Assembly: GCA_016197305.1 (NCBI GenBank)
Contig: JACPVZ010000045.1
Span: forward strand, 1-48,907
Source: Nitrosomonadales bacterium
Lineage (GTDB): Bacteria; Pseudomonadota; Gammaproteobacteria; Burkholderiales; Gallionellaceae
Length of the DNA stretch: 48,907 nt
Direction: 5' to 3'
Shown in pieces: positions 1 to 48,907 of the stretch; within the stretch, counting starts at the first letter, position 1; the number at the start of each line of letters is the position of its first letter. The position numbers were made by a program, and so were the translations under genes. Below the pieces are notes generated by a model that saw nothing but the letters and a program-made list of their open reading frames with translations, was not told the DNA's origin and searched no databases.

Positions 1-107
1 GAGCCGTAGGTACGCGGATCGGCCAGACCATACATTCTGCTGGTCACCATCGCGAAGGAAATCGAACCCAACAGATACGCTGCAACGACAAAAACTATGG
101 TCAACAT
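1..107 (-). CDS. plsY: Glycerol-3-phosphate acyltransferase PlsY, N-terminal part (runs off window)
   Basis: Reverse-strand translation MLTIVFVVAAYLLGSISFAMVTSRMYGLADPRTYGS matches the PlsY N-terminus (YLLGSISFA...DPR.YGS); divergent from folB. Confidence 0.85.
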   Translation of the reverse strand, partial: MLTIVFVVAAYLLGSISFAMVTSRMYGLADPRTYG

Positions 108-172
108 CAGGAATGCCTTAGAATTAAACAGGCGCGGATTTTACGTGAGCGAACTCCTAAAAACCACGGATT

Positions 173-291
173 CGTCATTCCCGCGTAAACGGGCATCCAG
201 ACATGCACCAAACCGGGCTCACGCTGTCACTAAAAGCGGGCAATTGGCCGCTCGGCAAGCCGGCTGCAAAGCTGACGCCGCGGGAACGACA
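173..291. repeat. MITE-like intergenic repeat with inverted GTCATTCCCGC-type ends
   Basis: gtcattcccgcgtaaacgggcatccag at 173-200 and inverted end ccgcgggaacgac near 279-291. Confidence 0.5.
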
Positions 292-326
292 AGATTTTTG
301 ACACATAACTTAATCATCAGGCACCA

Positions 327-683
327 ATGGACATCATCTTCCTGCGCGAACTCAAGGTCACCACGCTGATCGGCATCTACGAGCGTGAAAAGCTCGTGCC
401 GCAAACCCTGCAGATCGACCTCGACATCGCACTGCCCAACAGCCGCGCCTGCACCAGCGACGACATCAACGACGCGCTGGATTACGCGGATGTCGCGCAA
501 CACATCCAGACCGTGCTCAGCGAGGGGCACTTCTCGCTGCTGGAAACGCTGGCCGAACACATCGCACAAATCATCCTCAAGGACTTCAACGCCCCCTGGG
601 TCAGGGTCAGCGTCGCCAAACTGCAGGCCATCCGCAACTGCAAGATGGTGGGCATCAGCATCGAACGGGGACAGGTAAAATAA
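327..683 (+). CDS. folB: Dihydroneopterin aldolase
   Basis: MDIIFLRELKVTTLIGIYEREKLVPQTLQIDLDIALP... typical FolB; adjacent to plsY. Confidence 0.93.
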   Translation: MDIIFLRELKVTTLIGIYEREKLVPQTLQIDLDIALPNSRACTSDDINDALDYADVAQHIQTVLSEGHFSLLETLAEHIAQIILKDFNAPWVRVSVAKLQAIRNCKMVGISIERGQVK

Positions 684-708
684 TCACCACTTTTTAAGAG
701 CGACCATC

Positions 709-975
709 GTGACCGACATTCAAAAATCCATCTCTGAAAAATACTGCCCACGCTTCGGGCAAATCGCCATCGAAATGGGCTTCATCACCGAAGCGCAACT
801 GAAGGAAGCCCTGTGCATCCAAGTGGACGAAGAACTCGCCGGAAAGAGCCGCCGGTTACTGGGCGCCATCCTGTTCGACAAGGACCTGATGACCGGCGAT
901 CAGATCGAACGGGTCTTGAATGCCGTCTTGCAAAAGACCCGGATGGAAGAGAACGCTGGCAAAGGGCAGAAGTAG
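709..975 (+). CDS. Small standalone MshEN-like (GspE/PilB N-terminal-like) domain protein, function unknown
   Basis: Two tandem motif-like segments: FGQIAIEMGFITEAQLKEALCIQ and LLGAILFDKDLMTGDQIERVLNAVLQ. Confidence 0.6.
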   Translation: MTDIQKSISEKYCPRFGQIAIEMGFITEAQLKEALCIQVDEELAGKSRRLLGAILFDKDLMTGDQIERVLNAVLQKTRMEENAGKGQK

Positions 976-989
976 CCGGAATCAACTGC

Positions 990-1226
990 GCCGGGGGTTG
1001 CCCGGCAGCAAGCTACTTTCTTTTGCTTCGCCAAAATGAAAGTAGCCAAAGAAAAGGCGACCCCGGTTTGCCGCCCCTGCGGGGTACCCTCGATCAGCCG
1101 CAAGCAAACGGGGCTGCGCAACTCGACCTGGCGGGGCGCACACCCCGCGCCCCACTGCGGGACTCGAACAGTGCTCGCCTAAACCTCCGCTTCCTTGCGT
1201 CTAATCGAGGCGGCGCACAGGGGGAA
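990..1226 (+). repeat. Left copy of inverted ~210-240 bp repeat
   Basis: gccgggggttgcccggcagcaag..actttcttttgcttcgccaaaat.aaagta.ccaaagaaaaggcgaccccggtttgccgcc matches the reverse complement of 2309-2515. Confidence 0.85.
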
Positions 1227-1249
1227 AAGCCTCCAAGCAGCGAGTGTCT

Positions 1250-2212
1250 TTATTTTTCATCTGGAGCAATCATTAAACCTTTGGGTTTTGCTAGCTCGCA
1301 AAACTCCTCGGCAGAATATTTCATAATCAGGGCTGCCAAGCCACTCGCGATAATCGGTATCCCAATTCTGAAATCACCCAAAGTCGATACAACCGCCGCA
1401 GAAAAATATCCCTCATTAAAAACTTTTGGAACTCGGTTTGCCCAAAGTTTATAAATCGGGCTTGATGGTTTGCAAAAAGTTTTCCACGCAACTCTGCGAA
1501 GAATTGCAAAAGTAATTCGGCCTATATGCTTGGGATCTTCTACCTTCTCGGGAGGCGGCAAAAGTTTTCTATCGGGCGCAGGGAGTTGCTTTATTGAGTA
1601 TGCGCGAACATCGCTTAAGAGTGATACGCTGGCCACGGGAACGCTATTGCCAATTAGCTTGAAAATTTCATCGTCAGAATTGCGTTGAAGGAGGAAGATT
1701 GCCTTTTCTTCGACCTCTTGGGCATCAAGCTCCTTTTCTCCTGAGCCAATCAACTCAGCAAGGATGCACTCTTCTTCAATTCTCTCAATCAATCGCTTCT
1801 GAAATTGGTGGCGCGTTCGATCTGAAGCAATATTATTAATTTTCGATATAGTCTCGTGAATTAGCCTTTTCGAATCAGCAGTTTTCTTTTGTCGCAAAAG
1901 GCAAACAGCCAGTAGAGAGGTAGCTTCAAGGTATAGGCGAGTATTGGATTCAGATAATTTCCTGATGCCAATTAAACCAGCTTCAGCATAATTCAGACGA
2001 TTGGCATCTACGCAGGCCTCATACGCCCATAACTTTGCACGCAATAGGCGATGATGTTTTCGATCATCGGGGAAGAGATTTTGAATTCTCCCTGCAAGCT
2101 TAATCGCAACTTCAGATTCAGCTTGCAGTACTGCACTCCTAAGCTTGACCTCAAGAGGGCGAAGTTCAGCCAGTTGCCATTCCGTCAATTTGGTATTGGA
2201 CATCGATAACAT
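1250..2212 (-). CDS. Hypothetical protein, alpha-helical, with a hydrophobic C-terminal segment
   Basis: 320-aa ORF, AT-richer than its neighbours, bracketed by inverted repeats; C-terminus ...GDFRIGIPIIASGLAALIMKYSAEEFCELAKPKGLMI. Start could also be 2203 or 2200. Confidence 0.7.
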   Translation of the reverse strand: MLSMSNTKLTEWQLAELRPLEVKLRSAVLQAESEVAIKLAGRIQNLFPDDRKHHRLLRAKLWAYEACVDANRLNYAEAGLIGIRKLSESNTRLYLEATSLLAVCLLRQKKTADSKRLIHETISKINNIASDRTRHQFQKRLIERIEEECILAELIGSGEKELDAQEVEEKAIFLLQRNSDDEIFKLIGNSVPVASVSLLSDVRAYSIKQLPAPDRKLLPPPEKVEDPKHIGRITFAILRRVAWKTFCKPSSPIYKLWANRVPKVFNEGYFSAAVVSTLGDFRIGIPIIASGLAALIMKYSAEEFCELAKPKGLMIAPDEK

Positions 2213-2308
2213 CCTGAGTTATGTGCCAAGAAATTAGACGCTATATCTTTCCATACAGCAAGCACTTGGGTATTGGTTTTCTGGCGACACGCTCTTTGAG
2301 CACCACCA

Positions 2309-2515
2309 TTCCCCATGTGCGCCGCCGAGTAGCGCAGGCTGGCCAGGAGATGTCGGCGAGGACTGTCTGAGCGCGTAGCGCGAGTTCCGCAGCCGCCTGA
2401 CCAGTCGAGCAACGCAGGGCACCGCGCAGCGGCGGCAAACCGGGGTCGCCTTTTCTTTGGTTACTTTATTTTGGCGAAGCAAAAGAAAGTGACTAGCTGC
2501 CGGGCTACCCCCGGC
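2309..2515 (-). repeat. Right (inverted) copy of the ~210-240 bp repeat
   Basis: ggcggcaaaccggggtcgccttttctttggttactttattttggcgaagcaaaagaaagt is the reverse complement of the left copy with few mismatches. Confidence 0.85.
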
Positions 2516-2587
2516 GGTCTTGACTTTGTTCATTCATGCTTCGACAAGCTCAGCACGAACGGCCTTTTTACTGTACAACCGACGACG

Positions 2588-3484
2588 CTATCCTCTCGGA
2601 TGATGCTGTTGATGTAGCTGCTTCAACCGCTCCCGCGCGACATGCGTGTAAATCTGCGTCGTGGAAATATCCGCATGACCCAACAGCATCTGCACCACGC
2701 GCAAGTCCGCACCGTGGTTCAGCAGATGCGTCGCGAATGCATGTCGCAAGGTATGCGGCGACAATGATTTATTCAGCCCGGCGTTTTTTGCGTGTTTCTT
2801 GATCAGATACCAGAACATCTGCCGCGTCATACCCTCGCCTCTGGCGGTGACGAACAGCGCATCGGCCATCTGCTTGCCGAGCAGCACGCCGCGGCCATCC
2901 GCCAAGTAGCGGCGCAGCCAGTCCAGCGCCTCTTCTCCCAGCGGCACCAGGCGCTCCTTGCTGCCCTTGCCCATCACTCTCACCACACCCATGTCCATGC
3001 TCACCTGGGTGATGCGCAGCGTCACCAGCTCGGACACGCGCAAGCCGGTCGCATACAACACTTCGAGCATGGTGCGGTCGCGCAAGCCCAGCGGGGTCTG
3101 CACATCCGGCGCGGCCAGCAGCTGCTCGACATCGGATTCTGTCAGGCTCTTGGGCAGGTTGCGCGGCAACTTGGGCGTGTCGATCTGCAGCGTCGGGTCG
3201 GTGCTTATCCTGCCTTGCCGCAGCAAATAACGGAATAGCCGTTTCAGGCTGGAGATGTTGCGCCCGGTGCTGCTGGGCTTGGCTTTCTGTGCGACGACCA
3301 GCTGCGCGAGATAGCCCTGAATGTCGCCGTGCGTGGCTTGCAGGATAGCGGCACCGCGCTGCTGCTCCAGCCATGCGGCGAACTTGGCCAGATCGCGCCG
3401 GTAGCTGTCCAGCGTGTTGCGCGACAGGCCGTCTTCCAGCCACAGGTTGTCGCAAAATTCGTCGAGCAATTCAGCGTTGTTCAT
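2588..3484 (-). CDS. xerD: Site-specific tyrosine recombinase XerD
   Basis: Full-length 298 aa; ATGLRVSELVTL, HTLRHAFATHLLNHGADLRVVQMLLGHADISTTQIYTHV. Confidence 0.95.
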   Translation of the reverse strand: MNNAELLDEFCDNLWLEDGLSRNTLDSYRRDLAKFAAWLEQQRGAAILQATHGDIQGYLAQLVVAQKAKPSSTGRNISSLKRLFRYLLRQGRISTDPTLQIDTPKLPRNLPKSLTESDVEQLLAAPDVQTPLGLRDRTMLEVLYATGLRVSELVTLRITQVSMDMGVVRVMGKGSKERLVPLGEEALDWLRRYLADGRGVLLGKQMADALFVTARGEGMTRQMFWYLIKKHAKNAGLNKSLSPHTLRHAFATHLLNHGADLRVVQMLLGHADISTTQIYTHVARERLKQLHQQHHPRG

Positions 3485-3947
3485 GTGCCAGCAGCCAGCG
3501 CTTGATGCTCAGCGGGTCGCCGCTGGCATGGTGCATGAAACCGCCCAGACCGGCTTTGCTCACCACGCGATGGCAGGGAATGATGATCGGGATCGGATTC
3601 GCGCCGCAGGCTTGGCCGACCGCCTGCGCGCTGGAATGCAGCTCGTCCGCCAGTTCGCCGTAGCTGCGCGTTTGTCCACGCGGGATGTTCAGCATCGCCT
3701 GCCAGACTTTCTGCTGGTGCGGCGTGGCACTCAATGCGAGCGGCACGAAAAATTCGTAATCGGGATCCTTGAAATAGTGCAGCAGCTGCGCACACACGTC
3801 CGCGGCGAAGGGGCTGGCAGCGCGCTGCGCCGTTTCAACCGCCGGCAGGAAATCGATGCCCAGCAGCGCATCCCCAGCCTGCACATCATGGGTGCAACGG
3901 ATGCCGAGCACGCCGAACGGTACCGCAAGTTTTGCTTGATAGTCCAT
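3471..3947 (-). CDS. ogt: Methylated-DNA--protein-cysteine methyltransferase
   Basis: IPIIIPCHRVV active-site motif; QKVWQAMLNIPRGQTRSYGELA. Confidence 0.93.
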   Translation of the reverse strand: MDYQAKLAVPFGVLGIRCTHDVQAGDALLGIDFLPAVETAQRAASPFAADVCAQLLHYFKDPDYEFFVPLALSATPHQQKVWQAMLNIPRGQTRSYGELADELHSSAQAVGQACGANPIPIIIPCHRVVSKAGLGGFMHHASGDPLSIKRWLLAHEQR

Positions 3948-3969
3948 GTCGCGATGATAGCGGAAATAA

Positions 3970-3995
3970 AAAACGGGAGCCCAGGCTCCCGTTTT
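3970..3995 (-). terminator. Rho-independent terminator of the rpsP-rimM-trmD-rplS operon (minus strand)
   Basis: aaaacgggagcc-ca-ggctcccgtttt stem followed on the minus strand by a T run; lies downstream of the rplS stop. Confidence 0.85.
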
Positions 3996-4086
3996 GGTGT
4001 TGCCGAACCGCTGCAGTTAAGCGCGGATTGCCAGCTTTTAGTTCCGGCATAACGCCTGACAACAGGCATTAGCCTTCTCTGAAAAC

Positions 4087-4446
4087 TTACCTGACAGCAA
4101 GTTTTTCCTTGATACGCGCCGACTTGCCGGAGCGCTCACGCAGGTAGTACAGCTTGGCGCGACGCACCGAGCCGCGACGCTTCACTTCGATCGAAGCGAT
4201 CACCGGGGAATAGGTCTGGAAGGTGCGTTCAACGCCTTCGCCTGCGGAGATCTTGCGCACGATGAAGCTGGAGTTCAGCCCACGATTGCGCTTCGCGATC
4301 ACGACGCCTTCAAAAGCCTGCACACGCTTGCGCTCGCCTTCGACGACGTTCACGTTGACGACTACGGTGTCGCCAGGCGCAAATGCCGGGACAACCTTGC
4401 CCAGACGGGCGATTTCCTCTTGTTCCAATTTTGCGATCAAATTCAC
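4087..4446 (-). CDS. rplS: 50S ribosomal protein L19
   Basis: [51 protein letters not shown]. Confidence 0.97.
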
Positions 4447-4447
4447 T

Positions 4448-5221
4448 TTACTGCTCCTTGTTATGCGGGTCTTGTTCCTTCTGGAACTGCGCCAGAAGCC
4501 GAGACTCCTCTTTTGTCAAAGCACGCTGGGCCAATAAATCCGGCCTGCGCAACCACGTTCTGCCCAACGACTGCTGAAGCCGCCAACGCTGTATGTCCGC
4601 ATGATTGCCGGACAACAACACCGGGGGCACGGCTTCACCATTAAACTGTTCCGGGCGGGTGTAGTGCGGGCAATCCAGCAAGCCCTGCACGAACGAATCC
4701 TGCTCCGCCGATTCGGCATCGCCCAGCACACCGGGCAGTTGCCGCACCAGACTATCCATCAACACCATCGCCGCCAACTCGCCACCCGACAACACATAGT
4801 CGCCGATGGAGATCTCTTCATCCACATACTGACGGATCAGGCGTTCGTCTATGCCTTCATAACGTCCGGCCAGCAGGATCAAACCCTCATCCAGCTGCGC
4901 CACCAATTCCTTGACCGCCGCGTGGCTCAACAACCTGCCCTGCGGCGACAGATACACCACCCGGCTCTTCGCCACCCCGCTGGCCGCCTGCCGCTGTTTC
5001 GCCGCGCTGATCGCGGCCGCCAGCGGCTCCGCCAGCATCACCATCCCCGGCCCGCCGCCATAGGGGCGGTCGTCTATCGAGTGGTAGTTATCCGTCGTAA
5101 AATCCCGCGGATTCCACGTCCTCAGGACATAACGTCCCTGTTCTGCCGCGCGCCGCGTGATGCCATATTGCGTCAGCGCATCGAACATCTGGGGAAACAG
5201 CGTGATAACGTCGAATATCAC
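4448..5221 (-). CDS. trmD: tRNA (guanine37-N1)-methyltransferase
   Basis: [24 protein letters not shown]...[13 protein letters not shown]; probable GTG start at 5221 (ORF track starts at 5242). Confidence 0.95.
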
Positions 5222-5223
5222 GA

Positions 5224-5727
5224 TCAGTAGTCCGCCGACCAATCCACCCGGATGATGCCGTTCTTCACATCCACCTGCTTGATCGCGGTCGCGACAAACG
5301 GGATCAGAATCTCGCCGCTCTTCTCCGCCCCCGGCTTCACACTCAACACATCGTTGGCGCCGGTCTCCAGCAACTTGTCCACGGTTCCCAGCTGCACGCC
5401 CGCCTCGTTCACGACCGCGAGGCCGATCAAATCTGTCCAGTAGTATTCGTCATCGCGCTGCTGCGGCAGACTGCTGCGCGGCACCGCGATCAGCAAGCCC
5501 TTCAGTTTTTCCGCGGCGTTGCGGTCCGGACAATCGGACAGCTGCGCAGCCAGCGTCTTGTTGTGCACTTCGCACTGCTTGACTTCAATCTCGCGCCACG
5601 GCCCCTGCTCGGGACCTATCCACCAGCTTGCATAGTCCAGCAGGCTATCCAGATACTCGGTGAACGGCTGAACCTTGATCCAACCGCGAATACCGTGTGC
5701 CGCCGCGACCCGCCCCATGATCACCAT
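5224..5727 (-). CDS. rimM: Ribosome maturation factor RimM
   Basis: [25 protein letters not shown]...; conserved operon position. Upstream ORF extension to 5784 overlaps rpsP and is unlikely. Confidence 0.93.
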
Positions 5728-5740
5728 GGGGCTTGCTTCA

Positions 5741-5995
5741 TCAGGCTTGTGCAGTTGCACCGGCACGCTTGACCAGCTTGGCAACGGCGTCGCTCAATTG
5801 CGCACCCTTGCTTTGCCAATGACTGACGCGCTCCAGCTGCAGACGCAAGCTTTCCTGGCCTTCGGCCGCGATCGGGTTGTAGAAACCGACGCGCTCGATG
5901 AAGCGGCCATCGCGACGATTGCGCGAGTCAGCCACGACTACGTTGTAGAACGGACGATTCTTGGAACCGCCACGGGAAAGACGAATGATTACCAT
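5741..5995 (-). CDS. rpsP: 30S ribosomal protein S16
   Basis: [41 protein letters not shown]. Confidence 0.97.
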
Positions 5996-6090
5996 ATGAA
6001 ACCTATAATTAAATTGTTAGCCCAGCGAAAGGGCGCGAATTCTACGACATTTAGCCCGCTTCTTGCAACCCTTAAAAAATCAATGGGTTG

Positions 6091-6903
6091 TTATTTACCC
6101 AGCAACACTTCCAGCACGAACTTGCTGCCCAGGTATGCCAGCAGCAGCAGCGCGAAGCCGCTGACCGTCCAGCGCACCGCGACACGCCCGCGCCAGCCGT
6201 AGAAATGGTGACCCCACAACAGCACCGCGAACACACCCCATGAAATAAAGCTGAACAGCACCTTGTGGTTGAACTGCCAAGCCTTGCCGAATATCTCCTC
6301 GGAGAACACCACACCGGAGATCATCGTCAGCGTCAGCAGCACGAAGCCGAAGCCTATCATCCTGAACAGCAGGGTTTCCATCGTCAGCAGCGGCGGCAGG
6401 TTCTGCAGCACCCGCGGCAGGTTGGCATGATGCAAACGCTTCTCGACCTGCGAGATCAGCACCGCGTGCAACATCGCGATCGTGAACAGGCTGTACGCCG
6501 CCATCGCCGCGACGATATGCGCCTTGAACGCGAACAGGTCGGTGTTGGTCAGCGCATGCTCGGAAGGGAACAGCTCCGGCAGCAGCACGGCCACCGCGGC
6601 CAGCGGCAACACCAGCGTCTGCAACCCGCCCAACGGATAGAAGAAGCGCGCCACCCAGTAGACCAGCAGCGTCAGCCAGACGATCATCGACAGCGCGTTC
6701 ACCACACCGAACTCGAAGCTGCCCTCGGAGAAAATATCCTTCACCAGCAGATAGCCATGCAACGCCAGCGGCAGCAATACCAGATGCCCGATCGCACCGC
6801 GACTCAGCGTATCGCCGTCTCCGCGCGACTGAGCACGCCAGAAATACGCCGCAAGCACACCATAAACAACACAGGTCAACAACGCAAAGAGAAGGTTAGG
6901 CAT
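6091..6903 (-). CDS. Inner membrane protein, CcsA/YpjD-type cytochrome c assembly family
   Basis: Multi-TM 270 aa protein (ISWGVFAVLLWGHHFYGWRGR...); divergently adjacent to ffh as in many proteobacteria. Confidence 0.85.
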   Translation of the reverse strand: MPNLLFALLTCVVYGVLAAYFWRAQSRGDGDTLSRGAIGHLVLLPLALHGYLLVKDIFSEGSFEFGVVNALSMIVWLTLLVYWVARFFYPLGGLQTLVLPLAAVAVLLPELFPSEHALTNTDLFAFKAHIVAAMAAYSLFTIAMLHAVLISQVEKRLHHANLPRVLQNLPPLLTMETLLFRMIGFGFVLLTLTMISGVVFSEEIFGKAWQFNHKVLFSFISWGVFAVLLWGHHFYGWRGRVAVRWTVSGFALLLLAYLGSKFVLEVLLGK

Positions 6904-6972
6904 TTTTTGTCAGGATGTTTTAGACTTCGCGGATTCTACACTATCTGTTAAAGCTACCCAACAGGAACACAC

Positions 6973-8325
6973 ATGCTGGACAATCTAACGCAACGTCTAT
7001 CCGGCGTCATCAAGAACATCCGCGGTCAGGCGCGCCTGACCGAGAGCAACATTCAGGACGCTTTGCGTGAAGTGCGCATGGCGTTGCTCGAAGCCGACGT
7101 GGCGCTGCCAGTCGTCAAGGAATTCATTGCACAGGTAAAACAGGCCGCGCTGGGCCAGGAGGTCATCGGCAACCTGAACCCCGGCCAGGCCTTGATCGGC
7201 GTCGTACACCGCGAACTGACCAGGCTGATGGGCGAGCACAACGATGCGCTCAACCTCGCCACCACCCCGCCAGCGGTGATCCTGATGGCCGGCCTGCAGG
7301 GCGCCGGCAAGACCACCACCAGCGGCAAGCTCGCCAAACTGCTGCGCGACCAGAACAAGAAGAAAGTGCTGCTGGTCAGCTGCGACGTGTACCGTCCCGC
7401 CGCGATCGAGCAGCTGCGCACGCTGGCCCAGCAGCTGGAGATCGACTTCTTTGCCTCGGACATCAAGCAGAAGCCCCAGGACATCGCGCTGGCCGCGCTG
7501 GATCATGCGCGCCGCCACTATCACGACGTGCTGATCGTCGACACCGCGGGCCGGCTGGCGATCGACGAGGCGATGATGACCGAGATCAAGCAGCTGCATG
7601 CCGCGCTCAAGCCGATCGAGACGTTGTTCGTCGTCGATGCGATGACCGGCCAGGATGCGGTCAATACCGCCAGGGCGTTCGGCGAGGCATTGCCGCTGAC
7701 CGGCGTGATCCTGACCAAGCTGGACGGCGATGCGCGCGGCGGCGCGGCACTGTCGGTACGGCACATCACCGGCAAACCGATCAAATTCGTCGGCGTCAGC
7801 GAAAAGGCCAACGGACTGGAAGCCTTCCACCCGGAACGCATGGCGTCGCGCGTGCTCGGCATGGGCGACGTGCTGTCGCTGATCGAAGAGGCACAGCGCG
7901 AAGTCGACCACGTGGAGGCGGCCAAGCTCGCGAAGAAAGTGCAAAGCGGGCAAGGCTTCGACCTCAACGACTTCAAGATGCAGATGGTGCAGATGCGCAA
8001 GATGGGCGGCATGTCCGCGCTGATGGACAAGCTGCCCGCGCAGCTCAGCCAGGCAGCCGCCGGTGCAAAAGTGGACGATAAAGCCATCAACCGTCTGGAG
8101 GGCATCATCAACTCGATGACGCCGCTGGAACGCAGCAAACCCGAATTGATCAAGGCCTCGCGCAAACGCCGCATCGCGATGGGCGCAGGCGTACAGGTGA
8201 TGCACGTCAACCAGCTGCTCAACCAGTTCGAGCAGGCGCAGAAGATGATGAAGATGTTCAGCAAAGGCGGCGCGATGGCGAAGATGATGAAAGGCATGGC
8301 CGGCAAGCTGCCGGGAATGCGCTAA
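6973..8325 (+). CDS. ffh: Signal recognition particle protein Ffh
   Basis: GLQGAGKTTTSGKLAKLL, DTAGRL, TKLDGDARGGAALS, M-domain GGMSALMDKLP. Confidence 0.97.
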   Translation: MLDNLTQRLSGVIKNIRGQARLTESNIQDALREVRMALLEADVALPVVKEFIAQVKQAALGQEVIGNLNPGQALIGVVHRELTRLMGEHNDALNLATTPPAVILMAGLQGAGKTTTSGKLAKLLRDQNKKKVLLVSCDVYRPAAIEQLRTLAQQLEIDFFASDIKQKPQDIALAALDHARRHYHDVLIVDTAGRLAIDEAMMTEIKQLHAALKPIETLFVVDAMTGQDAVNTARAFGEALPLTGVILTKLDGDARGGAALSVRHITGKPIKFVGVSEKANGLEAFHPERMASRVLGMGDVLSLIEEAQREVDHVEAAKLAKKVQSGQGFDLNDFKMQMVQMRKMGGMSALMDKLPAQLSQAAAGAKVDDKAINRLEGIINSMTPLERSKPELIKASRKRRIAMGAGVQVMHVNQLLNQFEQAQKMMKMFSKGGAMAKMMKGMAGKLPGMR

Positions 8326-8373
8326 GCGCCCGCACCCTCCACGAATTTTTAACCTCGAAACCGACCTACTATC

Positions 8374-9099
8374 ATGACGACCCAAGCCATCATATTCGAC
8401 GTGGACGGCACGCTCGCCGACACCGAAGACGCACACCGCCAGTCTTTCAATAAGGCCTTCGCCGAACAGGGACTCGACTGGAACTGGGATGTGGCGCTGT
8501 ACGACAAGCTGCTCCGGGTGACCGGCGGCAAGGAGCGCATCAAATACTTCGTCAGCAGCTTCCTGCCCGATTTCGCCAAGCCGGCGGATTACGAAGGTTT
8601 CGTCAAGAACCTGCACGCGGTCAAGACCGTGCACTACACCCGCATGCTGGGCGAAGGCCGCATCCCGCTGCGTCCCGGCATCAAGCAACTGATACACGAC
8701 GCCCACGCGGCCGGCATCACACTGGCGATCGCCACCACGACCACGCCCGAGAACGTCGACGCGCTGCTCGAGGTCGGCCTCAGCAAGGACTGGGCCAAGC
8801 TGTTCGCCGCCAACGGCTGCGGCGACATCGTGCCGCACAAGAAACCCGCGCCGGACATCTATTTCTGGGTGCTGGAAAAACTGGGGCTGCCCGCCAGCGA
8901 CTGCATCGCACTGGAAGACTCGGAGAACGGCCTGCGCTCCAGCCTCGCGGCCGGCATCGAGACCTATGTGACCGTCAACCAGTACACGCGCAACCAGAAT
9001 TTCGCCGGTGCGGCCGCGGTGTTCGACGATCTCAGCGACCTGCGCGGCTTTTACAAGGCCAGCGGACTGTCTCTGGCGATGGCGCAGAACGGCTATTGA
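8374..9099 (+). CDS. HAD-superfamily hydrolase, CbbY-like
   Basis: IFDVDGTLADTEDAHRQSFNKAF...GLPASDCIALEDSENGLRSSLAAGI. Confidence 0.88.
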   Translation: MTTQAIIFDVDGTLADTEDAHRQSFNKAFAEQGLDWNWDVALYDKLLRVTGGKERIKYFVSSFLPDFAKPADYEGFVKNLHAVKTVHYTRMLGEGRIPLRPGIKQLIHDAHAAGITLAIATTTTPENVDALLEVGLSKDWAKLFAANGCGDIVPHKKPAPDIYFWVLEKLGLPASDCIALEDSENGLRSSLAAGIETYVTVNQYTRNQNFAGAAAVFDDLSDLRGFYKASGLSLAMAQNGY

Positions 9100-9212
9100 C
9101 CGGCGCCGCAGGAGCGGCCGCGACATTCAAATCGTTGCCGCGCAGGGAATAAGGTTTCGGTTAGAATAGCCGCTTAAAATTTTCGTTTTCAAATCAAACT
9201 TAAGGAATCATC

Positions 9213-9893
9213 ATGTACCAGATCGCTCCCAGCATCCTCTCCGCCAACTTCGCCAAGCTGGGCGAAGAAGTCGACAACGTTCTCGCCTCCGGCGCGGACA
9301 TCGTGCACTTCGACGTGATGGACAACCATTACGTGCCCAACCTGACCATAGGCCCGCTGGTCTGCGAAGCGCTGCGCAAGCATGGCGTGACCGCACCGAT
9401 CGACGTGCACCTGATGGTCAAGCCGGTTGACCGCATCATCCCCGACTTCGCCAAGGCCGGCGCGACCTATATCACCTTCCACCCGGAAGCCTCCGAGCAC
9501 ATCGACCGCACCATCGGCCTGATCAAGGAAAGCGGCTGCAAGGCCGGCCTGGTGTTCAACCCGGCCACGCCGCTGGACGTGCTGGAATATACCCTGCCCA
9601 AGCTGGACATGGTGTTGCTGATGTCGGTCAACCCCGGCTTCGGCGGCCAGAAGTTTATCCCTTACGTGCTGGACAAGGCGCGTGCGGTGCGCAAGATGAT
9701 CGATGCGGGCAAATACAACTGCCGCCTGGAGATCGACGGCGGCGTCGGCCCCGCGAACATCCGTGAAGTCGCCGCAGCGGGTGTCGATACTTTCGTGGCA
9801 GGCTCGGCCGTGTTCGGCAAGCGCAACGAAAACGACAAGAATCGCTACGACACCATCATCGGCGAGATGCGCGCCGAACTGGCCAAGGTCTGA
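9213..9893 (+). CDS. rpe: Ribulose-phosphate 3-epimerase
   Basis: [46 protein letters not shown]. Confidence 0.96.
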
Positions 9894-9898
9894 TCACC

Positions 9899-10321
9899 AT
9901 GCGCGCCCGTTATCCTGTGTTGCTGTTGGCCGCGTTTACGCTGGTTGGTTGCGACCGGATCACCGGCGCGGACAAGAAGAAGATCCTCGATGCCGAGGCG
10001 ATCGGTTATGCCTGCCGCGTTTCGCTGAAAGCGCCGGAAGACTGCATGAAGGAAAACGACACGCACAGCCCGACGCATCTGCTGAACGGATGGAAAGAGG
10101 CGGACAAGGACATCAGCAACCAGGTGCTCGACCCGACGATGGGCAAGAAGGCCGCCCCGACAGCCGCCGGCCCTGCTCCGGCTGCGCCGGTCGCGGCAAC
10201 GCCGCCTGCCGCGGTGCCTCCCGGCAAGGCTGCCGCGGACAAGAACGCCAAGCCCAAGAACGAAAAAGCCGTCACCGCCAAGCCCACCAAGGGCGAAGCC
10301 GAAAAGAAGGCGAGTCATTAA
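9899..10321 (+). CDS. Putative lipoprotein with Ala/Pro/Lys-rich tail
   Basis: Signal peptide with lipobox LVGC; low-complexity C-terminus. Confidence 0.7.
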   Translation: MRARYPVLLLAAFTLVGCDRITGADKKKILDAEAIGYACRVSLKAPEDCMKENDTHSPTHLLNGWKEADKDISNQVLDPTMGKKAAPTAAGPAPAAPVAATPPAAVPPGKAAADKNAKPKNEKAVTAKPTKGEAEKKASH

Positions 10322-10331
10322 GGTAAACAAC

Positions 10332-11036
10332 ATGCAACCAGCAACCAGCGTCAAGAGATACACCACTCCCGTTCCAGTGCAGGCGATCGTCATCGACCTC
10401 GATGGCACGATGCTGCATACCGCACCGGAACTTTCCGAAGCCGCCAACCGCATGTTGCGCGACATGGACTATGCGCCGGTCTCGCAGGAGCTGCTGGCCA
10501 GCTACATCGGCAACGGCATCAGCTGGCTGGTCAAACGCGCACTGACCGGCGACATGCACGCGACCCCGGATGCGGCGCTGTACGACCACGCGTTGCCGAT
10601 CTTCGAGAAGCATTACACCGACCTGCTGCTCGACAGCAAGCCTTTCGACGGCGTGATCGCAGGCCTGAACGCGATGAAGTCGGCAGGCTACCCGCTGGGT
10701 TGCATCACCAACAAGGTCGAGCGCTACACCTTACCGTTGCTGAAGGGTGTCGGTCTGGCCAAATACTTCGACATCGTGCTGGCCGGCGACACGCTGCCGG
10801 AAAAGAAACCGCACCCGATGCCCTTGCTGCATGCGGCGAAATTCTTCGGCACGCCGATCGAGCAACTGCTGCTGATCGGCGACTCGCTGAGCGACACCAC
10901 CGCTGCGCGCGCCGCCGGTTGCCCGGTGTTCTGCGTGCCCTACGGCTACAACCACGGTGAACCGGTGGAGACGCTGGATCAGGACGCCGTGATCGCGAAC
11001 CTGCCCGCCGCACTGCCATTGATGAAGCGCGCCTGA
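10332..11036 (+). CDS. gph: Phosphoglycolate phosphatase
   Basis: AIVIDLDGTMLHTAPELSEAANRML...; HAD motifs; rpe-gph-trpE neighbourhood. Confidence 0.9.
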   Translation: MQPATSVKRYTTPVPVQAIVIDLDGTMLHTAPELSEAANRMLRDMDYAPVSQELLASYIGNGISWLVKRALTGDMHATPDAALYDHALPIFEKHYTDLLLDSKPFDGVIAGLNAMKSAGYPLGCITNKVERYTLPLLKGVGLAKYFDIVLAGDTLPEKKPHPMPLLHAAKFFGTPIEQLLLIGDSLSDTTAARAAGCPVFCVPYGYNHGEPVETLDQDAVIANLPAALPLMKRA

Positions 11037-11093
11037 CGATGAAACCGGACGATCTCCCGTACCTGAAAGAAACCGCCGGCTGGCGATGGTGCT

Positions 11094-11154
11094 TGTAGGG
11101 GCGTAAGGCATTACGCCCTCACCTTCACCAAGGGCGTATGCCATACGCCCCTAC
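11094..11154. repeat. Palindromic intergenic repeat (GTAGGGGCGTA...TACGCCCCTAC)
   Basis: tgtaggggcgtaaggcattacgccct and inverted agggcgtatgccatacgcccctacga. Confidence 0.75.
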
Positions 11155-11181
11155 GACACAACGAACACCTGAGGTTTTTTC

Positions 11182-12669
11182 ATGTTGCAATCGATCACCG
11201 AATCCGAATTCAACGCGCTTGCCCGGCAAGGCTACAACCGCATCCCGCTGGTGTGTGAAACCTTTGCCGACCTGGACACACCGCTGTCCCTCTATCTCAA
11301 ACTCGCCAACAAACCGTTCTCCTACCTGCTCGAATCGGTGCAGGGCGGCGAACGCTTCGGGCGTTATTCATTCATCGGCCTGCCCGCCGACACCCGCATC
11401 ACGGTGCGCGGCAGGAAAGTGACGCTGACGCACCTGGATCAATCGACCACCCACGAAGTGGAAAACCCGCTGGACTACATCCACGAATACCAGTCGCGCT
11501 TCAAGGTCGCGCCGTTGCCCAACCTGCCGCGCTTCACCGGCGGGCTGGCCGGATATTTCGGCTACGAGACGATACGTTACATCGAGCCGCGGCTGGCCAA
11601 AGTGCAGAAACCGGACGCGATCGGCACGCCCGACATCCTGCTGATGCTGACCGAACAATTGGCGGTGGTGGACAACCTCAGCGGCAAGCTCACCTTCATC
11701 GTGTACGCCGACCCGGCACAGGCCGATGCCTATCCGCTGGCGCGCGAACGCCTGCGCGAGCTGATCGGCATGCTGCACCTGCCTGTCGAGATTCCGCACG
11801 CGCCGGCGATGCATGGCGGCGAAGCCAAATCCGAATTCGGCGAGACCGCGTTCAAGGCGGCCGTGGAAAAAGCCAAGCAATACATCGTCGACGGCGATAT
11901 CATGCAGGTGGTGCTGTCGCAGCGCATGGCGCAACCCTTCCCCGCGCAGCCCTTGTCGCTGTATCGCGCGCTGCGCAGCGTCAATCCTTCGCCCTACATG
12001 TTCTATTACGACATGGGTGACCATCACGTGGTCGGCGCATCGCCCGAGATACTGGTGCGGCTGGAAGGCGAGGCTGTCACCGTGCGTCCGATCGCCGGAA
12101 CCCGCCCGCGCGGCAAGACCCCGCAACGGGATAGCGAGCTCGCAGAGGAACTGCTGGCCGACCCGAAAGAACTGGCCGAACACCTGATGCTGATCGACCT
12201 GGGCCGCAACGACATCGGCCGCGTCGCGCAGAACGGCACCGTGAAGCTCACCGAAAAGATGATCATCGAGCGTTACTCGCATGTGATGCACATCGTGTCC
12301 AATGTCGAGGCCAGGCTCAAGCCGGGCTTCAACGCGATGGATGTGCTCAAGGCCACCTTCCCCGCCGGCACCGTCAGCGGCGCAGCCAAGGTGCGCGCAA
12401 TGGAAATCATCGACGAGCTGGAGCCCAGCAAGCGCGGCATCTACGCCGGTGCGGTAGGTTATCTCGGCTTCAATGGCGACATGGATATGGCGATCGCGTT
12501 GCGCACCGCCGTGGTAAAAAACGAGATGCTGTACGTGCAGGCGGGTGCAGGCATCGTCGCCGACTCGGTGCCCGACAGCGAGTGGATGGAGACGCAGAAC
12601 AAGGCCAGGGCGGTGCTGCGCGCGGCGGAAATGGTGCTCGACGGGCTGGATGCGGAAGTGCATCGCTAG
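11182..12669 (+). CDS. trpE: Anthranilate synthase component I
   Basis: 495 aa; [47 protein letters not shown]. Confidence 0.96.
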
Positions 12670-12671
12670 TC

Positions 12672-14288
12672 ATGCTGCGCCTGACCGAAATCAAGCTGCC
12701 GCTCGGTCACCCCGACGGCGACATCAAGGCCGCCATCCTCAAGCGCTTGGCTATCACCAACGACGAGCTGATCAGCCACGTGGTGTTCAAGCGCGGCGTG
12801 GATGCGCGCAAGTCGCACGCGATCCTGTACACCTACACGCTGGACGTGACGCTGCGCGACGAAGCGGCGATCTTGCAGCGCTTCGCCGACGATCCTCATG
12901 TGCGAGTTACGCCTGACACGAGCTACCACTTCGTCGCACAGGCACCGAAGAATCTGGCTGCGAGGCCTGTTGTTGTCGGCATGGGACCTGCGGGTTTGTT
13001 CGCCGGACTGCTGCTGGCGCAGATGGGCTTTCGCCCGCTGATCCTGGAGCGCGGCAAGGCGGTGCGAGAGCGTACCAAGGACACCTGGGGGCTGTGGCGG
13101 CAGGGCGTGCTGAACCCGGAATCCAACGTGCAATTCGGCGAAGGCGGCGCGGGCACCTTCTCCGACGGCAAGCTGTACAGCCAGATCAAAGACCCGCGCT
13201 ATCTGGGGCGCAAGGTGCTGGAGGAATTCGTCAAGGCCGGCGCGCCGGAAGAAATCCTGTACGAGAGCCATCCGCATATAGGCACGTTCAAGCTGGTGGG
13301 CATGGTGGAGAAGATGCGCGCGACGATACAGTCGCTGGGCGGCGAGATCCGCTTCGGGAGCCGCGTCGACGATATCGAGATCGTTGACGGTGCCGTGCAG
13401 GGCGTGGTGCTCGCCAGCGGCGAACGCATTGCCACCAATCATCTGATCTTGGCGGTCGGCCACAGCGCGCGCGACACCTTCGAGATGATCCACAGGCGCG
13501 GCATCTATATCGAGGCCAAACCGTTCTCGATCGGCTTCCGCATCGAGCATCCGCAGTCGCTGATCGACCGCGCGCGCTACGGCAAGAATGCGGGCGACCC
13601 CCAGCTGGGCGCAGCCGATTACAAACTGGTGTATCACGCCAGCAACGGGCGCTCGGTGTACAGCTTCTGCATGTGTCCCGGCGGAACCGTCGTCGCGGCG
13701 GCGAGCGAGCCGGGCCGCGTTGTCACCAACGGCATGAGCCAGTATTCGCGCAACGAACGCAACGCCAACGCGGGCATCGTGGTGGGTATCACGCCAGAGC
13801 AGGACTATCCCGGCGATGCCTTAGCCGGGGTCGAATTCCAGCGCCGCTGGGAATCGCGCGCCTATGAACTGGGCGGCGCCACCTATCAGGCACCGGGGCA
13901 ACTGGTCGGCGATTTCCTGGCGGGCAAAGCTTCGACGCAGTTCGGCGAGGTACTGCCGTCCTATACGCCCGGCGTGCATCTGACCGACCTGTCCGGCGCG
14001 TTGCCGGACTATGCAATCGAAGCAATCCGCGAGGCGCTGCCCGCGTTTGGGAAACAGATCAAAGGATTCGACCTGCCCGACGCGGTGCTGACCGGGGTCG
14101 AGACGCGCACCTCGTCGCCGATCCGCATCAAGCGCAACAAGGACGATTACCAGAGCATCAACACCCGCGGCCTGTACCCGACCGGCGAAGGCGCAGGCTA
14201 TGCCGGCGGGATACTCTCGGCGGCTGTGGACGGCATCGAGGTCGCCGAAGCCGTCGCGCTGAGCATGAGCAAGCAACTGAGCGCATGA
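12672..14288 (+). CDS. NAD(FAD)-utilising dehydrogenase-like flavoprotein
   Basis: PVVVGMGPAGLFAGLLLAQMGFRPLILERG; C-terminal GLYPTGEGAGYAGGILSAAVDG. Confidence 0.85.
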   Translation: MLRLTEIKLPLGHPDGDIKAAILKRLAITNDELISHVVFKRGVDARKSHAILYTYTLDVTLRDEAAILQRFADDPHVRVTPDTSYHFVAQAPKNLAARPVVVGMGPAGLFAGLLLAQMGFRPLILERGKAVRERTKDTWGLWRQGVLNPESNVQFGEGGAGTFSDGKLYSQIKDPRYLGRKVLEEFVKAGAPEEILYESHPHIGTFKLVGMVEKMRATIQSLGGEIRFGSRVDDIEIVDGAVQGVVLASGERIATNHLILAVGHSARDTFEMIHRRGIYIEAKPFSIGFRIEHPQSLIDRARYGKNAGDPQLGAADYKLVYHASNGRSVYSFCMCPGGTVVAAASEPGRVVTNGMSQYSRNERNANAGIVVGITPEQDYPGDALAGVEFQRRWESRAYELGGATYQAPGQLVGDFLAGKASTQFGEVLPSYTPGVHLTDLSGALPDYAIEAIREALPAFGKQIKGFDLPDAVLTGVETRTSSPIRIKRNKDDYQSINTRGLYPTGEGAGYAGGILSAAVDGIEVAEAVALSMSKQLSA

Positions 14289-15307
14289 ACTTGTCTGGTC
14301 TCCGCCCTGGCCTTGCTTCCGGCCTCAGCATCGAGGATGTCGCGGACACACCGGATGATTTCCTGAGCCAGGAACCGGATGGTGGCGCGTTCCACCGCGC
14401 CTTCCAGGCCGCGCACATCCCCGACTTCACCTGCCGCTACCTGATCGTGTCGCGTGGCGGCAAGCGCGTCGCGGTCGCGCCGTATTTCCTGCACGATTTC
14501 AGTATCGCGACGATGCTGCCGGACGGCTGGCTGAAGAACGCGCTGTCCTGGGTGAAGTTCCGCATCGCCTGCGTCGGCCACCCCTCCACCGACTTCGGTT
14601 TCATCGACGGCGAGACTTCACCCGAAGTCCTCGCGCTGATCAACGACAGGCTGCGCGACATGGCCCCGCTGGCGGCTTACAAAGGTTTTGCCGACGACCT
14701 GCCGCTGCCCGGCTTCGTGCGCGTGCGCGGCCTGCCGGTCTGCATGCTGCACATCCAGGGCGATTACTATGCCGGGCTGGACCGGCGGCGGCGCAAGGAC
14801 TTCCGCAAGAAGCGGCAGGCCGCCAGCACACTGCGCGTCGAGGAATACACCACGCTGCCGGAACCTCTGCTGCCGCAGGTCTACCAGTTGTACCTGAACA
14901 CGATGAAACAGGCCCCGGTGCACTTCGAGACGCTGACACCGGAATATTTCAAGGAGATGGCCGGATTGGGCCAGTTCCACCTGTACTTCGAGGGCGAACG
15001 GCCGATCGGCTTCCTGCAGATGCTCACGCTGGGAAACAAGGCCAACCTCAAGTACATGGGCATGGACTATCAGCGCAACCGCCCGTATTACCTGTATTTC
15101 GTGATGTGCCTGAACGCGCTGGATGCCAGCCTGCGCGCAGGCTGCAACGAGCTGGAACTGGGCGCCTCGTCCTACCAGGTCAACCGCCTGATGGGCTGCG
15201 AACTGGTCGAGACCAGCGTCTATTACCGCCACCGCAATGCGCTGGCCAACTGGCTGCTGGGCAAGCTGAAGTTTTTGCTCGAACCGACGGTGGATGAGTT
15301 GAAGTAA
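14285..15307 (+). CDS. GNAT/FemAB-like acyltransferase, putative
   Basis: 340 aa; PYYLYFVMCLNALDASLRAGCNELELGASSYQVNRLMGCELV; ATGA overlap with the upstream gene. Confidence 0.65.
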   Translation: MNLSGLRPGLASGLSIEDVADTPDDFLSQEPDGGAFHRAFQAAHIPDFTCRYLIVSRGGKRVAVAPYFLHDFSIATMLPDGWLKNALSWVKFRIACVGHPSTDFGFIDGETSPEVLALINDRLRDMAPLAAYKGFADDLPLPGFVRVRGLPVCMLHIQGDYYAGLDRRRRKDFRKKRQAASTLRVEEYTTLPEPLLPQVYQLYLNTMKQAPVHFETLTPEYFKEMAGLGQFHLYFEGERPIGFLQMLTLGNKANLKYMGMDYQRNRPYYLYFVMCLNALDASLRAGCNELELGASSYQVNRLMGCELVETSVYYRHRNALANWLLGKLKFLLEPTVDELK

Positions 15308-15408
15308 ACTCAGCGCCCTTGGATAATGCCGCAGTACCGACAATTTAGTCGTGAATAAACATTCGAACCAACCTGACCAAGAATCAACTTAAACTGGACC
15401 CGCACATC

Positions 15409-15978
15409 ATGCTGCTGATGATCGACAACTATGATTCCTTCACCTACAACCTGGTGCAGTATTTCGCCGAGCTGGGTGCGGACGTGGTCGTGCATCGCAA
15501 CGACGAGATCAGCGTCGAGCAGATCGCCGCGCTCAACCCGCAACACATCGTGGTATCGCCCGGCCCCTGTACGCCCAATGAGGCGGGCGTGTCGGTCGCG
15601 GCAATACAGCATTTCGCCGGCAAGATCCCCGTGCTCGGCGTATGTCTGGGCCACCAGAGCATAGGACAGGCCTTCGGCGGCAAGATTATCCACGCCAAGC
15701 AACTGATGCACGGCAAGACCTCGCTGATTCATCACAACAACAACAGCGTGTTCACCGGTCTGCCCAATCCTTTCACCGCAACGCGCTATCACTCGCTGGT
15801 AATCGAACGCGAGTCGCTGCCGGACTGTCTGGAGATCACCGCATGGACCGATGACGGCGAGATCATGGGCGTGCGCCACAAAACGCTGGCGGTGCATGGC
15901 GTGCAATTTCACCCGGAATCCATCCTGACCGAGCATGGCCACGACATGCTGCGCAACTTTTTGAACGGAGCAAAGTAG
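15409..15978 (+). CDS. trpG: Anthranilate synthase component II (glutamine amidotransferase)
   Basis: [54 protein letters not shown]. Confidence 0.95.
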
Positions 15979-15981
15979 ATT

Positions 15982-16086
15982 GTCATTCCCGTGAAAACGG
16001 GAATCCAATCAATCACAGAATCCCCCTGCGCAGCCGGGACAAAGCATTTATAAACCCGCTGGATTCCCGCCTGCGCGGGAATGACG
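15982..16086. repeat. MITE-like repeat, complete copy with inverted ends
   Basis: gtcattcccgtgaaaacgggaatccaa ... ctggattcccgcctgcgcgggaatgacg. Confidence 0.85.
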
Positions 16087-16104
16087 AACTCTAAGGAGCA
16101 ACTT

Positions 16105-17130
16105 GTGAACTACTCACAAACACTAACTAGACTGATCGAGCGCCATGACCTGCCGTTCGCCGAGATGCGCGAACTGGTGCAGCACATCATGGGCGGGCAA
16201 CTGACGCCGGCACAGATCGCCGCGGTGCTGATCGCGTTGCGCGTCAAGGGCGAAACCGTCAGCGAGATCGCCGCTGCAGCCAGCGTGATGCGCGAGCTGT
16301 CCACCAAGGTCAGCGTCAACCATACCGGGCACCTGCTCGACACCTGCGGCACCGGTGGCGACGGCGCGCAGACGTTCAACATCTCCACCGCCAGCGCCTT
16401 CGTCGCGGCCGCCGCCGGGGCGCATGTCGCCAAGCACGGCGGACGTTCGGTCTCCAGCACCTGCGGCAGCGCCGACGTGCTGGAAAAGCTCGGCGTGAAC
16501 GTGAACCTCACACCCGACCAGGTCGCGCAATGCGTCGACACGCTAGGGGTCGGCTTCATGTTCGCGCCCAACCATCACAGCGCGATGAAACATGCTGCAC
16601 CGGTACGCCGCGAACTCGGCGTGCGCACGCTGTTCAACCTGCTCGGCCCGCTGACCAACCCCGCCGGCGCGCAGAACCAGGTGATCGGCGTGTTCCATCA
16701 ATCGCTGACCGCCAAGCTGGCGCAGGTGCTCGGCGAACTGGGCAGCCGCCATGTGCTGGTGGTGCATGGCGCGGATGGCATGGATGAGATCTCGATCAGC
16801 GAGGGCACCTACATCGCCGAACTGAAAGACGGCAAGGTCAGCGAATACACGGTGCACCCCGACCAGTTCGGTCTGCCCAGCGCCCCTGTCGATCTGCTGC
16901 GCGTCGCCAACGTCGATGAAGCCTGCGAGAAGCTGCTGGGTGTGTTGAACAACGAAGTCGGCGCACCGCGCGACATCGTGCAACTGAATTCCGGCGCCGC
17001 GATCTATGTCGCCGGGCTAACGGCCACACTGAAGGAAGGCATCGCCAAGGCCGACCAAGTCATCGCCAGCGGCGCGGCCAAGACCAAGCTGGACCAGCTG
17101 ATCGCACTGAGCAAGAGCTTCAAGACGTAG
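16105..17130 (+). CDS. trpD: Anthranilate phosphoribosyltransferase
   Basis: LLDTCGTGGDGAQTFNISTASAFVAAAAGAHVAKHGGRSVSS; GTG start preceded by aaggag; ORF-track ATG at 16081 lies in the repeat. Confidence 0.95.
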   Translation: MNYSQTLTRLIERHDLPFAEMRELVQHIMGGQLTPAQIAAVLIALRVKGETVSEIAAAASVMRELSTKVSVNHTGHLLDTCGTGGDGAQTFNISTASAFVAAAAGAHVAKHGGRSVSSTCGSADVLEKLGVNVNLTPDQVAQCVDTLGVGFMFAPNHHSAMKHAAPVRRELGVRTLFNLLGPLTNPAGAQNQVIGVFHQSLTAKLAQVLGELGSRHVLVVHGADGMDEISISEGTYIAELKDGKVSEYTVHPDQFGLPSAPVDLLRVANVDEACEKLLGVLNNEVGAPRDIVQLNSGAAIYVAGLTATLKEGIAKADQVIASGAAKTKLDQLIALSKSFKT

Positions 17131-17202
17131 CCGCCCGCCACGCCGAGATAACATAAGAGCCGTCGCTCGTTTCCGCTTCAGAAAAGTCACCAGGCGAATC
17201 AT

Positions 17203-17682
17203 ATGGACGATCAAAACACTCCCGCAGCCGTCGTGGCAACACAGGTTGCACCACGTGCAAAACCCTCGATCTATCCCGAACCGTTCGCCTCACGCATGAA
17301 AGGCCGAGAGAAACGTATCCTCGGGGACATATTCGGCCTTGCAAACTTCGGTGTTAATCTGACGCGCCTTTTGCCCGGTGCTGGTTCGGCATTACGTCAC
17401 GCTCATTCCAGGCAAGATGAGTTCGTCTATATATTGCAGGGCAATCCCGTACTCATTACCGATGCAGGAGAAACTCAACTCTCTCCTGGCATGTGCGCGG
17501 GATTCAAAGCTGGCACGGGCAATAGCCACCAGCTGGTCAACCGAACAACTGAAGAAGTGAGCTACCTTGAGGTGGGTGACCGCAACGCGGGAGATTCCGT
17601 CCAATATCCAGACGATGACCTGCAAGCGCTTCTTGTCGATGGCAAATGGCAATTTGCGCATAAAGACGGCTCACCATATTAA
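17203..17682 (+). CDS. Cupin-domain protein
   Basis: GSALRHAHSRQDEFVYILQGNPVLITDAGETQLSPGMCAGFKAGTGNSHQLVN. Confidence 0.8.
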   Translation: MDDQNTPAAVVATQVAPRAKPSIYPEPFASRMKGREKRILGDIFGLANFGVNLTRLLPGAGSALRHAHSRQDEFVYILQGNPVLITDAGETQLSPGMCAGFKAGTGNSHQLVNRTTEEVSYLEVGDRNAGDSVQYPDDDLQALLVDGKWQFAHKDGSPY

Positions 17683-17690
17683 AGCCTGCC

Positions 17691-18335
17691 TCACTCCACC
17701 CTGTTCAACCGTGCCCATATCTGCCGCTTGACGGCATAGAGCAGCGTCGTCAGCACCAGCAGATAGGCGATCACGTAATAGCCGAGGCGGATGCGCTCGG
17801 CCTGATGCGGGTCGGCCGCCCATGACAGGAAAGACACGATGTCGCGCGCGCGCCCCTGTATCTCGCCACGCTGCGCGGTGGCACCGGCTATGCCCAGCAC
17901 ATCGGGCATCCGCGTTGCCGGATAGACATGATTGCCCGGCATGCCTTCAGGGGTGACGTAGTAACCCACCAGGTAGGAATACACATAATCCGCACCGCCG
18001 TCTCGCGCCTGCACCATCAGGCTCAGGTCGGGCGGCGCCTTGCCGTAGGCCTGCACAGCATCGTTCTCCGCAATCTGCGCAAGCAGGGGCGCATCCACAG
18101 GCTGATCGCCACGCCAGGCATCCAGCTTCTGCTTGCCTATGCCCAGGCCTGCCAGGTCGCGGTATTTGATGTACTTCATGCTGTGGCAGGAATGGCAATC
18201 GTTCATCATCGCGTCCACGCCGCGTTCTATGGCTACCAGCTCGGTCGACACCTCGATCTTTTCCAGCGCCATGTCAGCCGCCCAGGCCTGCGCACTGAAA
18301 CAGCACAGCACGGCGGCCTGCAGCCATGCTTTCAT
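17691..18335 (-). CDS. petC: Ubiquinol-cytochrome c reductase, cytochrome c1 subunit
   Basis: NDCHSCHSMKYIKYRDL heme-binding CxxCH; C-terminal TM anchor; petABC order. Confidence 0.92.
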   Translation of the reverse strand: MKAWLQAAVLCCFSAQAWAADMALEKIEVSTELVAIERGVDAMMNDCHSCHSMKYIKYRDLAGLGIGKQKLDAWRGDQPVDAPLLAQIAENDAVQAYGKAPPDLSLMVQARDGGADYVYSYLVGYYVTPEGMPGNHVYPATRMPDVLGIAGATAQRGEIQGRARDIVSFLSWAADPHQAERIRLGYYVIAYLLVLTTLLYAVKRQIWARLNRVE

Positions 18336-19615
18336 GCCCTATCCTCCTTGCGGCGGCGATGCCTGAGTTTGCGCTTCTCGATCGCGATCGCCTCGCTCTC
18401 GATCAGCGCGGCGATCTCGGCAGGCAGGCCGCGCCGCATCAGCCAGCCTTCTTCAGCCTTGGAGATGAATGGCACGAGAAAGAACGAGCCGAAGTAGCAC
18501 AGCGTCGCCCACTGCCCGACCAGCAAGGTCGAACTGGTCGGCGGCACATAACCGACATATCCCAGCACCAGCATGTCGGTTATGAACAGGTAGAACTGCG
18601 CCCGGTAGACCGGACGGAAATGCGCGCCGCCGGGAATGCGCGAACGATCCAGGAACGGCATGAAGGCGAACATCATCACCGACAGACCCATCGCCACCAC
18701 ACCGCCGACCATGCTGGGCACCGAGCGCAGGATCGCGTAGAACGGCAGGAAGTACCATTCCGGGACGATATGGCCAGGCGTCTGCATCGGGTCGGCAGGA
18801 ATGTTGTTCGCCGGTTCGATCAGGCTGTCGGGCATGAAGAATACGAACACGCTGTACACGATCAGGAACAGCCCCAGCCCGTACAGGTCCTTGATCGTGA
18901 AATAGGGATGGAACGGGATGTTGTCCTTGTGCGCCAGATCGATGCCGCTGGGATTGCTGCTCTTCACGGTATGCAGCGCCACCAGGTGCACCACCACCGC
19001 GCCGATGATGATGAACGGGAACAGGTAATGCAGCGCGAAGAAGCGCGTCAGCGTGGCATCGCCGACGGCATAATCGCCGCGCAGCCAAACCACCACCTGG
19101 TCACCGATGAAAGGCGTGGCGCGGAACAGGTTGGTGATCACCGTCGCGCCCCAGAAAGACATCTGCCCCCAGGGCAGCAGATACCCCATGAACGCGGTCG
19201 CCATCAACAGCAGCAACAGCGCCTGCCCGGTCCACCACAACAGTTCACGCGGCGCGCGGTAGGAGCCGTAATACAGCGTGCGCGCCATGTGCACGAAGAT
19301 CACGAAGAAGAACGCCGACGCGCCGGTCGCATGCATGTAACGCAGCAGCCAGCCGTAATTCACATCGCGCATGATGTGCTGCACCGCATCGAACGAGTGC
19401 GCAACATCGGCCTTGTAATGCATCGCCAGGAAGATCCCGGTGGCGACCTGCAGCATCAGCACGAACCCGGCGAGGAAGCCGAAGTTCCACCAGTAGCTGA
19501 GGTTGCGCGGGGTGGGATAACCGGTCAGCTCATGCTTGACGAAGCTGGTCAGCGGAAAACGCTGGTCTATCCATTTGATCACACTTTCCGGCCATTTAAT
19601 GACGCGCCCCGGCAT
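18332..19615 (-). CDS. petB: Ubiquinol-cytochrome c reductase, cytochrome b subunit
   Basis: NLSYWWNFGFLAGFVLMLQVATGIFLAMHY; PEWYFLPFYAILRS. Confidence 0.95.
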   Translation of the reverse strand: MPGRVIKWPESVIKWIDQRFPLTSFVKHELTGYPTPRNLSYWWNFGFLAGFVLMLQVATGIFLAMHYKADVAHSFDAVQHIMRDVNYGWLLRYMHATGASAFFFVIFVHMARTLYYGSYRAPRELLWWTGQALLLLLMATAFMGYLLPWGQMSFWGATVITNLFRATPFIGDQVVVWLRGDYAVGDATLTRFFALHYLFPFIIIGAVVVHLVALHTVKSSNPSGIDLAHKDNIPFHPYFTIKDLYGLGLFLIVYSVFVFFMPDSLIEPANNIPADPMQTPGHIVPEWYFLPFYAILRSVPSMVGGVVAMGLSVMMFAFMPFLDRSRIPGGAHFRPVYRAQFYLFITDMLVLGYVGYVPPTSSTLLVGQWATLCYFGSFFLVPFISKAEEGWLMRRGLPAEIAALIESEAIAIEKRKLRHRRRKEDRA

Positions 19616-19617
19616 GG

Positions 19618-20130
19618 TCAGCCCGCCTTGCCGATGACGATCTTGTCGGCCGCCACAAAGCGATATGGCGGCACCTCCAGGTTTTTAGGCGCCGGGCCGC
19701 GCGTCACCCGGCCGCTGTCGTCATACTCGCTGCCGTGGCAGTGGCATACCCAGCCCGCCCCTTCCTTGTTCGGCACGCACCCCATGTGCGTACACACGCC
19801 GATCACGACCAGCCACTCCGGATTCTGCACCCGCTTACTGTCCGGTTCGGGATCGAGTCCGCCGCCGGATGCGCTCGCCGCGCTGATCTGTTCGGGCGTG
19901 CGGTGCAGGATGAACACCGGCTTGCCCTGCCAGGCGACGGTACGCATCGCGCCCGGCGTGATGTCGTTCAGACTCACCTCGGTCTCGGCCTTCGCCGCCA
20001 CATCCGAACTCGGATTCATGCTCGCGACGAACGGCACACAGGTCGCCGCGACACCCGCGCCGCCGACGACCGAAGTCAGCCTGATCAGGAAGCGGCGGCG
20101 CTCGCTGTCGTCCAATGCCTGTTCTGCCAT
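19618..20130 (-). CDS. petA: Rieske iron-sulfur subunit of cytochrome bc1
   Basis: CTHMGCVPNKEGAGWVCHCHGSEYDDSGRVTRGPAPKNLEVPPY. Confidence 0.95.
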   Translation of the reverse strand: MAEQALDDSERRRFLIRLTSVVGGAGVAATCVPFVASMNPSSDVAAKAETEVSLNDITPGAMRTVAWQGKPVFILHRTPEQISAASASGGGLDPEPDSKRVQNPEWLVVIGVCTHMGCVPNKEGAGWVCHCHGSEYDDSGRVTRGPAPKNLEVPPYRFVAADKIVIGKAG

Positions 20131-20176
20131 CGCTGCCTCCCCCCGGGGATTTATTTACTTTCTACGCCACCGCGAC

Positions 20177-20575
20177 TCAGTTGTCCTGCGCGCCCTGATC
20201 TACCCATCTTTTCAGCACCGCAATGTGTTGCTTAGACAGCCCGCCATTCATGCCATACGGCATTTTGATCGAAGGATGCACACGGCCTTCCACCACCTGG
20301 ATCAGGATGCTGGTGAAGCTATCTCCCGGCTTGATGACCGCACCGAACCGCGTGCCTTTCATCAGGCTCTGGTAGGTGCGCATATCCAGCCCGCTCTTTT
20401 GATAGCCCTTGCCGCCAGGCTCGTGGCAGTTCAGGCAATAATCGTGGAGGATGGGACTGACGTCACGCTTGTAACTCGCCTGCGTCATAGTCGCGGCCGT
20501 AGCCGTACAGAGCAGCGGCAGCGCCGCGCACAACGTGGCGCATTGCAATATCCCGTTCTTCACATGGCCCTCCAC
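20177..20575 (-). CDS. Small monohaem c-type cytochrome-like protein
   Basis: Signal peptide; single CxxCH (YCLNCHEPGG); SIKMPYG; same strand as and adjacent to petABC. Confidence 0.8.
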   Translation of the reverse strand: MEGHVKNGILQCATLCAALPLLCTATAATMTQASYKRDVSPILHDYCLNCHEPGGKGYQKSGLDMRTYQSLMKGTRFGAVIKPGDSFTSILIQVVEGRVHPSIKMPYGMNGGLSKQHIAVLKRWVDQGAQDN

Positions 20576-20718
20576 AAAAACCGGATCAGGAATGAAGCAT
20601 CCGCACGCCAGCGGTTGCCGCCCATGCGGGGCGGCTATATCGGCGCGGAAACCACGATACCAGATTTATGTACTGTGAAGACAATATCCACAACAGCGTC
20701 AGGCCGGAGCTCGCCCGT

Positions 20719-21174
20719 TCAGAAGTCGAGCGCCTTGCGCCAGATGAACCAGATAGAGTGGAAGCGCGGCTTGATCTCGATACGCTCCCCTTTGGATTCA
20801 AAGCGCAACAGCGGCGACAATCCGGCACTGCCGCCGGCGGGAGCCAGTTCCCAGTGCGATTTTTCTTCCCAGGCAACATCCTTTTTAGATTCGGCAACCA
20901 GATAGATTTGTGCAGTTCCGCTGAATTCCGGACCTGCACGCCCGATATCCTTTGCGCGCTCCAGCACGACAGTCGCATTGATCTGATAAGGAAGCAACTG
21001 ATCCACATCGGAACGCTCGACCTGGATTGCCAATATGTCCAGATCGTGTGCGGAGGCATCCTCTTCCGACCGTGCCGCATGCGCCGCGACCAGCAAGCCC
21101 AAGAATGCCATGAAGAACCGAATGTGCATCCAGCCAGACTGGAAAAAACATAAACCAGAAATGAGGTGAAACAT
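20719..21174 (-). CDS. Hypothetical secreted protein
   Basis: MHIRFFMAFLGLLVAAHAARSEEDA signal peptide (start perhaps 21126); no family recognised. Confidence 0.55.
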   Translation of the reverse strand: MFHLISGLCFFQSGWMHIRFFMAFLGLLVAAHAARSEEDASAHDLDILAIQVERSDVDQLLPYQINATVVLERAKDIGRAGPEFSGTAQIYLVAESKKDVAWEEKSHWELAPAGGSAGLSPLLRFESKGERIEIKPRFHSIWFIWRKALDF

Positions 21175-21783
21175 AGCGCCCTCCTTATCACCGTCCCGCC
21201 GCCATAGTCGCCCTTAGGCCGGGGATTTTGCGCCCTTACCTTTCGATAAGTTTGCCCAGTGATCGCAGGCTATTGAATCGCTCCCCGATGGTCAATTCAC
21301 GTCAGGACGGATGGTTAGGTCTTTGGACAACTGGAAGATTGGCAGGATGAACGGTCGAATTCCCGGATGAACGGCAAACGGATAATTTCCAGAAATCCCC
21401 CCCATGCACAACATTCCGTTTGCTGATGAAGCCGGTGCTTCGCCGAAAAAATGTTCGCGACGTTTTTTCCCGAACGCGCGCCGGCTGAAATCAGGCCAAC
21501 CTGTTGATCCCGCTTCCATCCTGCGCATCCAGAACAACCGCTGCACACCAAACTTCAAGGACGATCCCATCATGCCGAGTCGAATATTTTGTATTGTTGA
21601 ACCTAATCTTGATAAGATTGCCTACGTCACTCATGAGTGTGCCAAGGCAGCCGCACCATTCTGTGCGGGCAGGATGCCCTGTCTCTAAACCCACCCGAGG
21701 AAACAGAAGATGCCGTCAGGCTGCAGTCAACGCTTGGATACAACTGCGCGCACCTTGCGCGATACCCCGCCTAAGCGCCGGCT

Positions 21784-24588
21784 GTGCGATGCATTTTCCG
21801 CCTCAAGGCTTGCGACCGGACAATGATAGACACCACGAGACATGACACCCTGCAGAAACAAATCAAGCTGACCATTGCATGGCTGGCTGGAAGCGCCGTG
21901 CTGATCATTGCCCTGCTGGTCTGGCGAACCACGAAGGAAACCGAGCATCATCACATCCTGTATGACTATCACCTGATGTCGGTCACCCATGCCGAAGCGA
22001 TCCACACGGCCTATGCCGCGATCACCCCGCCCAGCGGCATGCACGAAACGGATGCCTCGACGATCACCGACCGGCATGCCTTCGTCGACAACGTGCTGCT
22101 CCAGTACCAGAAAATTCTCGACCACAGCTCGGCACTGTTCGCGCTCGACAGCCAATACGCCGATCCCGCAATGACCAGTGCCACGCAGAGCCTGCGCGAC
22201 GAAATCTCCGCGTTGCAGCACCTCGCCGAAAACCATGGCGACAATCACTATGACTTTGCCCTCGCGCTGTCCCGCGGCACACCGAGGCTCGGCATGATCA
22301 GCGACCAGCTGTCCCGCCTGCATCGCGATGAATTTTTAAGCGAGCTGGCCGAACATGACCGGCAAATCCTTTTCCAGTGGGCAGCCCTGTCCGCCCTGGC
22401 GCTGAGCCTGCTCACCGGCACGATAATGCTGCTGCGCCGCAACTTTTCAGCCATCGACGCGGCGCGGAGCCATGAGCGCCAGGCAATGCACGCGATGCAG
22501 CGTTCCGAACAAAAATTTCGCGCGCTGTTCAACTCGACCAGCGATGCGGTCATCCTGATGACAGGGAAACAAGTCATAGACTGCAACAAATCGACGCTGA
22601 CATTGTTCGGCTGCTCCTCTAGCGAGGAGTTCTATGCAAAATTCCCTGCCGAGCTATCCGCCCCCGAACAACCGTTCGGCCCGGGATTCATCCCGTTGGC
22701 CGACTGGCAGAACAACGTGCTCAAGCACAACAACGGCGGCTATTTCGAGTGGCTGCACAAACGTGCCGACACCGGAGCGACCTTCTATGCCGAGGTACTG
22801 ATCGACAGCATGGTGATAGACGGCCAGGCCGTGCTGCAGGCGACGATACGCGACATCACGCGGCGCAAACAGACCGAACAGGCATTGCAGGAAAGCGAAT
22901 CCCGTTTCCGCGCCATTATCGAAGCCACACCGGTACCGCTGGCGCTGAACGACGGGCAGGGCAACATCACGTTCCTGAACCAGGCCTTTACCGAAACGCT
23001 GGGCTACACCCTGGACGACATCCCGACGCTGGCCGAGTGGTGGCCGCGCGCCTATCCCGATCCACAGTACCGGCAGCGTGTCATGGATAGCTGGCAGCAC
23101 AATCTCGCCGAAGCACAGCGTGCCGGCACCCCGTTCTCCCCGCTGGAACTCGAGATCACCCGCGAGGACGGACGCAGAGGCACGTTCCTGGTCGGTGCAG
23201 CGGACTTGCAAGGCAGCTTCTCCGGAATCCACCTCGTCACGTTGTACGACATCACCTCGCTCAAGGTCGCGGAACAGGAGATCAGGACGCTGGCCTTCTA
23301 TGACCCGCTGACGCATCTGCCCAACCGCCGGCTGCTGCTGGACCGCCTTAACCATGCGCTGCTGTCCAGCACGCGCAGCGGACGCAGCGGGGCGCTGCTG
23401 TTCATCGATCTCGACCACTTCAAGGATCTCAACGATACGCTAGGCCACGACATCGGCGACTTGCTGCTGCAGCAAGTCGCGCAACGCCTAGCCTCCTGCG
23501 TGCGAGAAGACGATACCGTGGCGCGCCTGGGCGGCGACGAATTCGTGGTGATGCTGGAAAATCTCAGCGAATACCCCATTGAGGCCGCCACGCAAACCGA
23601 GGTGATCGGCGACAAGATTCTCGCCAGCCTGAATCAGCCTTTCCAGCTCGCACAATACGAATTCCTCAACTCCAGCAGCATAGGCGCGACGCTGTTCCAT
23701 GGCCAGCAGCAGACAGTCGAGGAGCTGCTCAAGCAGGCCGACATCGCGATGTATCAATCCAAGGCCGCGGGACGCAATACGCTGCGCTTCTTCGACCCGC
23801 AGATGCAGGCCTCCATCTCGGAGCGCGTCGCACTGGAAGGGGATTTGCGCCAGGCGCTGGCGGGCAATCAGTTCCAGCTCTATTACCAGCTGCAGATCGA
23901 CCATGCCGGGCACGCCGTCGGTGCCGAAGCGCTGATCCGCTGGCTGCACCCGCAACGCGGCATGGTGTCTCCGGGCGTCTTCATCCCGCTGGCCGAGGAA
24001 ACCGGCCTGATCCTGCCGATAGGCGCCTGGGTGATGCAAACGGCCTGCGCCCAGATCAAGCAATGGGAACTCAATCCGCTCACCCGCGATTTGCAACTGG
24101 CCGTCAATATCAGCGCACGGCAGTTCCACCAGCCAGATTTCGTAGCCCAGGTCGATGACACCCTGAACAACAGCGCGATCAAACCCGACCGCCTGAAGCT
24201 GGAGATGACCGAAAGCCTGGTGCTCTCCGACATCGACGATACCATCGCCAAGATGCAGGAGTTGCGCAAGCGCGGCGTGTGTTTTTCGATGGATGACTTC
24301 GGGACCGGCCATTCTTCATTGTCCAGCCTGAGAAAACTGCCGCTCGACCAGCTCAAGATCGACCAGAGTTTCGTGCGCGACATCACCACCGATCCGGACG
24401 ATGCGGTGATCGTGCAGACCATCATTGCGATGGCGCAGAATCTGGGCATGGAAGTGATCGCCGAGGGTGTGGAGACCGAGCCGCAACGCGCGTTCCTGCA
24501 ACAGCATGGCTGCGACACCTATCAGGGTTACCTGTTCAGCAAGCCTCTGCCGCTGGCGCAGTTCGAAGAACTGCTGACGCGGCTTTAA
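21784..24588 (+). CDS. Membrane sensor diguanylate cyclase/phosphodiesterase (PAS-PAS-GGDEF-EAL)
   Basis: Two N-terminal TM segments; [19 protein letters not shown] (GGDEF); [15 protein letters not shown] (EAL). Alternative start 21823. Confidence 0.92.
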
Positions 24589-25454
24589 TCGGGCCGCATC
24601 CCGGCCAGCATGTCCGGAACGGTGGGGTAGCGCAGCCGCACCTTCAGTTCCAGCCTCATCCGCCGGTTGGTCAGGCGTCGCGATTCATTCATGAACGACA
24701 GCAACATTTCCGGCAACACCCGCTGCGCCTCGCTCCGGCTGATGCGCGGTACGCGCGGCAGACCGAACGTATCCGCCACACGGTCGAAATACTCGCCCAT
24801 TTTCAGCCGGCTGTCGTCGCTGCTGTGATAAACGCGGCACGCAGCCCCCTTGCGCAGCGCAGCCACGCACACGCGCGCCAGATCGTCGGCATGGATATGG
24901 TTGGTGTAACTGTCTTCGCTGTCCACGATGGCCGGTGTGCCTTGCCGGATGCGGCTCAGCGGCAGACGGTCCGCGGCATAGATGCCGGGCACGCGCAGGA
25001 TGCTGGCGTTCGCCCCGTTGCGCCTGGCCCAGCGCCGCACCTGCCGTTCCGCATCGACCCTGCGCAGTGAACGGGGTGAGGTGGCGCGGAGCGGATGTGA
25101 CTCGCTGACCCAGGCGCCCGCGCAATCGCCGTACACACCGCTGGTGCTGATGTACACCACGCGTTGCGGCGGCTTGCTTCGTGACAACGCGCCGAGCAGG
25201 TTGCGGGTGCGCGTATCGGACGCGCCGGTGTTCGGCGGCGGCGCAAGATGCAACACCTGTTCGGCCAGCCCGGCGATGCGCGCAAGACTGCGCCTGTCGT
25301 CCAGATCGGCGATCACCGGTGTCGCGCCCAGTGCGCGCAGCCTGGCACAGTAGTCCGGATTGCGCACCACCGCGTAAATCCGGTAATGCGGGGCCAGCAA
25401 CGGAATGGCGCGCAACGCCACATCGCCACAACCCACTATCAGCAAACGTCTCAT
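24585..25454 (-). CDS. NAD-dependent epimerase/dehydratase family protein
   Basis: [40 protein letters not shown]; convergent stop overlap with the GGDEF-EAL gene. Confidence 0.85.
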
Positions 25455-25513
25455 GTTAGGGAACCGGCCAGTTATACGGTAAAATTCGCGTCTACAGCAA
25501 TCAGAAATCCATC

Positions 25514-26527
25514 ATGACTTTTCACACCACCCTCCAGCCCAGCGGCCACAGCTTCGACCATCCTGAACTTGAAACCATCCTGGAAGCCGCGCTCAAGAAC
25601 GGTTATATCCTGCCTTACAGCTGTCGCGATGGCGTATGCGGTGCCTGCAAGGGCAGGATATTGCAGGGTCGGGTGGATTATGGCAAATATCAGGCCACGA
25701 CGCTGACCGATGCGGAACGCGAGGCCGGCATGGCGCTGTTCTGCTGCGCAAAGCCGCTTTCCGACCTGGTCATCGAATGCCGCGAAGTGAACAGCATCAA
25801 AGACATTCCTGTAAAGACCATGCCCTGCCGGGTGCAAAGCATGGCCCGTCCCGCGCCGGACGTGATGGTGCTGAAACTCAAGCTACCGGCCAGCGAGCGC
25901 CTGCAATTCATCGCCGGGCAGTACATCGACATCCTGCTGAAAGACCACAAGCCGCGCAGCTTCTCGCTGGCCAACGCACCGCATGACGACGAATTCCTGG
26001 AATTGCACATCCGCAACATCGCCGGCGGCGAGTTCACCCGGCATGTGTTCGAGACGATGAAGGAGCGCGACATCCTGCGCTTCAAGGGGCCGCTGGGCAC
26101 GTTCTTCCTGCGCGAGGATACCGACAAGCCGATCATCTTCGTCGCCAGCGGCACCGGTTTCGCACCGATCAAGGCGATCATCGAGCACGCGCTGCATGCC
26201 GGCATCAAGCGCCCGATGCATTTCTATTGGGGTGCGCGCAAACTGGCCGACCTGTATATGCTGGAACTGGCGGAACAGTGGCAAAGCAGAGGCATCCGCT
26301 TCACCCCGGTGCTCTCCGACGCACTGGCCGAAGATCACTGGCAAGGCCGCACCGGCTTCGTCCATGAGGCTTTGCTGCAGGATTATGCCGACCTGTCCGG
26401 CCACGAGGTGTATGCCTGCGGCGCACCGGTCGTCGTGGAAGCCGCACACCGGGATTTCACCGCGCAGCGCAAACTGCCCAACGAGGCGTTCTTCTCCGAC
26501 GCGTTCACCTTCGTTCCGAAAAGCTAG
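25514..26527 (+). CDS. 2Fe-2S ferredoxin/FAD-NAD oxidoreductase (CDP-6-deoxy-delta-3,4-glucoseen reductase-like)
   Basis: ILPYSCRDGVCGACKGRILQG 2Fe-2S motif; RSFSLANAP; FVASGTGFAPIKAIIEHAL. Confidence 0.88.
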   Translation: MTFHTTLQPSGHSFDHPELETILEAALKNGYILPYSCRDGVCGACKGRILQGRVDYGKYQATTLTDAEREAGMALFCCAKPLSDLVIECREVNSIKDIPVKTMPCRVQSMARPAPDVMVLKLKLPASERLQFIAGQYIDILLKDHKPRSFSLANAPHDDEFLELHIRNIAGGEFTRHVFETMKERDILRFKGPLGTFFLREDTDKPIIFVASGTGFAPIKAIIEHALHAGIKRPMHFYWGARKLADLYMLELAEQWQSRGIRFTPVLSDALAEDHWQGRTGFVHEALLQDYADLSGHEVYACGAPVVVEAAHRDFTAQRKLPNEAFFSDAFTFVPKS

Positions 26528-26677
26528 GTCATACGATCAAGCAAAGCTTGGTCAGACACAGACTGTCAGATAGGCGGCCTCGCCGCCATGTAGATTTAAA
26601 TTGAATGGCCGCAAGCAGCACTTCGCGATCTACTGTTCACGACCCTTTGCAGTCCTACAAGATTCTGGAAAGCGTTC

Positions 26678-26744
26678 GTTCAACGTCTGAGTTCAGGGGC
26701 GCGCTGCCGATAGGCGGCGCGTCTCTTGCAACGATAAGTTAGGC
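26678..26744 (-). repeat. attC-like (59-base-element-like) recombination site
   Basis: Minus strand: GCCTAAC-ttatcgttgcaagagacgcgccgcctatcggcagcgcgcccctgaactcagac-GTTGAAC. Fits RYYYAAC...GTTRRRY, 67 nt, imperfect stem with unpaired base, just 3' of a short-leader gene. Confidence 0.75.
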
Positions 26745-27530
26745 TGAACAGTTTTCACAGCGTAGAGAAGTACAAGGTTGTCATTGTTGTAAACACCTCC
26801 GGTTTTCCCGAAATCCTTCCGGTGAAATAGACGCCAGTCCTGCGGCGGGCGTAAATATCGAGCTCTTGTGCAACAGCGCGCGCGGAAAATTCCTCAGCGG
26901 TCTCAAGTTGCTCAAGACGAATAGTGATTCCAAGATCGACCTCACTACTTACGAAAGAGTCTGGCACCCAGCCTCTAACAGTGCATTTCCAGTCTGTCTC
27001 GGGTCCATAGGTGACCTCGATCCAATCATCTTTCTCGGATTCGCCATCATCAGGACGTAAGACAAAATCGTTTAAGACGCTCGTGCTGAGCAGGTCTGTC
27101 GAGCGCAGGAAGTACCACGAAAATTCGACCAACTCTTGGCACCGACGGTGAGGAGGAGGACTTTTGTAGTGATGTTCTAGGAGGTTCCTCACTTCAGATA
27201 CTTCGCGAAGCATAGTGGGCCTAGCGATTCCAAAATATCCCAGCACATCGAGCAATTCTGACGGTTTAGATGCATCAGGAATCTTCTTGAAGCGATACAA
27301 AGACGTGAGTCGCTTGAGCCTATGGTCAATAGCTCGTTTAAGGTTTCCCACGCAGTCGATCCGAAAATGCTCATTGTCAGGATGCGCCAACAAGTTTTCT
27401 GCATGCTTCCAGTATCTATAAGGCGTTCTCCAATTCTGATCGTCGGCAATTGCCGAGGACTGGCGTGAAGGAGCCCATGACAGGATTTGTGTTGTGAGCG
27501 AAATCTCACGGCTGATCATTTGGAGCCTAA
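26684..27530 (-). mobile_element. Putative integron-type gene cassette (single), no integrase in window
   Basis: Boundaries inferred as G^TTRRRY at both ends: GTTAGGC at 27531-27525 and GTTGAAC at 26684-26678. The joined circle gives R' GTTAGGC, exactly complementary to R'' GCCTAAC. Confidence 0.7.
26755..27519 (-). CDS. Cassette-borne hypothetical protein with HEPN-like N-terminal region (R-x4-H)
   Basis: 254 aa; helical WKHAENLLAHP...NLKRAIDHRLKRL...LREVSEVRNLLEHHYKSPP; ATG 5 nt after GTTAGGC; AT-richer than flanks. Confidence 0.65.
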   Translation of the reverse strand: MISREISLTTQILSWAPSRQSSAIADDQNWRTPYRYWKHAENLLAHPDNEHFRIDCVGNLKRAIDHRLKRLTSLYRFKKIPDASKPSELLDVLGYFGIARPTMLREVSEVRNLLEHHYKSPPPHRRCQELVEFSWYFLRSTDLLSTSVLNDFVLRPDDGESEKDDWIEVTYGPETDWKCTVRGWVPDSFVSSEVDLGITIRLEQLETAEEFSARAVAQELDIYARRRTGVYFTGRISGKPEVFTTMTTLYFSTL

Positions 27531-27807
27531 CAATTATTAGACAGACCTACCTGTCTGTACTATTAAAAATAGTGTGGAATGCATATTTTCGGTAAGCAAT
27601 TGTTCATTGAACCTCCCCCGTTTTTATTGTTCCGCATATGCGTTAATAGCACGGACGGATTGAACCATATATTTCCACAACCGAATATAGGCCGAAGTAT
27701 CTAGACAATCTGGCCTAGTCATAATTTCTAAGGGCGCGCCTAACGACTGCAAATGGCACACAGCGGAATTCAAAATCGCAAAATGGCTTGCATGAAAGCG
27801 GACGCAA

Positions 27808-28983
27808 CTAATGCCCGGCATTCAGCTGCAGTGCGAGGTGGTAATACTTGCTCGCCTGTTCGGCGTTGCCCAGGCGTTCCGCCAGGAGGCCCAACGCTTC
27901 ATAGGCGCCCTTGCCGGGTGAGATACTGATGCTGGCATCCAGATAGCTCTGCGCCTTGCCCCACAGCTTTTGGTGCAGGCACAGCTTGCCCAGCGCCAGC
28001 AGCAAGCCTGCATCCTGCTTGTGCTGATTGAGCCATTTCTCGGCCTGCTCGATCTGCACCAGCACATCGCCCGACTGGCAATCGCCGTACAGCGCAACCA
28101 GTTCGCTGTCCCACTGCGCGTTCAGGCTGTCCGAGAGCAGCTGTTGCGCGACCGCGCCGCCGCCGTGCCGGATCAACGCCGATGCAGCGGTGGCGGCAAT
28201 CCTGCTGCGGCGCTTGAAGTCGGCCGGAATGTTCTTCAGGCAGGCCTCCAGCCCTTCGAGATTTTCCTGCTGGCCGATCTTCTCCAGACAGGCCTGCTGA
28301 CGCAGCTGTGCCGCGACCGTCACATCGATGGCCTGGCGTTTCTCCAGCTGCTCCAGCACCCGCAGCACCTCATCCCAGTTGCCGGCCTGGCGCTGCGCCT
28401 TCAGCTCCAGCGAGAGCGCGCCGACGTGGCCCTTGACGCCGGTGTCGCGCAGCTCCTGCAGCGCGTTCAGCGCGGCGCGCGGGTCGCGCTGGTCAAGCAT
28501 GAATTTGGTCGTGGCCATCAGGCGCATCGTCGCATCGCCGACCTTGCGGCCTTCGGCCGCGGCCAGATAGGCGTCGCGCTTTTCGTATTCGTGCAATTCA
28601 TGCGCCGCGCGCGCCGCGATGATGGGGTGCAACGCCGAGGTGTCGCCCAGCTCCATCGCACGTGCCGCCGCCTTTTCCGCCTCGGCGTAACGCCCCTCGA
28701 AGTAGGCGCTGAGGGTTTCGTCGAGCAGTTCGCGCGCCTTGGCCTGGGCGCGCTCCAGGCGGAATTTCTTCACATAGGCCGGCAGCTGCAGCGCGGCGAT
28801 GACCAGGCGCAGCAGGCCGTAGCCGAACACCAGCGTCAGCAACCACAGCACGACGAACAGAATGAACGACATCTCGATACGGTACGGCGGATACACCAGC
28901 AACACATAGGCCGGGTTGTGCGAGGCCATCGTCAGCGCGACCGCAGCGGCAAACAACAGCAATATCCAGATCAGGTATTTCAT
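27808..28983 (-). CDS. hemY: HemY protein (heme biosynthesis-associated TPR membrane protein)
   Basis: MKYLIWILLLFAAAVALTMASHNPAYVLLVYPPYRIEMS; hemCDXY order. Confidence 0.92.
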   Translation of the reverse strand: MKYLIWILLLFAAAVALTMASHNPAYVLLVYPPYRIEMSFILFVVLWLLTLVFGYGLLRLVIAALQLPAYVKKFRLERAQAKARELLDETLSAYFEGRYAEAEKAAARAMELGDTSALHPIIAARAAHELHEYEKRDAYLAAAEGRKVGDATMRLMATTKFMLDQRDPRAALNALQELRDTGVKGHVGALSLELKAQRQAGNWDEVLRVLEQLEKRQAIDVTVAAQLRQQACLEKIGQQENLEGLEACLKNIPADFKRRSRIAATAASALIRHGGGAVAQQLLSDSLNAQWDSELVALYGDCQSGDVLVQIEQAEKWLNQHKQDAGLLLALGKLCLHQKLWGKAQSYLDASISISPGKGAYEALGLLAERLGNAEQASKYYHLALQLNAGH

Positions 28984-29014
28984 CGCGCCGTCTTGCTCGT
29001 CACATTGCCCCGCT

Positions 29015-30133
29015 TCATCGCATCGCCTTGGCGCGCGTATCGGTCCCGGTGCGCGCCTCGTGGGTCAGCCGGTAATTGCGCACCGCCTGCAGGCTAGGGC
29101 TGATGTCCGGCAATTCGATGTTGATGCTGGATATGGCAAGCTTCTTCAGTCCCGCCAGCATGCGCACGCTTTCATTCGACTTGACGTCGAAATGACGCGC
29201 GACCCACAGCTGCACGGTCTTCAGCTCCGCCTTGAAGCTGTCCTCGTCCCGCGACAGCAGCGCGAGCCGTGCCGACAACAGGCGCAACTTGATGTTTTCG
29301 CGCAGGAAGAATTCCTGGTTGGGCGGCAGCAGCGGAATCTCGGCCTTGCCGGTATCGACGATGCGCACCAGCTGTTTGGCCTCCTGCCAGATCTCGCGCA
29401 ACAGGCGTTGCGTCGCGGTTTCATCCTTCGGTGGCGCGGCAGGCGGTTCTTCGACCGTGCCGTTGCGTTGCTGGTAGACCAGCGGCAGCTCGTCCACCGC
29501 AGCCATCAGGTTGTCGAGCTGGAAATTGAGCGCTGCGACATCCACGTTGGGCAAGATCCGCAACTTGTCCATGTCCAGGCTGATCGCCTTGCGCAGCCCG
29601 TTGAATGCCGGACGGTCCATGCGCTGCAGGCGCGCATCGGCGCTCTGCATCGCGATCAGCGCCGCCTTCACGTTGCCGGACAATTGCAGCTGCTGCGCGG
29701 CGATCAGCAACATCTGCTCGACTTCCGCCAGCGCGGTCTCATCGCGGCTGACGGTCAGGTCGTTATACAGCGCCTCCAGCGCGGCGCGCTGGTTCTGCGC
29801 CTCGGCATAGCGGGTCTCCAGCGTCGCGACCTTGCCGGCCAGGTCGCGCACCTGATCCTGGCTCTGCGTCAACAACAGCTGGTTGGCCTTGCTGGTGCCG
29901 TCCATCTCGGCGATCTTTTTCGCCAGCTGCTGCTGCATCTCGCTGATCGCCAGATGCCCGTCCACCCATTGCCACAGGAACACCACGACCAGCACGGCCA
30001 GCGTCATCTGTGTCAGCGTCATCCTGGCGAACACATCCGCCAGCGTCGTCTTGCGCGCACGGTGCGGCAACGGTGCGGTTTCGTCCGGCTCCGGATAGTC
30101 CTGGTTTGTCGCGCGTGGTTCCTGCTCGCTCAT
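29015..30133 (-). CDS. hemX: HemX-like uroporphyrinogen-III C-methyltransferase family membrane protein
   Basis: MSEQEPRATNQDYPE...TLTQMTLAVLVVVFLWQWVDGHLAISEMQQQLAKK; ATGA overlap with hemD, so start 30133 rather than 30316. Confidence 0.9.
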   Translation of the reverse strand: MSEQEPRATNQDYPEPDETAPLPHRARKTTLADVFARMTLTQMTLAVLVVVFLWQWVDGHLAISEMQQQLAKKIAEMDGTSKANQLLLTQSQDQVRDLAGKVATLETRYAEAQNQRAALEALYNDLTVSRDETALAEVEQMLLIAAQQLQLSGNVKAALIAMQSADARLQRMDRPAFNGLRKAISLDMDKLRILPNVDVAALNFQLDNLMAAVDELPLVYQQRNGTVEEPPAAPPKDETATQRLLREIWQEAKQLVRIVDTGKAEIPLLPPNQEFFLRENIKLRLLSARLALLSRDEDSFKAELKTVQLWVARHFDVKSNESVRMLAGLKKLAISSINIELPDISPSLQAVRNYRLTHEARTGTDTRAKAMR

Positions 30134-30921
30134 CTCGCACCCTTCTGTTCCGCCGCCCATTCCGCCAACGACGCCAGTAGGCCATCGTCGCCCGACCCGC
30201 ACAAGCGCACCTGCCGCCATCCCTGTTGCCGTGCCAGCTCGGCGATGCGCGGGTGGGGCACGAACAAGGGCTTGTCGCGCAATGCGCTCTGGGCCGGTCG
30301 ATCCAGCATCTGCCACAGATAACCCAGCGCCTCGCTGCTGGTCACGCTGATCGCATCCGCGTTGCTTTGCAGCAACGCGGATGCATCCTGCTGCGGTTTG
30401 CTGCGCTGGTAGCAGGCCGCATATTCGACGCTGGCGCCGCGCTCGCGCAGCGTGTCGCCGAGCAATTCGCGGCCGCCGTCGCCGCGGAAGATCATGACCC
30501 GCCAGCCCGCCACAGACTGGAGTTCCGGCAAGGCCAGCAGCCCTTCGCTGTCGAAGCGTTCGCCGGGAGCGATCACGTCGGCGATCCCCATTGCGCGCAA
30601 CGCTTTCGCGCTGCCCTGCCCGACCGTGGCAATTTTCAGGCCGGTCGGAATTCCTCCTGCCGCACGGATCGCGCCGATGCCGTATTGCACCGCATTGGGG
30701 CTGATAAAGATCGCAAGATCGAATTGGTACAGCCGGGATATCTGCTCGTTCAGCACATGTGCGTCCTGCACCGGCGCAATGTCCAGCAGCGGGAACAGGA
30801 AGGTGCTGCCGCCCGCTTCCCTGATGCGTTGCGCCAGCTGCGCGGCCTGGTCACGCGGGCGCGTGACCACGATGTTCAGCCCAGCCAGAGGATCTGCGCC
30901 CGTCTCCAGCCTGGAATTCAT
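30130..30921 (-). CDS. hemD: Uroporphyrinogen-III synthase
   Basis: LNIVVTRPRDQAAQLAQRIREAGG; between hemC and hemX. Confidence 0.93.
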   Translation of the reverse strand: MNSRLETGADPLAGLNIVVTRPRDQAAQLAQRIREAGGSTFLFPLLDIAPVQDAHVLNEQISRLYQFDLAIFISPNAVQYGIGAIRAAGGIPTGLKIATVGQGSAKALRAMGIADVIAPGERFDSEGLLALPELQSVAGWRVMIFRGDGGRELLGDTLRERGASVEYAACYQRSKPQQDASALLQSNADAISVTSSEALGYLWQMLDRPAQSALRDKPLFVPHPRIAELARQQGWRQVRLCGSGDDGLLASLAEWAAEQKGAR

Positions 30922-30932
30922 CGATCGTTAGC

Positions 30933-31877
30933 CTATAGGACCAGCTCGGCCAGTATCTTGTCCGCGCCCTGCGCACGCAGTTCGTCGGCGATCCTGTTGC
31001 CCAAGGTTTCCGGATCGGAAACCTCGCCGACCATCTCGGATTGCATCATGCGCTTGCCGTCCGGACTGGCGACAAAACCGCGCATGCGCAGCTTGCCGTT
31101 CTTGACCTCGGCAAAACCGCCCAGCGGCACCTGGCAGCTGCCGCCCAGCGCGCGGCTCAGCGCACGCTCCGCATACACGCAGGCGGCGGTGTCGTGATGG
31201 TGCAGCGGCTGCAATGCGGCGATCACATCGGCGCGGTCGGCACGGCATTCGATACCCAGCGCACCCTGGCCTACCGCAGGCAGGCTGTCTTCGCTGCTGA
31301 TCAGCGTGCGGATGCGGCTGGACAGCCCCAGGCGCTTCAATCCGGCCGCAGCCAGGATGATCGCGGCATACTTGCCTTCGTCCAGCTTGCGCAGACGGGT
31401 CTGCACGTTGCCGCGCAGCGGCTCGATGTTGAGATGCGGAAAGCGCGCCCGCAACTGGCTTTCGCGGCGCAGGCTGGAAGTTCCCACCACGCTGCCGGCT
31501 GGCAACGACGCCAGATTTTCATAGTTGTTGGACACAAAGGCATCATGCGGGTCTTCACGCTCACCGATCACCGCCAGCACAAAACCCTGCGGCAGATTCA
31601 TCGGCACGTCCTTCAGCGAATGCACAGCCAGGTCGGCGCGGCCGTCTTCCAGCGCGGTTTCCAGCTCCTTGACGAACAAGCCCTTGCCGCCGATTTTCGA
31701 CAGCGTCACATCCAGAATCTGGTCGCCCTGAGTCGTCATACCCAATATACTGACCTCGGTTTGCGGGTATAATGCGCGCAGTCTGTCCCGAATATGTTCT
31801 GCCTGCCACATCGCCAGCGCGCTTTCACGCGAAGCTATCACTAAACGAGCGGGGCCTGGATGGGATGTCGGACTCAT
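30933..31877 (-). CDS. hemC: Hydroxymethylbilane synthase
   Basis: [46 protein letters not shown]. Confidence 0.96.
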
Positions 31878-31990
31878 AAGTATTTCCTGAATGTCTGGTT
31901 GTCTGAATTGCCTTAACGGCTGTTTATAAATGATGCGCTGCGCATTCTAGCATGGGCTGCATGTGCGTGTAATTCCTGAAGTTGTAGAAG

Positions 31991-34526
<2,536 letters not shown>

Positions 34527-34591
34527 CCCGGAGGACTTGATTCCCCACTTCACCGGTGCATCGTCAGTGCAGTGTGAAAAGAAAGGATGCC

Positions 34592-35890
34592 ATGAAGAAA
34601 TTCCTGTTAGCCTTGCCCGCGCTTGCGCTGCTTTCTTCCTGCGTCAAATCGGGCGGCAATGTAAAACTCGACGACGTGCTGAAGGTCGCACGCAGCGACA
34701 CCGCCAGGAATGTCATCGCCGTAGCCTCCAGCGCCGACGCCAAGTCGGCCGCGAAACAGCTGCTCGCCAACAAGCGCCAGCAATGGAAGAACGACCCGCT
34801 GCAGCTGGCGCGCGACCTGCGCGATGCACAACGCGATTTCGGCAGGCTGATGGACATCCTGTCCGGCAAGGTCAGGAAAGAGTGGGGCAAGAAGGACGTC
34901 GTGCTGCCGGAGAAGAAAACCTACGTGAAGTACAGCAAGCAATACCGCAGCCGCGCGATCATCGATTTCGAGCAGGGCGAGATCCGCATCGAATCGCTGG
35001 ACAGCGCCAGGGAAAGCCTGAAGAACGCGATCATCACCACGCTGCTCACGCCCGAAGACCCCGCATCGGTCGATGTGTTTTCGGATAGCGCCGTCGACCT
35101 CAGCGGGAACAGCAAACCGTTTTTGCTGGGGCTGGTGGTAAACGATGCCGGACAGGCGATTGCCACCCAGGAGCAGGCCGCCAGTTTTGCCGACATCGTG
35201 CTGACCACTTCCGACACGCGCAAGCTGCAGACCGACAGCGGCGAGCGTCTGGCGCGCTTCGTCACCATCAGGATGGTGGCCAACTTCGAGGACAAGAAAG
35301 CCGAGAAATACCTGCCGCTGGTGCGCAAATATGCCGCGCAGTTCGACGTCAGCCCCAGCCTGATCCTCGGCATCATGCGCAGCGAGAGCAGCTTCAACCC
35401 GCATGCGGTCAGCAGCGCGCCAGCCTACGGGTTGATGCAGCTGGTGCCCACCAGCGGCGGCCGCGAGGCTTACCGTCGCGCCAGGAACGAGGATATGGCG
35501 CCATCCAAGGAATATCTGTTTGACGCGGAGCACAACATCGAGCTGGGCACCGCCTATCTGAGCGTGCTGCTGTACGACCAGCTGGGCGGCGTCGAGGATC
35601 CGATGTCACGCGACTACTGCGTGATCTCCGCGTACAACACCGGCCCGAGCAATGTGATGAGGGCGTTCACCGAGGTCAAGGGCAAGCAGCGCCTAAAGGA
35701 TGGCGTGGCGCAGATCAACAGCCTGACTCCGGCCCAGGTGTTCCAGGAGCTGCGCGAAAAACTGCCTTACGCCGAGACGCGCAATTACCTGCCCACCGTC
35801 AACAACAACCGCAGGCGCTATTACAGCCTGGACAAGACCATCGTCGACAACAGCGCTGCAACGGCAGCCGAAAGCACCGCACCCCAGTAA
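34592..35890 (+). CDS. Membrane-bound lytic murein transglycosylase, MltC-like lipoprotein
   Basis: Lipobox ALLSSC; LT motif ILGIMRSESSFNPHAVSSAPAYGLMQLVPTSGGREAYR. Confidence 0.88.
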   Translation: MKKFLLALPALALLSSCVKSGGNVKLDDVLKVARSDTARNVIAVASSADAKSAAKQLLANKRQQWKNDPLQLARDLRDAQRDFGRLMDILSGKVRKEWGKKDVVLPEKKTYVKYSKQYRSRAIIDFEQGEIRIESLDSARESLKNAIITTLLTPEDPASVDVFSDSAVDLSGNSKPFLLGLVVNDAGQAIATQEQAASFADIVLTTSDTRKLQTDSGERLARFVTIRMVANFEDKKAEKYLPLVRKYAAQFDVSPSLILGIMRSESSFNPHAVSSAPAYGLMQLVPTSGGREAYRRARNEDMAPSKEYLFDAEHNIELGTAYLSVLLYDQLGGVEDPMSRDYCVISAYNTGPSNVMRAFTEVKGKQRLKDGVAQINSLTPAQVFQELREKLPYAETRNYLPTVNNNRRRYYSLDKTIVDNSAATAAESTAPQ

Positions 35891-35902
35891 CGGGGAGCGA
35901 TG

Positions 35903-37882
35903 CTAATGTACCGATGCGCACCATTGCTTCCACATTTCGCGGTAAGCGGCTTCCAGGTTTTGCACGAACAGCGGCGCATTGCCCAGCGGTGAAGCGCTGA
36001 AACGCTCGCGCTGCGCACCGCGCAGCTGCGCAAGGCGCGCGCGATCCGCGGCCAGCTGCGCCGCCAGGGCCACATATTGCGCAGGATCGCCGGCGACCAG
36101 ATCGGACAAGCCAACATTGGCCAGCAGCGCGGCCGAGTTGCGGCTGATGAACTTCTCCCCGGCCAGCGTCACGACCGGCACGCCCATCCACAACGCCTCG
36201 CAGGTCGTGGTGACGCCGGAATAGGGATGGGTGTCGAGCGCGATATCGATCTCGCCGTAATAAGCCAGCAAACCGGCATGATCCAGATAGCGACCGTCCA
36301 GAATCACCCGCTCCGCGGCGATGCCCTCTGCATCGAAACGATCGCGGTAGCGCTGTTGCACCACCGGATCGGCCAGCTGTCTGGATTTCACGATCAGCCG
36401 CGCATCCGGCACGCGCCGCAATATCTCAGCCCACAGCGCCAGCATCGCCTCGGTCACCTTGGACAGGTTGTTGAAACAGCCGAACGTGACATGACCATTG
36501 GCAATGCAGGGGGGTGGGGCCACGGCGGGAGCATACTCCGGCGCCACATAGCACAGATAGCTGCCGGGCAGGCGCAGCACCCGCTCGCTGAAGCGCTGGA
36601 TGGTATCGTCCGGGATCACGCCGGCATCGGCCAGCAGATAGTCGACGTTGCCCAGGCCCGTGGTGTTGCAATACCCCAGCCAGGTGACCTGCAGCGGCGC
36701 AGGTTTGCGCGCGAACACCAGCAAGCGGTTGCCGGAAGTATGGCCGGACAGGTCGACCAGGATATCGATGCCGTCTGCACGTATCATCGCGGCGACCGCG
36801 TCGTCGTCCAGCGCGCTGATCTGCCGCCAGTTTGCGACATGGGCGCACAAGCGCGCGGTGATGGCGTCTTCCTGCGCCGAGTTGAAGTAGCAATAGATCT
36901 CGCAGCCCGCCGAATGGTATGGCAACACGCCTTCGAGGAAAAACCCCACCGGATGTTCGCGAAAATCGGCCGACACGTAACCGATGCGCAACGGGCGCGA
37001 TGGATCCCGTGAATTGCCGTGCGGGGCATGATTCATGTAACGCGCCGCATGACGTTCTGCCCATTCGACATGGCGCGCATGGATCTGCTGCGCGTCGTAA
37101 TCATCGCAGTAATTCATGCAGAACAGGATGTTGCCGTGCGCATCGGCGAATGCCGGGTCAAAACGGAGCGCCTGCTCGAAACTGGCGATCGCTTCGGCAT
37201 GCTTGCCCTGCTCCTTCTGCGCATTACCGATGTTGTAGTAACTCACCGCGCAGTCAGGCTTGCTGGCAAGCGCCTGGCGACTGTGTGCGATCGCCGCATC
37301 GAAATCGCGCAACTCGTAGCACACCACACCCAGGTTGATGCGCGTGGAATAGAGCGAGCCCCCTGCACCGCCGAGCGCGACCACCTGCTCGTAATGCTTG
37401 CGCGCCTCCGGCAACTGGCGCAATGACTGGTACAGCACGCCCGCGCTGTAATGCGCATCGCCGCTGAACGGCTCCGCCGCCAGCCAGCGCTCCTGATAGG
37501 GCAACGCCTCCTGCTGACGCTCCAGCCGGTGCAGTAGCGCAACGAGGTTGGCCAGCGCCATCGGCAGATCGGGCCGGATCTCCAGCGCCGCCTTGAATGC
37601 GGCGACCGCCTGTTCATGCTTGCCTTGCTGCATGCAGGCAAGCCCCAGATAAGCCTGCGCATCCAGCGAACGGGGATTGAGGCGTGCCGCCTGCGCGAAA
37701 GCCTGCTCGGCGTCGGCATGAAGGTTCTGCATGCCGCACACCTGCCCGAGCATCAGCCAGGCCGGGACGCTGGCGCGTGCCTTGGCGATGACTTTGCGCA
37801 AGATTTTCTGCGCGTCGGGCAAGGCTCCGGCGCGCATGTATTGCTCGGCCAGCGCGAGTTGTTGCTGGATCTTGTCGCTCAT
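35903..37882 (-). CDS. TPR-repeat O-GlcNAc transferase-like (SPINDLY/GT41) protein
   Basis: N-terminal TPRs; RPLRIGYVSADFREHPVGFFLEGVLPYH...APLQVTWLGYCNTTGLGNVDYLLAD...TCEALWMGVPVVTLAG. Confidence 0.9.
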   Translation of the reverse strand: MSDKIQQQLALAEQYMRAGALPDAQKILRKVIAKARASVPAWLMLGQVCGMQNLHADAEQAFAQAARLNPRSLDAQAYLGLACMQQGKHEQAVAAFKAALEIRPDLPMALANLVALLHRLERQQEALPYQERWLAAEPFSGDAHYSAGVLYQSLRQLPEARKHYEQVVALGGAGGSLYSTRINLGVVCYELRDFDAAIAHSRQALASKPDCAVSYYNIGNAQKEQGKHAEAIASFEQALRFDPAFADAHGNILFCMNYCDDYDAQQIHARHVEWAERHAARYMNHAPHGNSRDPSRPLRIGYVSADFREHPVGFFLEGVLPYHSAGCEIYCYFNSAQEDAITARLCAHVANWRQISALDDDAVAAMIRADGIDILVDLSGHTSGNRLLVFARKPAPLQVTWLGYCNTTGLGNVDYLLADAGVIPDDTIQRFSERVLRLPGSYLCYVAPEYAPAVAPPPCIANGHVTFGCFNNLSKVTEAMLALWAEILRRVPDARLIVKSRQLADPVVQQRYRDRFDAEGIAAERVILDGRYLDHAGLLAYYGEIDIALDTHPYSGVTTTCEALWMGVPVVTLAGEKFISRNSAALLANVGLSDLVAGDPAQYVALAAQLAADRARLAQLRGAQRERFSASPLGNAPLFVQNLEAAYREMWKQWCASVH

Positions 37883-37999
37883 GGGGTGGTAAAAATACGG
37901 AATCTTTCAGTGGCGAGCATCTTAGCCGCTCGCCATAAGGCTGTCGAACTGATGGCCTGCGCGGCACCATCGATACATCGCTCCACAGATGCGCTGCGC

Positions 38000-38764
38000 T
38001 TAGCTGAACTCCTTGACGATGTGCTGCTGGCGGCGGCTGATCGCGAGCAGCTCATCCAGGCCTTTCAGCTTGACCATCCAGCCGGCGCTCTCGGCATTAT
38101 CGTCGCCGCCTTTTTCGAATCCCTCGATCGCCTCCTTGGCCACCAGGCAGTTGCGGTGTATGCGCACAAAGCGCGTTGCAAACTCCTTCTCCAGCGCATT
38201 CAGCGACTCCTCGATCAGATATTCGCGTTCCGCGGTGCGCACCGTGATGTATTTCAATTCGGCGCGCAGGAACAGCACCTGCTCGATGGGCACCAGATGG
38301 ATCTTGCCGCGCTCGTGGATGGACAGGTTCTTGCGCGGTTCGGGCAGCAACTCGCGCAACACTTCGGTCTGTATCGGCACGGCCTGGCGCGCCCGCGTGA
38401 GCGCGTCGAACAAGCGGCCTAGCCTGATCGGCTTCAGCAGGTAATCGATCGCATGCAGCTCGAATGCCTTGATCGCATAGCTGTCGTAAGCGGTGGTAAA
38501 CACGATCACCGGCGGCTTGGGCAACTTCTGCAGATGCTGCGCCAGCTCGATGCCATCCATCTGCGGCATGCGTATGTCCAGCAGCACCACATCGGCAGGC
38601 GTCACCATCAGCTTGTCCAGCGCCTCCTGGCCATTACCCGCCTCGCCGACGACTTCCAGGGCCAGTTGCTCGCCGCAATCGCTCAACAGATCGCGCAACC
38701 GGTTGCGCGCCGGCAACTCATCGTCGACGATAAACACCCGCAATGCCAGTTCCACGGTATTCAC
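38000..38764 (-). CDS. LytTR-family response regulator (AlgR-like)
   Basis: Receiver ADVVLLDIRMPQMDGIELA; LytTR C-terminus ATRFVRIHRNCLVAKEAIEGFEK; paired with the adjacent kinase. Confidence 0.92.
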   Translation of the reverse strand: MNTVELALRVFIVDDELPARNRLRDLLSDCGEQLALEVVGEAGNGQEALDKLMVTPADVVLLDIRMPQMDGIELAQHLQKLPKPPVIVFTTAYDSYAIKAFELHAIDYLLKPIRLGRLFDALTRARQAVPIQTEVLRELLPEPRKNLSIHERGKIHLVPIEQVLFLRAELKYITVRTAEREYLIEESLNALEKEFATRFVRIHRNCLVAKEAIEGFEKGGDDNAESAGWMVKLKGLDELLAISRRQQHIVKEFS

Positions 38765-39804
38765 ACTCTCTCCTTCATATAAGGCAGGCTGATCTCCACC
38801 CGATAGACATCCTTCCCGCTTTCGACCTGATAGCGCGCCTCAACATCGAACAGCAACTCGAGCCGTTCGCGGATATTCTGCAATGCCATCTTGTTGCCTG
38901 AATGCGCCGCATCGCCCGCGCGCGGCGCACGCGGATTTTCCACGGTGACATGCAATTCATCGCCGCCGAGGCGCACTGCGATACGGATCGCGCCGCCCTG
39001 CGGCAACGGTTCGATTCCGTGGTATACCGCATTCTCCAGCAGCGGCTGCAACAGCAACGGCGGGATCAGCGCATCGCCGGGAATATCCTGCACTTGCCAG
39101 TCCACCGCCAGACGCTCCCCGAGGCGTAATTGCTCCAGCGCGAGATACTGCCTGCACAACTGGATTTCCTCGCGCAACGGCACTAGGTCTTCGGCGTCCG
39201 CCATCGCCATGCGGAACAGGTCCGCCATGTCCTCCAGCGCGGTCTCGGCCTGTTTCGGCCGGGAACGCACAATCGCCAGCACCGCATTGATCGTGTTGAA
39301 CAGGAAGTGCGGCCGGATACGCGCGCGCAGCACCTGCAGTCGCGCCTCATGCAACGCGTAGGACAACACCTGCGAACGCCAGCGGAAATACGCCAGCAAC
39401 AGCATGCTCGCAATGATGCTCAACAGACCATAGCGCAACTCGGTGAAATAATATTCATCCCGGCCCGGCGGCTGGTATAGCTCGCCCCCCAGATCATAGA
39501 TCATCAGCGTCAGCGCCAGCACCAGGCCGGTAACCGCGAGCACCCCACGCCAGTAGGGCAACCGCTCCAACCGGGGTTGCACGAACCACAGGCACAATAG
39601 GCTGGCGAGGAGGATGGGCGCCAGCAGCGCGGCGATCTGCAGCAGGTGCAGCGGGACATCCTGCCAGCTCGCCGCCTGCATGACCGCCTGCAGCAGCGCC
39701 AGGCCGTTGATCGCCAGCAGAATGCGCAGCGTCACCCCGAGATTGCGGAAGTTGGGCAGCATATCGTGGCGGGTATTTTGTTTTATACTGCGCGCCTTAT
39801 TCAT
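38761..39804 (-). CDS. LytS/AlgZ-like sensor histidine kinase
   Basis: LRARIRPHFLFNTINAVLAIVRSRP; IPPLLLQPLLENAVYHGIEPLPQGG; ATGA-type overlap with the regulator. Confidence 0.92.
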   Translation of the reverse strand: MNKARSIKQNTRHDMLPNFRNLGVTLRILLAINGLALLQAVMQAASWQDVPLHLLQIAALLAPILLASLLCLWFVQPRLERLPYWRGVLAVTGLVLALTLMIYDLGGELYQPPGRDEYYFTELRYGLLSIIASMLLLAYFRWRSQVLSYALHEARLQVLRARIRPHFLFNTINAVLAIVRSRPKQAETALEDMADLFRMAMADAEDLVPLREEIQLCRQYLALEQLRLGERLAVDWQVQDIPGDALIPPLLLQPLLENAVYHGIEPLPQGGAIRIAVRLGGDELHVTVENPRAPRAGDAAHSGNKMALQNIRERLELLFDVEARYQVESGKDVYRVEISLPYMKERV

Positions 39805-39849
39805 GGCTGAACGATTTCAAGTTTTTCACGCCCCATTCTGGTACAAAAC

Positions 39850-41235
39850 ATGGCAAGCATACAAGACAAAGATACCTGGTCAGGACGATTCGCGGAACCC
39901 GTCGCGGAATTGGTCAAGCGCTACACCGCGTCGGTCGGCTTCGACCACAAGCTTGCGATGTTCGATATTCAGGGCTCGCTGGCGCATGCCCGCATGCTGG
40001 CGGCCTGCGGCATCATCGACGGGCAGGATTTCAGCGACATCCAGCGCGGCCTGGCGCAGATCGAGAACGAGATCCTCAGCGGCGAATTCAACTGGTCGCT
40101 GGACCTGGAAGACGTGCACCTCAACATCGAGAAACGGCTCACCACGCTGGTCGGCGATGCCGGCAAGCGATTGCACACCGGACGGTCGCGCAACGACCAG
40201 GTGGCTACCGATGTGCGCCTGTATCTGCGCAGCGCGATCGACGAATTGCTCGAGCTGATCAAGGCACTGCAGCTTGCCCTGCTCGACCTCGCCGGCCAGC
40301 ACACGCACACCATCATGCCCGGCTTCACCCATCTGCAGGTCGCCCAGCCGGTCAGCTTCGCCCACCACCTGATGGCCTACTTCGAGATGCTCAAGCGCGA
40401 TGCGGAACGCCTGCGCGATGCGCGCCGCCGCGTCAACCGCCTGCCGCTGGGCGCGGCCGCACTGGCCGGCACCAGCTACCCGATCAAGCGGGAGATGGTG
40501 GCCGAGCTGCTGGGCTTTGACGAAGTATGCGCGAATTCGCTGGACGCGGTGTCGGATCGCGACTTCGCGATCGAATTCACCGCCTGCGCATCGCTGATCA
40601 TGACCCATCTGTCGCGCTTTTCCGAGGAACTGATCCTGTGGATGAGTCCGCGCTTCGGCTTCATCGACATCGCCGACCGCTTCTGCACCGGATCGAGCAT
40701 CATGCCGCAGAAGAAGAACCCCGACGTGCCGGAGCTGGTGCGCGGCAAAACCGGACGCGTGAACGGCCACTTGGTCGCACTGCTGACGCTGATGAAAGGC
40801 CAGCCGCTGGCCTACAACAAGGACAATCAGGAAGACAAGGAACCGCTGTTCGACACCGTGGACACGTTGACCCAGACGCTGCGCATCTACGCCGACATGA
40901 TCGCCGGCATCAAGGTCAAGCCCGAGGCGATGCGCAACGCGGCCTTGCAGGGCTATGCCACCGCCACCGACTTGGCCGATTATCTGGTCAAGAAAGGCCT
41001 GCCGTTCCGCGACGCACACGAAGCCGTCGCGCTCGCGGTACGCTTCGCCGAGCAGCGCGGCTGCGACCTGAGCGACATCCCGCTGGCCGAACTACAGCAG
41101 TTCTCCACGCTGATCGGGGACGATGTCTATCAGGTGCTGTCGCTGGAAGGCTCGCTGGCCAGCCGCAACCACACCGGCGGCACCGCGCCGAATCAGGTTG
41201 AGGGGGCGATTGCGCGGGCCCGGAACAGCCTGTAG
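39850..41235 (+). CDS. argH: Argininosuccinate lyase
   Basis: [43 protein letters not shown]. Confidence 0.97.
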
Positions 41236-41288
41236 GTCGCGCAAAGCGCTGCCCCCTTAAACCCGCACCCGAATTGCGGGCAAAAAAA

Positions 41289-41310
41289 TGGGCAATCTCG
41301 CGATTGCCCG
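41289..41310 (-). terminator. Probable minus-strand rho-independent terminator (grxD)
   Basis: Minus strand cgggcaatcgcgagattgcccATTTTTTTG: GC stem then T run, about 150 nt past the grxD stop. Confidence 0.6.
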
Positions 41311-41328
41311 AATTAGGAGGAGAGCATT

Positions 41329-41382
41329 ATGACGAGCGGATTACCTCCAACCCATCGTTCAAACACTCAGGCCGCATCATAA
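41329..41382 (+). CDS. Candidate 17-aa small ORF with strong Shine-Dalgarno
   Basis: taggaggagagcattATG...TAA = MTSGLPPTHRSNTQAAS. Confidence 0.25.
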   Translation: MTSGLPPTHRSNTQAAS

Positions 41383-41401
41383 GCACTCAGGCGAGATATA
41401 A

Positions 41402-41437
41402 CCATATGCCGAATTATCTAGATAATTCGGCATATGG
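41402..41437. repeat. Perfect 36-bp loopless palindrome
   Basis: ccatatgccgaattatctagataattcggcatatgg equals its own reverse complement. Confidence 0.97.
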
Positions 41438-41457
41438 CAATCAGTCGGAAATTATGC

Positions 41458-41772
41458 TTAGCCCTGCAGCAACTGCTTCAGTTCGCCGCTCTGGTACATC
41501 TCGGTCATGATGTCGGAACCGCCGACGAACTCACCCTTGATGTACAACTGCGGAATGGTCGGCCAGTTGGCATAGTCCTTGATGCCCTGGCGAATCTCGG
41601 GATCCTGCAACACATCCACCGAAAAGAATTGTTTCACGCCCAGCGCATTGAGGATGCGCACCGCATTCGCGGAGAAGCCGCACTGCGGCATCTGTGGATT
41701 GCCTTTCATGTACAAGACCACCGGATGAGTGGCCACTTGCTCCTGAATACGCTTTTGTACGTCTGTGCTCAT
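41458..41772 (-). CDS. grxD: Monothiol glutaredoxin (Grx4 family)
   Basis: VVLYMKGNPQMPQCGFSANAVRIL; CGFS active site. Confidence 0.95.
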   Translation of the reverse strand: MSTDVQKRIQEQVATHPVVLYMKGNPQMPQCGFSANAVRILNALGVKQFFSVDVLQDPEIRQGIKDYANWPTIPQLYIKGEFVGGSDIMTEMYQSGELKQLLQG

Positions 41773-41924
41773 CGTGTTTTACCTGAATTTAATGGTCGGG
41801 AATTCTATAGTCGCCGACAAAGCGGCGTCAACCGTGAGCGGGAGAGGGGTATTTGATATACGTGCCGAATACGCGCACTACGTCATACAATGCGCAATAG
41901 ACAGCGCAACCAACAAGGAACACG

Positions 41925-43166
41925 ATGGAATCCTCAGCCTCACTGGAACTCGCCAAACACGCCCTGCTGATGTTCGGCATCATCCTCGCCGTGGGCACTT
42001 GCTCCGGCCTGATCGCCCGTCTGGCCAAGGTTCCCGACGTGGTGGTGTTCCTGCTGGTGGGCATGCTGATCGGCCCCGGCGTACTGGGATGGGTCGACAT
42101 CAAGGCCGATTCCGCGATCAACCAGCTGATCCTGATCTTCGGCTCCAGCTACATCCTGTTCGACGGCGGCGCGTCGATCCGCGTCAAGGTGCTGAAAGAG
42201 GTGTGGATCACCATCGTGGTGATCGCCACCGTCGGCGTGCTGATCACCGCCGCGATCACCGGCATCGCAGCCTGGTATTTCCTCGGCGTGCCGTTCATCG
42301 TCGCACTGCTGCTCGGCGCAACGCTCGCCTCCACCGACCCGGCCACACTGGTGCCGGTGTTCAAGCAGGTGCGCATCAAGGAGCGCGTCGCCCAGACGGT
42401 GATGAGCGAATCCGCGTTCAACGACGCGATGGGCGCGATCCTGACGTTCACCGTGCTCGGCATCGCGATGGGATCGGGCGAATTCTCGGTGGGTGACGCG
42501 CTGCTGGACCTGCTCAAGCAATCGCTGCTGGGCATCGTGATCGGCGGCATCCTGGGTTATCTCGCCGCGGTATTCATCGCACATGAAAAACTCGGCTTCC
42601 TCGCCGAATTCGCGCCGGTGGTGACGCTGATGGCGGTGATCGCCGCCTACATGGCCGCGGACGGCCTGCATGCCAGCGGCTTCATGGCGGTATTCGTGTT
42701 CGGCATCATGCTCGGCAATCAGGAATCGCTGGGCTTCCGGCTCACCGCACAGGAAGGCAATCAGCTGGAGGAATATGTGCTGACCACCGCCTTCATCATG
42801 CGCATGTTCATCTTCATCCTGCTCGGCGCACAGGTGGACTTTGGCCTGATGAACCAATACCTGCTCGGCGGTGTCGCGGTCGTCGTGGTGTTCATGCTGC
42901 TGGCGCGGCCTTTGACGGTGTTCCTGTGCGCGCTGCCCGACCGCCGCGCCAAGTGGAGCCTCAACGAGCTGCTGTTCATGTGCTGGACGCGCGAGACCGG
43001 CGTGATCCCCGGTGCGCTCGCCGGCATGCTGGTCGGCATGAAAGCCCCCGGCGCGCAGATCATCGCCTCGGTGACCTTCATCGCGATCCTGATGACCATC
43101 CTGATCCAGGCCACGACCACCCAATGGCTGGCCAGGAAGCTGGGGTTGCTGGCAGATCAGCAATAA
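41925..43166 (+). CDS. Na+(K+)/H+ antiporter, CPA1/NhaP-like
   Basis: Multi-TM 413 aa; LLLGATLASTDPATLVPVFKQVRIKERVAQTVMSESAFNDAMGAI. Confidence 0.88.
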   Translation: MESSASLELAKHALLMFGIILAVGTCSGLIARLAKVPDVVVFLLVGMLIGPGVLGWVDIKADSAINQLILIFGSSYILFDGGASIRVKVLKEVWITIVVIATVGVLITAAITGIAAWYFLGVPFIVALLLGATLASTDPATLVPVFKQVRIKERVAQTVMSESAFNDAMGAILTFTVLGIAMGSGEFSVGDALLDLLKQSLLGIVIGGILGYLAAVFIAHEKLGFLAEFAPVVTLMAVIAAYMAADGLHASGFMAVFVFGIMLGNQESLGFRLTAQEGNQLEEYVLTTAFIMRMFIFILLGAQVDFGLMNQYLLGGVAVVVVFMLLARPLTVFLCALPDRRAKWSLNELLFMCWTRETGVIPGALAGMLVGMKAPGAQIIASVTFIAILMTILIQATTTQWLARKLGLLADQQ

Positions 43167-43219
43167 CTCACCGCTCCTAAATACGGCGTATGATTCCAAA
43201 TGCTGAACAAGTCTATTTT

Positions 43220-43324
43220 GTCGTTCCCGCGAAAGCGGGAACCCGGCCCATTCAACAAGCTGGATGGCCGTCCCTCGACACTCACCGCAAGCGGTTCGTT
43301 TTCCCGTTTTCGCGGGATAACCAG
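43220..43324. repeat. MITE-like repeat, diverged copy
   Basis: gtcgttcccgcgaaagcgggaacccgg ... gttttcccgttttcgcgggataaccag. Confidence 0.7.
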
Positions 43325-43474
43325 CGACTGGTCGGCTTGCCGGCTTAGTCGAATGGCTAGTGGTTTCATCAATGACGATTTAATCGGCGCTTCCTGAGTG
43401 CAATCTTTTCTTGAATACAACACTGGATCATTCACGCGACGAGGCCTCCCAATGAAAGTCTGCACCACCAATAG

Positions 43475-43502
43475 AAAACGGACCTCCGAAGAGGTCCGTT
43501 TT
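43475..43502 (-). terminator. Rho-independent terminator for porin with UUCG loop (minus strand), possibly bidirectional
   Basis: Minus strand aaaacggacctc-TTCG-gaggtccgtttt; T tracts on both sides. Confidence 0.85.
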
Positions 43503-43583
43503 GTTTTTCCGGTTTATCGGTTTCCCTTGCGAGGATACCTTAAACCGGCGTGCTAAACGTCGGCTGGCGAACCAGCCTCTCGA

Positions 43584-44663
43584 TTAGAACGAGTGCTTCA
43601 TACCAACGGAGAATGCGCTTGGCTTCTGGCCTGCAACACCAGCAACGGCACCGGTCACGCCGGTCACGCCGGTCGTCAGACCATAGGCAGCAGCAGCGCT
43701 GTTGCTCAACTGTGTGTACAGTGCGTACACGGTGGTGCGCTTGCTCAGGCTGTGGTCATAGCCGACGGAGATCTGCTTCGCATCTGCAGCGGCGGCGCCA
43801 GTAGGATTGCCCGCCTTGGTGTAAGCCAGCTTGACTGCGTCGTTGCCGAAGCTGTACTTGCCGGACAGGTACCAGTTGGTCTGCTTGGTCTGCACGCCAG
43901 TAACAGTATTGGTAGTCTTTTCATAGATCGCGTTCACGTTGATCGCGTCCATGGTGTAACCGCCGCCAATCTTCCATGCATCAGCCTTGTCGCCAACAGC
44001 CAGAGCAGGCAGAGAAGCGTTGCTTCCATTACCGCCCTTGATAGTCTGGTAAGCAAATGCGCCGTTGATGCCGGCATTGTCGTACATCGCAGCCAAGGAG
44101 TAAGCGGAACCCTTGGTATGAGCAGCAGTAGTCACGCCTTCAGCATTGGCAACGTAAGCAGCAGCAACGCTAAAACCGCTCATTGCTGGGCTCATGTAGG
44201 CGACCACGTCGGTTGCACGAGTATCATGCACGCCAGCCGCACCCATCAGACTGCGGTTGTCGGCGATGTTGTCGGCGAACTGGTCGAAACCGCGAGTTGC
44301 CAGCTTGTATGGGGTGTCGTGACGACCCAGGATTACCTTGCCCATGCTGTCGCTAGCCAGGCCGGCGAAAGTGTTGCGGCCACCCAATGCATTACCTGCA
44401 GCTGCAGTACCGTCGATGTTGACCAGCGACTCGATCTGCCAGATTGCGTTCAGGCCATTGCCCAGGTCTTCGGAACCCTTCAGGCCGATGCGGGAGATGT
44501 TGCTCGATACCTTGTTGGCGCTGGTGCCAGCGGAACCGTTCTTGGTCATGTCGTAGGACACGTTAGCCTGACCGTAAACAGTCACGTTGGCGGTGTCAGC
44601 CAATGCCATTGCTGGCGCGGAGATAGCAGCGGCGATAGCCAGTGCAATGATCTTCTTTTGCAT
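43584..44663 (-). CDS. Gram-negative porin (betaproteobacterial general porin family)
   Basis: MQKKIIALAIAAAISAPAMALADTANVTVYGQANVSYDM...; C-terminal GMKHSF. Confidence 0.93.
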   Translation of the reverse strand: MQKKIIALAIAAAISAPAMALADTANVTVYGQANVSYDMTKNGSAGTSANKVSSNISRIGLKGSEDLGNGLNAIWQIESLVNIDGTAAAGNALGGRNTFAGLASDSMGKVILGRHDTPYKLATRGFDQFADNIADNRSLMGAAGVHDTRATDVVAYMSPAMSGFSVAAAYVANAEGVTTAAHTKGSAYSLAAMYDNAGINGAFAYQTIKGGNGSNASLPALAVGDKADAWKIGGGYTMDAINVNAIYEKTTNTVTGVQTKQTNWYLSGKYSFGNDAVKLAYTKAGNPTGAAAADAKQISVGYDHSLSKRTTVYALYTQLSNSAAAAYGLTTGVTGVTGAVAGVAGQKPSAFSVGMKHSF

Positions 44664-44857
44664 ATTCAAAAACTCCCTCAATGATTTAGTTACGCCGACG
44701 GCCCGTGCCGCCGACCCAATTAAACTCCCCAGTACGGAGAATTCAGGGTGCGATTATCCATGACTGCGCACAACACACAAGGAAACTCGGCAAATGTGTC
44801 GCTTTTTTGCAACACGCCGCGCTTGTTCATCGGACCGTGACTATCCATCAACACCAT

Positions 44858-44940
44858 GTAGGAGCGGCTTACCCTGAGGGTCAAAAAAGCCGCGAAGGAT
44901 ATGCTGCCGAACAAGAACTTTGCGGCTGAAGCCGCTCCCA
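44858..44940. repeat. Palindromic repeat GTAGGAGCGGCTT...AAGCCGCTCCCAC
   Basis: gtaggagcggctt and inverted gcggctgaagccgctcccac around a loop. Confidence 0.7.
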
Positions 44941-44990
44941 CAAACAATCATCGCAGTACGCTTTATTGATCCGGCACCTATAAAGTAGCA

Positions 44991-45078
44991 CGTCATACCC
45001 GCGAAGGCGGGTATCCAGTGGCGCGCAAAGCGCGCCGTTGTTTGTTTTGCTAGATTCCGGGTCAAGCCCGGAATGACG
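44991..45078. repeat. MITE-like repeat, complete copy
   Basis: cgtcatacccgcgaaggcgggtatccag ... ctagattccgggtcaagcccggaatgacg. Confidence 0.85.
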
Positions 45079-45189
45079 AAAGCAATACTGTTTACGTGCC
45101 GGATCTATAAGTTACCGCCCACCCCCAGTCGCACAGGACAAGAAACATGGCCACTGCGCCCCTGTGCTATGCTCCGCGCGGTTGTTTCA

Positions 45190-47223
45190 ATGATGGCTGG
45201 TATGAGATTCGTCGTTTATTTATTGTTGTTCGCGGCTCCATTACTGGCCGCGCCTGCCCGCGCGGATCAGGATGCCGATTTTATCGCGGCCCAGGCGGCA
45301 TTCCGGGCAGGCGATGCGGCCAAGCTGGCACGTTATGCGCAATCGCTCAAGGCCAGCCCGCTGGAAGTGTATGTGCGCTATTACCAGTTGCGCCTGGACC
45401 TGGAAAACGCCGATGTCGCCGCGGTGCGCGCCTTCCTGAGCCGCCCGGAAGACACGCCGATGATAGACCGCCTGCGCGGCGAGTGGCTGAAGCTGCTGGC
45501 CAGCCGCCAGCAATGGGATTGGTTCGATGCCGAATATCCGCGCCTGATCAACGAAGACACCGAGCTGGCCTGCTATGCACTGCAGTCGCGGCGACGCAAG
45601 GATGAGCCGGCCGCACTGCGCGAGGTGCGCTGGCTGTGGTTGAGCGGCAAGTCGCAGCCGGAAAGCTGCGGGGTGCTGTTCGATGCGGCGATCGGCGCCG
45701 GCCTGATCGGTCCCCAGGACATCAGCCAGCGGCTGCGCCTGACGCTGGAGGCCGGCAATGTATCGCTGGCCAAGCAACTGGCGGAACGGCTCGGCGGTGA
45801 AGCAGCCGTCTCGGCCACGGCCCTGACCAGCGCGGCGGCGGATGCCGACCGCTACCTGGAAAAGCTGGAGACACACCAGCATCATTCCCGCGCCGCCGCA
45901 AAACCCCGCCAGGGCGCCGACACGGCAGAGCCCGACTGGGGCGAGGGGCAGCGCATGGTCGCGCTGTTCGCGCTGCAACGCCTGGCCAAGCAATCACCCG
46001 ATCTGGCGCTGGCGCGCTGGGAAAATCTCTCCGGCCATTTCAGCCCGGCCGAACAGCATTATTACTACGGCTGGCTGGCCTACGAAGCGGCGCGCAAGCT
46101 GGATGGTCGCGCGTTGCAGTGGTTCAGGGCGGCGGCCGATGCGCCGCTCAACGAGCAACAGGCAGCCTGGCGGGTGCGCGCCGCGCTGCGCGCCCAGGAC
46201 TGGCCCGAGGTGCTGGCCAGCATCGGTTTGATGAGCGAGCAACAGCAGCGCGACCCGGCCTGGCAATACTGGAAGGCCCGCGCATTGCTGGTAGCGGGCA
46301 AACCCGATGAAGCCCGCGCGCTGCTGACACCGCTGAGCGGCCAATACACGTTCTACGGCCAATTGGCCGCCGAAGAGCTGGCCGCCGCCACGCTGCCCGG
46401 CACGCTGCCCAAACTCACGACCGGCATCGCGCCGCCGGATTACAAACCCCGCCCACAGGACATCAACACGATGCTGGAGCTGCCCGGCATCCAGCGCACG
46501 CTGGCGTTATACCGGATGGAGATGCGCGGAGAAGCCATCAAGGAATGGGCATGGACGCTGCGCAACTTCAACGATCAGGAGCTGCTCACCGCCGCCGAGA
46601 TCGCGCGGCGCAACGAAATGTACGACCGCGCGATCAATGCCGCCGACCGCACCGTCAACCTGCACGATTTCAGCCTGCGCTACCTGGCGCCTTATCGCGA
46701 TGCGCTGCAGGCCCACATCCGCGAACACGGCCTTGAGGAAGCCTGGGTATACGGGCTGATGCGCCAGGAAAGCCGCTTCGTCACGGCCGCCAAATCCGAT
46801 GTCGGCGCGGCCGGGCTGATGCAGATCATGCCCGCGACCGCCCGCTGGGTGGCCAAGAAGCTGGGATTGAAGAGCTATCGCAACGAACTGATCCGGCAGC
46901 TCGACACCAATCTGAGGCTCGGCACCTATTACATGAAGACCGTGCTGTCGTGGTTCGACGACAGTCCGGTGCTGGCTTCGGCGGCATACAATGCCGGACC
47001 GGGCCGCGCGCGGCAATGGCGCGGCGAACAACCTCTGGAAGGGGCAATCTACGCCGAGACCATCCCGTTCGACGAGACCCGCGACTACGTAAAGAAGGTG
47101 ATGAGCAACACGATGTATTACGCCCGACAATTCAACGCGCCGGCTCGCCCGCTCAAGCAGCGCATGGGCATCATCGCGCCGAAGAACCCCGCCAACCAGC
47201 AGGCGATTCACGATGAGAAGTGA
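45190..47223 (+). CDS. slt: Soluble lytic murein transglycosylase
   Basis: Signal peptide MMAGMRFVVYLLLFAAPLLAAPARA; VYGLMRQESRFVTAAKSDVGAAGLMQIMPATARWVAKKLG. ORF-track start 45073 lies in the repeat. Confidence 0.92.
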   Translation: MMAGMRFVVYLLLFAAPLLAAPARADQDADFIAAQAAFRAGDAAKLARYAQSLKASPLEVYVRYYQLRLDLENADVAAVRAFLSRPEDTPMIDRLRGEWLKLLASRQQWDWFDAEYPRLINEDTELACYALQSRRRKDEPAALREVRWLWLSGKSQPESCGVLFDAAIGAGLIGPQDISQRLRLTLEAGNVSLAKQLAERLGGEAAVSATALTSAAADADRYLEKLETHQHHSRAAAKPRQGADTAEPDWGEGQRMVALFALQRLAKQSPDLALARWENLSGHFSPAEQHYYYGWLAYEAARKLDGRALQWFRAAADAPLNEQQAAWRVRAALRAQDWPEVLASIGLMSEQQQRDPAWQYWKARALLVAGKPDEARALLTPLSGQYTFYGQLAAEELAAATLPGTLPKLTTGIAPPDYKPRPQDINTMLELPGIQRTLALYRMEMRGEAIKEWAWTLRNFNDQELLTAAEIARRNEMYDRAINAADRTVNLHDFSLRYLAPYRDALQAHIREHGLEEAWVYGLMRQESRFVTAAKSDVGAAGLMQIMPATARWVAKKLGLKSYRNELIRQLDTNLRLGTYYMKTVLSWFDDSPVLASAAYNAGPGRARQWRGEQPLEGAIYAETIPFDETRDYVKKVMSNTMYYARQFNAPARPLKQRMGIIAPKNPANQQAIHDEK

Positions 47224-48454
47224 GCCGAAAATCTATTGCGTCGGCGGCGCGGTGCGCGACCGGCTGCTCGGCCTGCCGGTGCAGGACCACGACTGGGTCG
47301 TGGTGGGCAGCACGCCCGAGGCGATGGTGGCGCAAGGCTTCCAGCCGGTGGGCAGGGACTTCCCGGTGTTCCTGCATCCGGAGACCCATGAGGAATATGC
47401 GCTGGCGCGCACCGAACGCAAGACCGCCCTGGGTTATCAGGGCTTCAGCGTGTACGCCGCGCCGGATGTCACGCTGGAGCAGGACCTGCTGCGCCGCGAC
47501 TTCACGATCAACGCGATCGCCCAGGATGCCGACGGCAAGCTGATCGATCCGCACGGCGGCCAGACCGATCTGAAGGCAGGCATATTGCGCCATGTCAGCG
47601 CGGCATTCAGCGAAGACCCGGTGCGCATCCTGCGCGCGGCGCGTTTCGCGGCGCGCTTCGGTTTCAGCATCGCGCCCGACACCCTGAAGCTGATGCGCGA
47701 CATGGTGGGCAACGGCGAGGTGGATGCGCTGGTGGCGGAACGGGTGTGGCAGGAACTGGCGCGCGGGCTGATGGAAAAACGGCCCTCGCGCTTCTTCGCG
47801 ACGCTGCGCGACTGCGGCGCGCTGAAAAAAATCCTGCCGGAAGTGGATGCGCTGTTCGGTGTGCCACAGCCGGAAAAACATCATCCCGAGATCGACTGCG
47901 GGATTCATCTGATGCTGGTGCTGGACGATACGGCACTGAACGACTACGCGCTGGAGGTGCGCTATGCCGCACTCTGCCACGACCTCGGCAAGGGCAACAC
48001 GCCCGCGGACATGCTGCCGCGCCACATCGGCCACGAGCGGCGCAGCGTGGAGCTGACCAAAAAACTCAGCGAGCGCTTGCGCGCCAGCAGCGAATGCCGC
48101 GACCTGGCCCTGCTCGCGGCGCGCTATCACGGCGACATCCATCGCGCCCAGGAGCTGCGCGCCGAGACCGTCATCCGGCTGTTCCAGTCGGCCGATGCAT
48201 GGCGCAGGCCGGAACGCTTCGGCCAGCTGTTGCAAGCCTGCGCCTCAGATGCGCGCGGGCGCACCGGTCACGAACAGGACGCCTATCCGCAGGCCGATTA
48301 CCTGTTGCATCTGCTGGCCGTGGCACGTACAGTAGACGCTGGCGCAATCGCCCGGCAACAGCCGGACAGCGCGGCCATCCAGACTGCAGTGCAACAGGCG
48401 CGCATCGGCGCAATCGAGCCGCACATCCATCGACAACGCGCTCAACCAGGATGA
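47213..48454 (+). CDS. cca: Multifunctional CCA protein (tRNA nucleotidyltransferase/HD phosphohydrolase)
   Basis: KIYCVGGAVRDRLLGLPVQDHDWVVVGSTPEAM; RRDFTINAIAQD; HD motif LCHDLGKG. Confidence 0.95.
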   Translation: MRSEPKIYCVGGAVRDRLLGLPVQDHDWVVVGSTPEAMVAQGFQPVGRDFPVFLHPETHEEYALARTERKTALGYQGFSVYAAPDVTLEQDLLRRDFTINAIAQDADGKLIDPHGGQTDLKAGILRHVSAAFSEDPVRILRAARFAARFGFSIAPDTLKLMRDMVGNGEVDALVAERVWQELARGLMEKRPSRFFATLRDCGALKKILPEVDALFGVPQPEKHHPEIDCGIHLMLVLDDTALNDYALEVRYAALCHDLGKGNTPADMLPRHIGHERRSVELTKKLSERLRASSECRDLALLAARYHGDIHRAQELRAETVIRLFQSADAWRRPERFGQLLQACASDARGRTGHEQDAYPQADYLLHLLAVARTVDAGAIARQQPDSAAIQTAVQQARIGAIEPHIHRQRAQPG

Positions 48455-48465
48455 AAGGAAGGACC

Positions 48466-48907
48466 ATGAACAAATGGATTTTGCCCCTGTTTTGCATATC
48501 GCTGCTTTGCCTGGGCATGACCCTTCCCTGCCTGGCCTGGGCCAGCCAGAAAAACACCCCCGACAAGCCCGCCAAAACCAGCGCCAAGCTGGATCAGATG
48601 TTCAACGGCGTCGATAGCGACGACGACGGCAAACTGTCGCTGCAAGAGACCGAACAGAAAGCGCCGGGACTGGCCGCGAACTTCGAACAGATCGACACGG
48701 ACCACGATGGCGGCCTGACCAAGCAGGAGATCACCGCGTTCTCGCAACTCGTCGAAAAGAACCGCCGCGAATTCAGCCGGCGCCTGCAACTCGCCGACCG
48801 CAACAAGAACGGCAAACTATCCAGGGAAGAAAGCAAGTCCCTGCCTGCGCTCGCCGAGCATTTCGAGGAAATCGACAGCGATCACGACCAGCAACTGGTG
48901 ATCAAGG
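48466..48907 (+). CDS. Secreted EF-hand calcium-binding protein (partial, runs off window)
   Basis: Signal peptide, then DSDDDGKLSLQE, DTDHDGGLTKQE, DRNKNGKLSREE, DSDHDQQL. Confidence 0.85.
   Translation, partial: MNKWILPLFCISLLCLGMTLPCLAWASQKNTPDKPAKTSAKLDQMFNGVDSDDDGKLSLQETEQKAPGLAANFEQIDTDHDGGLTKQEITAFSQLVEKNRREFSRRLQLADRNKNGKLSREESKSLPALAEHFEEIDSDHDQQLVIK

Follow-up and report, generated by a model that had tools for sequence, protein, structure and literature searches.

The integron is usually pictured as a single platform consisting of an integrase gene (intI), one attI site and an array of gene cassettes. Clusters of attC sites without an integrase (CALINs), including those with a single attC, are known, and the single-attC cases are acknowledged as possible true positives (IntegronFinder, PMC9024848). 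Insertions at attG sites place cassettes at many chromosomal positions off the integron (Loot et al. 2024, Nat Microbiol 9:228, cited in PMC12901181 and PMC12444791), and in Delta-attI-type cassettes, found in class 1/2 arrays, a truncated attI takes the place of attC downstream of the ORF (Partridge 2009; PMC12901181).

Here, we describe a locus that resembles each of these in part. Like a CALIN or single attC, it has an attC-bearing cassette without intI, but it retains a recognizable attI, which itself exists in many dispersed copies. As in attG insertions, a cassette occupies a chromosomal position away from an integron; the target here, however, is an attI homologue rather than a non-classical genomic site. 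With Delta-attI-type cassettes it shares an attI away from its integrase (still a substrate in the Delta-attI case), whereas ours is full length, upstream, and found at separate chromosomal loci. The order of attI, attC, and cassette is that of a sedentary chromosomal integron, of which intact versions with the integrase IntI-B exist in G062, G512, G478, and Nitrotoga 1052, but at our locus there is no intI and only one cassette, and several such loci occur per genome.

The window, that is, the whole 48,907-nt stretch of DNA that was analyzed, derives from the metagenome-assembled genome (MAG) of an iron-oxidizing, Gallionella-type bacterium (family Gallionellaceae). Between positions 26678 and 27531, its minus strand reads GTTAGGC-TCCAA-ATG...TGA-AAACTGTTCA-GCCTAAC...GTTGAAC. 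The upstream core GTTAGGC lies at 27531-27525, and the G/TT crossover falls between 27531 and 27530; the mobile cassette proper, with core positions read directly, spans 847 bp (TTAGGC ... G; 26684-27530, minus strand) and is bounded by G/TT at both ends. It holds a single ORF near the upstream core (26755-27519, minus strand, 254 aa), the ATG of which is 5 nt past that core, and from its stop codon it is about 10 nt to the start of the attC.

The attC itself (26678-26744, minus strand), delimited by the covariance model R1 described below and by folding, begins with R'' GCCTAAC (26744-26738) and ends with an integrated R' GTTGAAC (26684-26678). R'' complements the upstream core exactly, and so also the R' of the free circle, whereas the integrated R' differs from GTTAGGC at three of seven positions. 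The flanking genes are chromosomal and convergent: a ferredoxin-reductase-type flavoprotein gene on the left (25514-26527, plus strand) and hemY on the right (27808-28983, minus strand; TIGR00540, E 5.7e-106). An earlier, sequence-only reading of this DNA had described these elements on the minus strand as an integron cassette with attC architecture, its boundaries, the R''/R' logic, the placement between convergent genes, and the lack of a nearby integrase, and all were found as described.

The window contains no intI, and thus the locus lacks the cis integrase gene of a complete integron. That reading had also proposed looking for intI elsewhere in the genome; none scored above the curated cut-off in the source MAG, which is only 79.7% complete, so the integrase may simply be unsampled. 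Since the window has one attC, it falls short of the default CALIN definition (two or more attC sites without intI), and because IntegronFinder detects no attI outside class 1, this software would report the locus at most as a lone attC. At the gathering threshold, Rfam returned no relevant family in the window, reporting only a c-di-GMP-I riboswitch (21186-21266, minus strand, 48 bits); a large GGDEF/EAL-type protein is encoded at 21784-24588 on the opposite strand. A sigma-70 scan of 26500-27900 gave no site.

The attC architecture (R'' RYYYAAC, R' GTTRRRY, and an imperfect hairpin) is present at 26678-26744. The motif GCCTAAC-N45-75-GTTRRRY occurs once in the window against 0.02 occurrences expected from shuffles. 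In known attC biology, it is the bottom strand that folds better, and this is the case here (-14.1 vs. -10.1 kcal/mol for the top strand; z -2.07 vs. -0.86); where the inner-stem arms differ, the bottom strand has G.T wobbles and the top strand A.C mismatches.

Model R1 was built from eight short attC sites of congeneric integrons, aligned on the bottom strand, with the window left out. Its structure displays strong covariation, including double changes at ten pairs; none of 500 shuffles attained the observed score, and sliding the partners destroyed it. R1 has one match only in the window, at 26678-26744 on the bottom strand (26.3 bits, E 1.3e-4), so that both the covariance check and the folding check proposed in the sequence-only reading came out in favor of an attC. 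The score is modest (26 bits vs. 40-89 for recent congeneric sites), and the site may therefore be old. The element at 26678-27531 is thus confirmed as an integron gene cassette. Across the genus, 69 of 76 genomes have attC sites according to R1. Two single-contig genomes, G063 (3162471 bp) and G064 (2572603 bp), have no intI at E<=1e-60, yet carry 13-16 attC matches, which in G064 lie in about nine separate places, one or two in each.

When DNA searches were made with the whole intergenic region, both flanks of the cassette were found to recur elsewhere, and positions 27525-27660 matched more than 20 places at 71-91% identity. By BLAST, the upstream flank is 91% identical over about 134 nt to a copy in a congener (G076:C69) and 83% identical over about 200 nt to another on contig C52 of the source genome itself. 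We refer to this site of about 140 bp, which is delimited by BLAST to independent copies and ends in the core GTTAGGC, as attI-B (27525-27665, minus strand).

An attI canonically separates intI from the first cassette. This is where attI-B sits in G062 and Candidatus Nitrotoga sp. 1052, with a divergent intI on one side and the first attC cassette on the other, and R2, a sequence-only model made from 24 attI-B copies, finds it beside intI also in G512 and G478. There are thus four intact cis pairs (L310, L162, L405, and L409), whose integrases, IntI-B, are 82-100% identical to that of G062; in G025 (G025:C35), attI-B adjoins a truncated IntI-B. The other intI loci examined in the genus are without attI-B, most of its intI genes belonging to another lineage (37 of the 76 genomes have an intI match above cut-off). 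As judged from these alignments, attI-B and one IntI lineage, IntI-B, are probable partners, and the flank at 27525-27665 is an attI site by homology and position, with a putative role as integrase substrate. R2 was trained on 24 rows that include the window copy, the identity of which therefore rests on BLAST and not on an R2 score.

A short open frame (MNQLLIENMHSTLFLIVQTGGSV-stop) spans attI-B and ends just before the crossover, for example in L296, L210, and L304, and is reminiscent of ORF-11 in attI1. This 23-codon leader ORF is open in 20 distinct copies and frameshifted in the window copy; a pN/pS of about 0.8 gives no support for selection at the peptide level.

Searching with R2 yielded 57 copies of attI-B at E<=1e-8 in 32 of the 76 same-genus genomes, where a single genome can hold as many as five; of 300 genomes drawn from the order, 22 also have copies. 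The nearly closed genomes G599 and G621 each have several dispersed copies, and the 55 copies with usable upstream sequence lie in 47 distinct upstream contexts. In the stretches taken, no intI was found beside attI-B other than in the cis pairs named above (four intact, and the truncated one of G025). The copies end at the G/TTRRRY crossover, in most the first ORF begins no more than about 50 nt from the GTTRRRY core, and many hold cassettes, with attC sites detected downstream in the correct orientation.

Many weaker copies have no detectable attC, and recurring genes are found beside them; these appear to be old, fixed insertions. In five genomes (L361, L362, L372, L375, and L380), attI-B is followed by the same small gene (MPAWLIPVLKSVLPYVG...), and no attC was detected; this looks like a cassette that became fixed long ago and was retained along with its attI. 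In three genomes (L374, L376, and L378), a gene beginning MKMFR[IV]CGYGGGRSALVSRL starts where a degenerate attI-B ends. In G599, there are three copies of another tyrosine-recombinase-like gene (L398, L399, and L400), each no more than 3 kb from a solo attI-B.

How these solo copies arose can be read in more than one way. One reading, held with a little less than even confidence, is that attI-B disperses as a unit of its own: in Gallionella and other Burkholderiales, solo copies would have been multiplied at scattered chromosomal positions and would be landing pads for cassettes, with an integrase acting in trans that is encoded elsewhere or only intermittently present, such that the integron is distributed rather than confined to one array. 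Possible, but distinctly doubtful, is that the locus is what is left of a complete integron after deletion of its local intI, namely, attI plus one cassette (a one-attC CALIN with an attI). In its favor, attI-B lies beside a truncated intI in G025:C35, and CALINs are viewed as decayed integrons (PMC9024848). It would, however, require dozens of independent integron insertions with intI lost each time, and no intI remnant was detected in the 47 different contexts of the solo copies.

Also speaking against degradation are the left extension GTGCCATAAGGAGACATTCGC, which is common to several solo copies and absent from the intI-linked ones, and the two solo copies in G021, which lie in different contexts and are identical over the 134 bp compared. 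When attI copies were examined for clustering within genomes, 4 of 33 had their nearest neighbor in their own genome (P about 0.05), the G021 pair included. Together with recurring right ends at attI-B loci, the shared extension and the identical pair suggest, from sequence comparison, a unit that is being copied. Inverted terminal repeats around attI and its cassettes were suggestive of a MITE-like unit at four loci (L203, P 0.008; C33, 0.026; L210, 0.054; the window, 0.062) and were not significant at the other loci tested; this evidence is unconvincing, and we mention it as a lead only.

The source MAG has at least two further integrase-less attI loci. On C52, attI-B (4863-5008) precedes an ORF and an attC, with nadA farther downstream; on C33, a diverged attI (R2 E 0.0011) ends at the first core of an array of three cassettes, which is flanked by cysM and by a minus-strand gene neighboring uvrA. 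All three loci, that of the window included, are located between convergent genes. The outer 5' flank of the window locus (27747-27803, minus strand) recurs on C33, where it precedes the cassette array (C33:1197-1253, 79%), and partly on C67 (C67:21716-21772, 89%). At the other end, the array-end sequence GTTGAACGAACGCTTTCCAGAATCTTGTAGGACTGCAAAGGGTCG (26643-26687, minus strand) recurs as the C33 array end GTTGAACGACCGCTTTCCAGAATCTTGTAGGACT, which is 93% identical to the downstream flank of the window over 45 nt (L265:3715-3759), and, with an 86% match, after the terminal attC in G022 (L317).

An R' of the form GTTGA recurs at array ends across loci, while GTTAG or GTTGG predominates at internal cores. 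This pattern is most simply read to mean that GTTGAAC is the original half-site of the attI itself. With an attI upstream and a recurring GTTGAAC flank downstream, the locus is therefore an attI plus cassette lacking its integrase. The sequence-only reading had proposed a lone cassette at a secondary site or a remnant of an attC array without an integrase; the integrase-less cassette stands, and the secondary site does not.

We consider it very improbable that the cassette was inserted at a non-classical attG site in an ordinary chromosome. A single cassette without intI and with chromosomal genes on both sides would suit such an insertion, and genome-wide off-target insertion by the integron integrase is documented (Loot et al. 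2024, cited in PMC12901181 and PMC12444791). An attG target should be unrelated to attI or attC, but the upstream half-site here is the end of attI-B, a homologue of about 140 bp common to intI-linked integrons, with the downstream half recurring at another array end.

The cassette gene is absent from all 75 other same-genus genomes searched. Scans for close relatives of its ORF gave nothing in genome contigs or viral contigs, no match turned up among phages or PDB sequences, and the 254-aa product had none in Pfam, NCBIfam, or PADLOC. Homologues of the product at 27-37% identity are found on Vibrio campbellii plasmids and in G376 and G242, and all three of these independent groups are in attC-bearing cassettes: the Vibrio campbellii gene lies downstream of a VCR-like attC and a GNAT cassette, with a VCR-like site after it, that of G376 is inside a tandem attC array, and that of G242 has GTTAGAT on one side and an attC on the other. 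A chance hairpin beside an ordinary chromosomal gene, conceivable since single short motifs can mimic attC and the score is moderate, is highly improbable given the match to a held-out covariance model, the exact correspondence of R'' and upstream core, the attI upstream, the cassette-borne homologues, and the absence of the gene from relatives.

The hallmark of HEPN ribonucleases is an RNxxxH motif in a helical bundle. The four sequences compared share an RNxxEH motif in which R, N, E, and H are invariant, a faint hint that the product could be a HEPN-type ribonuclease; the Pfam HepT-like match is weak (E 0.14, in one family member only), and the structure prediction of the cassette protein was unusable (pLDDT 39).

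It is quite probable, in our judgment, that an integron integrase placed this single cassette into an integrase-less attI copy between convergent housekeeping genes by ordinary attI x attC recombination. The attC of the circular cassette, as a folded bottom strand, would recombine with double-stranded attI at G/TT; the cassette would supply the upstream core GTTAGGC, and the TTGAAC half of attI would end up at the far end. The integrase serving solo attI-B copies could act in trans or have been lost since, and attI may act as an expression leader for the inserted gene. Insertion into attI predicts an unoccupied reductase-hemY site of the form ...TAATAATTG/TTGAACGA... The comparison for an empty site proposed in the sequence-only reading yielded no exact one: a pattern search of 76 genomes for the junction (attI joined to GTTGAAC and the shared end) gave nothing convincing. 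In favor of insertion, congeners in which the reductase gene and hemY are directly adjacent have a gap of 50-130 bp with no attI.

Our search of open-license papers for solitary or orphan attI sites yielded no account of attI copies that are dispersed. In the present case, one attI type occurs mostly without an integrase beside it, at several positions per genome, and many of these copies carry one or a few cassettes. As standard software is blind to such an attI, these loci would be recorded as stray attC sites or overlooked, and some apparent secondary-site cassettes may be attI insertions, which can be checked with the sequences given here. The same sequences allow the action of IntI in trans on scattered attI sites to be tested. 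If the solo copies are active as targets, a single integrase could supply cassettes to many chromosomal positions that differ in neighborhood and expression.
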